60,526 bases of DNA from Solirubrobacterales bacterium (lineage in GTDB: Bacteria; Actinomycetota; Thermoleophilia; Solirubrobacterales; Solirubrobacteraceae). The position numbers and the translations under genes were made by a program. The notes under the pieces are model-generated. The model made no database searches. It was not told the origin of the DNA and saw only the letters and a list, made by a program, of their open reading frames with translations. This document shows positions 1-60,526 of the stretch, piece by piece (position 1 is the first letter of the stretch; each line of letters begins with the position of its first letter). The stretch is taken from NCBI GenBank assembly GCA_027451345.1, contig DAIDJO010000059.1:1-60526 (forward strand), given 5' to 3'.

Positions 1-1
1 C

Positions 2-100
2 GACGTGCTCGACGGCGCGCGGTTCAAGGACGGAATCCGAGTCACAGACGACGACAACCACGGAGACGACGGACAGCAGGACGAGAAGGTCGCCGCCTAA
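2..100 (+). CDS. 3' end of an unidentified gene, cut by the window edge
   Basis: Only the last 32 codons are visible, ending in TAA at 98-100. The readable tail contains FKDGIRV followed by a run of Asp/Asn/Gly/Gln and ends in KVAA. The acidic, low-complexity C-terminus together with the IS-end-like sequence just downstream makes a transposase C-terminus plausible, but no catalytic motif is in the window, so the product cannot be named from sequence alone. Confidence 0.5.
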   Translation, partial: DVLDGARFKDGIRVTDDDNHGDDGQQDEKVAA

Positions 101-145
101 CTCACCTCAGACGCCGATCCACAACATTTGACAATTGCCCGCTAT
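101..145. mobile_element. Possible right end of an insertion sequence
   Basis: Immediately after the stop codon of the truncated gene lies an AT-richer segment containing CACAACATTTGACAATTG (about 120-137). It resembles terminal repeats I remember from IS256-like elements, where a CCACAAC...TTTGACAAT block follows the transposase stop. The matching left end is outside the window and no target duplication could be checked, so this rests on resemblance plus position. Confidence 0.4.
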
Positions 146-219
146 CGGCCCTTTTGGCTGTGGCCGGTCGGTCCTGACAGCCGGAGCCCTACGTGACGTT
201 GCTCGTTGCGACGACGCGG

Positions 220-705
220 TTAACACTCGCCCGCTGGGCTGATTGTCAGCATCAGCGAGGCATAGCCGTTATTCAGCGTGTATCCGCTGTCGGCGTAGAA
301 CCGAAGAGCAACCTCGTTGTCCTCCTCGGTCTGCAATACGAGCCGCAGAGCCCCGGACGCAGTTGCGGCCACTCGGACGGAAGCGAGAAGGGCGCGGCCG
401 ACTCCGAGGCGCCGGTGCTGCGAGAGGACGAACACGTCCCTGATTTGCCAGAAATGGGCAAGCCGCAACGATGCGGGAACTTCCATGGTCATCGCGAATC
501 CGACGAAGCTGCTCCCGTCGTCGGCCACGAATGCGCGTAAGCGGTTCGTGCTGAGGTTCTGCTGCAGCCACTCCCGTGACCGTACGACATCAGAAGGCTC
601 GCCGTAGTGCACGCGATACCGATCGAAGATTGCCGCAAGAGCTTCGATCTCGCCGGGATTTGGCCCAGTCAAGGCTCGCACCGAGACGCGACTGCCGCGA
701 CTCAC
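220..705 (-). CDS. GNAT family N-acetyltransferase
   Basis: A 161-residue single-domain GNAT protein, predicted to move an acetyl group from acetyl-CoA to an unknown amine in the cytoplasm. The acetyl-CoA pyrophosphate loop reads RRLGVGRALL in the middle of the protein, preceded by the strand IRDVFVL and followed by the C-terminal ALRFYADSGY helix-strand typical of the fold. The GTG start at 705 is chosen because AAGGAG lies five bases upstream. It is a lone gene between a possible IS end and a stretch without recognisable genes. The acceptor substrate cannot be predicted. Confidence 0.85.
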   Translation of the reverse strand: MSRGSRVSVRALTGPNPGEIEALAAIFDRYRVHYGEPSDVVRSREWLQQNLSTNRLRAFVADDGSSFVGFAMTMEVPASLRLAHFWQIRDVFVLSQHRRLGVGRALLASVRVAATASGALRLVLQTEEDNEVALRFYADSGYTLNNGYASLMLTISPAGEC

Positions 706-1181
706 TCGGTCTCCTTAGACCCCGGCGGCCGACGCAGCGGATCTCTCCGCGCCGGTAGGCTCGTCCGGCACTGCCTGAGACGGCCCAGGTAGATGAGTGT
801 CTCTGACACCCCTGGCAAGGGTACGCGTCGCCGTCCCGACCGCCATCGCATTGATCGATTCACGCCTTCCTCGGCCCTTGTTGCCGGGGGCCATTGATCG
901 GCGTCCTCGTCGATCTGTGTGCCGGGGTCCTCATCGACGCGCCGGCTCGAGAGCGTTCGGCGCATCACGTGCGTGGGCTCGTCGCGGGGTCATCTGCTGG
1001 CCGTCTTTGTCCCGAAATCGGCGTTTCCAGGCGTCCAGAGCTGCGATCCATCAGAACACGTGCATCGCCCCAACTACGGCAATTCAGCCTCCACAGGGGC
1101 GACTCGTACTGACGGGGCCCCGGGGTTCGAGTCCCCTCGTCGGCTCTGAGTTTGCGCCGGCGGTGGTGTCGCGCCACGAGG
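706..1181. other. 476-bp stretch with no convincing gene
   Basis: Open frames here are short and Arg/Pro/Ser-rich on both strands, as expected from random high-GC DNA, and none resembles a protein family I know. The only recognisable element is the tRNA-3'-end-like sequence near 1121-1146. The stretch separates the IS-associated left edge from the aceBA locus and may be a degraded junction. Confidence 0.5.
1111..1146 (+). tRNA. tRNA 3'-end fragment (T-arm plus acceptor strand), possible attachment site
   Basis: The sequence GGGGTTCGAGTCCCC (1122-1136) is a textbook T-arm with a TTCGAGT loop, followed by TCGTCGGCTC as a possible acceptor 3' strand. The complementary 5' acceptor strand (GCCGACG) and the D and anticodon arms are not found in the 90 bases upstream, so this is not a full tRNA gene. 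Such 3' fragments are the usual scar (attR/attL) left by integrases that target tRNA genes. A chance GC palindrome remains possible. Confidence 0.4.
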
Positions 1182-3455
1182 TCAGGTCCCCGAGCCGACC
1201 GCCTGGGGGCGCCGTATCAGCGTGGCGATCGCGTCGGGTTCGGCGAACGCGGCCACCGCTGCCTGGTCGACCTGGGCGACGATGATGGCCCCGACTTCGT
1301 TGGAGACGGTGGTGTAGATACCCCAGGTCTTCATGCGCTCGCATTGCGCGGCGTTGTCATCGGTGGGGGCCACATAGTGGACTGAGTCCACGTTGTACCG
1401 GCTGAACAGGTACAGGTGCATGAGGGTCTGGAGGCGCTTGCGGCGCAGCGCGTCGTCGTAGGTGTTCTGGTCTCGGACCGAGAGAATGGTGCGGCCCTTG
1501 CGGTCGTGGATCGGGGCGAACACGACGTCGGCACGTTTCTCGCCGTCCGCCCCGAGGATGCTGAGTTCGAGGACGTCCGTGCCCTCGCGGCTGGGCTGCA
1601 GGCGGACGCGCAGCTGCTCGTGGACGCCGTTGACCTCCGACCAGGTGGTCAGCCAGTCCTCGAGCACCTTCTTCGGGAGTTCAGTCTGCTTGAGGTGCTG
1701 CACCTGGGTTGAGCCCTTGCCCATCGCCTTGGTGGTGGCGGTGCGTGCCGAGGAGGCCGCGAGCGCGGCGTCCAGACGCGCTCCGCCGACATGGGTCTGG
1801 GGCGTCCGGTAGGGGGATTCCAGCAGACGCAACCTGCGCTGCACCTGAGCCAGCGCCAGCATCCCGTCGTGCAGCAGCGCCGTGGAGAACTCCTCCGCGG
1901 CGACACCGTCGATCTGGTGCCCGCCGTAGGTGATGAAGTTGAACACGAACCCGGCCTCGCCGAGCTGCCTGGGAAACTCGCGCATCTCATCGTCGCTCAT
2001 GCCGGTGGAGTCCCAGTTGAACGATGGCGACAGGTTGTAGGCCAGCAGCTGGTCGGGAAACTCCGCGTGGATCGCGTCGGCGAACGCACGCGCCTCATGG
2101 ATGTCGGCCGATGCCGTCTCCATCCAGATGACGTCGGCGTAGGGCGCGACGGAGCGGGACTTGGCGATCGCGTAGTCGAGCCCGCCGCGGACCTGGTAGA
2201 AGCCCTCCGGGGTGCGGGCGAGCTCAGCGTCCCAGTAGAAGTCGATGCCGAGCTCACGGGCCTTCTGGCGCACGGTCCAGAACGACGCACTCTTGGCGAA
2301 GGTCGTCCAGTTTCCGGGGCTGACCGGTAGCTCAGAGCCGTCCTCCTCCAGCATCTGCAGGGTCGCCAACACGGCCTCGCCGATGGTCATCAGGCCGGCG
2401 TCGGCCTCCCAACGCTCGACCATCGCACTGAGCACACGATCGTAGGCCTCCTCGACCCGCGGCTCCGGTTCGCCGAGGACGCCGGCGGCGGCCTCTTCGG
2501 CGGCCTTTCCCAGGCCGGTGCTGGTCAGCCAGCCGTCCGCGGCCCGGTACTCCTGATCGGTGAGGCGGTAGAGCTCGAAGCCTCGGAACGTCTCGTGACC
2601 CGCCCCGTGGAACAGTCGCATGAGGGCCAGGGTCGCAAGCTTGTAGGAGGGGACGTTGCGCGTGGTCGCCCCCAGGATGAACGGCTGGTCGCGCTCGTCG
2701 CCTGAGTTGTCGAGCAGGGTCGCGGCCTCGGCGTCTGTCCGAGCGACGATGATGCCCGGGACGCCCATGATGTCCAGCTGCAACCGGGCGGCCGTGAGCC
2801 GCTTGATCTGCTCGTCCACGCCGACGAGCACCTTGCCGCCCTGGTGGCCGCACTTCTTCGTGCCCGGCCGCTGATCCTCGATGTGGTAGCCGGTCACGCC
2901 GACCTCGACGAACCGCCGGATCAGGTTGCGCACATGCGCATCGCCGCCGTGTCCGGTGTCGGCGTCGGCGATGATGAACGGGCGGTAATCCACCGGTTCA
3001 GGCGCGGTCTGCAGTTGCTCGGGGGTCATGCGCGAGCGCATGTATGTCTGGTTGCGATCGGCCGTCAGCAGCGCGCGAACGATCGAGGCGGCCTCGTCTG
3101 GCACCTGTGAGAGCGGATAGCTCGCCAGGTCAGCCCCCGGATCCTCGGTGACGCCGCCCTTGGCCGAGGTGGCCCAGCCCCCGAGGTAGATGCCCTCGAT
3201 GCCCATCCGTTTCATCGTCACCGCCTGACTCGGCGAGTACGGGCCGAAGGTGGTGATCGACCGGCGCTCGGCGAACAGCTCCCGCAGCCGCGCGTAAAAC
3301 GCGGCGGCATTCTCCCGCGCGACGCGGTAATCGGTCCCGATCGTGCCGCGCTGTTCAGCCACCTGCCGCGCCGAGTACAGCCGGGTGATGTCGGAGAACC
3401 GATCTGAGTCCATGAACTCCTGCACTTCTGTGACCGTGTCGTCAAAAGCAGTCAT
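1182..3455 (-). CDS. aceA: Isocitrate lyase (long, AceA2-type)
   Basis: A 757-residue isocitrate lyase that splits isocitrate into succinate and glyoxylate, the first step of the glyoxylate shunt. The catalytic signature KKCGH is at residues 200-204 with Cys202 as the acid/base. The metal-binding stretch ADADTGHGG is near 163-171, HIEDQ is at 191-195, and NLSPSFNW comes later. The length matches the long, insert-containing isocitrate lyases (about 760 residues), not the 430-residue form. The ATG at 3455 is chosen: it overlaps the aceB stop by 14 bases, and the upstream open extension is Arg/Ser/Thr-rich antisense-like sequence. It is second in an aceB-aceA operon divergent from a ramB-like gene. 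Confidence 0.95.
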
Positions 3456-5355
3456 TGCACGTGCCTGTCTCGCTATAGCGGTTGGTGTCGAAATCGAGGT
3501 TGTGGGTGATGCGCGTGCCGTGACGGGCGAACGCGTCGAGGTAGTCACGGATCCGCGCCTCAGCGCTCGCGAGATCCGTGTTGTCGAGGTTGAGGTTGAG
3601 CAGGTCGATGTACCACGGAGCCTTGACGGGCTCCAGCACATAGGAGCGGACGACCTCCCGGGCGGTCGGCAGCGTCGTGGCCTTGGAGTCCTCGTGAACA
3701 TCCCGGCCACCGGCAGCGAGCAGCTTCGTGTACTCCTCGTCGAGCAGACGCAGGAACAGCTCCCGGGTGAAGGGATCTCCAGCGCGGGCCCCGGTCTGCG
3801 CGTCGTCAGCGGTCAGGCGCCCGGACTTGTGCAGCCACTCCCACAGAACCGACAGCCGGATCTCGCCGGTCGCCGCGTCCTCCATCAGGTAGAGCACATC
3901 GTCGTCCCCGAAGAAGTCCGCGGGCTTGAGCGCCGCGGCCTGGAAGCCCTGACCGAAGGCGTTTCCGTACTGCAGCCCGACGCTGATCAGGTCCCGGGCG
4001 CCCCGCACGGTCCGCGGCGCGTCCTCCAGCAGAATCAGAGCGCGGGCATCCTCGTCGGTGTAGGTCAGCGCCGGGAACTCCCGGCCGAGCTGATTGTCCT
4101 GCCCGACCCGCTCCCAGACCGGGCGCATGATGTGCACCATCTTCCAGTGCGCGACCCACTTACCGGACGCTCCCTCCCGCTGCTCACGCTCACCACCGGC
4201 GACAGCCTTCTGCATGGCCGCCTGCACACCGGCGGCGCTGCCGACCGGGATGTTCGGCTCCATCCCGCCCTGCCACAGCGCAAAGTTGCCGTTCATGTCC
4301 GGTGTGTTGACCGCGCGGCGCACCCGATCCTCGTAGACCCGCATGTACCCGTAGGTCATCGTCACCTGATCGATGTTCGGGTTGATGAACCCGGGGTCCC
4401 AGGCATAGGCGTCAGACACCGAGTTGATGTAGTCCCAGCGGCCCGTGTTGAAACCGACGAAATGCCGCCCGAGCGCGGCGCGGATCTCCATCAGCTGAAA
4501 GCACGCCTCCACCTGCTCGACCAGCACGTAACAGAGGATCGTTCCGCGCTCCAGCCCGAGGTGGTCCTCCAGGGTGTCCAGTAGGAGATTCCAGAACGCG
4601 GCCTCGGCCGCCGTCTGGATCTTCGGCAGGTACAGGACGATCGACCTCCCCTGCGCGGTCAGGGCACGGTGGTTGTTCGTCACGTAGAGGACGAGGTCGG
4701 TGATCGAGGCGGAGAACCCCCGGCCATCCGCGTGCGCGATGTGACGATCGTCCAAGTGAAGGCCGCGCGCGCGGAAGATGCGAGTCGTCACGCGCAGCTG
4801 CTCGCGCCAGTCGTTGATCGTCGCGTGGCCGAAGAACGCCGTTGCCCACCCGTTCATCTCCTCGGCGACCTGCTCGGCCACCGACAGGAACAGTGGGTCC
4901 TCGGCGATCATCAACCTCAGGTTCCGCTGGTTGTCCAGCGACATTGCCTGGATCTGCCCGAGGGCGTCCTCGCCATCGAACATCCACCCATCGGCCCCGG
5001 ACAGCATCGCGTAGGCGACGTTGCGCAACCCGGAAGCCGTGCTCGAGCGCGGCTTGGTCGCCGGGCCGGTCCCCTGAATCCACTGACGCCGCAGGTCATC
5101 GGGGATCGACGCTCCCTCGAACCGCCCGGCCCGCGCATCGGCGACCCTGAGCGAGGTTCCATCGATCACCCCGTCATCGGGCAGGAACTCGATCGGCCTG
5201 CGGTCGCGCGCACGCTCGGCTCGTCGCGCGAGGCGGAGCGCCATCAGCTCAGCCCGGCGCTCGTCGAGCGGACTGAGCGCTCGCAGTGCCGCCAAGGCGT
5301 CGGGGGTGTAGATGTCGGGGTAGCCGGCCTGAGCGTCAGCGGCGATCACGGGCAT
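3442..5355 (-). CDS. aceB: Malate synthase
   Basis: About 637 residues; condenses glyoxylate with acetyl-CoA to malate, completing the glyoxylate shunt. Family landmarks are the [15 protein letters not shown] segment, which carries the metal-binding Glu region, followed by [12 protein letters not shown], then [16 protein letters not shown], and a C-terminus ending in a Cys-containing GTCNDCF. The ATG at 5355 (MPVIAADAQ) is used because the upstream part of this frame is Arg-rich. However, the best ribosome site (GGAGGAGCACC) lies before a different ATG at 5480 in another frame, whose 41-codon frame ends in TGA overlapping this ATG. The N-terminus is therefore uncertain: either a leader peptide coupled to aceB or a frameshift. 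The stop codon overlaps the aceA start. Confidence 0.9.
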
Positions 5356-5480
5356 CACTCGGTCACCCTCAGGCTCAGAACTGCCCTTGCGGTTGACCTG
5401 GAAGGGCGATCCGAGCGCGCCGAGGGCGAGTTGACACCCCGTTGGGCGGCGGCGTCGGCGATATCTGAGAGCGTGCTCAT
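5355..5480 (-). CDS. 41-codon leader ORF or out-of-frame true N-terminus of aceB
   Basis: This frame starts MSTLSDIADAAAQRGV, with a near-perfect ribosome site GGAGGAG seven bases before its ATG at 5480, and ends in TGA at 5357-5355. The TGA overlaps the aceB ATG as TGATG, a classic translational-coupling arrangement. Its first residues look like a normal folded N-terminus, while its end looks like noise. The simplest reading is a single-base indel within about 5380-5440 that separated the true aceB start from the rest of the gene. A genuine coupled leader peptide is the alternative. Confidence 0.55.
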   Translation of the reverse strand: MSTLSDIADAAAQRGVNSPSARSDRPSRSTARAVLSLRVTE

Positions 5481-5543
5481 GGTGCTCCTCCGGCATTCGG
5501 GGCGATCAGCTGCTCGTGCAGGCTGGATTGCGCCATCCTGACA

Positions 5544-5610
5544 ACAATCGTTGGATTGTCTACTTCAATTCGAAGAGACTTGCTGTGGATCGAAAGAACT
5601 GGCAATCTTT
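5544..5610. promoter_or_regulatory. Candidate operator cluster between aceB and the ramB-like gene
   Basis: The divergent gap is much more AT-rich than its surroundings and holds three ordered elements. One is a perfect inverted repeat, ACAATC-GTTG-GATTGT (5544-5559). Two imperfect direct repeats, TCGAAGAGACTTGC (5570-5583) and TCGAAAGAACTGGC (5590-5603), are spaced exactly 20 bases apart, placing them on one face of the helix. A GCAA..TTGC dyad follows near 5602-5613. RamB-type regulators are known to bind TTGC/GCAA-containing sites near aceA/aceB, so these are sensible binding sites, but this is inferred. Confidence 0.4.
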
Positions 5611-5619
5611 TGCTCAGCG

Positions 5620-7110
5620 ATGCTCGGCGACTCCTTCGACCCGATCGTGTTCGGACAACGTCTGCGGCATCTCCGTAGGCGTGCCGGACTGACCCTCGAG
5701 GCGCTCGGGGCCACCATCGGAAGCTCGGCCTCGTATCTCTCGCAGCTTGAGAACGGTCACCGCGAGCCGCGGCTATCGACCGTCAACCACCTCGCGGCAG
5801 CGCTGGGCTGCAAGCCGGCCGAGTTGCTCTCCGCGGCCGCGCCGACGCGTCGAGCCGAGCTTGAGGTCACACTCGCGCGCATCCAGGAGGACCCGCTGTA
5901 CCAGTCGTTGCGGCTGCCGTATCTGAAACCGACCGCGCGTCTTGACGGCGCCGCGCTCGAGCACATCGTTGCGCTGTTCAGTGGGTTCCGCGACGTCACC
6001 TTGGGAGCCGGTCGGTTCACTCCCCGGCACGATCTGCCGGGGGGCACTCTCGGTGCCCGCGCAGCCAATGCCGCGATGCGGGAGGAGATGCGTCGCCGCG
6101 AGAACTACTTCGAGGAGATCGAGACCGTGGCCACTGAGGCGCTCGACGCTGTGGGGTACACCGGGCCCGGCTCGGTGTCGGAGCGCCACCTCAGTGAAGC
6201 GGCCGCCTACTTCGGGTTCACCGTGGCGAAGGTGCAGGGACTCCCGTCATCGACCAGGTCGATCACCGACCGGGCCAAACGCGTCATCTACGTTCCACAA
6301 CGCAACGCGACCGGCGGCACCCGGTCATCACGGTCCGTGATCGCACAGACCCTCGGGCACTTCGCCCTCGGGCACGCCGAGCCCAGCGACTTCGAGACCT
6401 ACGTGCGCCAGCGCGTGGAGGCCAACTACTTCGCCGGAGCTCTGCTGGCTCCGGAGCGAGCCGTGGTGCAGGTGCTCGCCGACGCCAAACGCAACGAGGA
6501 CATCTCGGTCGAGGACCTCGGGGAGATGTTCTACATCTCCTACGAGATGGCCGCTCACCGCTTGACGAACCTCATCACTCGTCACTTCGGGATCCCCATC
6601 CACTTCCAGCGCTCAGACCACGAGGGACGGCTGTGGAAAGCCTACGAAAACGATGGCGTGCTGCTGCCCTCCGACGTCGACGGCACCATCGAGGGCCAAC
6701 GCCTCTGCCGATGGTGGAGCTCACGCCAAGCCTTCGAATCCGAGGACTCCTTTGAACTGCACTACCAGCGAACCGAAACCGTGGCCGGCACGTTCTGGTG
6801 CGTGACACACATCGACATCGGCCGCGATCGCGGCGACGCGATCACCATCGGCACCACCGACTCGATGGCGCACTGGTTCCGTGGATCTGACACGAAGCGG
6901 CGCGCCGTGTCCACCTGCCCCGACCCCGCATGCTGCCGCCAACCCCCCGACGAGGCACTTGCCCGTTGGGAACGACGAGCCTGGCCGTCCGCCCGCGATC
7001 ACAGCGGCTTCGTCTCCGGCCTCCCCACCGACACGGTCGTCTTCAGCCCCTACCCCGGGGTCGACCTGATCGACGTCTACTCATTCCTCGATCGGCAGGC
7101 CGGTGACTGA
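5620..7110 (+). CDS. ramB: RamB-like transcriptional regulator of acetate metabolism
   Basis: A 496-residue regulator with an N-terminal XRE helix-turn-helix (FGQRLRHLRRRAGLTLEAL to about residue 60). A long IrrE/ImmA-like plus DUF2083-type sensor region follows, which in the ScfR/RamB family responds to short-chain acyl-CoAs. The segment VIAQTLGHFALGHAE occupies the position of the metallopeptidase helix of this family but reads LGHFALGH, so proteolytic activity should not be assumed. ATG at 5620 (MLGDSFDPIV) is preferred; a longer frame begins with TTG inside the operator region. Divergent placement from aceBA fits the known role of RamB in controlling the glyoxylate shunt. The C-terminal CPDPACC cysteine group may bind metal. 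Confidence 0.88.
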   Translation: MLGDSFDPIVFGQRLRHLRRRAGLTLEALGATIGSSASYLSQLENGHREPRLSTVNHLAAALGCKPAELLSAAAPTRRAELEVTLARIQEDPLYQSLRLPYLKPTARLDGAALEHIVALFSGFRDVTLGAGRFTPRHDLPGGTLGARAANAAMREEMRRRENYFEEIETVATEALDAVGYTGPGSVSERHLSEAAAYFGFTVAKVQGLPSSTRSITDRAKRVIYVPQRNATGGTRSSRSVIAQTLGHFALGHAEPSDFETYVRQRVEANYFAGALLAPERAVVQVLADAKRNEDISVEDLGEMFYISYEMAAHRLTNLITRHFGIPIHFQRSDHEGRLWKAYENDGVLLPSDVDGTIEGQRLCRWWSSRQAFESEDSFELHYQRTETVAGTFWCVTHIDIGRDRGDAITIGTTDSMAHWFRGSDTKRRAVSTCPDPACCRQPPDEALARWERRAWPSARDHSGFVSGLPTDTVVFSPYPGVDLIDVYSFLDRQAGD

Positions 7111-7134
7111 GTCTCGAAGCTCCGCGACTGACCC

Positions 7135-7902
7135 TCAGGAGTCTCTTGTCGTCCCGCTGGGCGGGAGCCCGTCTGGTGAGGGGCTGCCGCCAGCGGCCTC
7201 CTCCTCGCCGGCGAGATGGCTGGCCAGGTCGCTTCGCCTGCGCCGCAGGTGTGACACGTCGGGCATCGCGACGGCCGCGGCGCTCGGCAGGCCGAGCCCG
7301 TAGCGCAACCCCGCGATGCGCAGGACGAAACAGACCGCGGCAGCGATGATCGGAAAGAGGATCGTGTGATCGCCTGTGTGATAGGCGATCACCACGATCC
7401 CGGCGCCGGTGAGCGCCGGGATCGCGTACAGGCCCCCGCGCAGAACGGTGGGGATCTCCCTGACGAGGAGATCGCGCAGCATGCCCCCGCCGATGCCCGT
7501 GATCGCTCCCAGGATGGTGGCGTCGACCACGCCAAGGCGGTGGGACAGCGCGGTCGCCGCGCCGGTCACGGAGAACAGCGCGAGGCCCGCTGCGTCGATC
7601 GCGTCGATCGGGCGCTGCAGACGCGTGATCGTGGCGTGGGCGACACTCGCCAGCAGCCCGGCGCCTCCGGCGACGGCCAGGTACCGCCAGTCTCGGAACG
7701 TCGAGGGTGGGATCCCGATCAGCACGTCGCGAATCGTGCCGCCTGCGATGCCGACGACCACCCCAAGCACGACCGCTCCAAACAGATCCAGTTGGGCGCG
7801 CACGCCGGCGATGCCGCCGCTCAGCCCGAAGACGAACGTTCCGATCAGGTTGAGAACGAGAAGCAGGGTCGGATCGAACCCCGGCAGCAGGGATCCACCC
7901 AT
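7135..7902 (-). CDS. Trimeric intracellular cation (TRIC) channel / UPF0126 family membrane protein
   Basis: About 255 residues. It shows two homologous halves of three membrane helices each plus a seventh helix, the TRIC pattern. The glycine-rich motifs GIAGGTIRDVLIG in the first half and GIGGGMLRDLLVRE in the second are the duplicated pore motifs. The tail is soluble, Arg-rich then Ser/Pro-rich. Bacterial TRIC proteins conduct K+/Na+, though physiological roles are poorly known and some relatives have been linked to amino-acid uptake. ATG at 7902 (MGGSLLPG) begins just after the upstream amidohydrolase stop at 7910, so the two probably form one transcript. Confidence 0.88.
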   Translation of the reverse strand: MGGSLLPGFDPTLLLVLNLIGTFVFGLSGGIAGVRAQLDLFGAVVLGVVVGIAGGTIRDVLIGIPPSTFRDWRYLAVAGGAGLLASVAHATITRLQRPIDAIDAAGLALFSVTGAATALSHRLGVVDATILGAITGIGGGMLRDLLVREIPTVLRGGLYAIPALTGAGIVVIAYHTGDHTILFPIIAAAVCFVLRIAGLRYGLGLPSAAAVAMPDVSHLRRRRSDLASHLAGEEEAAGGSPSPDGLPPSGTTRDS

Positions 7903-7909
7903 CGAATCG

Positions 7910-9181
7910 TCACAGAGACTGGGCGGCCAACCAGGCGCAGCTTGCCACCACCAGCGCCTCGACACCTGTCTCCAGCGTCGGGTGGATGACCGGCGCGAAC
8001 TTCGGGTTGTGATTCGTCGGGATCTCGCTCAGGCGACCCTCGCGCTCGGCCGCGGCGTAGGTGTCGGGATCGATCCCGCCGATGAACCAGAACACCGACG
8101 GCACCCCCCACTCGGTCCCGAATGAGCCAAAGTCCTCGCTTGCCGAAGCGGGGCCGGTATGGACGACTCGCCCGTCACCAAAGTGGGCGTGGAACGCGTC
8201 TCGCACCGTCGCGGTCGCGCGCTCGTCGTTGCGGACGAGGTCATAGCGATCGAGCGGCGTGATCTCCGGTGGGCGCGGCGCGCCCGACGCCTCCGCTTCC
8301 GCGTTGACGATCCGTGTGATCGCGTCAAGGACCCGGCGGCGCACCCCCTCGTCGAACGTGCGCACGTTGAGCTTGATCAGCGCCTCGTCCGGGATCACGT
8401 TCTCCTTCGTGCCGGCCTGCAGGGCGCCGACGGTGACCACCGCTGCATCGGTTGGCCCGACCTCACGGGCCACGATCGTCTGCAACCGCAGGACGGTCGA
8501 GGCGGCCATCACGACCGGGTCGATACTGGCCTGCGGCATGGACCCATGCGCGCCGCGCCCGAACATCCGAATCTGAAAGCTGTCACCGGCCGAGGTGATC
8601 ACGCCCGCCTGGCTGGCGATCGTTCCGGCGGAGATCGGCATGACGTGCTGTCCGAGGATCACGTCGGGCTTCGGGAAGCGTTCGAACAGACCGTCGTCGA
8701 TCATCGCCTGCGCGCCCGCGGCCGTCTCCTCCGCCGGTTGGAACATCGCCATCAGGGTTCCCTTCCACGAGTCCTGTGCGCCGGCCATCAGGGCGCACGC
8801 GCCCGCGAGCCATGTCACGTGGATGTCATGGCCACAGGCGTGCATGACCGGCGTCTCGTTCCCGTCTGCGTCGGTCGTGGTGACGGTGCTCGCGTACACA
8901 AGCCCCGTGTCCTCCCTCACCGGTAACGCGTCCATGTCGGCGCGCAGCATCACCGTGGGTCCGTCGCCGTTCCGGAGCAGGCCCACCACGCCGGTGTTCC
9001 CGACGCCCTCTGTCACATCGAAGCCGGCAGCCCGCAACCGGTCGGCGGCCACACCGGCGGTGCGTCGCTCCTGCATCGACAGCTCTGGATGGCTGTGGAG
9101 GTCCGTGTAGAGGCTCTCGAGATCCCCGAGGGAACCCCGGAGATGGTTGAGAACAGAACCAGCTGCCGTGTCATCACGCAT
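7910..9181 (-). CDS. M20 family amidohydrolase (M20D, hippurate/N-acyl amino acid hydrolase-like)
   Basis: A 423-residue zinc hydrolase predicted to cleave an N-acyl or indole-type amino acid conjugate. Visible motifs in order are HPELS (31-35), RADMDALP (80-87), MHACGHD (113-119) with metal-binding Cys116 and His118, QPAEE (148-152) with the catalytic Glu pair, GQHVMP, GRGAHGSMPQ, and NHNPKF near the C-terminus. These define subfamily D, represented by IAA-amino acid hydrolases and bacterial aminoacylase/hippuricase enzymes. The substrate cannot be told from sequence. It lies upstream of, and close to, the TRIC channel gene. Confidence 0.9.
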   Translation of the reverse strand: MRDDTAAGSVLNHLRGSLGDLESLYTDLHSHPELSMQERRTAGVAADRLRAAGFDVTEGVGNTGVVGLLRNGDGPTVMLRADMDALPVREDTGLVYASTVTTTDADGNETPVMHACGHDIHVTWLAGACALMAGAQDSWKGTLMAMFQPAEETAAGAQAMIDDGLFERFPKPDVILGQHVMPISAGTIASQAGVITSAGDSFQIRMFGRGAHGSMPQASIDPVVMAASTVLRLQTIVAREVGPTDAAVVTVGALQAGTKENVIPDEALIKLNVRTFDEGVRRRVLDAITRIVNAEAEASGAPRPPEITPLDRYDLVRNDERATATVRDAFHAHFGDGRVVHTGPASASEDFGSFGTEWGVPSVFWFIGGIDPDTYAAAEREGRLSEIPTNHNPKFAPVIHPTLETGVEALVVASCAWLAAQSL

Positions 9182-9528
9182 CGTGTCTCTCCTGCGGTGA
9201 ACACTGGTGGCCGCGAGCCAACGGCGGTCGTCCGCCGCCTCGCGACGTTACCACTCGAACTCAGATGCTCGGCATCGGTTCAGGAACCGGGACTCGAGAC
9301 CGCTCTGCGGCCACGGCGATCAGCGTCGCGTTTTGGCGATGCCCCTTCTTCCCCGCGTGGAATTCCGACACGACCGGGTTGCCCGGCAGGCCGCGGACCG
9401 GGCCGTCCGTGCCGTCGCGACGCTGACGGGCGAGCGCTTCCCACACCGGCGCCCATTCGGACCTCGGCGACGAGGAGACGTGTTCTCCGGCCCCGGCTGC
9501 GCAGCGTCACCGTCGCTGTGCGCAACGA

Positions 9529-10552
9529 GCCGGTGGGTATCGTGCTGCTGATCACGCCGTGGAACGACTCGCTGCTCACCCCTGCGCGGAAGCCCGCTCC
9601 GGCCCTGCTTGCCAGAAGCGCGGTCATCCCGAAGCCTGCAACCGAGCGACGGTTGTGTCCCTGTGCCTGGCTGAGGCCCCCCGCGATGCCTGCCTCCCGT
9701 CGAGGGTGCTCGGCACGGTCACCAAGCGTGCCTCGCGCGTCGCGGGCGCTCTGCTCGCCGACCGCCGGTCGGCCGCCGTCATGTCATGGGCACCACCGAG
9801 GTGGGGCTGCAGCTGCACCGGCACCTGGCCGGACGCAACGGGGCCCCGCGACGAGATGGGGGCAAGAATGCCAATGTGGTGCTTGCGGATGCCGACATCG
9901 AGCTTGCTGCCGAGGCGATCCTCGCCGCATCATTCGGGCAGGCGGGTCAGCTGTGCACGGCAACGAGCCGCGTGATTCTCGACCGGTGCGTCGCCGGCAA
10001 GCTCTTGCTGAAGCTGGTGGCGGGTGCGCGCCGCCCACCGCTCGGGCCAGGGCTCAGTCCCGACACGGGCATCGGCCCGTCGTCAGTCACAGGCACCAGT
10101 CCGAGGTCGTCGAGCATCTCGAGCGCGCTCGCAACGGGGGGCCCGAGATCCTGGCTCGAGGCGGCGCCCCCGATGCCCCCGAGCTGGCGATGACCTGTTA
10201 CATCGAGCCGACCGTGAACGCGGGTCTCACCCGGGAGCTGTCGATCTGGCGGGACGAGGTGTTCGGTCGGGCGGTTGCCGTCATCGAGTGTGACCGAATC
10301 GAGGAGGCGGTGGAGCTCATCAACGATTCGCCGTACGGTCGCTCGGCCGCGGTCTTCACCCGCGGCCTCGGTGCCGGGCCGAACTTCCAGGAATCCGTGC
10401 ACACCGGGCAGGTGTCGGTGTCGACCTCTGGTTGGGATGTTCATCAGCCGTTCGGTGGTTTTCGTGATTCGGGGTCGGCGTTCAGGCAGCAGGGTGTTGA
10501 GGCGCTGCGGTTCTCTACGCGCGTGAAGACGGTCGGGGCCAGGGCGGCGTAG
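9529..10552 (+). pseudogene. Aldehyde dehydrogenase pseudogene with several frameshifts
   Basis: Conserved aldehyde dehydrogenase pieces appear in the correct order but in changing frames. EPVGIVLLITPWN with ALLARSAVIPKPA (about 9529-9650) is in frame 2; LAEAPRDACLPSRVLGTVT with GALLADRRSAAV (about 9650-9780) in frame 1. GTTEVGLQLHRHLAG, GKNANVVLADADIELA and the catalytic-Cys region GQAGQLCTATSR (9786-10070) are in frame 0, and CYIEPTVNAGLTRE through QPFGGFRDSG to the stop TAG at 10550 in frame 2. At least three indels are needed, and the N-terminal third is barely recognisable. The closest class appears to be alpha-ketoglutaric-semialdehyde or related dehydrogenases. The stop touches the start of lhgO, suggesting a former operon. 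Confidence 0.85.
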
Positions 10553-11752
10553 ATGCTCGACCGCATCGGTGTCATCGGTGCTGGCATCGTTGGGCTCGCG
10601 GTGGCCAGGCGCATGGCCGAGACCGAGCCTGGGGCCGAGGTCACGGTCCTTGAGAAGGAGCGTGAGGTTGGCGCGCATCAGACGGGGCATAACAGCGGCG
10701 TGGTGCATGCCGGGGTGTACTACTCGCCGGGCTCGCTGAAAGCCAGGCTGTGTCGGCGTGGCGTCGAGTTGTTGAAGCCGTACTGCGGGCAGCGAGGGCT
10801 CGCCTATGTGGAGTGCGGGAAGCTGATCGTCGCACGTCACGCCGGCGAGCTCGGGCGGTTGGATGAGATCGAGCGGCGCGCGGCGGCCAATGGGGTTCCG
10901 GGTTTGAGGCGGCTTGGCCCGCCGGAGATGGTTGAGGTCGAGCCTCATGTGCGCGGCGTGTCGGCGCTGCACTCGCCGCACACGGCGATCGTGGATTTCA
11001 GAGCGGTCGCCCGCGCCTACGCTGATGATGTGCGCGCGGCGGGCGGCGGCGTCCGCCTGGGCTTTGAGGTGGTGGCGATAAGCAAGGTGGGAAGCGGCGT
11101 GCGTGTCCGCAGCCGCGCCGGGGAGGAACTCGCCTTCGATCGGTTGGTGGTGTGTGGCGGGCTGCACTCCGATCGCCTCGCCCGGATGGCCGGGGAGGGC
11201 CGCGAGCCGTGGCTTGTGCCGTTTCGTGGTGAGTACCACCGGCTGATTTCAGCGCGCGAGCAGCTGGTCAAGGGCCTCATCTATCCCGTCCCCGACCCGG
11301 CCTACCCGTTCCTCGGGGTTCACTTCACTCGCCGCGTCGAGGGCGGGGTGGATATCGGGCCCAACGCGGTGCTCGCCTTCAAGCGCGAGGGTTACAGGAG
11401 GAGTGACGTTTCGGCGAGCGACCTGCTCGACGTGCTCAGGTCCCGGGGCTTCCGGCGCCTGGCGCGACGACACTGGCGTATGGGTGCGGCCGAGATGTGG
11501 AGTTCCCTCTCCACCCGGGCGTTCATCGCCCGGGCGCGTGACTTCATCCCGGAGCTGACCACCGCGGATGTGCAGCCCGCGCCGGCAGGCGTGCGGGCGC
11601 AGGCGCTCGACCCTGACGGCTCGCTCGTGGATGACTTCCGCATCGCCCGGGCCGGCGGCCTGGTGTTGGTGCGCAACGCTCCATCCCCGGCCGCCACCTC
11701 CGCACTGGCCATTGGCGAATACGTCGTCGATCAACTGCGCGCTGCAGGCTAG
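10553..11752 (+). CDS. lhgO: L-2-hydroxyglutarate oxidase
   Basis: A 399-residue FAD-dependent oxidase/dehydrogenase that oxidises L-2-hydroxyglutarate to 2-oxoglutarate, passing electrons to quinone or oxygen. The N-terminal Rossmann motif has Gly9, Gly11 and Gly14 (GAGIVG). The family signature HNSGVVHAGVYY is around residues 43-54, and the C-terminal RNAPSPAATSALAIGEYV matches LhgO proteins. The length is typical. The ATG directly follows the TAG of the decayed aldehyde dehydrogenase. The gene itself is intact although both neighbouring catabolic genes are damaged. Confidence 0.92.
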   Translation: MLDRIGVIGAGIVGLAVARRMAETEPGAEVTVLEKEREVGAHQTGHNSGVVHAGVYYSPGSLKARLCRRGVELLKPYCGQRGLAYVECGKLIVARHAGELGRLDEIERRAAANGVPGLRRLGPPEMVEVEPHVRGVSALHSPHTAIVDFRAVARAYADDVRAAGGGVRLGFEVVAISKVGSGVRVRSRAGEELAFDRLVVCGGLHSDRLARMAGEGREPWLVPFRGEYHRLISAREQLVKGLIYPVPDPAYPFLGVHFTRRVEGGVDIGPNAVLAFKREGYRRSDVSASDLLDVLRSRGFRRLARRHWRMGAAEMWSSLSTRAFIARARDFIPELTTADVQPAPAGVRAQALDPDGSLVDDFRIARAGGLVLVRNAPSPAATSALAIGEYVVDQLRAAG

Positions 11753-12016
11753 TCACTCCGCAACAACCTGACCTCGATCGCGCAGCGATCGCAGCCCCGT
11801 CGGGGATCTCAACGCAGACCGCGTCCGTCGCCCTCCGCGCGAACCACGTACGACGGGAGCGGTCGCTCCCCCGGCTCGTGTGTGGCCGCGCCCGCGCCCA
11901 GTTCGAGGCGGACCTCGTGGATCGCGCGCCGGATCTCGCGGCCGTCGGGATGCAGGACCCCGTCGTTGCGCCTCCCGACTCGGGCACCGGAACCACTGTA
12001 GTACTCGATAAGATAC
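11753..12016. other. Junction segment without a recognisable gene
   Basis: This stretch separates lhgO from the truncated monooxygenase. A minus-strand frame (11809 to about 12010) contains GVLHPDGREIRRAIHEVRLE and looks more protein-like than random, but it has no suitable start codon and matches no family I recognise. The forward strand carries a TAG at 11999 in the monooxygenase frame, so the breakpoint that removed the N-terminal part of that gene lies at about 12002-12016. Confidence 0.4.
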
Positions 12017-13246
12017 GGTGACAGCGCCAACCATGCCTGGGGAGTGCTCGATCTGCTCGCCGTCACGGACTATCCGGACTGGCGCAAGAAGGCGCTGATC
12101 CAGTCGCGGGAGGGGAACCTGCTGCTGATTCCCCGTGAGGGCGGTCATCTCGTTCGGATCTATGTTGATCTCGGCGAGTCCGGGGACCGCGCCTCCCTTC
12201 AGCGGATCGAGGTCGAGCAGGTGCTCGCCGCGGCGCGCCGCATCCTCCACCCGTATGTGCTCGACGTGCGCGAGGTCGCCTGGTTCTCGGTCTATGAGGT
12301 GGGGCAGCGCCTGACCGACAAGTTCGACGACGTGCCGGCCGGTGCGGAGCGTGGGCGCACCCCACGCGTGTTCATCGCTGGGGACGCCTGCCACACGCAC
12401 AGCGCCAAGGCCGGACAGGGGATGAACGTGTCCATGCAGGACGCGTTCAATCTCGCCTGGAAGCTGGCCGCCGTGCTGCGGGGGCGCAGCGAGCCGAGTC
12501 TTCTGCACAGTTACTCGGCCGAGCGTCAGGCGGTCGCCCAGGACCTGATCGACTTCGATCGGGAGTGGTCCGCGACAATCGCGCAGCGTCCCCGTGAGGC
12601 AGGACATCCCGAGCAGGGTGGACTCGACCCGTCGGATCTGCAGGCGGCCTTCATCCGCTCGGGCCGCTACACCGCCGGTGTGGCCACGCGGTACACGCGG
12701 TCGCAGCTCACCGGCGGCGGCGAGCACCAGGCGCTCGCCGCCGGCTTTCCGGTGGGCATGCGCTTCCACTCGGCACCGGTGGTGCGGATCGCCGATGCCA
12801 AGCCGCTGCAGTTGGGTCACGTCCACGAGGCTGACGGCCGCTGGCGGCTGTACCTCTTCGCCGACGAAACGACGGAGCGCGCCGGCGAGATGCTCAGACA
12901 CCTCCAGACGGTCGTGACGCCGCGCTTCACCCCGGACGGCTCTGATCCCGATGCGATCTTTGACGTCCGGGCCGTCTTCCAGCAGAACCACTGGGAGATC
13001 GAGGTGACCGACCTGCCCGAGGTACTGCATCCCCCGAAGGGCCGGCTGGGGCTGCGTGACTACGAGAAGGCGTTCTCCCGGGTGCCCGGAAGCGACGCTG
13101 ACATCTTCGAGCTGCGCGGCATCGACCGCGCGCGGGGGGCGCTGGTCATCGTCAGGCCCGATCAGTACGTGGCTCAGGTGCTTGCGCTCGACGCCTTCGG
13201 CGAGCTCGACGCATTCTTCGGCTCGATCCTGACGCGGGTGGCGTGA
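12017..13246 (+). pseudogene. Phenol 2-monooxygenase-type flavoprotein lacking its N-terminal FAD domain
   Basis: The remaining 409 codons begin inside a conserved motif, GDSANHAWGVLDLLAVTDYP, which in intact phenol/3-hydroxybenzoate hydroxylases lies roughly 230-250 residues from the N-terminus. The second FAD motif VFIAGDACHTHSAKAGQGMN is present, followed by the AWKLAAVLRG helix and the thioredoxin-like C-terminal domain ending in SILTRVA. The GxGxxG dinucleotide fold and the substrate-binding N-terminal half are missing, and a stop codon lies just upstream. A GTG at 12044 could start a 400-residue product, but it could not bind FAD normally. The stop overlaps the next gene, a MarR regulator. 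Confidence 0.8.
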
Positions 13247-13683
13247 GCGACGTGACGGTGGACGAACCAGAGCCTCAGCGCCACACCGGACACCTCATCA
13301 GGCGAGCCCAGCAGCGTCATCTCGCCCTGTGGCAAGAGCACGTCTCATCTGAGATCTCCAGCGTGCAGTACGCCGCCCTGACGGTTCTCGAGCGCAGCCC
13401 CGGCGCCAGCCAGAGCGACCTCGGTGCCGAGCTCGACCTGGATCGTTCGACGATCGCGGACCTCGTCGCGCGCATGGAGCGGCACGGTCTGATCGAGCGA
13501 CTCGCGCACCCGCGTGATCGACGACGGTACGCCCTGAGGCTGACCGATGCCGGAAGCGCCGAGATTCGTCGGCTGCGTCCCCTTGTGCACCTGGCCAACG
13601 CCACGTTGACACAGGGAATGAGCGCGGAGCAGCGGACCACGCTCCGCGCACTGCTGCAGCTCATCGTCACGTCCGATCCATGA
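13243..13683 (+). CDS. MarR family transcriptional regulator
   Basis: A 146-residue winged-helix repressor. The recognition region SQSDLGAELDLDRSTIADLVARME and the wing LAHPRDRRRYALRLTDAG are clearly MarR-like. It starts with GTG overlapping the stop of the truncated aromatic monooxygenase by a few bases, so it was probably part of that catabolic operon and sensed its aromatic substrate, as many MarR proteins next to aromatic hydroxylases do. With the hydroxylase broken its current target is unclear. Confidence 0.87.
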   Translation: MSDVTVDEPEPQRHTGHLIRRAQQRHLALWQEHVSSEISSVQYAALTVLERSPGASQSDLGAELDLDRSTIADLVARMERHGLIERLAHPRDRRRYALRLTDAGSAEIRRLRPLVHLANATLTQGMSAEQRTTLRALLQLIVTSDP

Positions 13684-13867
13684 CCGGTGCGGACGGCGGC
13701 GTCGTCCGAGCAGGCTCGGCCTCTGGCCCTCGCGATCGGTCCGACCGCGAAGCCCTCCTGGGTGCCGGCGAGCCACATGAGATGCTGCCGTCGACGTGGT
13801 GAACGGCGTCGAGCCGAGCCGGACTCGACAATCCGTTGGAGCAGGCGATGCCCTGAGGAGCGAGCCG

Positions 13868-14446
13868 ATGACGCAGGAAGACCCGATTCTCGAGATGCCC
13901 GATGCCGACGCGTGGGCACGATGGCTGGCCGCCCATCACGGTCAGTCCAGCGCGGTGTGGTTGAGGATCGCGAAGCGGGGCGCGCCCAGGGCGACCGTGA
14001 CCCAGGCGGAGGCGATCGACGAGGCGATGTGCTTCGGCTGGATCGACGGGCAGCTCGCGCGCCAGGACGAGCATTTCTTTCGGCAGCGCTTCACGCCTCG
14101 TCGACCGCGCAGCCGATGGTCGGCGGTCAATCGCGAGCGGGCTCTGCGGCTGATCGCCGAGGGGCGGATGCGGCCGGCCGGCCTCGCGGAATATCAGGCC
14201 GCGGAGGCCGACGGACGCCTTGATGCCGCGTATGCCCCGCAGAGCAGGGCGACGGTTCCCGAGGATCTGCAGGCGGCGCTCGGCAGGCATCCCGCGGCGC
14301 AGGAGTTCTTCGCCAGCCTCACGGCCGCCGAGCGCTACACGTTCCTCTACCGGCTTCATCACACCAAGGACCCCCAGCGCCGGGCTGACCGTATCGCGGG
14401 CTACATCGACCTCCTCAGCCAGCGCCGGACACTCACCCGCGGCTGA
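13868..14446 (+). CDS. YdeI/OmpD-associated family protein
   Basis: A 192-residue soluble protein of the YdeI family. Typical features are the segment AIDEAMCFGWIDGQ near residues 49-62 and a following basic FTPRRPRSRWSAVNRERA stretch, with a C-terminal helical region. The biochemical role of this family is not settled. Start ATG at 13868 has a GAGGAG site just upstream; the longer frame to 13796 has none. The 184 bases before it show nothing recognisable. Confidence 0.85.
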   Translation: MTQEDPILEMPDADAWARWLAAHHGQSSAVWLRIAKRGAPRATVTQAEAIDEAMCFGWIDGQLARQDEHFFRQRFTPRRPRSRWSAVNRERALRLIAEGRMRPAGLAEYQAAEADGRLDAAYAPQSRATVPEDLQAALGRHPAAQEFFASLTAAERYTFLYRLHHTKDPQRRADRIAGYIDLLSQRRTLTRG

Positions 14447-14542
14447 CCGGTCGCGCCGCCATCCCCTGACCGATGCGGGCGATCGGCGTATGCTCGCTGC
14501 TCACCTTCGAAGGCTGGTGTCCCGCGAGGGGTTCTGTTGAGC

Positions 14543-15187
14543 ATGAGGGAGTTCAGGCAAGCGCCGGGCCCGGTCGGTCAGACGCAGTCGCTGCGAGAGC
14601 AGGACGTCGATCCCGATCCGCTGCGGCAGTTCGCCGCCTGGTTCGAACAGGCCGGCCAGGCCGGCGCGCCCCAGCCGGAGGCGGCGGCCGTCGCGACCGC
14701 GTCGGCCGATGGCGCTCCGTCGGTGCGATTCGTCCTCGTCAAGCGCTTCGACGAGCGCGGCTTCGTGTTCTTCTCCAACTACGAGAGCCGAAAGGGGCGA
14801 GAGCTCCGGGAGAACCCGCGCGCCGCGCTGTTGTTCCACTGGGAAGCGCTCGGACGCCAGGTTCGGATCGAGGGTTCGGTGGAGCGGGTCAGTGCCGCGG
14901 AGTCGGTCGCCTACGCGCACAGTCGCCCACGCGGGAGCCAATTGAGCGCGCTCGCGTCCCCCCAGAGCCGGGTGATCGAGAGCCGCGAGTGGCTCGAGCG
15001 GCGTGTTGCGGAGCTCGCCGAGCGCTACGCCGATCAGGAGCTCCCGCTGCCTGAGACCTGGGGCGGACTCCGCGTTCTGCCCGCCAGCTACGAGTTCTGG
15101 CAGCAGCGCCAGGACAGACTCCACGATCGGCTTCGGTACGCGCGGACGGCCGAGCACGACTGGCGGATCGAGCGTCTCGCGCCCTGA
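14543..15187 (+). CDS. pdxH: Pyridoxamine 5'-phosphate oxidase
   Basis: About 214 residues; FMN-dependent oxidation of pyridoxamine- or pyridoxine-5'-phosphate to pyridoxal phosphate, the last step of vitamin B6 synthesis and salvage. Diagnostic segments are PSVRFVLVKRFDERGFVFFSNYESRKG, which binds FMN, then HWEALGRQVRIEGSVERVS, the catalytic-region SRPRGSQLSALASPQS, and the C-terminal FWQQRQDRLHDRLRY. An ATG at 14543 has GAGGGG ten bases upstream; a TTG six bases earlier is the alternative start. It stands alone between a YdeI gene and a convergent acetyltransferase. Confidence 0.93.
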   Translation: MREFRQAPGPVGQTQSLREQDVDPDPLRQFAAWFEQAGQAGAPQPEAAAVATASADGAPSVRFVLVKRFDERGFVFFSNYESRKGRELRENPRAALLFHWEALGRQVRIEGSVERVSAAESVAYAHSRPRGSQLSALASPQSRVIESREWLERRVAELAERYADQELPLPETWGGLRVLPASYEFWQQRQDRLHDRLRYARTAEHDWRIERLAP

Positions 15188-15243
15188 GCCTGGCCGACGC
15201 TCGCTCGCGATTCGGCCGCCGACCGCGGGTGACGCGCGGCGCC

Positions 15244-15843
15244 CTACGACGGGGCGGGCGGGAGGTGTCGGGGCCCCAGGTCAGGCTGAGGCGGGTCGGT
15301 GGGTGACATGCGGTCGGCGGCATACAGGAGCATCGGCTCGCCGTACGCCATGCGCGTCCCGACCTGACGCAGCCCTGCCTTCTCGAGCACGCGTTGCGAG
15401 GCCACGTGGTCGTGTCGGACCACGGCGATGACGCGGTCGAGGCGCAGCGGGCCGAGGGCGTGCACGATCACCGCACGGGCTGCTTCGGTCGCCAGCCCAC
15501 GGCCCCAGGCGTCCGGGTGCAGGTCGTAGCCGAGCTCCGTCTCCGGACCACGATGCTCGATCGGCTGCAGGCCGCAGTCGCCGATCATGCGGCCGGTCGC
15601 ACGGTGCTCGACCGCCCAGAAGCTCCACCCGAGCGATGCCTGGTGCTCTCGCTGCAGCCGGAGTTCGCGCACGACGTCGTCGCGCGTGTGCGGGCCGATC
15701 CAATGTTGGACCTGGGGGTGCAGGTACACCTCCGAGAGGGCGTCCAGGTCATCTGGGCGCAGCGGGCGCAGGCGCAGGCGCGCGGTCACGATGGGAACGG
15801 CCGGGGAGGAGGGCACGCGCGACCCATTCTGCCGTCCCCGCAT
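15244..15843 (-). CDS. RimJ/RimL-type GNAT acetyltransferase
   Basis: About 199 residues. TARLRLRPLRPDDLDAL at the N-terminus and ELGYDLHPDAWGRGLATEAARAVIVHAL in the middle are hallmarks of the RimJ/RimL group. The C-terminal ASQRVLEKAGLRQVG is also typical. It likely acetylates a protein N-terminus, amino sugar or small amine; the target is unknown. A GTG at 15879 would add twelve residues and neither start has a convincing ribosome site. It is convergent with pdxH. Confidence 0.87.
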   Translation of the reverse strand: MRGRQNGSRVPSSPAVPIVTARLRLRPLRPDDLDALSEVYLHPQVQHWIGPHTRDDVVRELRLQREHQASLGWSFWAVEHRATGRMIGDCGLQPIEHRGPETELGYDLHPDAWGRGLATEAARAVIVHALGPLRLDRVIAVVRHDHVASQRVLEKAGLRQVGTRMAYGEPMLLYAADRMSPTDPPQPDLGPRHLPPAPS

Positions 15844-15897
15844 CGGGGACGGTTCGGGGGTGGCGAGCCGGTCGCTCACGCCTGCGCACGGCAGCGA

Positions 15898-17454
15898 TCA
15901 GCGGATCGCTGCCGTGCCGATCGCCTGGCTTGCGACGCTGAGGATCGTGGCGCTGGCCGGAGCGACCGACACGTCATAGATCCCGTCGTGCGGGACCACC
16001 CGCGAGGTGACCTGCGGCCCGGTCAACAGTCCGGTCTGCGGCGAGATCGACTGACCGCCGAGGCTGACCCCCGTCTGCGAGGTCAGCCGCTGGCCGGCGC
16101 TGGTCAGCGACTCGACCGTGGCCGGGCCGACCGCCCCGGCCGCCTGGACGGCGATCTGCTTCGTGCGGGCGCCGAGGTTGGTCACGACGACGTTGATCAT
16201 GTGCTGCGGGGTCAGGTCCGACCAGGCGAGCAGGCCGTTCGGTGTGCTCAGGGTGGTGAGGATTCGCGACCCCGGGGGCGTGAGCTGGGCGAAGGCGAGC
16301 ATGCCGTAGTACTCCGGCTGGACGGCCACCTGCCATCCGGTGCTCGTGAAGGTGGGTTGGATCAGGTTCTGCGCGGTGTTCGGCCTGGTCTCGAAGTTGA
16401 CCCCGGTGACGCCGGTCTGGGCGTACAACGGCAGAAGGTTCAGCGCCCAGAGCGCCGGGCCCATCGTGTCGCTGAAGTTCTTGAGTCCGCCGCAGGTCAC
16501 GGCGTTGATCTCGTCGACCCGCACCGCCAGACGATGTTGGAAGCCGAGGCTGACCCATTCGCTCACGTGGCCCGCCAGTCCGCCGAGCGAGCTCGGAAGG
16601 AACAGGGAGCTCTCCTGCAGTTGCCCGCCCTGCTGGCAGTTCTGGGGGGTGAGCGCGTAGGTGTGCAGGGTGAGAAGGGAGAGCCGGTGCGTCGAGCGCA
16701 GGAACGGCGCGACCTGTGGGAGCGCCCGGAACGAGGAGTAGCCGATCCCGGCGAGCCGAATGTTCCCCAGTTGGTCGGCGAGCCGGTTCCAGTCAGCCGT
16801 GATCTGTGGGAACGAATATCCCTTGGGCCGCCCGAGCACGGTCTGGTGTGCCTTGGTGATGTAGAAGGGCCACTTCGGATAGAGCTCCGGTTCGTTGCCG
16901 AGCTCGTACGTGGTCGGGACGAGCGGGCCGATCCCGGCCTGGATCGCGGCGACCTCCTGGGACGCGATGACCGGGCTGTTGGCCTCCATGTTGATCCCGA
17001 TGATCAGGTGGGCGTGCAGGTCGACGAGCAGCTGTTTGGCCACCGCCATCCACATCGGCGTCAGCGTCCAGCGCGCCCAGGGAGGGTGGGGCATGCCCGG
17101 CACGGGCCACCATGTCCAGTCGGTGGTGTCCCCGCCGATGCGCAGATCGAGGCCGCCGTCAGGGGCGAGGTTCTTCAGCAGTTGCTCGAACGCGGTGTTC
17201 GGCTGGGTGGGGTCCTTTCCAACCTCGCGAAAGAGGTCCCAGAACTCGGTGGTGATGCCGACGAAGCCGGCCCGGATGGGCGGGCCGACGGGGGTGCCTG
17301 CGACCGTGACCTCGATCGGCACCGTGGCCGGGGGGCTCGCCGGGGGTGGGGGTGTCGCCCGAGCCGAGAGGGCCGGGAAGGCGAGAACGGCCGCGAAGCT
17401 GAGCGTCGCGGCCGCCAAACGAGCCGCGTGTGCTGTCAGCCGAGCAGATCCCAT
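15898..17454 (-). CDS. Secreted glycoside hydrolase, GH79-like (heparanase/beta-glucuronidase clan)
   Basis: A 518-residue exported protein beginning with a clear signal peptide (basic start, hydrophobic core to about residue 32, cleavage near ARA). A TIM-barrel follows with RIGGDTTDW near residue 105, the acid/base motif YELGNEPE (183-190, Glu188), HTYALTP, and VDEINAVTCGG (313-323), with Glu315 as probable nucleophile. A C-terminal all-beta region ends the protein, as in GH79 enzymes. It should remove terminal uronic acid or related sugars from polysaccharides outside the cell; the exact substrate is unknown. The ATG at 17454 gives the signal peptide; the open frame extends further but is not signal-like. 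It is divergent from a GntR/kelch pair. Confidence 0.82.
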   Translation of the reverse strand: MGSARLTAHAARLAAATLSFAAVLAFPALSARATPPPPASPPATVPIEVTVAGTPVGPPIRAGFVGITTEFWDLFREVGKDPTQPNTAFEQLLKNLAPDGGLDLRIGGDTTDWTWWPVPGMPHPPWARWTLTPMWMAVAKQLLVDLHAHLIIGINMEANSPVIASQEVAAIQAGIGPLVPTTYELGNEPELYPKWPFYITKAHQTVLGRPKGYSFPQITADWNRLADQLGNIRLAGIGYSSFRALPQVAPFLRSTHRLSLLTLHTYALTPQNCQQGGQLQESSLFLPSSLGGLAGHVSEWVSLGFQHRLAVRVDEINAVTCGGLKNFSDTMGPALWALNLLPLYAQTGVTGVNFETRPNTAQNLIQPTFTSTGWQVAVQPEYYGMLAFAQLTPPGSRILTTLSTPNGLLAWSDLTPQHMINVVVTNLGARTKQIAVQAAGAVGPATVESLTSAGQRLTSQTGVSLGGQSISPQTGLLTGPQVTSRVVPHDGIYDVSVAPASATILSVASQAIGTAAIR

Positions 17455-17603
17455 CGCCGAATCGGTCGCAGCATGGACGCCGCGGCCTAAAACCAGCGTC
17501 AGTCTGTCAGAACCCGCCCCCGAGAGGGTGCGAGGCCCGGGGCGCCCCGCGCCGGCGGCCGAAATGCCTGAGGCGAGCCGTGGACGCGTCGACCCGCGGG
17601 AGC

Positions 17604-17633
17604 TTGACGAGGGGTGGCTGATGGTCCTAGTCT
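17604..17633 (+). promoter_or_regulatory. Promoter of the gntR-kelch pair
   Basis: A TTGACG -35 box (17604-17609) and a TAGTCT -10 box (17628-17633) are separated by 18 bases, close to the housekeeping sigma consensus. The gntR ATG lies only ten bases after the -10 box and has no ribosome site, so the transcript is probably leaderless, which is common in actinobacteria. Confidence 0.55.
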
Positions 17634-17643
17634 GGATGGTTCC

Positions 17644-17994
17644 ATGCCGCTGCGGGAAATCGATCGGGACGGTCCACTCGCCCTCCACGAGCAGGTGGCG
17701 GCCGAGGTCCGCCGAGCGATCTCGGAGGGCGAGGCCGGACCGGGGGACCGGCTGCCGCCCGCGCGGGACCTCGCGGCGGTGCTCGGTGTGAATCGGAACA
17801 CGGTGCTGCGCGCCCTGCATCTGCTGCGCGACGAGGGGTTGCTCGAATTCCGCCGTGGGCGCGGGATCAGGGTCACCGGCACGAGCGGGCGAAGCGACCT
17901 CTGGACGCAGGTCCATGAGCTGGTGGCCACGGCGCGTCGGAACGGGTACCGCACGAGCGAGCTGATCGCGATGATCGAGGCGGCCGAGGGTTGA
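17644..17994 (+). CDS. GntR family regulator, YtrA-like short form
   Basis: A 116-residue protein with an N-terminal winged helix (LHEQVAAEVRRAISEGEAGPGDRLPPARDLAAVLGVNRNTVLRAL in outline) and only a short helical tail, instead of the ligand domains of FadR or HutC types. This is the YtrA subfamily, normally encoded with the membrane system it controls. Its stop codon overlaps the TTG start of the next gene (TTGA), so the downstream kelch-type membrane protein is very likely its partner or target. A leaderless start is suggested by the promoter position. Confidence 0.85.
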   Translation: MPLREIDRDGPLALHEQVAAEVRRAISEGEAGPGDRLPPARDLAAVLGVNRNTVLRALHLLRDEGLLEFRRGRGIRVTGTSGRSDLWTQVHELVATARRNGYRTSELIAMIEAAEG

Positions 17995-19307
17995 CGGCGC
18001 AGCTCGCCCCCCCACCGGAGCGCACCCACACGACGAGCACGGCCGGCCCCGATGTGCTGTTCGAGGAGGCGCGGCGACGCCGGCGGCGGCGCTGGAGGAC
18101 GGGAGGGGCCCTGCTCGCCGTTGTCGTCGCGGGGCTGCTGCTGGCGCTGAACGGCCGTGGCGGCGGCGGGGTCACGCTGATCGCGCCGGTGCAGCCGGCC
18201 TCGTCCGGCGCCGCCGTCGGCCCGACCAGCGCCGCGGCCCTGGCCCATGACCGCTGGCGGATCCTCTCGCGGTCTCCCGTCGGCGCTCCGGCTGGAGCGA
18301 GCGTCGTGTGGACCGGTCGGCGATTGATCGTGCTCGGGGGCGGCGGTGCGATGCATCCCCGGGCTCGTCGGGCGGCCGCCGCCTACGATCCCGCGAGTGG
18401 CCGGTGGGAGCGAATCGCCCGCGTCCCCTCCCGCGTGTGGGCGGATGGAGCCCAGAGCGTCTGGACGGGGAGGCGCCTGTTCGTCTTCGGCGGCGCCGCC
18501 CCCTCCGCCGCCGCTCCGCCCATCGCCGGCCTCTACGACCCATCGTCGAACCGGTGGACCCTCACCGCGCCGGTGCCGATGTGGCTGCCGCACTCGAGTC
18601 CCGCCGCGGCGGTGTGGTGGCGCGGCCGCGTGCTCGTGGCCGCCATCACCGGCCCGCCGCCACACGCCGCCGCGCGCGTGCTGGCCTACGCGCCGCGCAC
18701 GAATCGATGGGCCGTCCTGCCCGTCCGCCTGTCGCCCAGCCACCCTCCCAACACCCTGGTCATGATCGCGAGCCGGCGCGAGGTTCTGCTCTGGTCGCTC
18801 TGGAGCCGGGATCGAGCGCTCGGTGCCGACGGCATCGAGGTGCGATCGGGCGTCGACGTCCTGCGGCTCGTCGGTGGTCGCTGGCGACCGGTGCGGGTGC
18901 GGTGGCCGCAGCACCGCACGATCGATCCGATCGCCGCCGGCTCGCGGGTGCTGTTCGGCGCGATCTCGATCTGGTGTGGCGCGACCTGCTCGCCGCCCGG
19001 GGTCTACCGCAGTGGCTGGAGCGCCGACCCGCGGAGCCTGGCCATCACCCACCTCCCGCCCGGGCCTCTCGACGCCGTCGGCCCGCAGATCCTCTGGTCC
19101 GGCGCGGCACAGATCGCGTTCGACATCGGGGGCGAGTACGGGAGCCGGATCGTCACCGGGGACATCGCGTTCCTGGACCTGGCCACCCGCCATTGGTATC
19201 GCGGCCCCCGTGCGCCCCGGACGCCCGGGGAGCTTCCGGCCGTCTGGGACGGCAGTCACCTGCTGGTCCTCGACCGGCGCGGCACGCTGCTCAGCTACGG
19301 CCCATAG
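17991..19307 (+). CDS. Membrane-anchored kelch-like beta-propeller protein
   Basis: A 438-residue protein of unknown function. An Arg-rich cytoplasmic segment (about residues 27-37) precedes a single membrane helix, GGALLAVVVAGLLLAL, leaving a large outside domain. That domain contains repeated kelch-type blades: RRLIVLGGGG..., AAYDPASGRWERIARVP, RRLFVFGGAAP, LYDPSSNRWTLTAPVP, and later YAPRTNRWAVLPV. The TTG start overlaps the stop of the YtrA-like regulator. Kelch propellers are usually binding scaffolds; a sensor or carbohydrate-binding role is possible but not shown. Confidence 0.75.
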   Translation: MTAQLAPPPERTHTTSTAGPDVLFEEARRRRRRRWRTGGALLAVVVAGLLLALNGRGGGGVTLIAPVQPASSGAAVGPTSAAALAHDRWRILSRSPVGAPAGASVVWTGRRLIVLGGGGAMHPRARRAAAAYDPASGRWERIARVPSRVWADGAQSVWTGRRLFVFGGAAPSAAAPPIAGLYDPSSNRWTLTAPVPMWLPHSSPAAAVWWRGRVLVAAITGPPPHAAARVLAYAPRTNRWAVLPVRLSPSHPPNTLVMIASRREVLLWSLWSRDRALGADGIEVRSGVDVLRLVGGRWRPVRVRWPQHRTIDPIAAGSRVLFGAISIWCGATCSPPGVYRSGWSADPRSLAITHLPPGPLDAVGPQILWSGAAQIAFDIGGEYGSRIVTGDIAFLDLATRHWYRGPRAPRTPGELPAVWDGSHLLVLDRRGTLLSYGP

Positions 19308-19519
19308 CCGTCGGCGGAGCCGACCGCCCGCCGAGGCGAGTGGTGCGCGGGGCGTCGTCGAGACGTTCCACCGGCTGGCCACGACGTGAGGCGGACGGGG
19401 GCGATCACGCACGGTGCGCGGGTGAAGGTCGCGACCGCGTAGGCTCAAGACACGCTCGATGCGGTTCTGTGAAATCGTGTGGGTTCGAGCATTTGTCGAT
19501 CTGAACCAGGAGAGGCTCG

Positions 19520-20890
19520 ATGGCTGATTTTGCGGTGGTCAACCCCGCGACGGGGGAGACGGTCAAGGAATATCCGACGATCACGGACGCTGAGCTCCGC
19601 GATGCGATCGCGGGCGCGTACCGGGCGCAGCAGGAGTGGATCCCGACGACGACGGTGACTGAGCGCGCTGCCATGATCCGGCGGGTCGGGGAACTGCACA
19701 CCGAGCGTCGCGAGGAGCTCGCGAACATCATCGTGCGGGAGATGGGCAAGCCGATCGAGCAGGCGCTCGGCGAGGTGGACTTCTGCGACGGGATCTACGG
19801 CTACTACGCCGACAACGCCGAGGCGCTGCTCGCCGACGAGCCGATCACCCTGCTCGACGGCGAAGGTTCCGCGATCATCCGCCGCAGCCCGTACGGCGTG
19901 CTGCTCGGGATCATGCCCTGGAACTTCCCGTACTACCAGGTCGCGCGGTTCGCGGGCCCGAACCTCATCATCGGCAATGCGATCCTGCTCAAGCACGCGC
20001 CGCAGTGCCCGGAGTCGGCGCTCGCCATCGAGCAGATCTACCGGGACGCCGGGTTCCCGGAGGGCGCCTACACCAACATCTTCGCCGTGCCGGAGCAGAT
20101 CGAGTCGGTGATCGCCGATCCGCGGGTCCGCGGCGTTTCGCTCACGGGATCGGAGCGGGCCGGCGCCGCCGTGGCGCAGCTCGCGGGCAAGCATCTGAAG
20201 AAGGTCGTGCTCGAGCTCGGGGGCTCGGACCCATTCATCCTGCTCTCCACCGATGACCTGGATGCCACGGTGCAGGCGGCCGTCGCCGCCCGGCTCGACA
20301 ACACGGGGCAGTCCTGCAACGCGGCCAAGCGCTTCATCGTCGTCGACGAGCTCTATGAGCCGTTCCTGGAGAAGTTCACCGCCGCGATGACGGCGGTGAC
20401 CCCCGGGGACCCGAGCTCGGCCGAGAGCGCGATCGGCCCGCTCTCCTCGGCCACGGCCGCCGAGCGTCTGGACCAGCAGGTCAAGGAGGCGATCGCCCAG
20501 GGGGCAACGGTCGCCGCGGTTGCCGGCGAGCGCAGCGGGAACTTCTATCCCCCGACCGTGCTCACCGACGTGAGCGAGGACAACATCGCCTACCGGGAGG
20601 AGCTGTTCGGGCCGGTCGCCCAGGTGTACCGGGTGAGCTCGGAGGACGAGGCGGTCAAGATCGCCAACGACACCCGCTTCGGCCTCGGCTCCTACGTCTT
20701 CACGACCGACCCGGAGCAGGCCGAGCGCGTCGCCAACAAGATCGAGGCCGGGATGGTGTACGTCAACATCGTCGGAGCCGACGGCTCGGAGCTCCCGTTC
20801 GGCGGCGTGAAGTCCTCCGGGTTCGGGCGCGAGCTCGGGCGCTACGGCGCCGATGAGTTCGTCAACAAGAAGCTGATCCGCGTCGGGTAG
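19520..20890 (+). CDS. gabD: NAD(P)-dependent succinate-semialdehyde-type aldehyde dehydrogenase
   Basis: A 456-residue aldehyde dehydrogenase of the YneI/Sad and GabD group, probably oxidising succinate semialdehyde to succinate. The active-site segments are MPWNFPYY (132-139), LLKHAPQ with Lys158, the general base Glu232 in VLELGGSDPF, and the nucleophile Cys266 in NTGQSCNAAKR. The oxygen-rich C-terminus ELPFGGVKSSGFGRELGRYG is typical. Length matches the short (about 455-residue) subclass. AGGAGAGG lies just before the ATG. The gene is followed by a strong GC hairpin and convergent CoA-transferase genes. The exact aldehyde is inferred from family resemblance only. Confidence 0.85.
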   Translation: MADFAVVNPATGETVKEYPTITDAELRDAIAGAYRAQQEWIPTTTVTERAAMIRRVGELHTERREELANIIVREMGKPIEQALGEVDFCDGIYGYYADNAEALLADEPITLLDGEGSAIIRRSPYGVLLGIMPWNFPYYQVARFAGPNLIIGNAILLKHAPQCPESALAIEQIYRDAGFPEGAYTNIFAVPEQIESVIADPRVRGVSLTGSERAGAAVAQLAGKHLKKVVLELGGSDPFILLSTDDLDATVQAAVAARLDNTGQSCNAAKRFIVVDELYEPFLEKFTAAMTAVTPGDPSSAESAIGPLSSATAAERLDQQVKEAIAQGATVAAVAGERSGNFYPPTVLTDVSEDNIAYREELFGPVAQVYRVSSEDEAVKIANDTRFGLGSYVFTTDPEQAERVANKIEAGMVYVNIVGADGSELPFGGVKSSGFGRELGRYGADEFVNKKLIRVG

Positions 20891-20921
20891 GCCGGCCCTG
20901 GGCCCGCTGGCCCGGGCCGGC
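20891..20921. terminator. GC-rich hairpin between convergent aldehyde dehydrogenase and CoA-transferase genes
   Basis: GCCGGCCCTGGGCC pairs with GGCCCGGGCCGGC around a CGCT loop, with one bulged T. It starts at the base after the dehydrogenase stop. No U-run follows, as is common in high-GC actinobacteria, and the symmetric stem may serve both directions. Confidence 0.55.
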
Positions 20922-20968
20922 TCACGGCCGGGTCAGCGGGACGGTCGCTCGCGACGAGCGCCGAGCCG

Positions 20969-21598
20969 TCAGCCGGCGACCGGCGGCTCGGTCGCTCGGC
21001 GAACCTCGTCGAGGGTGACGTCCGGGGCGAGCTCGACGAGTCGCAGACCGGTGGGGGTGATGTCGAGGACGCACAGGTCGGTGATGATGCGCTGCACGAC
21101 CCGTTTGCCGGTGTAGGGCAGCGAGCACTCCTCGACGATCTTGTACGACCCGTCCCTGGCGACGTGCTCCATCAGCACGATCACCTTCTTCGCGCCATGG
21201 ACGAGGTCCATGGCCCCGCCCATGCCCTTCACCATCTTCCCCGGGATCATCCAGTTGGCGATGTCCCCGGCGGCCGAGACCTGCATCGCGCCGAGGATGG
21301 CGGCGTCGATCTTGCCCCCGCGGATCATTCCGAAGCTCGTGGCGGAATCGAAGAAGCTCGCGCCCTTGCGGATCGTCACGGTCTCCTTGCCGGCGTTGAT
21401 CAGGTCGGGATCGACCTGGTCGGTGGCGGGGTAGGGCCCCGTTCCGAGGATCCCGTTCTCGGATTGCAGCACCAGCTCGACGTCGTCGGGAACGAAGTTG
21501 GGCACCAGGGTGGGTAGCCCGATCCCGAGGTTGACGTAATCACCGTCGCGCAGCTCGGCGGCGGCGCGGGCGGCCATCTGCTCCCGGGTCCAGGCCAT
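20969..21598 (-). CDS. scoB: 3-oxoacid CoA-transferase subunit B
   Basis: A 209-residue beta subunit of a family I CoA-transferase. The catalytic glutamate is in the SENG motif ([14 protein letters not shown]), which forms the glutamyl-CoA thioester. GLPTLVPNF and [16 protein letters not shown] are typical. With subunit A it moves CoA between succinyl-CoA or acetyl-CoA and a 3-oxoacid such as acetoacetate. The start overlaps the stop of subunit A (TGATG), ensuring coupled translation and equal stoichiometry. Sco, AtoAD and PcaIJ enzymes cannot be separated by eye, so the symbol is provisional. Confidence 0.88.
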
Positions 21599-22362
21599 CA
21601 GCTCGCGCCCTCCCGGACGGTGACCCGCTCGATGCGCTTGTCCGCCGCCTGCTCGGGGGTGAGCGCGAGCACGTGGTGCACGTAGGCGCCGGGGGTGTGG
21701 ATCTCGTTGGGGTCAAGCTCGCCCGGCTCGACGAGGTGCTCCACCTCCGCGATCGTGACCCGGCCGCACATCGCGGCGAGCGGGTTGAAGTTCCGAGCCG
21801 CGGCACGGTAGACGAGGTTGCCGTGGCGGTCGCCCTTCCAGGCGCGCACCAGGCCGAAGTCGGCCACGATCGCTCGCTCCATCACGTAGTCGAGCCCGTC
21901 GAACTCCCGCGTCGGTTTGGGCGGTGAGGCGACCGTCACGTTGCCCTGGGCGTCGTAGCGCCAGGGCATACCGCCATCGGCCACCAGGGTGCCCACGCCG
22001 GTGCGCGTGAAGAACGCCGCGATGCCCGAGCCCCCCGCGCGCATCCGTTCGGCCAGGGTGCCCTGCGGGGTCAGCTCGACCTCGAGCTCGCCCGCGAGGT
22101 ACTGGCGCGCGAACTCACGGTTCTCACCCACATACGAGGCCACGACCCGCCGCAGCCGGCCGGCGGCCAGCAACAGACCGAGCCCCCAGTCGTCCACCCC
22201 GGCGTTGTTGGAGACGACCTCGAGCTCGTCGACGCCGGCGTCGAGCAGCGCCTGAATCAGGACCGACGGGATCCCGCACAGACCGAACCCCCCCACCGCC
22301 AGGGTGGAGCCCGACACGATCCGCTGCACGGCAGCGGCGGCTGATTCGATCGTCTTGTCCAT
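21598..22362 (-). CDS. scoA: 3-oxoacid CoA-transferase subunit A
   Basis: About 254 residues; the alpha subunit carrying the CoA-binding glycine loop ([13 protein letters not shown] near residues 22-34). Further landmarks are [30 protein letters not shown], and the segment [31 protein letters not shown] near the end. ATG at 22362 (MDKTIES) is used; nine more codons are open upstream. Ketone-body or 3-oxoacid activation fits with the 3-hydroxybutyryl-CoA dehydrogenase elsewhere in the window. The gene is divergent from pyruvate carboxylase. Confidence 0.88.
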
Positions 22363-22461
22363 CGTGACTCGGGTCGGCCCCGAGCACAATAGCTCGGCAG
22401 GGCCCGACGACGAGTCTGGGAGCGAGCGCCCGCCGGGCTGCTGCCGGACCGCCCGGGCGGG

Positions 22462-22467
22462 TATAAG
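22462..22467 (+). promoter_or_regulatory. Possible -10 element of pyruvate carboxylase
   Basis: TATAAG stands out in a very GC-rich divergent gap of 183 bases between scoA and pyc, about 80 bases before the pyc ATG. No good -35 box is visible at the right distance, so this is a weak call. Confidence 0.3.
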
Positions 22468-22545
22468 TCGGTGGCATCAGCCGCCGGCTGGTGTGGCCCT
22501 GGGTCGCCAGGTCGCGGTGGAACGCAAGCGGGGAGTTCGGTGGGC

Positions 22546-25500
22546 ATGTTCAGCAAGATCTTGGTGGCCAACCGCGGGGAGATCGCGATCCGGGCGTTCC
22601 GCGCGGCGTTCGAGCTCGGGGCGCGCACGGTCGGTGTGTACACGTGGGAGGACCGCGCCTCCCTGCACCGCCAGAAGGCGGATGAGGCGTACCTGATCGG
22701 GGAACGGGGCCATCCGGTGCGGGCGCATCTCGACATCGACGAGATCATCCGAGTGGCGAAGCTGTCCGGCGCCGACGCGATCTACCCGGGGTACGGCTTC
22801 CTCTCGGAGAGCCCCGACCTGGCGCGCGCGGCGAGCGCCGCCGGGATCACGTTCATCGGTCCGACGGCCGAGGTGCTCGAGCGGGCGGGCAACAAGGTGA
22901 CGGCGAAGGAGCATGCGATCGCCGCCGGCGTGCCGGTGCTCGCGTCGAGTCCGGCCACCACGGACATCCAGGCGCTGCTCGACGCCGCGGACGAGATCGG
23001 CTTTCCCGTCTTCGCCAAGGCGGTGGCCGGGGGCGGTGGGCGCGGGATGCGCCGGGTCGAGACGCGCGAGGAGCTGCGGGGCGCGCTCGAGTCGGCGATG
23101 CGCGAGGCGGAGGCCGCCTTCGGCGACGGCTCGATGTTCATCGAGCAGGCGGTCCAGCGCCCGCGCCACATCGAGGTGCAGATCCTCGCCGACGCCACGG
23201 GCGAGACGATCCACCTGTTCGAGCGGGACTGCTCGCTGCAGCGGCGCCATCAGAAGGTCGTGGAGATCGCCCCGGCTCCGAACCTCGATCCGGTGGTGCG
23301 GGAGGCGATCCTGCGCGACGCGGTCACGTTCGCCCGATCGATCGGGTACCTGAACGCGGGGACGGTGGAGTTCCTGCTCGATACGGCCGGCCCGCGGGCC
23401 GGCCGTCACGTCCTCATCGAGATGAACCCGCGGATCCAGGTCGAGCACACCGTCACCGAGGAGGTGACTGACGTCGATCTGGTGGCGTCCCAGATGCGAA
23501 TCGCCGCCGGGGAGACGCTGGCTGATCTCGGCCTCGGCCAGGACACGGTTCGGGTGCGGGGGGCGGCGCTGCAGTGCCGGATCACGACCGAGGACCCGTG
23601 GCATGACTTCCGTCCCGACAGCGGCCGGATCACGACGTACCGCTCCCCCGGCGGCGCGGGCATCCGGATCGACGGCGGCACGGTGAACGCCGGGGTGTAC
23701 GTCAGCCCGCACTTCGACTCGATGCTCGCGAAGATGACGGCGCGCGGCCCGGACTTCGCCTCGGCGGTCCGGCGCGCGAAGCGCGGACTGGCGGAGTTCC
23801 GGATCCGCGGGGTCGCGACGAACATCCCGTTCGTGCAGGCGGTGCTCGAGGATCCGGCCTTCATCGCGGGGGACCTCTCGACGTCGTTCATCGAGGAACG
23901 CCCCGAGCTGCTCGAGCCGCGCGAGTCGGCCGACCGGGGCACGAAGGTCATCACCTGGCTGGCGGACGTGACGGTCAACCAGCCGTACGGACCGCACCCC
24001 GGGGGGATCGACCCCGTGGTGAAGCTACCCCAGATCGACCTCACCGCGCCGCCTCCCGCCGGCAGCCGGCAGCAGCTGCTCGAGCTCGGTCCCGCCGCCT
24101 TCGCCGCGCGGCTGCGCGCGCAGGACGGATTGGCGGTGACCGAGACGACGTTCCGCGACGCGCACCAGAGCCTGCTGGCCACGCGCGTGCGCACGCGGGA
24201 TCTCGTCGAGGTGCTCCCGCACGTCGCGCGGATGACGCCGACCCTGTGGTCGATCGAGGCCTGGGGCGGGGCGACCTACGACGTGACCCTCCGCTTCCTC
24301 GGTGAGGACCCCTGGGAGCGACTCGACGCGATCCGCCGAGCGCTCCCGAACATCTGCATCCAGATGCTGCTGCGCGGTCGCAACACCGTCGGCTACACGC
24401 CGTACCCGGCGGCGGTCACCGAGGCGTTCGTGCGCGAGGCGGCGAGCTCCGGAATCGATGTCTTCCGGATCTTCGATGCGCTCAACGACGTCTAGCAGAT
24501 GCGCCCGGCCATCGAGGCCGTCCTCGCCACGGGCACCACGGTGGCCGAGGTGGCGATGTGCTACACGGGCGACCTGCTCGACCCGGACGAGGATCTGTAC
24601 ACGCTCGACTACTACCTCGCTCTCGCCGAGCGGATCCTCGAGACCGGCGCGCACATCCTCGCCATCAAGGACATGGCCGGCCTGCTGCGGGCCGGCGCGG
24701 CGGACCGGCTCGTCCGAGCCCTGCGCGAACGGTTCCCGGACACCCCGATCCACGTCCACACCCACGACACGCCCGGCGGGCAGCTGGCGACCCTCCTCGC
24801 CGCCGCCCACGCCGGCGCCGACGCGGTCGACGCCGCAAGCGCGCCGATGTCGGGCACCACGAGCCAGCCGTCACTCTCGGCGCTCGTCGCCGCCACCGCG
24901 CACACCGAGCTCGACACCGGCCTGTCACTGCGGGCGGTGAGCGACCTCGAGCCGTACTGGGAGGCCGTGCGCGCCGTCTACCGGCCGTTCGAGTCCGGCC
25001 TGCCGGGCCCGACCGGCCGCGTCTACACGCACGAGATCCCGGGAGGCCAGCTCTCCAACCTCCGGCAGCAGGCGATCTCCCTCGGGCTCGGCGACCACTT
25101 CGAGAAGGTCGAGGACTGGTACGCGGCCGCCAACCGGATCCTCGGCCGGCCGACAAAGGTCACCCCGTCCTCGAAGGCGGTCGGCGACCTCGCGCTGCAG
25201 CTCGTCGCCGCCGACGCCGACCCCGCCGACTTCGAGGCGCACCCCGAGCGCTACGACATCCCGGACTCGGTGATCGGCTTCCTGGCCGGCGAGCTCGGCG
25301 ACCTGCCCGGCGGCTGGCCCGAGCCGTTCCGGAGCAAGGTGCTCAAGGACCGCACGATCAACATCGGCGAGACGCCGCTCTCACCCGAGGACGAGTGGGA
25401 CATCGACGCCGAGGCCGACCGCACGACCCGGCGACGGACACTCAACCGCCTGCTCTTCGCCGGCCCCACCCGGCAGCGGGAGGAGTTCGTCAAGCGCTAC

Positions 25501-25953
25501 GGCGACCTCTCGCCCCTGAGCACGCTCGACTACCTGTACGGCCTCACCCCCAACGAGGAGGCCTCGATCACGGTCGACCGCGGCGTGCAGCTGTACGTCG
25601 GTCTGGAGGCCATCTCGGAGCCCGACGATCACGGGTACCGCACGGTGATGGCGACCCTCAACGGCCAGCTGCGCCCGGTCATCGTCCGCGACCGCGGCGT
25701 GCAGGTCGACATCATCGAAGCCGAGAAGGCCGACCCCGGCAAGCCCGGGCACGTTCCCGCGCCGTTCGCCGGCAACGCCACCGCCCGGGTGAGCGAGGGG
25801 GAACGGGTGCAGGCGGGTCAGCCGGTCGCCATGATCGAGGCGATGAAGATGGAGGCCACCATCACCGCCCCGGTCGCCGGGACCGTCACGCGCGTCCTTC
25901 TCCGCGGCACCCAGCACGTCGAGGCCAGAGACCTCATCCTCGAGATCGGCTGA
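22546..25953 (+). CDS. pyc: Pyruvate carboxylase, interrupted by an in-frame TAG at codon 650
   Basis: Reading through one stop gives 1,135 residues, the normal length of single-chain pyruvate carboxylase, which makes oxaloacetate from pyruvate, bicarbonate and ATP. The biotin carboxylase part starts MFSKILVANRGEIAIRAF, with GGGGRGMR and EMNPRIQVEHTVTEE. The carboxyltransferase part includes ETTFRDAHQSLLATR (near 535), HTHDTPGGQ and IPGGQLSNLRQQA. The biotinyl domain has EAMKMEA, biotin Lys at codon 1101. The TAG at 24493-24495 falls in FDALNDV-stop-QMRPAIEAV, where relatives have Glu (GAG to TAG is one base change). Frame and similarity continue unchanged. The split lies inside the carboxyltransferase barrel, so it does not mimic natural two-subunit enzymes. 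GGGAG precedes the ATG. Confidence 0.9.
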
Positions 25954-25967
25954 GGCTGCGCGGCAGC

Positions 25968-26001
25968 CCGCTCCGCCCCGCAAGCGCGCGGGGCGGAGCG
26001 G
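25968..26001. terminator. Bidirectional terminator-like hairpin between pyc and the chemoreceptor gene
   Basis: A perfect 14-bp inverted repeat, CCGCTCCGCCCCGC and GCGGGGCGGAGCGG, surrounds a six-base AAGCGC loop between two convergent genes. Stem length and position argue for a shared transcription terminator, although there is no T-tract on either side. Confidence 0.65.
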
Positions 26002-26009
26002 TGACCGGC

Positions 26010-27182
26010 TCAGATCGTGAAGGCGCGCACCAGCGAGTCGAGCTCACTGGCCATCTCGGCGAGCTCGACGCTCGCGTTGGTGATCTCGGTCGTCGAGGCG
26101 AGCGACTCCTCGGTCGAGGCCGACATCTCCTCGGTGGCGGCGCTCGTCTCCTCGGAGACGCGGGTCACCTCGTTCGTCGCCTCGGCGGCGCGATCGATGC
26201 AGCTGGTCAGGCTCTCGATGCTCGAGGCCAGGCCGTTGAAGGCCTCGCGCGTCTCGGCGGCGGTGCGCCCGGCCGACTCGGCGAGCTTGCGGACCTCGTC
26301 GGCGACCACCGCGAAGCCGCGGCCCTGGTCGCCGGCGCGCGCGGCCTCGATCGCCGCATTCAGGGCCAGGAGGTTCGTCTGGTCCGCGATGTTGGCGATC
26401 TTCGCCGTCAGCTCGACGCCCTGCTTGGCCACCGCACGGGCGTCCTTGGCGGTGCTGACGGCCTCCTCGGTCGCGTCCCGCGCCTTGGCCACGATCGTGA
26501 CCTGCACCTCGGCGCCCTCGGCCACGCCCTCGGCCGCCTTGGCGATCTCACTGATCGCGGTACCGGACTGCTGCGAGGAGGCGGTCATCTGCTGCGAGGA
26601 GGCGGCGACGCGCTCGGCCATCGAGCCGATGCCGCCGACCGTCTCGCGCAGGCGGCCGCGCATCGCGTTGTACCCGCCGATCGCCACCTGCGCCTTGTCG
26701 AGCATCTCGTTGAACATCTCGCCGAGCTCGCCCAGGCGCTCGCCGGAGCTCGGGATCAGGGGCTTGGTGACCGGCTGTGCGTCATGGGTGAGGTCGCCGT
26801 CGGCCACCGCCGTCAGGCCCTCGCTGAGTGCGGTCAGGCAGTGGGTCGAGAGGCTGTCCAGTCGGCCCTTCAGGTCCTCGAGGCAGGAGTGGTCGCCGAG
26901 GACGGCCTGCAGGGTCGCGCGCAGCTCGTTGTAGCCGGCGAGGGCGGCCTGCGCCTTCCCCAGCATCGCGTTGAACAGCTCGATGAGCCGCTCGGTATCC
27001 GGGTCGTCCGAGTGCGACGTGATGGGGGGGGTGACCGGGACGACCTCGACGGTCAGGTCGCCGGAGTTGGCGGCCGAGAGTCCGTTGACGAGGTTGGTCA
27101 GGCAGTGGTCGTGCAGGCTCTCGAGTCGGCTGAGCAGGTCGCCCATGGCGGCGTCACTGGGCGCCGCAACGCTGATGGTCAT
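26010..27182 (-). CDS. Soluble methyl-accepting chemotaxis-type receptor with duplicated N-terminal module
   Basis: A 390-residue protein with no membrane segment and no periplasmic domain. The C-terminal half is a chemoreceptor signalling coiled coil, with hairpin-tip residues [19 protein letters not shown] and [14 protein letters not shown]. The first 180 residues contain two copies (about 16-90 and 105-179) of one module. Each has a SLxxHCLTxLxxGL helix, then GDLT, a PVTxP segment, and a second helix FNxMLxKAQxAxxGYNxxR. The pattern resembles tandem divergent HAMP domains. With no ligand domain it may take signals from a partner or sense something inside the cell. No other chemotaxis gene is in the window, so whether it serves motility is unknown. 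Confidence 0.85.
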
Positions 27183-27402
27183 GTTGGATACCCCTGGATT
27201 GTCCCGGCGCCCGGTGGCGCTCGAGGTCGGACTGACGGATATCCGTGGTCATCGGACGATGGTTGTGCGAGTTGATACCTTCGGCCCGGGTGGCGTAGGA
27301 AGGTGTCCCCGATTCTGTGGGAAAACCGCAGCGGCGCTCAGTAGATTGCCGCGGGCGCAGTGCGCGGGGGCGCCGGTCGCCACGATCGAGAAGGAGCCGA
27401 CG

Positions 27403-28509
27403 TTGAAGATCCGGGCAGCAGTTCTCGAGGAGTTCGGCGAGCCGTTGGTCGTCCGCGAGGTCGACCTGGCCGAGCCGCGAGCGGGGGAGGTGCTCGTTCG
27501 TCTCGTCGCGTGCGGGGTCTGCCACACCGACCTCTACACGGCGTCGGGGGTCGACCCGTCCGGCTACGCGCCCACCGTGCTCGGTCACGAGGGGGCGGGC
27601 ATCGTCGAGCGCGTCGGCCCGGACGTCACCTCGGTGCAGGAGGGGGACCACGTCGTCACGCTGTTCTCGCCCCAGTGCCGCGAGTGCGAGCACTGCCGCA
27701 GCGGTCGCACCAACCTGTGCCTCGCCATCCGCGAGCAGCAGAACCGAGGCTTCCTCCCTGACGGAACGACCCGGCTCTCCCGGGACGGTGAGCCGATCCG
27801 GCACTTCATGGGCACCTCGACCTTCGCCGAGTACACGGTGATGCCGGAGATCGCGCTCGCGAAGGTTCGCCGCGACGCGCCCCTCGAGGCCGCCTGCCTG
27901 TTCGCGTGCGGCCTCTCCACCGGCCTCGGCGCGGCGATGTACACGGCCGCGGTGCGCCCCGGCTCGACCTGCGTCGTCTTCGGCGCCGGCATGGTCGGTC
28001 TCGGAGCGGTGGCCGGCTGCCGGCTGCAGGGCGCCGAGCGTATCATCTGCGTCGACCTGTCCGAGGACCGGCTGGAGATGGCGCGCGCCCAGGGCGCCAC
28101 CGATGGCTGGACGGCCGGTGAGGACATCGTGGCCCGGATCCAGGAGGCGACCCGCGGCTTTGGTGCCGACTACACGTTCGAGGCCACCGGCCGCGTGGCG
28201 GTGATGCGGCAGGCCGTCGAGGCGGCCCGGATGGGCTGGGGCCTCTGCACCATCGCCGGCGTGGCCGGCAAGGGCGAGACCCTCGACGTCATCCCCCGCT
28301 GGCTGATCCAGGGCCGTCGCATCGCCGGCTCCTCGTTCGGGGGCGTCCACGGCCGCGATCAGGTGCCGGAGCTGGTCGACCGCTACATGGCCGGTGAGAT
28401 CGACGTCGACGCCTTCATCTCGCACCGCATCACGCTCAACGAGGTCAACCGTGGCTTCGAGCTGATGGAGGCGCAGGACGGCATCCGCAGCGTGATCCAG
28501 TTCGCGTGA
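27403..28509 (+). CDS. Zinc-dependent alcohol dehydrogenase, class III-like
   Basis: A 368-residue medium-chain dehydrogenase. The catalytic zinc site is CGVCHTDLY (Cys40) with GHEGAG (His62); the structural zinc site has four Cys at about 92, 95, 98 and 106. The NAD-binding fold reads VVFGAGMVGLGAVAGCRLQGA. Overall layout, including the RIAGSSFGGVHGRDQVPELV segment near the C-terminus, matches class III alcohol dehydrogenases and the mycothiol- or NDMA-dependent actinobacterial forms. Formaldehyde or primary alcohol oxidation are both possible. The start is TTG at 27403 with AAGGAG nine bases upstream. It is divergent from the chemoreceptor gene. Confidence 0.85.
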   Translation: MKIRAAVLEEFGEPLVVREVDLAEPRAGEVLVRLVACGVCHTDLYTASGVDPSGYAPTVLGHEGAGIVERVGPDVTSVQEGDHVVTLFSPQCRECEHCRSGRTNLCLAIREQQNRGFLPDGTTRLSRDGEPIRHFMGTSTFAEYTVMPEIALAKVRRDAPLEAACLFACGLSTGLGAAMYTAAVRPGSTCVVFGAGMVGLGAVAGCRLQGAERIICVDLSEDRLEMARAQGATDGWTAGEDIVARIQEATRGFGADYTFEATGRVAVMRQAVEAARMGWGLCTIAGVAGKGETLDVIPRWLIQGRRIAGSSFGGVHGRDQVPELVDRYMAGEIDVDAFISHRITLNEVNRGFELMEAQDGIRSVIQFA

Positions 28510-28552
28510 TCCAGAGTTCGTCCGCCGCGGTGGGTCGCGGCCGCGCGGTACC

Positions 28553-30085
28553 GTGGACGCTGTGAACGCCGCCGCGCCGAGCGCCGGCGCGCCGCCCGCA
28601 CCCGCCGCGGCGCCGGCCGATGACCGGTTGCGGCGGCTCGCCTTCAGCGCGATTCTGCTCACCACGCTCCTCGCCGCGCTCGACCAGTCGATCGTGTCCA
28701 CCGCGCTGCCCCGGATCGTCGGCGACCTCGGCGGCTTCAGCGACCTCTCCTGGGTGGTGAGCGCCTATCTGCTCGCCTCGACCGTCACCATCCCCCTCTA
28801 CGGCAAGCTCTCCGACCTCTACGGGCGCCGGCGGCTCTTCGCCATCGCCATCAGCGTCTTCCTGGTCGGATCGGTCCTCTGTGGAGTCGCGACGTCGATG
28901 GGCGAGCTGATCGCCTTCCGCGCCATCCAGGGCCTCGGCGCAGGGGGCCTGATTCCGCTCGCGCAGGCGTCGATCGGCGACCTGTACTCCCCGCGCGAAC
29001 GCGGCCGCTACCAGGGGTACGTGTCATCGATGTGGGGGATCGCGGCGGTCACCGGACCGCTCGCCGGTGGGACCCTCACCGAGGCGATCTCCTGGCGGTG
29101 GATCTTCTACATCAATCTGCCGCTCGGGCTGATCGCGCTGGCCGTTGTCATCCGGACGCTCGGCGGGACCCGCGGACGAGAGCACCGGATCGACTACGCG
29201 GGCGCGCTCACCCTCGGGGTCTCGCTCGGGGCGATCCTGATCGCCTGCGGGTGGGCGGGTGCGACGTACCCGATCGGCTCGGCTCAGGTCATCGGGCCGT
29301 TCGTCGCCGGGCTCGGCGGGCTGGTGCTCCTGGCCCTCATCGAGCGCCGCGCGACCGAACCGATCATCCCGATCGCGCTGCTGCGCAACCGCATCTTCCT
29401 CACCGCCGGCGGCGGGTACTTCGTCGTCGGCGCGCTGCTCTTCGCCGTCACGATCTACGTCCCCGTCTATCTCCAGGACGTCCGCGGGAACAGCCCGACC
29501 GTCTCCGGGTTGACGACGATGAGCTACACCGCCGGCTGGGTCGTCGTCGCGATCATCGTGGGTCGCCTGATGACCCGCACCGGCCGCTACCGGGTCTTTC
29601 CGATCGTCGGGACCGTCTGCGCCGCCGTCAGCCTCGCCCTGCTCATTCTGCTGGGCCCGGCGACCGGGCGCCTCGAGCTCTGCGCGATCCTCGTGCTCGG
29701 CGGAAGCGGGATGGGCATGACGGTCTCCCCGTACCTGGTGGGGACCCAGAACGCCGTCGAACCCCAGGTGATCGGTTCGGCCACGGCGTCGCTGAACCTC
29801 GTGCGAGCGATCGGGGCGAGTCTCGCCGTCTCGATCCTCGGGGCGGTGCTCGCCGGCCGGGCCGAGTCCGTCCTGCGGCACCGGCTCGGCGCGGGCGCCG
29901 GGACGATCGACATCAGCCGGCTCATCAACGGGGGTGCGGCGGCCGCGGCCCACCATGCCGCGGCCGTGGGTGCTGCGCTGCTCAGCGGGATGCATCTGGT
30001 CTTCCGGCTGGCGGCGATCCTCGGGCTGGTCGGGATCGGCTGCGCGATCGCCCTCGAGGAGCGCCCGCTCAGCACCAGACGCTGA
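28553..30085 (+). CDS. MFS drug exporter, DHA2 (EmrB/QacA) type
   Basis: A 510-residue membrane protein with about fourteen hydrophobic helices. The family signatures LDQSIVSTALPRIVGDL in helix 1 and GKLSDLYGRRRLF in the first cytoplasmic loop identify proton-coupled multidrug exporters of the DHA2 group; FRAIQGLGAGG is the helix-4 motif. An Ala/Pro-rich N-terminal tail precedes helix 1. The start is GTG at 28553, with another GTG nine bases on. Substrate unknown. It is not obviously in an operon with the alcohol dehydrogenase 43 bases upstream, though co-transcription is possible. Confidence 0.88.
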   Translation: MDAVNAAAPSAGAPPAPAAAPADDRLRRLAFSAILLTTLLAALDQSIVSTALPRIVGDLGGFSDLSWVVSAYLLASTVTIPLYGKLSDLYGRRRLFAIAISVFLVGSVLCGVATSMGELIAFRAIQGLGAGGLIPLAQASIGDLYSPRERGRYQGYVSSMWGIAAVTGPLAGGTLTEAISWRWIFYINLPLGLIALAVVIRTLGGTRGREHRIDYAGALTLGVSLGAILIACGWAGATYPIGSAQVIGPFVAGLGGLVLLALIERRATEPIIPIALLRNRIFLTAGGGYFVVGALLFAVTIYVPVYLQDVRGNSPTVSGLTTMSYTAGWVVVAIIVGRLMTRTGRYRVFPIVGTVCAAVSLALLILLGPATGRLELCAILVLGGSGMGMTVSPYLVGTQNAVEPQVIGSATASLNLVRAIGASLAVSILGAVLAGRAESVLRHRLGAGAGTIDISRLINGGAAAAAHHAAAVGAALLSGMHLVFRLAAILGLVGIGCAIALEERPLSTRR

Positions 30086-30145
30086 GGACCCGGACAGCGG
30101 GGCCACCCGTGGGCGACCCGCCGCGACCGGCTCGCGATGCTGCGG

Positions 30146-30610
30146 TCAGGCCTCGTCGACCCGCCTGACCTCGCCCCTCCACGCTCCGCTCTCCACGGGG
30201 CGCGCCTCGATCATCTCCTTGAAGCGCTGGAGGTCACCGGCCACACGCCGGTCGGGGGCGGCGATGGCGTCCCCGAGCTTCTCGATGAGGCCCTCGGGGA
30301 TGAAGTCGAGCTGGACCATCAGCCGCGTATGGTCGTCGTCGAGCCGGTGGAAGGTCACCACCCCGGCGTTCTGCTTGCCGCCGACGTTCTTCCAGGCGAT
30401 GCGCTCATCGGGCCGCTGCTCGGTGACCTCGGCATCCCACTCCTGCCGGTGCCCGCCGATCTCGGCCACCCAGTGCAGGTGCGTGTCGTCGATCTGGCGC
30501 ACCTCCTTGACCCCCTCCATGAACGTGGGGAATTCCTCAAACTGCGTCCACTGGTTGTACGCGGTGCGGAGGGGGACGTTCACCTCGACCGACTGCTCGA
30601 TCATCGACAT
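30146..30610 (-). CDS. SRPBCC (cyclase/dehydrase-like) protein
   Basis: A 154-residue helix-grip protein. SVEVNVPLRTAYNQWTQFEEFPTFMEGVKEV and the strands HWVAEIGGHRQEWDAEVTEQRPDERIAWKN place it in the polyketide cyclase/dehydrase or lipid-transport group of the START superfamily. Bacterial members often bind lipophilic ligands, but no catalytic residue can be assigned. GAGGAG precedes the ATG. It is divergent from the MarR gene by 68 bases, so shared control is possible. Confidence 0.82.
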   Translation of the reverse strand: MSMIEQSVEVNVPLRTAYNQWTQFEEFPTFMEGVKEVRQIDDTHLHWVAEIGGHRQEWDAEVTEQRPDERIAWKNVGGKQNAGVVTFHRLDDDHTRLMVQLDFIPEGLIEKLGDAIAAPDRRVAGDLQRFKEMIEARPVESGAWRGEVRRVDEA

Positions 30611-30678
30611 GCTGGACTCCTCGTGGTTGGCGGGGTCGATGCAGGTGGGCCTACCCGCAGGGGCTAGCCTTGATCCGC

Positions 30679-31179
30679 ATGACCACGCCGCTCGCCTTCG
30701 ACCCGATCACGGAGGCCCGCCGCCAGTGGGAGGCGCATTGGGGCGCGGATGCGGTGCCCGAGATGGCCGCGGTCACCTCGATCATGCGCGCCCAGCAGAT
30801 TCTGCTGATGCGACTGAACGGGCTGCTCGAGCCCTTCGACCTGACCTTCCCGCGGTACGAGACGCTGATGGTCCTCCACTACAGCCGTCAGGGAGAGTTG
30901 CCGCTCGGCAAGCTCTCGGACCGCCTGCAGGTGCACCGGGCGAGCGTCACCAACGTGATCGACAAGCTCGAAGCGAGCGGATACGTCAGCCGGGTCGGGC
31001 ACGAGCGCGACCGGCGGACGATCCTCGCCCGCATCAGCGCCCGCGGCCGCGAGACGGCGGAGCGGGCCACGACGGCCTTGAACCGCGCCCGGTTCGCGGT
31101 CGACCCGCTGCAGGCCGCCGACTGCGAGCGCCTGTTCGAGGCGCTGACGCCGCTGCGCCGAGACGCCGGGGACTTCTAG
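30679..31179 (+). CDS. MarR family transcriptional regulator
   Basis: A 166-residue winged-helix regulator. LGKLSDRLQVHRASVTNVIDKLEASGYV is the DNA-reading helix and VGHERDRRTILARISARG the wing. The N-terminus is longer than usual, with RRQWEAHWGAD before the first dimer helix. A TTG nine bases earlier could also start it. It converges on the 3-hydroxybutyryl-CoA dehydrogenase gene, and the two TAG stops interlock in a single CTAG palindrome. It is a candidate regulator of the nearby acyl-CoA genes. Confidence 0.87.
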   Translation: MTTPLAFDPITEARRQWEAHWGADAVPEMAAVTSIMRAQQILLMRLNGLLEPFDLTFPRYETLMVLHYSRQGELPLGKLSDRLQVHRASVTNVIDKLEASGYVSRVGHERDRRTILARISARGRETAERATTALNRARFAVDPLQAADCERLFEALTPLRRDAGDF

Positions 31180-32027
31180 CCGTACGTGTAGAAGCCGCGG
31201 CCGCTCTTGCGCCCGAGGTGGCCCGAGACGACCATCCGCTTGAGCAGGGGCGGGGCGGCGAACTCGGGGCGCCTGAACTCGTCGTGGAGCGAGTCGCACA
31301 CGGCCAGCAGCACGTCCAGGCCGATGAAGTCGCACAGCGTCAGCGGACCCATCGGGTGCCCGCAGCCGAGGCGCATCCCGGTGTCGATGTCCTCGCGGGA
31401 GGCGAAGCCCTCCTCGAACATCCGCACAGCCGCCATCAGGTAGGGGACGAGCAGCATGTTGACCACGAAGCCGGCGCGGTCCTTGGTGCGGATCGGCTGC
31501 TTGCCGATCTGCGCGGCGAACGCCTCGGCGCTCGCGACGACATCCTCGGCGCTGTCGAGGGCGACGACGACCTCGACGAGCGCCATCACCGGGACGGGCG
31601 AGAAGAAGTGCAGGCCGACGACCCGCTCGGGCCGCCTCGTGTGCGCGGCCAGTTCGGCGATCGGGATCGACGAGGTGTTCGAGGCGAGGAAGCGCGCGTC
31701 GGGCAGCCGAGCGTCGAGCTCACGGAAGATCTCCCCTTTCACGCGCGGATCCTCGTAGACCGCCTCGACGGCGGCGTCGACGCCGGCGAGGTCATCGAGC
31801 GCGCGCGTGTGGGTGATGCGGGTGAGCAGCGCGTCCGCCTCGGCCTGCGTGCGCTTGCCGCCCTCGACGGCACGGCGCACCGAGGCGTGCAGGCGTTCGC
31901 GCGAGCGCTCCAGCGGCGCCGCCTCGGGCTCGTACAGGGTGACCGAGACGCCCGCCGCCGCGGCGGCCTCCGCGATCCCCGAGCCCATGAAACCGGCGCC
32001 GATCACGGCCAGTCGTTCGATCGTCAT
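31176..32027 (-). CDS. fadB2: 3-hydroxybutyryl-CoA dehydrogenase
   Basis: A 283-residue NAD(P)-dependent dehydrogenase that interconverts 3-hydroxybutyryl-CoA and acetoacetyl-CoA. The Rossmann motif is GAGFMGSGIAEAAAAAG (10-26). SNTSSIPIAELA, the catalytic His region GLHFFSPVPVMALVEVV, and the C-terminal domain NMLLVPYLMAAVRMFEEG with GPLTLCDFIGLDV are all standard. It is divergent from the fused isobutyryl-CoA mutase with a palindromic operator candidate between them, supporting a joint role in short and branched acyl-CoA metabolism. Confidence 0.92.
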   Translation of the reverse strand: MTIERLAVIGAGFMGSGIAEAAAAAGVSVTLYEPEAAPLERSRERLHASVRRAVEGGKRTQAEADALLTRITHTRALDDLAGVDAAVEAVYEDPRVKGEIFRELDARLPDARFLASNTSSIPIAELAAHTRRPERVVGLHFFSPVPVMALVEVVVALDSAEDVVASAEAFAAQIGKQPIRTKDRAGFVVNMLLVPYLMAAVRMFEEGFASREDIDTGMRLGCGHPMGPLTLCDFIGLDVLLAVCDSLHDEFRRPEFAAPPLLKRMVVSGHLGRKSGRGFYTYG

Positions 32028-32065
32028 CTCTGCATCCTGTCGTGTTCGACGGCGGCGCGAAGGTG

Positions 32066-32103
32066 CGCGGCCTTCCGATAGTTGGAAGGCCGCGGACTAT
32101 ACT
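32066..32103 (+). promoter_or_regulatory. 29-bp perfect palindrome and -10 box upstream of icmF
   Basis: CGCGGCCTTCC and GGAAGGCCGCG form an 11-bp perfect inverted repeat around the seven-base spacer GATAGTT (32066-32094). A TATACT -10 box follows at 32098-32103, so the palindrome covers the -35 region of the icmF promoter. Size and symmetry suit a dimeric repressor of the TetR or MarR type. It sits in the divergent gap with fadB2 and could control both genes. Confidence 0.6.
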
Positions 32104-32160
32104 GACACGACGCGTCGGGGTCAGCGGTAGGCTGATCCCACACCCAGGAGGAGCACCAGG

Positions 32161-35100
32161 ATGAGCGTTGCGCTGCCGAGCGAGCACGCCCCCCGCGGGG
32201 CCGAGGCGGACGGACCGCCGCTCCGCTTCGTGACGGCGGCCTCGCTGTTCGACGGCCACGACGCCGCGATCAACGTGATGCGCCGGTTGATCCAGGATCG
32301 CGGCGCCGAGGTGATCCATCTCGGGCACAACCGCAGCGTTGCGGAGATCGTGCGGGCCGCGATCCAGGAGGACGCGGACGCGATCGCCATCAGCTCCTAC
32401 CAGGGCGGTCACCTCGAGTTCTTCACCTACGCGCTGCAGCTGCTGCGCGAGCAGGGCGCCGAGCACATCCGCGTGTTCGGCGGTGGCGGTGGGACGATCA
32501 CGCCCCAGGAGATCGCGCAGCTCCAGGAGGCCGGGGTCGAGCGCCTCTACCACCCCAACGACGGGATGGCGCTCGGGCTGACGGGGATGATCGACGACCT
32601 GATCGAGCGGGCGCGGGCGCGCCGCGTCGAGGCGACGCTCGCCGAACACCCCGAGCGGCGGGAGTTTGGTGCCGGATCTTGCACAGAACTCCCATCGCTC
32701 CCCCCGGCGGACGCGGCCGGCCGAGTCCCTCCACCGGACGCGGTGGTCGCCCGGCTGCTCTCCGCCCTCGAGGACGGCGCAATCGACGCGCACGCCCTCG
32801 AGCGGCTGCGCGACGAGTGGGCGGCCGCGACGGCGCCGGCCCCCGTCGTCGGCATCACGGGCACGGGCGGCGCGGGCAAGAGCACCGTCACCGATGAGCT
32901 GCTGAGCCGTTTCCTGCGCCACGACCCGGAGATCCGCATCGCGGTGGTGGCGGTCGACCCGACCCGCCGGCGCACCGGCGGTGCCCTGCTCGGCGACCGG
33001 ATTCGCATGAACAGCCTGCGCAGCGAGCGGGTCTACCTGCGCTCGGTGGCCACGCGTCAGAGCAACCGCTCGACGAGCGCGATGCTGGCGGACGCCGTCG
33101 CCTACCTGCGCAGCGCCGGCTTCGACCTCGTGATCGTGGAGACCGCCGGGACCGGCCAGAGCGACTCGGAGATCGTCGATCTGGTCGACCTGCCGATCTA
33201 TGTGATGACGAGCGAGTTCGGCGCCGCCAGCCAGCTCGAGAAGATCGACATGCTCGATCTGGCGGAGCTCGTCGTCATCAACAAGTTTGACAAGCGCGGC
33301 GCGGAGGACGCCCTGCGCGACGTGCGCAAGCAGTGGCGTCGCAATCACGTCGCCTTCGATCTGCCCGACGAGGAGATTCCGGTCTATCCGTGCGTGGCCA
33401 GTCAGTTCGACGACCCCGGGGTGACGCGGCTGTTCGCCGGCCTGTGCCGGCGGATCGCCGAGCGTGGTCCGGCGGGCCCGGGCGCACTGCGCTGGGAGGT
33501 CGCTCCCGCGCCGCCGCTCAGCGCCCAGGCGCGCGGCGGCCTCCTGCCCGGCAGCCGCGTCCGCTATCTGGCCGAGATCGCCGAGCAGGGACGGGCGATC
33601 AACGCCGACATCGAGCGGCGGGCCGCGCTCGCCGCGCACGCCCAGCACCTGCACGAGGCGGCTCGCGCGCTCGGCGACGAGGACCCGGCTGCGCAACGCC
33701 TCGAGGAGCTGCACGCGCGGGCGCTGGCCGACCTCGGGCCGGAGGCCCGCGAGCTGCTCGCGGGCTGGGAGGCCCGCATGCGGGCGATCACCGCCGAGAC
33801 CCACAGCTATCGCGTCCGCGACCGCGACGTCACCGGCGAGAACTACCGGCGCTCACTCAGTGGGCAGCGGATCCCGAAGATCGCCCCGCCGCGGCTGGAC
33901 GGCTGGGGCGACCGGCTGCGCTTCCTGATGAAGGAGAACCTGCCGGGCGCCTACCCGTACACGGGCGGCGTGTTCCCCTACCGGCGCGCGGGCGAGGAGC
34001 CGACGCGGATGTTCGCCGGCGAGGGCACGCCGGAGCGCACCAACCGCCGCTTCCACTACCTCTCGGCCGGGCAGCCGGCGGCGCGTCTGTCGACGGCGTT
34101 CGACTCGGTCACGCTCTACGGCGCCGACCCGCACGAGCGCCCCGACATCTACGGCAAGGTCGGCAACTCGGGCGTCTCGGTGGCGACCCTCGATGACGCG
34201 AAGAAGCTCTACTCGGGCTTTGACCTCTGCGACCCCGCGACGTCGGTGTCGATGACGATCAACGGGCCGGCCCCGATCATCCTCGCCTGCTTCATGAACG
34301 CGGCGATCGACCAGCAGGTCGAGCGTCACCTGCGGCAGACCGGGACCCCGATCCCGGAGCCGCTGGCGAGCTACGCGGGCGAGCGCCCGGGCGGCAACGA
34401 CGGCCTCGGGCTCGCGCTGCTCGGGCGCAGCGGCGACGAGGTCGTCGAACCGGACGTGTACGAGCGGATCAGGGCCGACACGCTGCGCCAGGTCCGTGGC
34501 ACGGTGCAGGCGGACATCCTCAAGGAGGATCAGGCGCAGAACACGTGCATCTTCTCGACCGAGTTCGCGATGAAGATGATGGGCGACGTGCAGCAGTACT
34601 TCATCGACCATCGCGTCCGCAACTTCTACAGCGTCTCGATCAGCGGCTACCACATCGCCGAGGCCGGGGCGAACCCGATCACGCAGCTGGCCTTCACGCT
34701 CGCCAACGGCTTCACGATCGTCGAGTACTACCTCGCGCGCGGAATGGCGATCGACGACTTCGCCCCGAACCTGAGCTTCTTCTTCTCCAACGGCATGGAC
34801 CCCGAGTACGCCGTCATCGGCCGGGTGGCGCGCCGGATCTGGGCGCGGGCGATGCGCGAGCGCTACGGCGCCTCCCCGCGCAGCCAGATGCTGAAGTACC
34901 ACATCCAGACCTCGGGCCGGAGCCTGCACGCCCAGGAGATCAGCTTCAACGACATCCGCACGACCCTGCAGGCGCTCTACGCGATCTTCGACAACTGCAA
35001 CAGCCTGCACACGAACGCCTACGACGAGGCGGTCACGACCCCGACGGAGGAGTCGGTGCGCCGGGCGGTGGCGATCCAGCTGATCATCAACCGCGAGCTC

Positions 35101-35598
35101 GGTCTGAACTTCAACGAGAACCCGCTGCAGGGCTCGTTCATCATCTACGAGCTCACCGACCTCGTCGAGGAGGCCGTGTACGCGGAGTTCGAGCGTCTCT
35201 CCGAGCGCGGCGGCGTGCTCGGCGCGATGGACACGATGTACCAGCGCTCGAAGATCCAGGAGGAGAGCCTCCTGTACGAGCGGCTCAAGCACACCGGCGA
35301 GCTGCCGCTGATCGGCGTCAACACGTTCCTGCCCCGCGACGGCCACGGCGAGCACATCGACACGCTCGAGCTGATCCGCTCCACCGAGGAGGAGAAGCGT
35401 CGGCAGATCGCCAACCTCCGTGCCTTCCAGGCGCGCGGGGCCGCGCGGCGCCCGGCCGCCCTCGCGCGCCTGCAGGAGGTCGCCCGCGCCCGCGGCAACG
35501 TCTTCGCCGAGCTGATGGAGGCCGTCAAGTGCGCCTCGCTCGGCCAGATCACCGCGGCGCTCTACGACGTCGGCGGCGAGTACCGGCGCAACATGTGA
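32161..35598 (+). CDS. icmF: Fused isobutyryl-CoA mutase (IcmF)
   Basis: A 1,145-residue adenosylcobalamin enzyme that interconverts isobutyryl-CoA and n-butyryl-CoA, with a built-in chaperone GTPase. Order of domains: B12-binding domain with DGHD (31-34, His33 as lower axial ligand) and FGGGGGTI. Next is the MeaB-like GTPase with P-loop GTGGAGKST (234-242), [29 protein letters not shown] and NKFD. The catalytic barrel follows from about 580, with [35 protein letters not shown] and [16 protein letters not shown]. Length and order match IcmF, not methylmalonyl-CoA mutase. A relative, pivalyl-CoA mutase, differs at a few pocket residues I could not check. AGGAGGAG precedes the ATG. Confidence 0.93.
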
Positions 35599-35609
35599 CG
35601 CTTCGCCGC

Positions 35610-35636
35610 GGGGCGCTCGCCGCTGCTTCGCGCCCC
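35610..35636. terminator. Hairpin between convergent icmF and flavoprotein genes
   Basis: GGGGCGC and GCGCCCC form a seven-base-pair stem with a 13-base loop just after the icmF stop. The right arm touches the stop codon of the opposing gene. It is short and lacks a T-run, so termination is plausible rather than certain. Confidence 0.4.
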
Positions 35637-37087
35637 TACCCGGCCGCCTCCAGCACCGCCATCGCCGCGTTGTGGCCGGGGATCCCGCTCACCCCGCCGC
35701 CCCGCCGTGCCCCCGCCCCGCAGACCCACACGTTCGGGCGGTCGGTCTCGACCCCCCAGCGCCCCACCTGCTCGTCGGTCTCGGCGAACGGCCAGCGGAG
35801 GTCGCCGTGGAAGATGTGGCCGCCGGGCAGGCCGAGCTCCGCCTCGAGCTCGAGTGGGGTGCGGGCCTCCAGGCACGGCCGCCCGGCGGCGTCGCGGAGC
35901 AGGCACGACTCGATCGGCTCGGCCAGGACGGTGTCGAGCGAGCGCAGCGTCGCCTCGACGGCGCGACGCTTGGCGCCGGGGTCCCGGAAGAGCCGCGCGG
36001 GCATGTGGAGGGTGAACACCGTCAGGGTGTGCGCCCCCGCCGCCGCCAGGTCGGGGGAGAGGATGGACGGGTCGGTGAGGGAGTGGCAGTACGCCTCGGC
36101 GGGTGGGAGCCGCGGCATGCGCCCGGTGGCCGCCTCGGCGTGCGCGGCGCGCAGCTGCGCGTAGCTCTCGTTGACGTGGAAGGTGCCGGCGAACGCCTCC
36201 TCGGGCGCGACGTCGGGGGTTCGCAGCCGGGGGAGCCGGCTCAGCACCATGTTGAGCTTCAGCTGCGAGCCCTCCGGTGCCGGCCGTGGCGGCGGGTCCC
36301 CGAGCAGGCGTGCGAGCACGCTGGGGGCGACGTTCGCGAGCAGGTTGTGGGCGACGAGTCGCTCGCCGTCGGCCGTGTGGACGTGCACCGCGCGGTCGGG
36401 CGCAACGGCCTCGAGGCCGACGACCTCCACGCCGGTGCGCAGCTGCGCGCCGGCCGCGCGGGCCGTCGCCGCGAGCGCGTCGCTGAGCGCGCCCATGCCG
36501 CCGACCGGGATGTCCCACTCCCCCGTGCCGTTGCCGATCACGTGGTACAGGAAGCAGCGGTTCTGCGCCAGGCCCGGATCATCCAGCGCGGCGAAGGTCC
36601 CGATCAGCGCGTCGGTGGCGACGATGCCGCGGGTGAGCTCGTCGGGCACGAGCCGCTCGAGCAGCTCGGACAGCGGCCGCTCGAAGACCGCCTCCCACGT
36701 CGCGTCGTCCGCGACGAGCTCCCGCATCTGGGCGCGCGAGCGCAGCGGCTCAAGCAGTGTCGGGGCCACCGCGCGGGCGATCCGTCCGGTGAGCTCGTGC
36801 ATCTCGGGCGCCGCGTTGGGTGGGTGGCTCGCCACCCGCCGGCGTCTCAGCTCGAGCTCGATGCCGAGTCGCGCGAGCAGCTCGCGGGGGAACAGGCTGA
36901 CCAGGTACGAGTACCGCGACAGCCGCACCCCGACCCCGGGGAACGGCGACTCGGACACGGCGGCGCCGCCCAGGTGCGCACGCCGCTCGAGCACCACGAC
37001 GCGCCGGCCTGCGCGGGCGAGCAGCGTTGCCGCGACCAGGCCGTTGTGGCCGCCGCCCACGACGATCTCGTCGTATGCGGCGTTCAA
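35636..37087 (-). CDS. FAD-dependent oxidoreductase of the phytoene desaturase/NAD(P)-binding 13 group
   Basis: About 483 residues. The N-terminal dinucleotide fold YDEIVVGGGHNGLVAATLLARAG and ERRAHLGGAA are diagnostic for the carotenoid desaturase/amine oxidase superfamily. NGTGEWDIPVGGMGALSDAL and the C-terminal GAGARRGGGVSGIPGHNAA are typical of the pyridine nucleotide-disulfide 'domain-2 protein' (PYROXD2-like) subgroup. Substrate unknown; no carotenoid synthesis genes are nearby. A TTG at 37087 (LNAAYDEIV) is selected because the longer frame is Arg/Ser-rich and overlaps the amidase gene on the other strand. Confidence 0.83.
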   Translation of the reverse strand: MNAAYDEIVVGGGHNGLVAATLLARAGRRVVVLERRAHLGGAAVSESPFPGVGVRLSRYSYLVSLFPRELLARLGIELELRRRRVASHPPNAAPEMHELTGRIARAVAPTLLEPLRSRAQMRELVADDATWEAVFERPLSELLERLVPDELTRGIVATDALIGTFAALDDPGLAQNRCFLYHVIGNGTGEWDIPVGGMGALSDALAATARAAGAQLRTGVEVVGLEAVAPDRAVHVHTADGERLVAHNLLANVAPSVLARLLGDPPPRPAPEGSQLKLNMVLSRLPRLRTPDVAPEEAFAGTFHVNESYAQLRAAHAEAATGRMPRLPPAEAYCHSLTDPSILSPDLAAAGAHTLTVFTLHMPARLFRDPGAKRRAVEATLRSLDTVLAEPIESCLLRDAAGRPCLEARTPLELEAELGLPGGHIFHGDLRWPFAETDEQVGRWGVETDRPNVWVCGAGARRGGGVSGIPGHNAAMAVLEAAG

Positions 37088-37148
37088 TCCCGATCCTGAC
37101 GACAGGGCTCCGTCACAGTTGATCCGCAACACTAGAGGAGTGACCCCG

Positions 37149-38651
37149 ATGGCCAGGCATCCCGCTGATCTGGGGGTCGCTGAGGCCGGCGCGCTGCTGC
37201 GCGCCGGGCGTCTCACGTCCGAGGAGCTGACGGCCGCCTGCCTCGAGCGCATCCGTACGCGCGATCCGTTCTACTCCGCGTGGCTCAACGTGTACGAGGA
37301 CGCGGCGCTGGCGGCTGCCCGCAACGCGGACCGGCGGCTGCGTGACGGAGCCGGTGGGCCCCTGACCGGGATTCCGGTCGGGCTCAAGGACGTGATCGGC
37401 GTGGGCGGGTTGCCGCTCACGGCCGACAGCGCTGTGCTCGAGGGCAACGTCGCGAGCGTCGACTCCACGGTCTGGGCGAGGCTTCGCGAGGCGGGCGCCG
37501 TGCTGCTGGGCCACCTGCACTGCGGTGAGTTCTCGTGCGGTACCTGGGGGGTTAACCCGTGGGATGACTCGTTCAGCCCGGGCGGGTCGAGCAGTGGCAG
37601 CGGCATCGCGGTCGCCACCCGGACGGTGCCTGCGACGCTCGGCACCGACGGGCGCGGGAGCATCAGGACGCCGGCCGCGTTGCTGAACCTGACCGCGATC
37701 AAGCCGTCCTTCGGGCTCGTCAGCACGGCGGGCTGCATCCCGATCACCTTCACCTACGACGTCGTCGGTCCGATGGCTCGCAGTGCCGCCGACTGCGCCC
37801 TCCTTCTGGAGGCGATCTCCGGGCGCGACCCGCAGGATCCGGCGACGATCACCCAGCTCACCGCTCCCCGCTCGGGGCCCCGGCCGCTGCGTGGCGCGCG
37901 GATCGGGATCCCGCGCCTCGACGACGCGGATCTCGCTCCGGGGGTCGCCTCGGTGTGGACGCGCTTCTGCACGGAGCTCGCCGACCTCGGCGCGACGCTC
38001 GTTCCCTTCGACTACCCCGGGAACCCGCTCGAGGAGAACGGCGGGTTCGGCGCGGGCTGGCGAACGATCCTCGGAGCCGAGTCGCTCGCGATCCACGCGC
38101 AGTTCACGGACCGTCGGGACCTCCACCGGACCCAATTCCGGGAGCTCTTCGACCCGCTGGGCCACACCGTCGGGACGGCCGTCGAGTACGTCCAGGCGCA
38201 GGCCAAACGCGCGGCGCTCGTGCAGACCTGGCGGCGGATCTTCGACGGGAAGGCCCTCGACGCGGTGGTCGAGCCGGCGTCTGCCGCGGAGACGATGAAG
38301 AGCGACCAACCTGCGCTGGAGGACGCCGAGCAGGCGCTCGAGCTCGAGGTGTCCGGCTGGCGCCTCTCGATGTGGAACGACGCGAACTTTCCGGTCCTAT
38401 CGCTGCCCGCGGGTCGCAGCCACGTCGACGGCGGCCCGGTGGGCATGCAGCTCGTCGGGCTGCCGTTCGCGGAACGGACGCTGATCCAGATTGGCGCCGA
38501 CTTCCAGGCGGCGACCCACTACCACGAAGAGCAACCTGCGGACCTCGATGGCGTGGGACGCCGGCCATTCAGCCCGCCCGACCGCCGCTCCGGGGGACAG
38601 CAGCCCCCCTACGAGCCGGTGGCGAGCCCGCTCGGCGGGATCCTCCCGTGA
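37149..38651 (+). CDS. Amidase signature family hydrolase
   Basis: A 500-residue enzyme of the amidase signature family, which hydrolyses carboxamides using a Ser-cisSer-Lys triad. Visible elements are Lys80 in PVGLKDVIG, the GGSSSGS loop (145-151) with the cis-Ser, and Ser171 in GTDGRGSIRTPA. The usual wording of the last motif is GTDTGGSIRxPA, so Gly-Arg replaces Thr-Gly two and one residues before the conserved glycine; the triad itself is intact. GAGGAG precedes the ATG at 37149. The C-terminus is long and Pro-rich. Divergent from the flavoprotein gene. Substrate not predictable; it is not obviously GatA, since GatB/C are absent. Confidence 0.85.
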   Translation: MARHPADLGVAEAGALLRAGRLTSEELTAACLERIRTRDPFYSAWLNVYEDAALAAARNADRRLRDGAGGPLTGIPVGLKDVIGVGGLPLTADSAVLEGNVASVDSTVWARLREAGAVLLGHLHCGEFSCGTWGVNPWDDSFSPGGSSSGSGIAVATRTVPATLGTDGRGSIRTPAALLNLTAIKPSFGLVSTAGCIPITFTYDVVGPMARSAADCALLLEAISGRDPQDPATITQLTAPRSGPRPLRGARIGIPRLDDADLAPGVASVWTRFCTELADLGATLVPFDYPGNPLEENGGFGAGWRTILGAESLAIHAQFTDRRDLHRTQFRELFDPLGHTVGTAVEYVQAQAKRAALVQTWRRIFDGKALDAVVEPASAAETMKSDQPALEDAEQALELEVSGWRLSMWNDANFPVLSLPAGRSHVDGGPVGMQLVGLPFAERTLIQIGADFQAATHYHEEQPADLDGVGRRPFSPPDRRSGGQQPPYEPVASPLGGILP

Positions 38652-38689
38652 GTGAGGTCTAAGATGGCCCATCCGACGAGGGGAGGCCG

Positions 38690-39766
38690 ATGCCCGAGCG
38701 ACGCGTGAACAGCCCGATGCTGCTGGTCGGCAGCCTGCCGGCCGAATCGGCCGAGCACGCCCTGCGGACCGGGGCCGAGCTGTTTGGGGACCTTGTGTTC
38801 TCGCTCCCCGACGGCGAGACGGGACCGATGGGCGGCTGGGTCAGCTACGAGCGCGAGCGCCTGATCCGCCCGAGCGCGGACGTCGTCGTGATCTCGGAGA
38901 CGGAGTCACCCACCGGCCTGCCGCGCCACGCCTACGAGACGCCGGTGTTCAGCGTCCGGGAGGGGGTGGAGCGCGTCCGCTTCGACCGCTGGCCGCGCAT
39001 CGACGTGGCGATCGAGTCCTACGCCCTGTTTCGCGAGCTGCGCGACGCCGGTGTCATCCCGGCGCACCTGCGCTTCCAGGTCGGCCTGCCCTTCCCGTCG
39101 AGCGCGATGAATGCCTTCAAGCATGACTTCGCCGCCGACTACCCGCGCGCGGAGGCCGGCTACGAGGATCTGATCGCGCGCGAGCTTCCCCGGCTGTTCG
39201 ACGCGATCCCCCCGGGGGACCTCGCCCTCCAGTGGGACTGCGCCTACGAGACCCAGGACATCGAGGGCGTGCTCGCCTGGACGAACGAGGGCGCCTGGGA
39301 GCGCTTCGCCGGGCCGGTGACGCGCCTGACGCGCCTGATCCCGGAGGAGACGCTCGTCGGATATCACCTCTGCTACGGCACCTTCCCCGAGTGGCCGATG
39401 TACGAGGCGCGCGACTACCAGGTGCTCGTCCGCATGGCGAACTTCGCCGTCTCCGAGTCCGGTCGGACGGTTGACTGGCTGCATCTCGCGGGCCCCCGCT
39501 ACCTGCGCAGCGAGGACCGGACCTTCTTCCGCCCGCTCGTCGACCTCGAGCCCCGGGGCGCGCGCGTGTTCCTCGGCATCGTGCTGCCGCTCGACGGCGT
39601 GGCCGGACTGCACCGCCGCCACCGGACCGCCTCGCGCTACCTGTCGGACTTCGGCGTCGCGATGTACTGCGGCTTCGGCCGCCAGCCCGGACAGGACGGG
39701 GAGGAGACGATGCGCGAGCACGCGCGGGTGATCCGCTCCCTCGACACGGGTGATGGTGCTAGTTAG
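38690..39766 (+). CDS. MetE-like zinc TIM-barrel protein (stand-alone methyltransferase domain)
   Basis: A 358-residue protein resembling the C-terminal catalytic barrel of cobalamin-independent methionine synthase. The zinc ligand pattern is kept: His226 and Cys228 in GYHLCYGTF, and Cys327 in AMYCGFGR. The start MLLVGSLP and the FSLPDGETG segment also fit the UROD/MetE superfamily. The N-terminal half of true MetE is absent, so folate-dependent methionine synthesis is not assured; a different methyl donor or thiol acceptor is likely. It lies 38 bases after the amidase, possibly in one transcript. Confidence 0.65.
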   Translation: MPERRVNSPMLLVGSLPAESAEHALRTGAELFGDLVFSLPDGETGPMGGWVSYERERLIRPSADVVVISETESPTGLPRHAYETPVFSVREGVERVRFDRWPRIDVAIESYALFRELRDAGVIPAHLRFQVGLPFPSSAMNAFKHDFAADYPRAEAGYEDLIARELPRLFDAIPPGDLALQWDCAYETQDIEGVLAWTNEGAWERFAGPVTRLTRLIPEETLVGYHLCYGTFPEWPMYEARDYQVLVRMANFAVSESGRTVDWLHLAGPRYLRSEDRTFFRPLVDLEPRGARVFLGIVLPLDGVAGLHRRHRTASRYLSDFGVAMYCGFGRQPGQDGEETMREHARVIRSLDTGDGAS

Positions 39767-39778
39767 CATGGGACCATC

Positions 39779-40907
39779 ATGGACGCGGGTCCCCATCCGC
39801 AGTTCCACCTGCCGCGCTGGGCGGTCATCAGGGACGCGCGGCGCCGGCAGCGGCGCCGCAGGGCGGTCGGCCTGGTCACCGTGGCAGCCGCGGCCGGCGC
39901 CGGGGTTCTGCTGACCCAACCCTCGGGGGTCGGGTCGCGGTACGCCCCTCCGGCATCAGGCGCGCGCATGACCGCCGTGGACGTCGGCGGCTACATCGGC
40001 GAGGCGCAGGCCGCACGGCGCCACATCTGGGTGCTCACCTGCGTCTACCTCTGCGGTGCCGCCGACACGGGCCTGGACGAGGAGCAGCTCGTCGAGGTCG
40101 ATGCCGCCGGCCGTCGCGTCATCCGACGGCTCTCGCTGCCCGACGTGAGCGCGTTCACCACCGTCGGAGCCAGCCTCTGGGTCGCGCACTTCCTGAGCGG
40201 TGCGATCACCCGCATCGATCCGGCGACCGGGCACGTCACCGCCACGGTCGACCTGCGGCTGCCGGTCCCCGCGGCGCCGGGCGTCCACCAGTTCCTGCCG
40301 AGTGCGATGAGCACCTCGGCGGGCGACGTGTGGGTGTCGACATCCCGCGGCTGGCGCCCAGATCGGCACCCGCAACGGCCCGCTCGTGCGCATGATCCGC
40401 ACGCCGAGCGAGGACAACGCGACCACCACCGACCGGCACGGCACGTGGGTGGCCGAGAACCTGGATGGCGTGGGATGGCTGGCGCCGCACCGCACGCATC
40501 TCCGGATCCGGGCGATCCTGCAGGGCGGCCTGCCGCTCGACGTTCAGGGCGTCATCAGCGACGGTCCGGTCGTCTGGGCGGTCGCGTTCACCAACGCCTT
40601 CGGCACCTCCACGAGGACGGTGGCCCTCGAGATCGATCCGCGCACCGACCGCATCATCCGCCGCGTGCCGGCCCCGGACACTCGCGGCGCCGTGGTCGCG
40701 GACGGCGCGCTCTACCTCGGCCCGCTCGGTCAGGGGCACATCTACCGGATCAGTCGCCGTGGCCGCCTCACGCGCCTGGACACCACGCGGCAAAACGCCG
40801 TCCTGGCCGCCTCCTCCCCGGGGCGGCTGTGGCTCACGACGAACGCTCGGCCCGGACACCTGTTGAGCATCCGGCTCGCGCCCGCGCGCGATTGGGCCAG
40901 GGCCTGA
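39779..40907 (+). pseudogene. Membrane-anchored beta-propeller protein with a frameshift
   Basis: The first frame (39779 to about 40350) encodes a basic start, a membrane helix (AVGLVTVAAAAGAGVLL), and propeller-like repeats such as GASLWVAHFLSGAITRIDPATGHVTATV and GDVWVSTSRG. At about 40343-40355 the coding signal moves to another frame, continuing GAQIGTRNGPLVRMIRTPSED and further blades (HGTWVAENLDG, VVWAVAFTNAFG) to a TGA at 40907. Both halves clearly belong to one protein of about 375 residues related to YncE/Vgb-like propellers. The indel may be a real mutation or an assembly error. Function unknown. It starts 12 bases after the MetE-like gene. Confidence 0.75.
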
Positions 40908-41040
40908 TCAGGCGCGGAGACGAGCGTCGCCGAGAAGACGTAGCGCAGATCGGGGAGGCGCAACGCCGCGAACCGCCGCAGGAAGCCCACCAGCCGGCTT
41001 GGTGGCGGACCCTCCGCGGACGGCGCGTCGGGCACCGCCC

Positions 41041-41775
41041 TCAGTCGTCCTCTTCGCCGGTGTCGTGGTCGGAGTGGTTGACCGTGCCCTGCCGCCAGTA
41101 CGCGCGCGTGTGCAGGGCACCGGGGCGCAGGCCGCGCTCGTGGAGCAGGTGGGCGCGGATCCGCCGCATCGCGCTCGCCTCGCAGCCGACCCAGACCTCG
41201 CCGTCGCCGTCGGGGAGGCTCAGCTCCTGGGCGGCCGCGACGAGTTGCTCGCAGGCCTCGCCGCGTTCGGTGAGCCAGCGGACCTCGAGCGCGGCCGCCG
41301 ATTCGAGCTGGAGGGCGTCGCGAGGGTCCTGGAGCTCGAGGGTGGCGAGCGCGTGCAGTCCCGCCGGGAGCGACTCGAGGATCGCGGCGACCGCCGGCAG
41401 CGCGGCGTGATCGGCGAGGAAGACGCACCAGGCGCTCCCGGGGTCGGGCACGAACCCGGACTTCGCCATGCCCGAGATCTGGAAGCCCGCGCCGGGCTGC
41501 GCCCCCTTGGCCCATGTCGTCGCCGGGCCGTCGCTGTGGTCGGCGAAGTCGATCGTCAGCGCCCCCGGTTCGAACCGTCGCACCGTGTAGGTGCGCATCG
41601 CCGGCTCGTCGGACCCCGGCTGCGGAACGAAGACCTTGAAATGGGCCCCGGGCCTCGCCGGGTCCCACCCGTCGAGCTCGCCGGTGGCCACCACCCGGCG
41701 CAGGCGCGGCGTGAGCTGACTGACGGACTGAACGGTCAGGTGTCGCCGCGGTGGCCGCTTGGGTGGTTCAGGCAT
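41041..41775 (-). CDS. Siderophore-interacting protein (flavin reductase, ViuB/SIP type)
   Basis: A 244-residue FAD-binding ferric-siderophore reductase, releasing iron from siderophores in the cytoplasm. The N-terminal flavin barrel shows GAHFKVFVPQPG and the FAD signature MRTYTVRRFEPGALTIDFADHSDGPATTWA. The NAD(P)H domain has FLADHAALPAVAAILESL and VWVGCEASAMRRIRAHLLHERGL. The C-terminal GYWRQG-type motif is present as RAYWRQGTVNHSDHD. No siderophore synthesis or uptake genes are adjacent. Confidence 0.9.
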   Translation of the reverse strand: MPEPPKRPPRRHLTVQSVSQLTPRLRRVVATGELDGWDPARPGAHFKVFVPQPGSDEPAMRTYTVRRFEPGALTIDFADHSDGPATTWAKGAQPGAGFQISGMAKSGFVPDPGSAWCVFLADHAALPAVAAILESLPAGLHALATLELQDPRDALQLESAAALEVRWLTERGEACEQLVAAAQELSLPDGDGEVWVGCEASAMRRIRAHLLHERGLRPGALHTRAYWRQGTVNHSDHDTGEEDD

Positions 41776-41862
41776 CGGTGACTCCCCTCGCGCGCATCAT
41801 CATTGGAGCGAGGGTACGGAATCCGGCCATCCTGACCCGGTGCGGTCCAGAGGCGTAGAGTC

Positions 41863-42291
41863 GTGATCGTGCCGGAGTTGGGACATCCCACCGCCGAGAG
41901 CGAGCCCGTCAGCTACGTCGAGATCGTCCGAGCGGGGTACGCCGCCATCGCGCGCGGCGACCTCGACGCCGTCAGCGAGTTCCTCGCCCCCGACGTCCGC
42001 TGGCACGGCGGTGTTCCCGCCGACGGTTGCCAGAACCGGGCGCAGGCGATCGCCTGGATCGCCGGTCGCGACGCCCGCGGAGCCGGCCCGCTGCCCGAGA
42101 TCGTCGACGTGGTGCAGCACGGAGCCCGCGTCGTGGTCGTGCTGCGACCCCACCCGAGCGAGGAGGACCCGCACCCCCGGCTCACCGCCAGCCTCATCAC
42201 CTTCCGGGACGGCTGGGCCGTGGAGATGGTTCACCACGACGACGCCGACGCGGCGCTCGCCGCGCTCGGCGGACCCGTTCCCTCCGACTAG
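41863..42291 (+). CDS. SnoaL-like/NTF2-fold protein
   Basis: A 142-residue small alpha+beta barrel protein. EIVRAGYAAIARGDLDAVSEFLAPDVRWHGG is the standard opening of SnoaL-like domains, followed by strands VVQHGARVVVVLR and LITFRDGWAVEMVHHDD. Members include isomerases, cyclases and ligand-binding proteins, and no catalytic site can be assigned here. Its start is GTG at 41863, with another GTG two codons later. It ends overlapping the terminal bases of the convergent membrane protein gene (42288). Confidence 0.8.
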   Translation: MIVPELGHPTAESEPVSYVEIVRAGYAAIARGDLDAVSEFLAPDVRWHGGVPADGCQNRAQAIAWIAGRDARGAGPLPEIVDVVQHGARVVVVLRPHPSEEDPHPRLTASLITFRDGWAVEMVHHDDADAALAALGGPVPSD

Positions 42292-43625
42292 GCCCCCGAA
42301 CGGCGCGCCAGCAGCTGCGCCACGGCGATCCCGCCGCCGATCGCGAGCAGGGGAACGGCGGGAAGCAGGTAGCGCAGACCGAATCCGCCCGTCGCCGCGG
42401 TGCCGAGCAGGAGGAGCACGGCGCTGCCGGCGAACAGGAGGATCTCCCGTCGGGCCGGGACGCGCAGGACGAGGGCGAGCGCGGCGGCGAGCGCGAGCAG
42501 CGCGAGGACCGGTCGGGGCACGTGCACCACGGCCCGGTAGGCGCGCACGAGACCGGCCGGCGACCGCACGGCCAGACGCAGGCCCGGGAGGTCACGGCGC
42601 TGCGTCGTGGGGCTGTGCGCCTCGAGCGCGGCCCGAATCGGCAGCGAGGTGGCGCTCACCGCGTCCCGATAGGGAACTGCTCCCGGGGTGAAGTAGCGCG
42701 CGAAATCACTCAGGGTCGCGCTCGTGAAGGCGAGCGGGTGGTGCACGATCATCGCCCGCGCGAAGGACTGCAGGATGTGGTTGGTCGGCGCGATCTGAGT
42801 GACGGACTCGGTGTCGGGATGGAACACGCGCTGGGCCGGCGACGGGCCCCAGATGTACCAATCCGGTGCGCTCGGGTGACTGGCCCGTTGCGCCGCGGTC
42901 TCGCACAGCCGCCGCTCGGGCCGCCCGAGCGGCACGCCTCGGCAATCGGCGAACCCGCCCACGCGCCCGTAGAGCGTCCAGCCGGACATGGTCGTCAGCG
43001 AGAAGACGTGGAAGCGGCTGTCGATCAGCGCGCTGTAGGCGAGCAGCGGGAGGACCGCGGCCACCAGCAGCGCCACGAGCGATCGCCAGCCCGCGCGGGT
43101 CCAGAGCAGGTACACCACGATCACCGGCAGGGTGAACGGCGCGACCTCGCGGACGAGCGACGTCCCGGCGATGAGCAGGCCGCAGACCGTCGCGCGACCG
43201 GGCGACGGCGCGGGTGAGCGCCCCGCTGAGGTGCCCGGGAGCCACGGCCACGCGAGCACGAGCAGCGTGAGCACGAGGCCGACGGTGCAGAACGTGTCCG
43301 ACATCACGTACTGCTCGAGCGTGATCGTGTACCCGTCGAGGAGGACGAGCGCCGCGGCGGCCGCGGCGGCCCAGGGCGGCAGCCGCGCGCGCCGAAGCGC
43401 CGCGTAGACGGCCACGCCCACCCCGAGCGCGGCGAGGTGCTGGAAGGCGACGAGCTCGGTCAGGCTGCGATCGGGGAGGGTGAGCAGCCGGACGAGCAAT
43501 GGGTAGCCGACCGGATGGAGTCTCGGGAGCCCGACGAAGGCCCCGGTCAGCCCCGTCGATATGTACCCCCACGAGTCGGGGAAGAGGAGCGCGGGCGAAT
43601 AGGCCACCATCGCCAGCGCCCGCAC
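42288..43625 (-). CDS. Multi-pass membrane protein, GT39/ArnT-like glycosyltransferase
   Basis: At least 445 residues with ten or more membrane helices. ALLFPDSWGYISTG early in the protein resembles the acidic first-loop motif of lipid-linked sugar transferases (PMT/ArnT class), and a long soluble loop follows the middle helices. The GTG at 43625 lies within what appears to be the first membrane helix (LITGLVLIGAVVRALAM). The open frame continues upstream to the stop of the ABC-F gene but contains no ATG, GTG or TTG, so the true start is unclear, perhaps CTG or ATC. The gene follows the ABC-F gene on the same strand. Confidence 0.7.
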   Translation of the reverse strand: MRALAMVAYSPALLFPDSWGYISTGLTGAFVGLPRLHPVGYPLLVRLLTLPDRSLTELVAFQHLAALGVGVAVYAALRRARLPPWAAAAAAALVLLDGYTITLEQYVMSDTFCTVGLVLTLLVLAWPWLPGTSAGRSPAPSPGRATVCGLLIAGTSLVREVAPFTLPVIVVYLLWTRAGWRSLVALLVAAVLPLLAYSALIDSRFHVFSLTTMSGWTLYGRVGGFADCRGVPLGRPERRLCETAAQRASHPSAPDWYIWGPSPAQRVFHPDTESVTQIAPTNHILQSFARAMIVHHPLAFTSATLSDFARYFTPGAVPYRDAVSATSLPIRAALEAHSPTTQRRDLPGLRLAVRSPAGLVRAYRAVVHVPRPVLALLALAAALALVLRVPARREILLFAGSAVLLLLGTAATGGFGLRYLLPAVPLLAIGGGIAVAQLLARRSGA

Positions 43626-43772
43626 GACCGCCCCGATCAGGACCAGGCCGGTGATCAGCCAGTGCTCGGCCAGCCCCGCGCGGACGGCGGCGGCGGCGCG
43701 GCGGGAGATCGAATCGGAGCGCTGCAGCGTGGCGATGACGCCACACTCTAATGGTGGGGCGCGGCGACCGGC

Positions 43773-45578
<1,806 letters not shown>

Positions 45579-45766
45579 CCGCTCAGGATGCTGGCAGGGA
45601 GGCGGCGCGGATGCCGGATCGAGGGGCGCAGCCGGGCGGAACTCGTGGCGCCGCGGGGCGGAACTCGGGGCGCCGGCGAGCCCGCAACGGATCCACCACG
45701 CGCCGTTCCTCCCTCGAATAGCATGCGCGAGCGATGCTGACCGCCGTGGAACGAGTGGGGGGATAG

Positions 45767-47617
45767 GTGCGCCGACAGCGGTGGCGTCGGCGGCGTCGGC
45801 TGCTCCTCCTGCTCGTCGCGCTGGTGGCGTCGGGCGCGGGCGTGCTCACCCACGCGACCGGGGCCTTCCATCGCACCGATCTGCAGACGCTCGACGCGCG
45901 CTACCAGGTGCGGGGAGCCGACCCGTCGCTGCTGCGCAACTTCGTGGTGGTCGGCATCGACTCCTCGACCCTGACCTTCTTCGCCGAGAGCCACCGGTAC
46001 GCGGCCAACTGGCCGTTCCCGCGCCGCGATCACGCCCGCGTGATCGACAATCTCGTGCGGGCGGGCGCCCGCCACATCGCGGTTGACCTCCAGTTCTCGA
46101 ACCCGAGCAACTTCGGGCCCGCCGACGATTACGCGCTCGCCCGCGCGCTCACCCGGGCCGGGCACGTCGTGCTCGCCACCACCACGGTCGGCGCGAACGG
46201 CTCGACCGACATCCTCGGCGGCAACGCGCATCTGAGAGAGTTCGGCCACGCCGTCGCCGCCAACGCCTACGTCGTCCCCGACAGCGACGGGGCCTACCGG
46301 CGGACCCGGTACTCCTACCAGGGCCTCGAGACCTTCCCCGCCGCGATCGCCGCCCAGGTCCTCGGTCACCCCGTCTCGCCGGCGCTCTTCGGCGGGCCGA
46401 CCGCGTCGGTGCCCATCGATTACGCGGGCCCGCCCGGCACCGTGCCGTTTCTCTCGTACTGGCGGGCCTTCACCGGCCGCTTCCCCGCCTCGCTCGTGCG
46501 CGGCAAGACCGTGATCATCGGGGCGACGGCGCCGATCCTCCAGGACCGGCACACCACCCCGATGGGCGGCGGTCTGATGGCCGGCACCGAGATCGTCGCC
46601 AACGCCGCCGCCACCATCGTCCACGGCATCCCCGTGCGCTTCGACGCCGGCTGGGTCAACGTCCTGCTCATCGTGCTGCTCGGCAGCGTCGCGCCGCTGC
46701 TCGGCGCGCGCAACTGGGCGGTGCGGGCGCTCTTCGCCGGTCTGCTCGCCGGCATCCTCTACGCCGTCGCGGCGCAGCTGACATTCGACTCCGGCTGGAT
46801 CGTCGCCGTGATCGACCCCGAGTTCGCGCTGCTCGTCGGCATCGTCGGAACGCTCACGGTCGTGTACCTGGGGGAGGCCTTTGAGCGGCAGTACGCCCGT
46901 TCCACCTTCGCCCGCTTCGTGCCGCCCGGGGTCGTCGACCAGGTGCTCGCCTCCAGCGACGACGACCTGCGCCTCGCGGCGGTCGAGCGCGTCTGCACCG
47001 TGATGTTCAGCGACCTGCGCGGGTTCACGCGCTTCTCCGAGCACCAGCCGGTCGAGCGGGTCATCGCCGTCGTCAACCACTACCTCAACGAGATGACCGA
47101 GGCGATCCTCGAGGCGGGCGGGACCCTGATCGCCTACATGGGCGACGGGATCATGGCCACCTTCGGCGCGCCGCTCGAGCAGGATGACCACGCCGACCGG
47201 GCCCTGCGCGCCGCCCGCGAGATGATCGGGCCGCGCCTGGCCAACTTCAACGGCTGGCTGGCCGATCAGGGGTACCCGTCCGGCTTCCGGATGGGCGTCG
47301 GGCTGAACACGGGCCCGGTGATGTGCGGCAACGTCGGGGCCGAGCAGCGCGTCGAGTACACGACCATCGGCGACACCACCAACACCGCGTCGCGCCTCGA
47401 GGGGATGACGAAGGGAACCGACCACATGCTGTTCGTCGCCGAGTCGACCTGCGAGATGCTCGCGGAGCGCCCCGACGACCTGATCTTCGTCGACGAGTTC
47501 GAGGTCCGTGGCCGCGAGCGCAAGATGCGCATCTATTCGCTGCGCGATGCAACGGGCGGATCCGGGCTCGACTCCGCGGCGACCGCGGACGATAACCAGA
47601 TGCAGGTGACCCCATGA
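45767..47617 (+). CDS. CHASE2-domain class III adenylate/guanylate cyclase
   Basis: A 616-residue membrane receptor cyclase. Residues 12-30 form a first membrane helix. An extracellular CHASE2 domain spans about 34-290 (DARYQVRG, VVVGIDSSTL, HIAVDLQFSNPS, KTVIIGATAP). Three membrane helices follow around 297-367. A linker FARFVPPGVVDQVLAS then leads to the cyclase domain from about 404. The two metal-binding aspartates are Asp416 in MFSDLRGFTRF and Asp460 in YMGDGIMATFG; TIGDTTNTASRLEG carries the transition-state Asn/Arg pair. It should make cAMP (or cGMP) in response to an outside signal. The GTG start follows a GGGGGATAG site. Its stop overlaps the next gene. Confidence 0.92.
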   Translation: MRRQRWRRRRRLLLLLVALVASGAGVLTHATGAFHRTDLQTLDARYQVRGADPSLLRNFVVVGIDSSTLTFFAESHRYAANWPFPRRDHARVIDNLVRAGARHIAVDLQFSNPSNFGPADDYALARALTRAGHVVLATTTVGANGSTDILGGNAHLREFGHAVAANAYVVPDSDGAYRRTRYSYQGLETFPAAIAAQVLGHPVSPALFGGPTASVPIDYAGPPGTVPFLSYWRAFTGRFPASLVRGKTVIIGATAPILQDRHTTPMGGGLMAGTEIVANAAATIVHGIPVRFDAGWVNVLLIVLLGSVAPLLGARNWAVRALFAGLLAGILYAVAAQLTFDSGWIVAVIDPEFALLVGIVGTLTVVYLGEAFERQYARSTFARFVPPGVVDQVLASSDDDLRLAAVERVCTVMFSDLRGFTRFSEHQPVERVIAVVNHYLNEMTEAILEAGGTLIAYMGDGIMATFGAPLEQDDHADRALRAAREMIGPRLANFNGWLADQGYPSGFRMGVGLNTGPVMCGNVGAEQRVEYTTIGDTTNTASRLEGMTKGTDHMLFVAESTCEMLAERPDDLIFVDEFEVRGRERKMRIYSLRDATGGSGLDSAATADDNQMQVTP

Positions 47618-48012
47618 CCTGGCCCGCGCTCTTCGTCCTCTTCTTCGCCACACATCAGTGCGGCGATTACATCCTGCAGACGGACTGGCAGGCCACGCAC
47701 AAGCGCAACGGGCTGGGTCGGGACCCGGAGGCGAGACGCGCGCTGTTCTCGCACACGTTCACCTACTCCGTCGCCTACATCCCGGCGTTCCTCTGGATCC
47801 AGACCCGCCTGGGGTGGAGCACGCTGATCATCGCCGCGGCCGTCTCGCTCCCGCATCTGATCCAGGACGACGGACGCCTGCTGCGCGCCTACCTGCGACG
47901 GGTCAAGGGCATGGACCCGGTGGCCAATCACGTGGTGGCGGCGCTCGTCGACCAGGCGGCCCACATGGTGGCGCTCCTCGGCGCCGCGCTGCTCGTCAGC
48001 GCGCTCCTGTAG
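47614..48012 (+). CDS. DUF3307 family small membrane protein
   Basis: A 132-residue protein with four likely membrane helices. The DUF3307 pattern is visible: an N-terminal HQCGDYILQTDWQA segment, a central LFSHTFTYSVAYIPAFLW helix, LPHLIQDDGR, and a C-terminal DQAAHMVALLG. His and Asp residues recur inside the helices, suggesting metal or proton handling, but the function of this family is unknown. It overlaps the cyclase by ATGA, so the two are translated together, which hints at a functional connection with cyclic nucleotide signalling. Confidence 0.8.
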   Translation: MTWPALFVLFFATHQCGDYILQTDWQATHKRNGLGRDPEARRALFSHTFTYSVAYIPAFLWIQTRLGWSTLIIAAAVSLPHLIQDDGRLLRAYLRRVKGMDPVANHVVAALVDQAAHMVALLGAALLVSALL

Positions 48013-48017
48013 CCGCC

Positions 48018-48066
48018 CGCGTCAGCCGCCGGGTCGCCTCAGCGCCGGGCCGCCTCAGCGCCGGGC
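48018..48066. repeat. Short tandem repeat at the 3' end of the YihY gene
   Basis: CGCCTCAGCGCCGGGC occurs twice in direct succession (48035-48050 and 48051-48066), preceded by a diverged 17-base copy (48018-48034). The last copy runs into the stop region of the yihY-type gene. It looks like slippage expansion in GC-rich DNA, possibly also a termination signal between convergent genes. Confidence 0.6.
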
Positions 48067-49086
48067 CGGGTCACGCCGGGCGCTCGGCGCCGGCTCGCCG
48101 CTCCCGATCGTCCGCCGACGCACCTCGAGGCTCTCCTCGACCGCCCGACGCTGCTCCTCGGACATCTTCCGGGTGTCACGCGGTTCGGCGAACGGCTCGA
48201 CCTCCTCGGGCAGGCCCTGCTCAACGGCGCGCTCGCGTTCGAGCTCCGAGTTCAGCTCGAGGCCGAAGAGCAGCGACACGTTCGTCAGCCACAACCAGAC
48301 GAGGAAGACCACGACGCCCGCCATCGAGCCGTACGTACGGTCGTAGGAGGAGAAGTCCGAGACGTAGAGCGCGAACAGCGCGGAGACGACGAGCCAGGCG
48401 ACGGTGGCGAGCACGCCGCCGGGGCTGATCCACTTGATCCCGGCCTGCTTGGCGTTCGGCGTGGCCCAGAACAGCACGGCGAGCAGCACCGAGATGAGCA
48501 CGACGAGCACCGGCCACTTGGCGATGTCCCAGATGGTCACGGCGGTGCTGCCGACGCCGATCGAATTGCCCACGGTCCGCGCCACCGAGCCGGTGAGGAC
48601 GACGAGTGCCGCCATCAGCACGAGCATGACGACCGAGAACAGGGTCAGGGCGAGCCGCAGCGGCGCCTTCTTCCAGATGGGGCGACCCTCGCCGATGTCG
48701 TAGACGCGGTTGGCGGCGCGCATGAAGGCCGAGACGTACCCGGAGGCCGACCAGAGGGCGACGACGATGCCGATGATCGCCGCCACGCCGGCGCCGCTGT
48801 GGTGGTGCTCCGCCTGACGGATCAGCGTCTGGATGACCCGCGCCGCCGAGCCGGGGGCGACGGCCGTCACCTGATGCAGCAGCTGCGTCGAGTTGCCGCC
48901 GATCAGGCCGATGATGGCCACCAGCACGATCAGGCCCGGCACGACGGCCAGGACCCCGTAGTAGGTCAGGGCGGCGGCGAGGTCGGTGACGTTGTCGTTC
49001 CTGAACTCCACTCGGGTGCGCTTCAGCACCGTGCGCATCGAGTGCCGGTCGAGTTCGGCGGGGCTCTCAGGTTCCCGTTGGGCCAC
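48055..49086 (-). CDS. YihY/virulence factor BrkB family membrane protein
   Basis: About 343 residues with six membrane helices. NVTDLAAALTYYGVLAVVPGLIVLVAI is the conserved first-helix region, and WSASGYVSAFMRAANRVYD and SPGGVLATVAWLVVSALFALYVSDFSSYDRTYGSMAGVVVFLVWLWLTN in outline complete the family pattern. The C-terminal tail is charged and cytoplasmic. The family has been confused with RNase BN but has no proven enzyme activity. A GTG at 49086 is chosen because REPESPAELDRHS before the first helix is conserved in actinobacterial relatives; an ATG at 49038 and a longer frame to 49134 exist. Confidence 0.85.
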   Translation of the reverse strand: MAQREPESPAELDRHSMRTVLKRTRVEFRNDNVTDLAAALTYYGVLAVVPGLIVLVAIIGLIGGNSTQLLHQVTAVAPGSAARVIQTLIRQAEHHHSGAGVAAIIGIVVALWSASGYVSAFMRAANRVYDIGEGRPIWKKAPLRLALTLFSVVMLVLMAALVVLTGSVARTVGNSIGVGSTAVTIWDIAKWPVLVVLISVLLAVLFWATPNAKQAGIKWISPGGVLATVAWLVVSALFALYVSDFSSYDRTYGSMAGVVVFLVWLWLTNVSLLFGLELNSELERERAVEQGLPEEVEPFAEPRDTRKMSEEQRRAVEESLEVRRRTIGSGEPAPSARRDPARR

Positions 49087-49152
49087 TGCGTGACGGCGTA
49101 CCCGTACCGCCGCCGATCCGAACCCCCGCGGCAACCGCCCGAGCCGGCGCTC

Positions 49153-50997
49153 TCAGCCGTGCACGCGCAGGCGGACCAGGTACAGCTTCGAACCGATCTG
49201 CACGCCGACGTTCCAGTACTGGAAGTTGATCAGGTTCGGGGTGATGTTGAAGAGCACGTACCAGCGCGGGATGCCGTTTACCGAGCCGTCGGGGAAGAGC
49301 GCGGTCGTGCCGTTGCCGGGGAGGTTCGGCGCGACGGCCGCATCGACGTAGAAGGGGTGCTCGGGGCTGACCACCGTGAGGCGATAGGTGTCGGTGATAC
49401 GGACGTTGAAGTGGCCACCGGTGGTGCTCACCGGGGAGACCTGGATGATCGGCACCGCCGCGTCGGGGGCGAAGAACGAGTGCCCGGCCGTGACGACCAC
49501 GGTGTGCGGGTGCGGGTAGTACGCCGTGACCCGGATCTTGTCGCGCACGACCCGGAAGTAGGTGCCGGCGCAGGTGTTCTCGGTGTACCACTTGGTGCCG
49601 AGCACGGCGGCCGCGCCACCCGAGCCCTTCGTCGTGAAGCTGCCGTGCGCGTTGGCCCAGAGGCTCTGGAGCTTCTTGCCCTTCGGCTTGGCGTTGCCCT
49701 TCGCCGTCCCCTTGCCCTTGGCCCTGCCCTTCGCCTTGGCCACCGTGGCGGTGGCGCTCGCGACCGAGGCCACGGCACCCCGCGCGCTCACGGCCCGCGA
49801 GGCGATGCCGACGGCGCTGTTCGGTCCCCCGACCGTGACCGGGCAGTACTGGGCGCCGGGTCCGCCCGACAGGGTCGCCGTCGTCGCGCCCGTGGAGCGG
49901 TCCTGGTGCAGCTCGAACCGGCCGTCGTAGAAGACGCCCGACTCGTAGCTTCCGTGGGGCAGCGCCAGCGTCATCTGGACCGATCCGTGGCTCGCGTCGA
50001 TCTCGGACCCGTTCGGAACCTGGGCGCCCACGGCGACGCGGCGGAAGGTGTGCTGACCGGTCACCCGCACCCGCACGTCACCGGTCACCGGCGTGATGTC
50101 GACGTTCTTGCCCAGGACGGGGGCCGGCAGGCCGCCGTCGTTGGACTCGAAGCTGCCGTTCACCGGCGGGGTGACCGTCGCGTTCGTCGGTTGGGTGCCC
50201 GCGATCGTCGCCCGCACCCGTGGGCGGACGGTCGCGGAGGCGACACCGCCGCCGACGCGCCAGGTGGTGAGCGCGATGCGCGGCGTGTTCCGGCCGACGA
50301 TGTGGCCGTCGACGCGCAGGTGGGTGAAGACCATCGGCGCCCACGGCACGGGGCCGCGCACGGCGTTCGGCCCGCCGGTCGGCGAGTAGAGGTTGATCAG
50401 GGCCGCCCAGCCGTTCAGATACGGCCGGCCGAACTGGTTGCCGAACAGCTCAAAGGCGCCGGCCGCCCACCCGAGGTTCGGGTTCAGGGCCGGCGCGCGG
50501 AGGGAGCGGGTCTGGCGGGTGTTCAGGTCGACGATCCGCAGCCTGAGGCCGCGGCCGACGCGCCACACCGTGACCTGCAGCGGGTCGCCCGGAGCGATCC
50601 GGAAGTGCGCGGGCCGGAAGCGCAGGTACCCGGTGTTGGTGTTGCTGAAGATGAACTCCGGCGTGTAGACGGGCTGGTTGCCCCGGCAGAAGCTGTAGTA
50701 GCCGGCGAAGTCGAAGGCCTGCACCGCCGAGTTGCGGCGGCGGTACCGGCCGAGCAGCTCGACGCCGGACCGCTGGCCGGCGTACTGGCGCCGCCCCACG
50801 GCGCCACAGTAGATCGCGGAGACCGTGACGGTGGCGGACACCGAACGGGAGGGTGTGCGCGAATGGACGGTCGCAGCCCGGCCGCCGACGAACGGACCGC
50901 TGCCGCTCGCGGAGGCGACGGAGACGAGCCCGACGACCCCAGCGCTCAGCGCAGCAACGACCCGTCTGAGGTTGCGCCCGCCCACCCCGATCTCCAT
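49153..50997 (-). CDS. Secreted multi-module protein with FecR-like domain
   Basis: A 614-residue exported protein with a signal peptide (residues 1 to about 31). Four regions can be seen. Residues about 55-250 are all-beta and recall the lectin-like G1 peptidase fold (FRIAPGDPLQVTVWRVG, WAAGAFELFGN), with catalytic residues not evident. About 290-370 is a FecR-like module (PVLGKNVDITPVTGDVRV, VAVGAQVPNGSEIDASHGSV). After a Lys/Gly/Ala linker (420-442), about 445-510 holds a second small beta module (LWANAHGSFTTKG, VLGTKWYTENTCAGTYFRV). A C-terminal beta domain ends the protein. The middle modules resemble ones I associate with secreted Thermoleophilia proteins. Function unknown; surface binding or adhesion is plausible. 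Divergent from greA. Confidence 0.7.
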   Translation of the reverse strand: MEIGVGGRNLRRVVAALSAGVVGLVSVASASGSGPFVGGRAATVHSRTPSRSVSATVTVSAIYCGAVGRRQYAGQRSGVELLGRYRRRNSAVQAFDFAGYYSFCRGNQPVYTPEFIFSNTNTGYLRFRPAHFRIAPGDPLQVTVWRVGRGLRLRIVDLNTRQTRSLRAPALNPNLGWAAGAFELFGNQFGRPYLNGWAALINLYSPTGGPNAVRGPVPWAPMVFTHLRVDGHIVGRNTPRIALTTWRVGGGVASATVRPRVRATIAGTQPTNATVTPPVNGSFESNDGGLPAPVLGKNVDITPVTGDVRVRVTGQHTFRRVAVGAQVPNGSEIDASHGSVQMTLALPHGSYESGVFYDGRFELHQDRSTGATTATLSGGPGAQYCPVTVGGPNSAVGIASRAVSARGAVASVASATATVAKAKGRAKGKGTAKGNAKPKGKKLQSLWANAHGSFTTKGSGGAAAVLGTKWYTENTCAGTYFRVVRDKIRVTAYYPHPHTVVVTAGHSFFAPDAAVPIIQVSPVSTTGGHFNVRITDTYRLTVVSPEHPFYVDAAVAPNLPGNGTTALFPDGSVNGIPRWYVLFNITPNLINFQYWNVGVQIGSKLYLVRLRVHG

Positions 50998-51039
50998 GAG
51001 CGCGGCACTCTACCGCGTTTTGGTCGGCTGGCGAGAATT

Positions 51040-51060
51040 TTGCTCACGTAAACCGAGCAA
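51040..51060. promoter_or_regulatory. Inverted repeat in the divergent gap before greA
   Basis: TTGCTC and GAGCAA form a perfect six-base inverted repeat with a nine-base spacer, inside the most AT-rich part of the gap between the secreted protein gene and greA. It could be a regulator site or part of overlapping promoters. No complete -35/-10 pair could be fixed. Confidence 0.35.
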
Positions 51061-51124
51061 TCACCCTTGAGCTAAGGTCGTGCCCGGCGCGCCGAGCCGG
51101 CGGCCGTGGAACGGTTGGAGGACC

Positions 51125-51589
51125 ATGGACACCATCGAGATGACGGCGGAGGAGCTCCGGCGCCTGCAGGAGGAGCTGGGCGAGCTCGAGAGCAGCGGGC
51201 GGGCGGGGATCGCCGCGCGGATCAAGACGGCTCGTGAGTGGGGCGACCTGAAGGAGAACGGCGAGTATCACGCCGCCAAGGAGGCGCAGGCCCACCTGGA
51301 GACGCGCATCCTCCGGCTGCGCGAGCAGGTGCGCGCGGCGGTGGTGGTGGAGGCGGCGAGCAGCGGCGATGCCGTGCGTCACGGAGCCACGGTCGAGGTG
51401 ACCGACCTCGGCGCCGGCGCCACCCAGAGCTTCCGCATCGTCTCGCCGAACGAGGCCAGGCCGCGCGAGGGGCTGATCTCGTCGAGTTCCCCGGTCGCTC
51501 AGGCGCTGCTCGGGCACGGCCTGGGCGACGAGGTCGAGATCCCGATCCCCGCCGGCGTGCGCCGGCTGCGGATCGAGGCGATCAGGTAG
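51125..51589 (+). CDS. greA: Transcription elongation factor GreA
   Basis: A 154-residue factor that rescues backtracked RNA polymerase by stimulating cleavage of the nascent RNA. The N-terminal coiled coil carries the catalytic acidic tip in the segment AREWGDLKENGEYHAAKEAQ (Asp/Glu pair). The C-terminal FKBP-like domain ends IPIPAGVRRLRIEAIR. Compared with E. coli GreA the C-terminal domain is somewhat divergent (SSSSPVAQALLGHGLGDEVEI matches the usual SP[I/V]..ALLG). GGAGG lies before the ATG. The gene leads a short rightward cluster with an SDR, an S4 protein and a transporter. Confidence 0.92.
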   Translation: MDTIEMTAEELRRLQEELGELESSGRAGIAARIKTAREWGDLKENGEYHAAKEAQAHLETRILRLREQVRAAVVVEAASSGDAVRHGATVEVTDLGAGATQSFRIVSPNEARPREGLISSSSPVAQALLGHGLGDEVEIPIPAGVRRLRIEAIR

Positions 51590-51610
51590 CCGCCGGCGGC
51601 GGAGGAGCGG

Positions 51611-52375
51611 ATGCGGATCGCGGGTGCGGCAGCCATCGTCTTCGGCGGAGCCTCCGGGCTCGGCGAGGCGACGGCGCGACGGTTGGCCGCGGAGGGTGCG
51701 TCGGTCACGGTGGCCGATCTGAACCTCGCCGGCGCCGAGCGGGTGGCGACGGAGATCGGGGGCGCCGCCCACGCTGCCGACGTCACCGATCCGGACGCGG
51801 TCGGCGCGGCGCTCGACGCCGCGGCGGGCTCGGCGTCGGACGGGTTGAGGATCTCCGTGTGCTGTGCCGGCGTCGGCTCGCCGGGGAGGCTCGTCGGTCG
51901 GGATGGGCCCACGCCGCTTCAGCACTTCGCGACCGTCATCAACGTCAACCTGCTCGGCACGATCAACGTGCTGCGCCTGGCGGCGGCGCGGATGGCGGCC
52001 AACGCACCCGACGCGGAGGGTGAGCGCGGGATCTGCGTCAACACGGCATCCATCGCGGCCTTTGACGGCCAGATCGGGCAGGTCGCCTACGCCGCCTCCA
52101 AGGGCGGTGTCGTCGGCCTCACGCTCCCCGCGGCGCGCGAGCTGGCACAGCGGGGCGTGCGCGTGATGACGATCGCCCCCGGCATCTTCGACACGCCGAT
52201 GCTCGCCGGCTTCTCCGATGAGGTCCGCGCCTCGCTGGCCGCGTCGATCCCCTTTCCCGCCCGGCTCGCGCGGCCGGCGGAGTACGCCGACCTCGTCGAG
52301 CACATCGTCACCAACCCGATGCTGAACGGCGAGGTGATCCGGCTGGACGGCGCCATCCGGATGCCTCCGCGCTGA
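51611..52375 (+). CDS. Short-chain dehydrogenase, 3-hydroxyacyl-CoA dehydrogenase type II-like
   Basis: A 254-residue SDR. The cofactor motif is [19 protein letters not shown] (TGxxxGxG type), followed by Asp in VADLNLAG favouring NAD. The catalytic residues are Ser in [11 protein letters not shown] and the YAASKGG pair (Tyr/Lys). The sequence between them, [28 protein letters not shown] in outline, closely matches human HSD17B10-type 3-hydroxyacyl-CoA dehydrogenases, and the C-terminus [17 protein letters not shown] also fits. GGAGGAG precedes the ATG, 21 bases after greA. A role in beta-oxidation of short or branched acyl-CoAs is likely. Confidence 0.87.
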
Positions 52376-52391
52376 GGCGCGGCTCGGGCCC

Positions 52392-52604
52392 ATGCAGGAG
52401 ATCAGGATCACCGGTGACACCATCCGGCTCGGCCAGCTGCTGAAGCTGGGCGGCGTCGTCGAGAGTGGCGCCGAGGGCAAGGACCTGCTCGCCGCCGGGG
52501 CGGTGCTCGTCAACGCCGGCGTCGAGACGCGGCGTGGCCGCCAGCTCCACGACGGGGACGTGGTCGAGGTCGGCGAGTGGGAGTTCCGGATCAGCGCGGG
52601 GTAG
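52392..52604 (+). CDS. S4 domain RNA-binding protein (YbcJ/RlbA-like)
   Basis: A 70-residue protein made of a single S4 domain. IRLGQLLKLGGVVESGAEGKDLLAAGAVLVNAG with GRQLHDGDVVEVGEWEF covers nearly the whole chain, matching the small YbcJ/YaaA group. It probably binds structured RNA near ribosomes; its precise role is unknown. It starts 16 bases after the SDR stop and is likely co-transcribed. Confidence 0.85.
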   Translation: MQEIRITGDTIRLGQLLKLGGVVESGAEGKDLLAAGAVLVNAGVETRRGRQLHDGDVVEVGEWEFRISAG

Positions 52605-52636
52605 GGCCCGGCGCGCCATCCTAGGATCGGTCCGGC

Positions 52637-53593
52637 ATGTCTCCCCGCGACAACCTCCGCGCCGCGCTCGTCGCGATCATCTGGGGCGCCAACTTCGTCG
52701 TCATCGACGAGGGCCTGCGGGGCTTCCCGCCGTTCCTGCTGCTCTGCGCGCGGTTCCTCGTCGTGCTGATCCCGGCGATCTTCGTCGTGCCGCGCCCCGG
52801 CCCGTGGCGCACGATCCTGGAGGTTGGGTTGTTCCTCAGCCTCGGCCAGTTCGGCCTGCTCTACCTGTCGCTGCACCTCGGCATGCCGGCGGGGCTCGCC
52901 TCCCTGCTCGTGCAGGTCCAGGTGATCTTCTCGATCGCCATCTCCCGCCTGTTCCTGCACGAGCGCCCGACGCGGCGGCAGCTGCTCGGGGTCGGCATCG
53001 GCCTGGCCGGCCTGGCCGTGCTCATCGGCGGCCGCTCGAGCACGGCGGGACTGCTGCCCGTCGCCGTCATCGTCGCGGCCTGCCTCTCCTGGTCGGTCGG
53101 CAACGTGCTCTCGCGCCGCGCGCAGATCACGAGCGGGTTCGGCCTCACGGTCTGGTCGGGGATCGTCGTGCCAGTCCCGGCGCTCGGTCTCGCGCTGCTC
53201 GTCAACGGGCCGCACGCGGTCGGTCACGCCGTGGCGCACATCGGCTGGCTGACGGTGGCGAGCACGCTCTACACGGCTGTCGGCTGCTCGCTCTTCGGCT
53301 ACGGGGTGTGGAACTCCCTGCTCGCGCGCTACCCGGTCGGCTCGGTCGTGCCCTTCGCGCTCATAGTCCCGGCCGCCGGGATCGCCACGGCATGGATCGC
53401 CCTCGGCCAGGCCCCGAGCGTGACCGAGGTGATCGGCGGGGCAATCCTGCTCGCCGGGATCGGCACTACGACGCTGCAGCGAGGAGACGCTCGCCGAGCC
53501 GCGAGTACCGCCGATCCGTGTCCGGCGTCCGCGCCGCTCGAGCCACCACGGCTCGACTCCCGACGATCACCGTCGCCAGCTTCGCCCGCGTGA
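52637..53593 (+). CDS. EamA/DMT family transporter
   Basis: A 318-residue membrane protein with ten predicted helices in two homologous EamA halves: residues about 5-130 (AIIWGANFVVIDEGL, FLLLCARFLVVLIPAIF) and about 140-285 (AACLSWSVGNVLSRRA, GGAILLAGIGTTTLQRG). The drug/metabolite transporter class exports amino acids, metabolites or toxins; substrate unknown. The last 40 residues after the tenth helix are Ser/Pro/Ala-rich and are read from DNA that is antisense to the end of recD2, giving a 128-bp overlap of the two genes. Confidence 0.87.
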   Translation: MSPRDNLRAALVAIIWGANFVVIDEGLRGFPPFLLLCARFLVVLIPAIFVVPRPGPWRTILEVGLFLSLGQFGLLYLSLHLGMPAGLASLLVQVQVIFSIAISRLFLHERPTRRQLLGVGIGLAGLAVLIGGRSSTAGLLPVAVIVAACLSWSVGNVLSRRAQITSGFGLTVWSGIVVPVPALGLALLVNGPHAVGHAVAHIGWLTVASTLYTAVGCSLFGYGVWNSLLARYPVGSVVPFALIVPAAGIATAWIALGQAPSVTEVIGGAILLAGIGTTTLQRGDARRAASTADPCPASAPLEPPRLDSRRSPSPASPA

Positions 53594-55610
53594 TCGCGGT
53601 GTAGAGCATCTCCCGGCGCAGGAAGAACGCCCCGGCCTGCTCGTGCGCGACGATCACGGCCACCGGCAGTTCGATCCCCTGGCCGCGGTGGACCGAGCAC
53701 GCGTACCCGAGCCGCAGGCTCTCCGCCTCCTCGGGCGGCAGCCGGAAGAGCTGCTCGTCGCTGCGCAGCAGGAGCGCCGCCTCATCGCCCTCACCGCCGG
53801 GGATCTCGTCCTCGAGGTAGAGGACCGTCCCGTTCATCAACCCCTTCTCGTGCAGGTTGCGCCCGGTCATCATCAGCTTGTCGCCGGTGCGCAGGCGCCC
53901 CCCGCCGACGGGCCGCCCGGTCCCGTTCAGAGCCTCCCGCAGGGCCCGATTCAGCGCGTCGATCCCGAGCTCCCCCTTGTAGACGGGGGCGAAGACCTGG
54001 ATGTCCTCCACCGGGTTGACCCCGTAGTGGGCGGGCAGGCGCGTGCTGACGAGGTCCACGATGAGCTCGAGCGCCTCACGCGCGCTCGCCCGCTCCATCA
54101 GGAAGAGGTCGTGCCGCATCCCCTCCGCCGGTCGGAACTCGGGCGCCTCGCCGCGGCGGATGGCGTGGGCGCCCTGCACGATCATGCTGCCGGCCGCCTG
54201 GCGGAAGATGTGCTGCAGCCGCGCCGTCGGGACGACGTCGGAGGCGACGAGGTCGGCGAACGGCTTCCCGGCCCCGACCGGGGCGAGCTGGTCGGCGTCG
54301 CCGACCAGCACCACGTGGGCGGTGGGCGGGACGGCTCGCAACAGGGTCACCATCAGTTCGAGGTTCGCCATCGAGGATTCGTCGACGATCAGCAGGTCGT
54401 ACGGGAGCGGGTCCTCCTCGTCGTGCTCGGGGAGCTCGCCGGGCACCCAGCCGAGCGCCGAGTGGACCGTCTTGGCGTCGACCCCGCTGGCCTCGGTCAT
54501 GCGTCGCGCCGCGCGCCCGGTGGGGGCGACGAGCAGGACGCGAGCGTGCTGGGCCTGTGCGACCGTGGCGATCGTGCGGATCGAGGCGGTCTTCCCCGTC
54601 CCGGGCCCGCCGGTGATCACGGACAGGCGATGGGCGAAGGCGGCCCGCACGCCGTCGGCCTGCTCGGCGGTGAGGGTGAGCCCGCCCGCCTCGAGCGCCA
54701 CCTCGTCGACCTCCCGGAGCCGTCCGGTCGGTGCGCCCGCCGAGAGCATGTCGAGCACCCGCTCGCCCAGCTCCTGCTCGAGCTGCCAGGTCGACGTGCG
54801 GTAGATCCAGTCGCCGTCGTGCACGAGGTCGCCCTCCTGGACGAGCTGCTCGAGCGATTCCTCGTCGGGGAGCTCCCCGAGCAGGTCCCGGGCGGCGGCG
54901 AGCAGCTGTCCGACGGGCAGGCACGTGCTCCCCGCCCGTCCCTCAGCCTCCGAGAGCGCGTAGATGAGCGCGGCCGCCGCCCGGCCCGGGATCGCCTCGA
55001 CCGACTCGGCGTGGGCCCGCGCGATCCGGTCGGCGACCCGGAAACCGACGCCGAAGAGGCGCGTGAGCTCGTACGGGTTCTCGGCGATCACCCGGTGCGC
55101 CGTGTTCGGGTACTCATCGCTGATGCGCTTGGCCAGGTAGGCGAGCCCGTGCGGCGCCAGGAGCAGGTGCAGCCGCCGGATCGTCCGCAGCTCGTTCCAG
55201 GAGGCGGCCGCCTCCTGCGCGCGAAACGGGTTCAGCCCCACGCGTCGGAACGCGGCGGCGGGCTCCTCGTCGATCGCGTCGAGGACACGCTCGGTCCCGT
55301 AGCGGTCGATCAGCTTCTTCGCACGGGCGTCGCCGATGTTGCGGATGCGACGCAGGTAGGAGATGAGCGCGGTTCGGTCCTCCGGAGGTAGGGGCCGGGC
55401 GGCGCTCACCTGCACCTGTTCACCGAAGCGGCTGTCCGTCACCCGGACGCCCGTGACCTCTGCCCGCTCGCCGATCTCGAGGTGCGCGAGCGGTCCCACG
55501 AGGACCACCGGCTCGTCCGACGCGTCGGCATCGAGCACGGCGAAGCCATTCTCGGGGTTGGCGAATCGCTGGCGACGGATCGTCACCTCGCGGTCGAAGG
55601 GCTCAGACAT
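53466..55610 (-). CDS. recD2: RecD2-type DNA helicase
   Basis: A 714-residue superfamily 1B helicase that unwinds DNA 5' to 3' and aids repair or fork maintenance independent of RecBC. The N-terminal part has an OB-like strand region and helix-hairpin-helix repeats (RRIRNIGDARAKKLIDRYG). Motor motifs are GGPGTGKT (Walker A), DLLIVDESSM (Walker B), VLVGDADQLAPVGAGKPF, LQHIFRQAAGSMI and near the end YACSVHRGQGIE with YTAITRAK. This long-N-terminus layout distinguishes RecD2 from the RecD subunit. ATG at 55610 (MSEPFDREVTI) is chosen; there is no clear ribosome site, so a leaderless or weak start is possible. The 3' end overlaps the convergent transporter gene. Confidence 0.92.
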   Translation of the reverse strand: MSEPFDREVTIRRQRFANPENGFAVLDADASDEPVVLVGPLAHLEIGERAEVTGVRVTDSRFGEQVQVSAARPLPPEDRTALISYLRRIRNIGDARAKKLIDRYGTERVLDAIDEEPAAAFRRVGLNPFRAQEAAASWNELRTIRRLHLLLAPHGLAYLAKRISDEYPNTAHRVIAENPYELTRLFGVGFRVADRIARAHAESVEAIPGRAAAALIYALSEAEGRAGSTCLPVGQLLAAARDLLGELPDEESLEQLVQEGDLVHDGDWIYRTSTWQLEQELGERVLDMLSAGAPTGRLREVDEVALEAGGLTLTAEQADGVRAAFAHRLSVITGGPGTGKTASIRTIATVAQAQHARVLLVAPTGRAARRMTEASGVDAKTVHSALGWVPGELPEHDEEDPLPYDLLIVDESSMANLELMVTLLRAVPPTAHVVLVGDADQLAPVGAGKPFADLVASDVVPTARLQHIFRQAAGSMIVQGAHAIRRGEAPEFRPAEGMRHDLFLMERASAREALELIVDLVSTRLPAHYGVNPVEDIQVFAPVYKGELGIDALNRALREALNGTGRPVGGGRLRTGDKLMMTGRNLHEKGLMNGTVLYLEDEIPGGEGDEAALLLRSDEQLFRLPPEEAESLRLGYACSVHRGQGIELPVAVIVAHEQAGAFFLRREMLYTAITRAKLATVIVGSRAVVARAARTPDTDRRYSRLGERLLAAAS

Positions 55611-55696
55611 GAGGATGAAATTAGACGCGAGGTAGGCGCGAGCACCCGATTTGTGCCGAAAATGACACCAGTGCACCGTCGCTCCCCTCCCCGCAC

Positions 55697-56410
55697 ATGA
55701 TCCGCCATGTCCTCGCCATGCACGTGCCCGTCTGGGGGCGCGCGCTCAACCTGCCGCTCAACCTCGAGGATCTGGCCGCCTCGGGGTTCGCCGCGTCGTC
55801 CCGCGACGGCGTGGCACTGCAGGGGGCCAGCGGGCCACCTGCAGTGGCGATCACCTTCGACGACGGGCCCCATCCGGAGGGCACGCCGAGAATCCTCGAG
55901 GTGCTCGCCGAGTTCGACGTCCGGGCGACCTTCTTCGTCGTCGGCGAGCAGGTGGCCAAACGCCCGGCGCTCACCCGGCTGATCCTCGATCAGGGGCACG
56001 TCATCGGCCTGCACGGCCACCAACATCGCCCGCACCCGCTGCGTCGGGCCGCGGACATGGACGCGGACTTCGCCCGCGGCCTGGCGGCGATCGAGGACGC
56101 CACCGGGAGCACGCCGCGGCTGCACCGGCCGCCGTTCGGGATCTACAGCCCGACCAGCCTCCGGCTCGCACGGGAGCGTGGCCTCCAGCCGCTGCTGTGG
56201 TCCAAGTGGGGGCGCGACTGGCGCAAGATGGCGACCCCGGAGGAGATCACCGCCCGCGTCGTCACCGGCATCAGGGCCGGGGACGTCGTCCTGCTCCACG
56301 ACGCCGACTATTACAGCGCCCGCTGCTCCCACCGTCGGACCGCCGCCGCGCTACCGACGATCCTGAAGCTGGTGGGGTCCGCGGGATTCGGTACCGTGGC
56401 GTACGCCTAA
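55697..56410 (+). CDS. Polysaccharide deacetylase (carbohydrate esterase 4)
   Basis: A 237-residue NodB-type deacetylase. AITFDDGPHPEGTP (51-64) supplies the catalytic base Asp55 and metal-binding Asp56. His106 and His110 in GLHGHQHRPH complete the metal site. RPPFGIYSP is motif 3, and VVLLHDAD is the end motif with the catalytic His. There is no signal peptide, so it may act on a cytoplasmic or membrane-face precursor, removing N-acetyl groups from an amino sugar. It precedes a sugar aminotransferase and the fused epimerase-glycosyltransferase on the same strand. Confidence 0.88.
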   Translation: MIRHVLAMHVPVWGRALNLPLNLEDLAASGFAASSRDGVALQGASGPPAVAITFDDGPHPEGTPRILEVLAEFDVRATFFVVGEQVAKRPALTRLILDQGHVIGLHGHQHRPHPLRRAADMDADFARGLAAIEDATGSTPRLHRPPFGIYSPTSLRLARERGLQPLLWSKWGRDWRKMATPEEITARVVTGIRAGDVVLLHDADYYSARCSHRRTAAALPTILKLVGSAGFGTVAYA

Positions 56411-56542
56411 CCGAGGGCTAACGCAGTTAAGCTGAGGCGAACACAGTGGCGTCCCCAAGGGCCGGCCATCCGCGGGGGCGCCCGGAGCGCGCCCACCACG
56501 GCGCGGAACGGTGGCACCCGATGAGGACGGCGTGCAGGATTC
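56411..56542. other. 132-bp gap inside the glycoconjugate cluster
   Basis: Contains an AT-richer start (GCTAACGCAGTTAAGCTGAG) that could hold a promoter for the aminotransferase, then a GC-rich segment. No ORF, hairpin with T-run, or known RNA motif is recognisable. Confidence 0.35.
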
Positions 56543-57592
56543 ATGACGACTTTCCCTGAAGAGACCAGAAGCATGCCTGAGTACGGGCGCTTCGCGATCG
56601 GGTTCGACCAGCGCGACCGCGCGCGGCTGCACGCGCTGATCGACGAGGTGCTCGACTCGAACCGGTGGTCGGAGGGCGACATGACGGCTCGCTTCGAGCA
56701 CGCCTGGGAGGCGTGGAACGGGCTCCCCGCGGTGGCGACGTCGAGCTGGTCGGGAGCGGCGCTCGCCGCGCTGCACTTCGTCGGCGTCGCGGGTGAGACC
56801 GTGCTCTGCCCGTCCAACACGTTCATGGCGACCCCGCTGGCCGCGATTCGGGCCGGCGCCGAGGTCCAGTTCGTCGACTGCAACCGCGAGGACCTCTGCA
56901 TGTCGTTCGCCGACTTCGAACGCAGGGCGCACGAGCATCGGCCCCGGGCCGCGTTCCTGGTTCACATCGGCGGACACATCGCGTTCGACTCCGAGCGGAT
57001 CGCGGCGTACTGCGCCGAGCACGGGATCTTCCTGATCGAGGACTGCGCACACGCGCACGGCGCCTCCTGGCACGGGCGTCGGCCCGGCACCTATGGGGAC
57101 GCGGGTGTGTACTCGATGTATGCGACCAAGACGGTCTCCACCGGCGAGGGCGGGGTCCTCGTGTCGGGGCGCCCCGAGGTGCTCGAGTTCGCTCGCGGCT
57201 TCCGGAACTACGGCAAGCCGACCCACGACGTCCAGGGCCTGAACTTCCGGATGAGCGAGTTCACAGCCGCCCTCGGCCTGATCCAGGTCGAGCGCCTGCC
57301 GGAGATCGTCGCCTGGAAGAACGAGGTGGCGTCGGCGTTCCTGGACCCGCAGTTCGCCGGCTCCCGGCTCGAGCTCCCGGAGGGCATGGTCTCCGGCCGG
57401 TACAAGTACATCGTGTTCGATTGGCTGGAGCGTTCGACCGGCCGCGTCTACGAAGAGCCGTGCCATCGCATCCTCGGTCACCCGGTCGACCTGCCCAACA
57501 CCGACTGGGTCGCCCGCCACCACTCCTGCCCCCCGCTCTACTACCGGCCGCTGGACGCGCGGGACGAGTTCGGCTCGGAGGACGCGGCATGA
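56543..57592 (+). CDS. DegT/DnrJ/EryC1/StrS-family PLP aminotransferase
   Basis: A 349-residue sugar aminotransferase-like enzyme. The PLP lysine is Lys196 in SMYATKTVSTGEGG, and Asp167 in IEDCAHAHGAS contacts the pyridine nitrogen. The N-terminal CPSNTFMATPLAAIRAGAEVQFVDCN is the typical substrate/PLP loop. RNYGKPTHDVQGLNFRMSEFTAALGLIQ is the family C-terminal landmark. It should transfer an amino group to a keto sugar nucleotide. The stop overlaps the start of the downstream fusion gene as ATGA, so the pair is translationally coupled and probably acts in one pathway. The C-terminus is shorter than in most relatives. Confidence 0.9.
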   Translation: MTTFPEETRSMPEYGRFAIGFDQRDRARLHALIDEVLDSNRWSEGDMTARFEHAWEAWNGLPAVATSSWSGAALAALHFVGVAGETVLCPSNTFMATPLAAIRAGAEVQFVDCNREDLCMSFADFERRAHEHRPRAAFLVHIGGHIAFDSERIAAYCAEHGIFLIEDCAHAHGASWHGRRPGTYGDAGVYSMYATKTVSTGEGGVLVSGRPEVLEFARGFRNYGKPTHDVQGLNFRMSEFTAALGLIQVERLPEIVAWKNEVASAFLDPQFAGSRLELPEGMVSGRYKYIVFDWLERSTGRVYEEPCHRILGHPVDLPNTDWVARHHSCPPLYYRPLDARDEFGSEDAA

Positions 57593-60444
57593 GAGTGCTC
57601 GTGACCGGCGGCGCGGGCTTCATCGGCTCCCATGTCGTCGACCGGCTGCGCGAGCACGGCCACGAGCCCGTGATCTTCGACCTGCGCCCATCGCCATGGC
57701 CCGAGCATGCCGGGGTCGACACGGTGATCGGCCAGGTGACCGACGCGGACGCCGTCGCCGCGGCGCTCGCGGGGTGCGACGCCGTGGCTCATCTCGCCGC
57801 GGTGGCCGACGTCAATGACGTCCAGGCCGAGCCGCACGACGCCGAGCGGGTCAACGCTCGAGGGACCGCGGCGGTGCTCGAGGGCGCGCGGCGGGCCGGC
57901 GTCCGGCGGGTCGTCTACGCCTCGACGATCTGGGTGTACAGCGACACCGAGGAGACGACCGTCTCGGAGACGACGCTGCTGCCGCCGCCCGCGCACCTCT
58001 ACACCGCCACGAAGCTCGCCGGCGAGCTCTACTGCAAGTCCTACCAGGAGCTCTACGGCATCAACTGCACGATCCTGCGCTTCGGGATCCCCTACGGGCC
58101 CCGCGCACGCGAGGCGGCGGTCATTCCCGCGTTCGTCAGCCGGGCCCTGGCGGGTGAGCCGATCACGCTGAGCGGCGACGGGCTGCAGTCGCGCCGCTTC
58201 GTCTACGTGGAGGACCTGGCCGAGGGCGTCGTGGCCGGGCTCGGCGACATCGCCGAGAACCGCGTGTACAACCTCTCCAGCGACGAGGACGTGACGATCA
58301 GGGAGATCGCCGAGCTCGTGCGGGAGATCGTCGGCGACACGGAGATCGTCTTCGGGCCCGCCCGCCCCGGCGACCTCGGCTCGAAGATCGTCCTGTCGGA
58401 CCGGGCACGCGAGGAACTCGGCTGGTCGGCCGCGACCCCGATCCGGGAGGGCATCCGCCGCTACGTCGCCTGGCGGCGCGAGCAGGCGGCCAGAGCCGGC
58501 GACCCCTCGACCGCCGCCGCGCCTGCCGGTCCCGGCGGACCTGCCGGCCCTGGGGGAGCCCTCGAGCCGGCGGCCCGGACCGCGCCCGACCCGGTGCGCG
58601 GAGGCAGCCTCGACCCGCTGTCGGCCCGGGGCGACGCCGATGAGCCCGAGGCCTGCCCGCGCAAGGTGCTGATCATCTCCGCGGACATCGGGGCGGGGCA
58701 CGACCTTCCGGCGCGCTCGATCGCCCGCGAGTTCAAGCGCGAGGATCCCGACGTGTTCGTGGCGGTCGTCAACGGCCTGCCGGCGATGGGCCCGGTGGCC
58801 ACCGCGGTGCTGCGCGAGAACTCGGCCTTCATGTTCCGCTGGGTCCCCTGGCTCTTCGATCTCCAGTACCGGCTGTTCATGGACGTTCCGCCGACGCGGT
58901 GGCTGGCGTCGAAGCTGCTCGTCGGCGCCGGCCGCCGCGGGCTGATGCGGCTGATCCGCGCCCACAACCCCGACCTGATCGTCTCCACCTACCCGGGAAC
59001 CACCCAGGTGCTCGGCGAGATGCGCCGCACCGGTCGGCTGAGGATCCCCGTGTACTCCTCGATCACCGACATCGCCGGTCTGCGCTACTGGGCGCATCCC
59101 GGGATCGATCTGCACATGGTCTCCCACCCGGAGTCGATCGAGGAGGTGGAGCGGATCGCCGGCCCCGGCAGCGTGCGGTGGTCGCGCCCGCCGACCTCCG
59201 ACGCCGTGCTCATGCCCCGGGGGCGTGAGGAGGCGAGGACGACGCTCGGGCTGCCCCAGGATCGGCCGGTGATCGCCGTGTCCGGGGGCGGCTGGGGGGT
59301 CGGTGACGTCGCCGGCGCCGTCGAGGTCGCGCTCGCCGTGGCGCAGGACGCCGAGGTGCTCTGCCTCTGCGGGCGCAATCAGCAGCTGCGCGAACGGGTC
59401 AGCGAGCGCTTCGCGGGCGACCCGCGCGTGCGGGTGCTCGGCTTCACCAACCGCATGGGGGAGATCCTCGCCGCCGCCAACCTCCTGGTCCACTCGAGCG
59501 TTGGGCTCACCGTGCTGGAGGCGATCATCCGCGGGTGTCCGGTGATCTCCTACGGCTTCGGCTACGGGCACGTGCGCGTCTCCAACCAGGCGCTCGAGCG
59601 CTTCGGGCTGGCCCAGGTGGCGAGCACGATCGACGAGCTCGGACCGGCCATCGAGCGTGCCCTGGCCGAGCGAGCCGAACCGAACATGGCGTTCGCCCAG
59701 CGCCCGACGAGCGCCGCCATGATCCTGAACAGCACCCGGCGCGTGGCGCCGCTGCCGGCCTGGCGCGTGCGCACCGTGCGCGCCGGTACCCGGGTGGTCG
59801 CCTCCGCCGGGGTGGTGCTCACCGCCTTCCTGTCGAGCGTCGCCTACGGGCTCGTCTCCTCGTTGGGCGGCGCCAGCCCGGTGACGACGGTGGCGACCCT
59901 GAAGCCGGACGTCGGCGTCATCGTCGACGCGAGCGCCCAGGCGGCGCCCGTGCTGGCCCGGGAGCTCCACCGTCGCAACATCCACGTCACCTTCGCGCTG
60001 ACGAGCTCGTCCACGTCCTCCGCGGACCAGCTGATCGACTACGGCGACGACACGCTGCCCCGGCTCACCGACAGCGGCCTGCTCGGCTGGGTGAAGACGA
60101 GAGGGGAGCTGCGCCGGCTCGAGCGCGAGCTCGCGCTCGGTGAGCTGCAGCACCGGTTCCGCTGGGGCCACCACTTCCTCTACACCTCGAACGGCCCGAG
60201 CCTGATGCAGGTGCTGCTCGGCAAGGGTGCCGGTGGGACCTTCGTCGAGGGCAGGGTGAAGCTGAGCCGGCTCGGTCAGCTCCCCCGAACCCTGCACAAG
60301 GGCTGGATCATCGAGGTCAAGATCAAGAATCCGGCGGCCGCGCGCCAGGAGGTCATCAGGCTCGCGCACGAGCTCCACCGCGACCATCTCGACGCGGTGC
60401 CGCTCTCGCCGCTGATCAAGAACTCCCCCTCGAACCTGGTCTAG
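57589..60444 (+). CDS. Three-part fusion: NAD-dependent sugar epimerase + GT28/MGDG-synthase-like glycosyltransferase + membrane-linked C-terminal domain
   Basis: A single 951-residue frame. Residues 1-300 are an extended SDR epimerase/dehydratase: GGAGFIG (7-13), a YASTIWVY strand holding the catalytic Ser/Thr, YTATK (138-142) and RRFVYVEDLAEG. Residues 301-355 are a Pro/Gly/Ala linker. Residues 358-700 are a GT-B glycosyltransferase like MGDG synthase/MurG: ISADIGAGHDLPARSIAREF, SSITDIAGLRYW, VSGGGWGVGDVAGAVEVAL, and the donor-site stretch HSSVGLTVLEAIIRGCPVISYG. Residues about 733-760 form one membrane helix. The last 190 (DVGVIVDASAQAAPVLARELHRRNIHVTF...) recall a degenerate polysaccharide-deacetylase barrel lacking the TFDDGP motif. 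The protein could make an unusual NDP-sugar and attach it to a membrane lipid. Start overlaps the aminotransferase stop. Confidence 0.85.
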   Translation: MRVLVTGGAGFIGSHVVDRLREHGHEPVIFDLRPSPWPEHAGVDTVIGQVTDADAVAAALAGCDAVAHLAAVADVNDVQAEPHDAERVNARGTAAVLEGARRAGVRRVVYASTIWVYSDTEETTVSETTLLPPPAHLYTATKLAGELYCKSYQELYGINCTILRFGIPYGPRAREAAVIPAFVSRALAGEPITLSGDGLQSRRFVYVEDLAEGVVAGLGDIAENRVYNLSSDEDVTIREIAELVREIVGDTEIVFGPARPGDLGSKIVLSDRAREELGWSAATPIREGIRRYVAWRREQAARAGDPSTAAAPAGPGGPAGPGGALEPAARTAPDPVRGGSLDPLSARGDADEPEACPRKVLIISADIGAGHDLPARSIAREFKREDPDVFVAVVNGLPAMGPVATAVLRENSAFMFRWVPWLFDLQYRLFMDVPPTRWLASKLLVGAGRRGLMRLIRAHNPDLIVSTYPGTTQVLGEMRRTGRLRIPVYSSITDIAGLRYWAHPGIDLHMVSHPESIEEVERIAGPGSVRWSRPPTSDAVLMPRGREEARTTLGLPQDRPVIAVSGGGWGVGDVAGAVEVALAVAQDAEVLCLCGRNQQLRERVSERFAGDPRVRVLGFTNRMGEILAAANLLVHSSVGLTVLEAIIRGCPVISYGFGYGHVRVSNQALERFGLAQVASTIDELGPAIERALAERAEPNMAFAQRPTSAAMILNSTRRVAPLPAWRVRTVRAGTRVVASAGVVLTAFLSSVAYGLVSSLGGASPVTTVATLKPDVGVIVDASAQAAPVLARELHRRNIHVTFALTSSSTSSADQLIDYGDDTLPRLTDSGLLGWVKTRGELRRLERELALGELQHRFRWGHHFLYTSNGPSLMQVLLGKGAGGTFVEGRVKLSRLGQLPRTLHKGWIIEVKIKNPAAARQEVIRLAHELHRDHLDAVPLSPLIKNSPSNLV

Positions 60445-60526
60445 CCGTGCTCCCGGGCCACCGGCCCGCTGGAGATTTGCGCGCGCTTGCGACTTGTGGA
60501 CTCGGTCGAAGACGTCCTGAGTGGAG
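60445..60526. other. Sequence after the fusion gene to the window end
   Basis: 82 bases of non-coding sequence with a short GGGCC-ACC-GGCCC hairpin (about 60456-60468) soon after the stop that may end transcription. Nothing else is recognisable before the window edge. Confidence 0.35.

What the first reader, a model, noticed from the sequence alone, without database searches (positions are those of the whole stretch)
57589..60444. Epimerase-glycosyltransferase-membrane domain fusion in one polypeptide
One 951-residue frame joins a complete sugar-nucleotide epimerase, a complete GT-B glycosyltransferase of the MGDG-synthase/MurG kind, a membrane helix and a third domain resembling a catalytically dead polysaccharide deacetylase. 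I know of the parts separately but not of this order in one chain. It is coupled by ATGA to a sugar aminotransferase and preceded by an active-looking deacetylase. The set could make an amino-sugar donor and transfer it directly to a membrane lipid, with the epimerase channelling product to the transferase: a candidate uncharacterised glycolipid or surface-glycan pathway.
Basis: partly seen in the sequence, partly recalled or inferred. Interest (0 to 1): 0.72.

Follow-up and report, generated by a model that had tools for sequence, protein, structure and literature searches.

The report
Fused enzyme for amino-sugar lipids
A soil bacterium carries one long protein that joins a sugar-modifying enzyme, a sugar-to-lipid transferase and a membrane-anchored dead enzyme domain, and comparison with its relatives suggests that it belongs to an undescribed pathway for putting an amino sugar on a membrane lipid.

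Summary
One frame (57589-60444, 951 aa) joins an extended SDR, a GT-B transferase of the MGDG-synthase/UgtP kind, a membrane helix and a domain that folds like a CE4 deacetylase but lacks its catalytic residues. It is no assembly artefact: 22 of 28 genomes of the genus carry all parts in one frame. Elsewhere the parts are separate or fused in the same or other ways, mostly beside the same partners: DegT aminotransferase, CE4 deacetylase, often an EamA-like transporter. Relatives supply a natural experiment: one clade of four lacks this DegT. In three of them the SDR has decayed (two lost the Tyr-Lys pair, all three a subfamily Trp; dN/dS 0.33-0.40 against 0.05-0.11 in six DegT-bearing pairs) and in the fourth it is gone, while transferase and C-terminal domain persist. 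So SDR and DegT look like one unit that supplies an optional sugar. Best reading: an amino-sugar glycolipid pathway with the enzyme classes of Arn but another transferase family. Sugar, lipid and function are inferred. Direct SDR-to-transferase channelling is not supported. My searches found no description; new variant of a known kind.

The parts
57589..60444 (+). 951-aa fusion protein: SDR + GT-B + membrane helix + CE4-like pseudoenzyme domain
   Evidence: all parts in one frame in 22 of 28 genomes of the genus
57589..58494 (+). Extended SDR domain (residues 1-302): TGGAGFIGSH, AST-I-W115-VY, Y138-TAT-K142
   Evidence: PF01370 E 1.8e-54; closest solved structures are 4-epimerases, then UDP-glucuronate decarboxylases; W115 lies where the decarboxylase has Glu
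58495..58650 (+). Linker between SDR and transferase (about residues 303-354)
   Evidence: residues 309-354 under pLDDT 50; 0-76 residues between the matched domains in 33 fused frames, median 17, here 50
58651..59733 (+). GT-B transferase domain of the MGDG-synthase/UgtP kind (residues 355-715)
   Evidence: PF06925; PDB 9wde E 3.1e-19 and MGDG synthase 4wyi E 4.7e-19; His371 aligns with the His of the MGDG-synthase GGGH motif
59758..59829 (+). Membrane helix (residues 724-747), Arg-rich on the transferase side
   Evidence: more Lys+Arg in the 30 residues before than after the helix in 50 of 51 GT+CD proteins, equal in one
59881..60423 (+). C-terminal CE4/NodB-like domain (residues 765-945) without the catalytic residues, predicted to lie outside the cell
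   Evidence: AF2 + Foldseek; no conserved His-His-Asp metal set
56543..57592 (+). DegT/DnrJ/EryC1/StrS aminotransferase, 349 aa, short C-terminus, PLP lysine present (YATKTVSTGEGG)
   Evidence: PF01041 E 5.2e-60; alignment with solved aminotransferases
57589..57592 (+). ATGA overlap of the DegT stop and the fusion start
55697..56410 (+). CE4 polysaccharide deacetylase, 237 aa, catalytic motifs intact
   Evidence: PF01522 E 3.2e-31; Asp-Asp, His/His, Arg, Asp-Trp and His-Asp positions invariant in 33 aligned rows, the window's included

Best explanation
The fusion protein is the central enzyme of an amino-sugar glycolipid pathway of Solirubrobacterales. SDR and DegT are one unit: the SDR oxidises the ring of a nucleotide sugar and DegT aminates the keto-sugar (order and chemistry inferred from the families). 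The GT-B domain, on the cytoplasmic face, transfers the amino sugar to a membrane lipid, most likely diacylglycerol (inferred from the family). The neighbouring CE4 enzyme removes an acyl group from the lipid-linked sugar and, in many relatives, an EamA-like transporter moves the product outward (both inferred). The helix and the extracytoplasmic CE4-like domain anchor the transferase; the domain has lost catalysis and may bind the glycolipid or a partner. A core of transferase, deacetylase and transporter also occurs without SDR and DegT, so these supply a sugar variant rather than the core function.
For: Window plus 80 named loci (81; my own module profiles, over 80 bits, 60 for the CD): deacetylase found in 68, DegT in 46, EamA-like in 38, at least one of the three in 76; four of the other five have the transferase frame cut by a contig end. 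SDR directly downstream of DegT in 41 of 44 loci that hold both. Of 61 genomes 25 have this DegT: 23 with an SDR match, one (G004) with its SDR cut by a contig end, one (G021) with partial DegT and no match to the fusion; three genomes with an SDR match lack DegT, and these are the decayed ones. Decay: of 128 SDR columns invariant in 21 DegT-bearing fusions, 27, 11 and 19 are changed in the three fusions without DegT, against 4-6 of 119 GT columns and 0 of 13 CD columns. SDR dN/dS among those three 0.33-0.40, GT 0.11-0.15, CD 0.04-0.12; SDR 0.05-0.11 in six DegT-bearing pairs. The fourth member has no SDR. The four form one clade, 100/98. GT near UgtP and MGDG synthase. Deacetylase motifs intact. 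Helix orientation.
Against: No substrate, product or acceptor was tested. The loss of DegT with decay of the SDR is one clade, so one event, however many rows it holds. SDR dN/dS there is 0.33-0.40, not 1, and the pair window/L075 gives SDR 0.28 and GT 0.26; pairs with the fourth member, L058, give GT 0.20-0.21 and CD 0.34-0.43, less constrained than among the other three. L059 keeps Tyr and Lys. The absence of DegT in G020 rests on a 69% complete genome (its PDA and fusion are neighbours without a gap for it). W115 replaces the Glu of decarboxylases, so the SDR chemistry is open. The GT is far under the UgtP equivalog cut-off. The transporter label is weak: one of four proteins passes Pfam's EamA cut-off; no match at E <= 1e-15 in this genome and in 17 of 28 of the genus in all. 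A Solirubrobacter polar-lipid study does not use the word glycolipid at all (PMC10722151, passages), although Solirubrobacter soli has the five genes (L136).
Confidence: 0.5

Rival explanations
1. Same enzymes, other acceptor: the transferase puts the amino sugar on a polyprenyl phosphate or on a growing wall glycan, as MurG-like GT-B enzymes do, and the product is a wall decoration, not a free glycolipid.
For: PF04101 (GT28 C-terminal domain) also matches, E 0.0016, under its cut-off. A CE4 enzyme and an EamA-like transporter beside it also fit the making and flipping of a carrier-linked sugar.
Against: The N-terminal half matches the MGDG-synthase domain, and the two best solved matches are a diacylglycerol glucosyltransferase and MGDG synthase. 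No polymerase or ligase among the eight neighbours annotated (a small sample).
Confidence: 0.28
2. Hopanoid acceptor: the set makes an amino-sugar hopanoid, as the (recalled) HpnI/HpnK pair does.
For: 6 of 8 genomes tested carry a squalene-hopene cyclase over the family's cut-off, the window's genome included.
Against: No match in the one-contig genome G015, which has an intact fusion and DegT; only sub-cut-off matches in G231, which has all five parts as separate genes.
Confidence: 0.05
3. The SDR domain is a non-catalytic or regulatory appendage, and its neighbourhood with DegT is incidental.
For: In two relatives the SDR lost Tyr and Lys yet is still in frame with the transferase.
Against: W115, Tyr138 and Lys142 are invariant in 21 of 21 fusions with DegT, and SDR dN/dS is 0.05-0.11 in six DegT-bearing pairs.
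Confidence: 0.05
4. Channelling fusion as first proposed: the SDR is a 4-epimerase that hands its product straight to the transferase.
For: The closest solved relatives of the SDR are 4-epimerases. SDR and GT share one frame in 33 of 81 loci.
Against: Disordered linker; SDR fate follows DegT, not GT; in G049 the SDR is fused to the CD without the GT.
Confidence: 0.1

Closest known systems
UgtP / MGDG synthase (processive diacylglycerol glucosyltransferase and plant MGD1)
   Same: GT-B fold, MGDG_synth domain, conserved His in the N-terminal Gly-rich motif
   Different: Fused to an SDR before it and to a membrane helix with a CE4-like domain after it; far under the curated UgtP cut-off; donor and acceptor unknown
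Arn pathway (ArnA, ArnB, ArnC, ArnD, ArnE/ArnF; enzyme classes recalled, ArnD as a NodB-fold protein from passages of PMC10967932)
   Same: Same five enzyme classes: SDR, DegT aminotransferase, sugar-lipid transferase, NodB-fold deacylase, DMT-type transporter
   Different: Transferase is GT-B, not GT2; no formyltransferase domain in the proteins scanned; Trp where the decarboxylase Glu would be; no lipid A target expected in this phylum (recalled)
PelX and other UDP-sugar 4-epimerases (6wjb is recalled to be PelX; the record says only epimerase/dehydratase family)
   Same: Extended SDR fold, Ser/Thr position and Tyr-x3-Lys
   Different: Subfamily Trp115; tie to a DegT aminotransferase
CE4 pseudoenzyme BA3943 and other NodB-fold proteins
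   Same: Fold, and loss of catalytic residues
   Different: 12% identity; membrane-anchored at the end of a glycosyltransferase; own consensus with GD-x3-P, W-x2-T and GPS
HpnI/HpnK glucosaminyl-hopanoid pair (recalled)
   Same: Transferase plus deacetylase that put a free amino sugar on a membrane lipid
   Different: Other transferase family; no hopene cyclase over the cut-off in two genomes that have the set

Membership tests
MGDG synthase / UgtP family | MGDG_synth N-terminal domain over Pfam cut-off | tested here: met
   PF06925 40.5 bits, cut-off 25
MGDG synthase / UgtP family | NCBIfam diglucosyl diacylglycerol synthase equivalog cut-off | tested here: not met
   108 bits against 500: related, not that enzyme
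MGDG synthase / UgtP family | Diacylglycerol as acceptor | not testable with these tools
   needs an enzyme assay
Sugar-nucleotide 4-epimerase (extended SDR) | Gly-rich NAD motif, Ser/Thr, Tyr-x3-Lys | tested here: met
   TGGAGFIGSH, AST, Y138-x3-K142
Sugar-nucleotide 4-epimerase (extended SDR) | NCBIfam GalE equivalog cut-off | tested here: not met
   122 bits against 262.3
dTDP-glucose 4,6-dehydratase / UDP-glucuronate decarboxylase | Acidic residue(s) after the catalytic Thr (T-D-E, recalled; T-S-E, seen in 4lk3) | tested here: not met
   T-I-W instead; dehydratase equivalog 133.9 bits against a cut-off of 365.1
CE4 deacetylase: the C-terminal domain | NodB fold | tested here: met
   22 PDB matches at E <= 0.001, 21 of them named as CE4 family members, deacetylases or esterases
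CE4 deacetylase: the C-terminal domain | Motifs MT1-MT5 with two Asp and a His-His metal site (as in PMC10967932, passages) | tested here: not met
   No His column above 59% and one Asp column above 50% in 51 rows; read from the alignment, not from a superposition
CE4 deacetylase: the neighbour 55697-56410 | Motifs MT1-MT5 | tested here: met
   Invariant in 33 rows aligned of 65 available. A coarser pattern scan of all 68 matches, fragments included, found TFDDGP in 65 and [LI]HD in 66
DegT/DnrJ/EryC1/StrS aminotransferase | Domain over cut-off and PLP lysine | tested here: met
   204 bits, cut-off 19.8; lysine aligned with that of solved aminotransferases. Only profile positions 6-251 of 360 match
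Arn pathway | All five enzyme classes in one locus | tested here: met
   12 of 81 loci: 11 without the CD, one with it; the window itself lacks the transporter
Arn pathway | GT2 transferase ArnC and formyltransferase part of ArnA | tested here: not met
   Transferase is GT-B; no formyltransferase in the three window proteins scanned

The most novel reading that the evidence does not exclude
Solirubrobacterales have an independently assembled counterpart of the Arn pathway: a modular machine with a GT-B core that makes a cationic amino-sugar lipid in the cytoplasmic membrane of a bacterium without lipid A. Its sugar-making unit (SDR + DegT) is swapped in and out while the core stays, and the C-terminal domain is a pseudoenzyme recruited from a CE4 deacetylase, perhaps the pathway's own, as an extracytoplasmic lipid-sugar receptor.
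Probability: 0.2. Interest if true: 0.75.

Novelty: new variant of a known kind. Interest (0 to 1): 0.52.

Why it matters
If true, a little-studied group of soil actinobacteria makes a positively charged membrane glycolipid by a route that none of my paper searches found described, with the enzyme classes that Gram-negative bacteria use for aminoarabinose. Strains on record as isolates carry the genes: Conexibacter sp. DBS9H8 (fusion, DegT, deacetylase), Patulibacter medicamentivorans I11 and Solirubrobacter soli DSM 22325 (all five classes, separate genes), so lipid analysis can test it. The clade without DegT, which includes Conexibacter sp. S30A1, gives natural mutants: same transferase, no amino-sugar unit.

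Tried and rejected
Assembly artefact: rejected; the fusion recurs in independent assemblies, including the complete chromosome NZ_CP097128. Hopanoid acceptor: weakened. SDR as decarboxylase or 4,6-dehydratase: disfavoured by its active-site residues. Sequence homology of the C-terminal domain to the neighbour deacetylase: the profile comparison is collinear but weak (probability 6%, E 0.0063), and the profile has no confident PDB sequence match (best E 0.43), so only the fold supports it. Convergent change of the transferase after loss of DegT: S490A hints at it (A in 19 of 19 core-only rows and 3 of 4 rows of the clade without DegT, but also in 10 of 49 rows with SDR or DegT); not used. RNA families: none at gathering score in 50000-60526. 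Promoters: none in 55600-60526 by the sigma-70 scan, which need not fit this phylum. Plasmids: five records, four aligned over the SDR only and one over part of it. Phylum: matches at E <= 1e-60 in 3 of 149 genomes, all of the same class.

Literature (listings with titles and starts of abstracts): fusion of epimerase and glycosyltransferase (0 papers with all five terms; 2, on other matters by title); the gene set (0 with three of five terms); amino-sugar diacylglycerol (2,062 papers with two of three terms, 12 listed, none of those with 'glucosaminyl diacylglycerol'; 1, on fungi); Solirubrobacter polar lipids (23, 12 listed); the two isolates and Palsa-465 (1, one mention of Palsa-465); Arn (47, 8 listed); CE4 pseudoenzymes (3); PelX (31, 5 listed, no primary PelX paper among them). 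Passages were seen of PMC10722151 and PMC10967932; no paper was read whole. So 'undescribed' means not found by these searches of open-licence papers.
Full report
1. Frame 57589-60444 on the + strand encodes 951 residues. Pfam finds an extended SDR at residues 3-229 and an MGDG-synthase domain at 372-521, with group-1 matches just over, and a GT28 C-terminal match under, their cut-offs as far as residue 703. An AlphaFold2 model of the whole chain from a 32-row alignment has mean pLDDT 85.4; residues 309-354, the linker, are under 50, and pTM is 0.52, so the placement of the domains to each other is not known. A helix covers 724-747. The C-terminal part has no Pfam family over its cut-off. Modelled from 51 rows (mean pLDDT 82.6, core blocks over 90) it matches CE4 proteins in the PDB; the best match is a CE4 pseudoenzyme, E 5.4e-08, 12% identity. 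The alignment shows no conserved His-His-Asp metal set. In 50 of 51 GT+CD proteins more Lys/Arg precede the helix than follow it, in one as many; this puts the transferase inside and the CE4-like domain outside. The helix is only moderately hydrophobic: mean Kyte-Doolittle value at least 1.3 in 44 of 51, lowest 1.16.

2. The fusion is real and genus-wide. In 28 genomes of the genus (the window's included) one open frame spans query residues 1 to 946 or beyond in 22. Two more are cut by contig ends, one (G017) lacks the SDR, and three of 73-76% completeness had no match. The nearest named records are MAGs titled Solirubrobacterales, Solirubrobacteraceae or Actinomycetes and the complete chromosomes of Conexibacter sp. 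S30A1 and DBS9H8.

3. The parts are modules. In the window and 80 named loci (81) the GT sits in SDR+GT+CD (24, or 25 with L063, a fusion cut by its contig start), SDR+GT (9), GT+CD (27, L063 included) or alone (21). Beside or fused to it, by my own profiles and within at most 10 kb, a CE4 deacetylase was found in 68, DegT in 46 and an EamA-like transporter in 38; at least one of the three in 76; four of the other five have the transferase frame cut by a contig end. The label EamA-like rests on weak matches: one of four proteins passes Pfam's cut-off. The SDR+GT fusion is not confined to the genus: G229, of another family of the order, has it without the CD. In G049 the SDR is fused to the CD without the GT, and in G030 and G052 the SDR has, by eye, a hydrophobic tail instead. 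The one-contig genome G231 has all five as separate neighbours. The GT tree of 77 rows (four short rows of 81 left out, midpoint root) puts the SDR-fused GTs in one group of 39 rows (99/95) with five GT+CD rows: one is the SDR loss in the DegT-less clade, four are a clade in which SDR and GT+CD are adjacent genes with overlapping frames. Nineteen GT+CD rows with no SDR or DegT found at the locus form another group (100/100). Matches were found at E <= 1e-75 in 32 of 199 genomes of the class, and at E <= 1e-60 in 3 of 149 of the phylum, all within the class.

4. A natural experiment. In 61 genomes this DegT subfamily (E <= 1e-40) occurs in 25. Among the genomes of the genus with a complete or nearly complete locus, G012, G017, G020 and G024 lack it. 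They are one clade (100/98). G012, G017 and G024 keep other full-length DegT-family genes, so the loss is specific; G020 (69% complete) shows only weak ones. G017 has no SDR at the locus. In the other three the SDR is still in frame but has decayed. Of 128 SDR columns that never vary in 21 fusions with DegT, 27 (L057), 11 (L059) and 19 (L075) are changed, among them W115 in all three and Tyr138 and Lys142 in L057 and L075. In the GT 4-6 of 119 such columns are changed, in the CD none of 13 (L058 included). As a control, each DegT-bearing row held against the others shows 0-9 SDR and 0-3 GT changes, except the distant L089 with 20 and 13. dN/dS among the three is 0.33-0.40 for SDR, 0.11-0.15 for GT and 0.04-0.12 for CD; pairs of L058 with L057 and L075 give GT 0.20-0.21 and CD 0.34-0.43. 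In six DegT-bearing pairs SDR is 0.05-0.11, GT 0.09-0.18 and CD 0.14-0.60; the pair window/L075 gives SDR 0.28, GT 0.26, CD 0.44. In 41 of 44 loci that hold both genes, the SDR lies directly downstream of DegT, in the window with an ATGA overlap. I conclude that SDR and DegT act together and that the transferase does not need them. The limit of this: it is one clade, one event, and the ratios are well under 1.

5. Mechanism. Shown: the domains, their partners, co-loss, intact catalytic residues in the CE4 neighbour, PLP lysine in DegT and the conserved His in the GT. Inferred: the SDR makes a keto-sugar and DegT an amino sugar; the GT moves it to a lipid, probably diacylglycerol; the CE4 enzyme deacylates; the EamA-like protein exports. 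The SDR chemistry is open: its closest structures are 4-epimerases, then UDP-glucuronate decarboxylases, but Trp115 stands where the latter have Glu. The EamA-like gene has no match at E <= 1e-15 in this genome (85% complete) and in 17 of the genus's 28 in all; six of the 28 have a strong one, under 1e-40. In G006 it lies beside a second GT. Export is thus unexplained in the window's genus.

6. Comparison. The enzyme classes equal those of the Arn pathway (recalled; ArnD as a NodB-fold protein from passages of PMC10967932), but the transferase family differs and no formyltransferase was seen, so it may work like Arn and is not a member. Within the UgtP/MGDG-synthase family it passes the Pfam domain test and fails the UgtP equivalog cut-off. 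The hopanoid alternative is weakened because G015 has no cyclase match and G231 only sub-cut-off ones. [quoted passage not shown] that is mildly against a major amino-glycolipid in that genus, though the strain's genes were not compared here.

7. Verdict. A real, conserved, modular gene set for which my searches found no description: new variant of a known kind. The co-loss makes a clear prediction that strains on record as isolates can test.

Noticed in passing
L109 (record titled Bifidobacterium breve MAG) and L120 (record titled Chlamydiae bacterium): Both carry parts of this gene set and group with Conexibacter/Patulibacter or Solirubrobacterales rows in the GT tree; the records are probably mis-binned or mislabelled.
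   Followed up: no
G015:C1:3589831-3590760 (in L056): A second, stand-alone SDR, 73% identical to the window's SDR domain, in a genome that also has the fusion.
   Followed up: no
L043 7952-9643 (G049): SDR fused straight to the CE4-like domain, without the transferase.
   Followed up: partly
L159 7923-9919 (G006): A second transferase of the family beside an EamA-like gene in a genome that also has the fusion.
   Followed up: no
window 56543-57592: The DegT protein is short: only positions 6-251 of the 360-position Pfam profile match; its C-terminus looks conserved among relatives by eye.
   Followed up: no
window 53466-55676: RecD2-like helicase on the opposite strand; its cluster occurs in 11 of the 21 stretches whose genes were called (for the family).
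   Followed up: no
L053 13671-16016 (G023): A GH38 alpha-mannosidase near the set in one relative.
   Followed up: no
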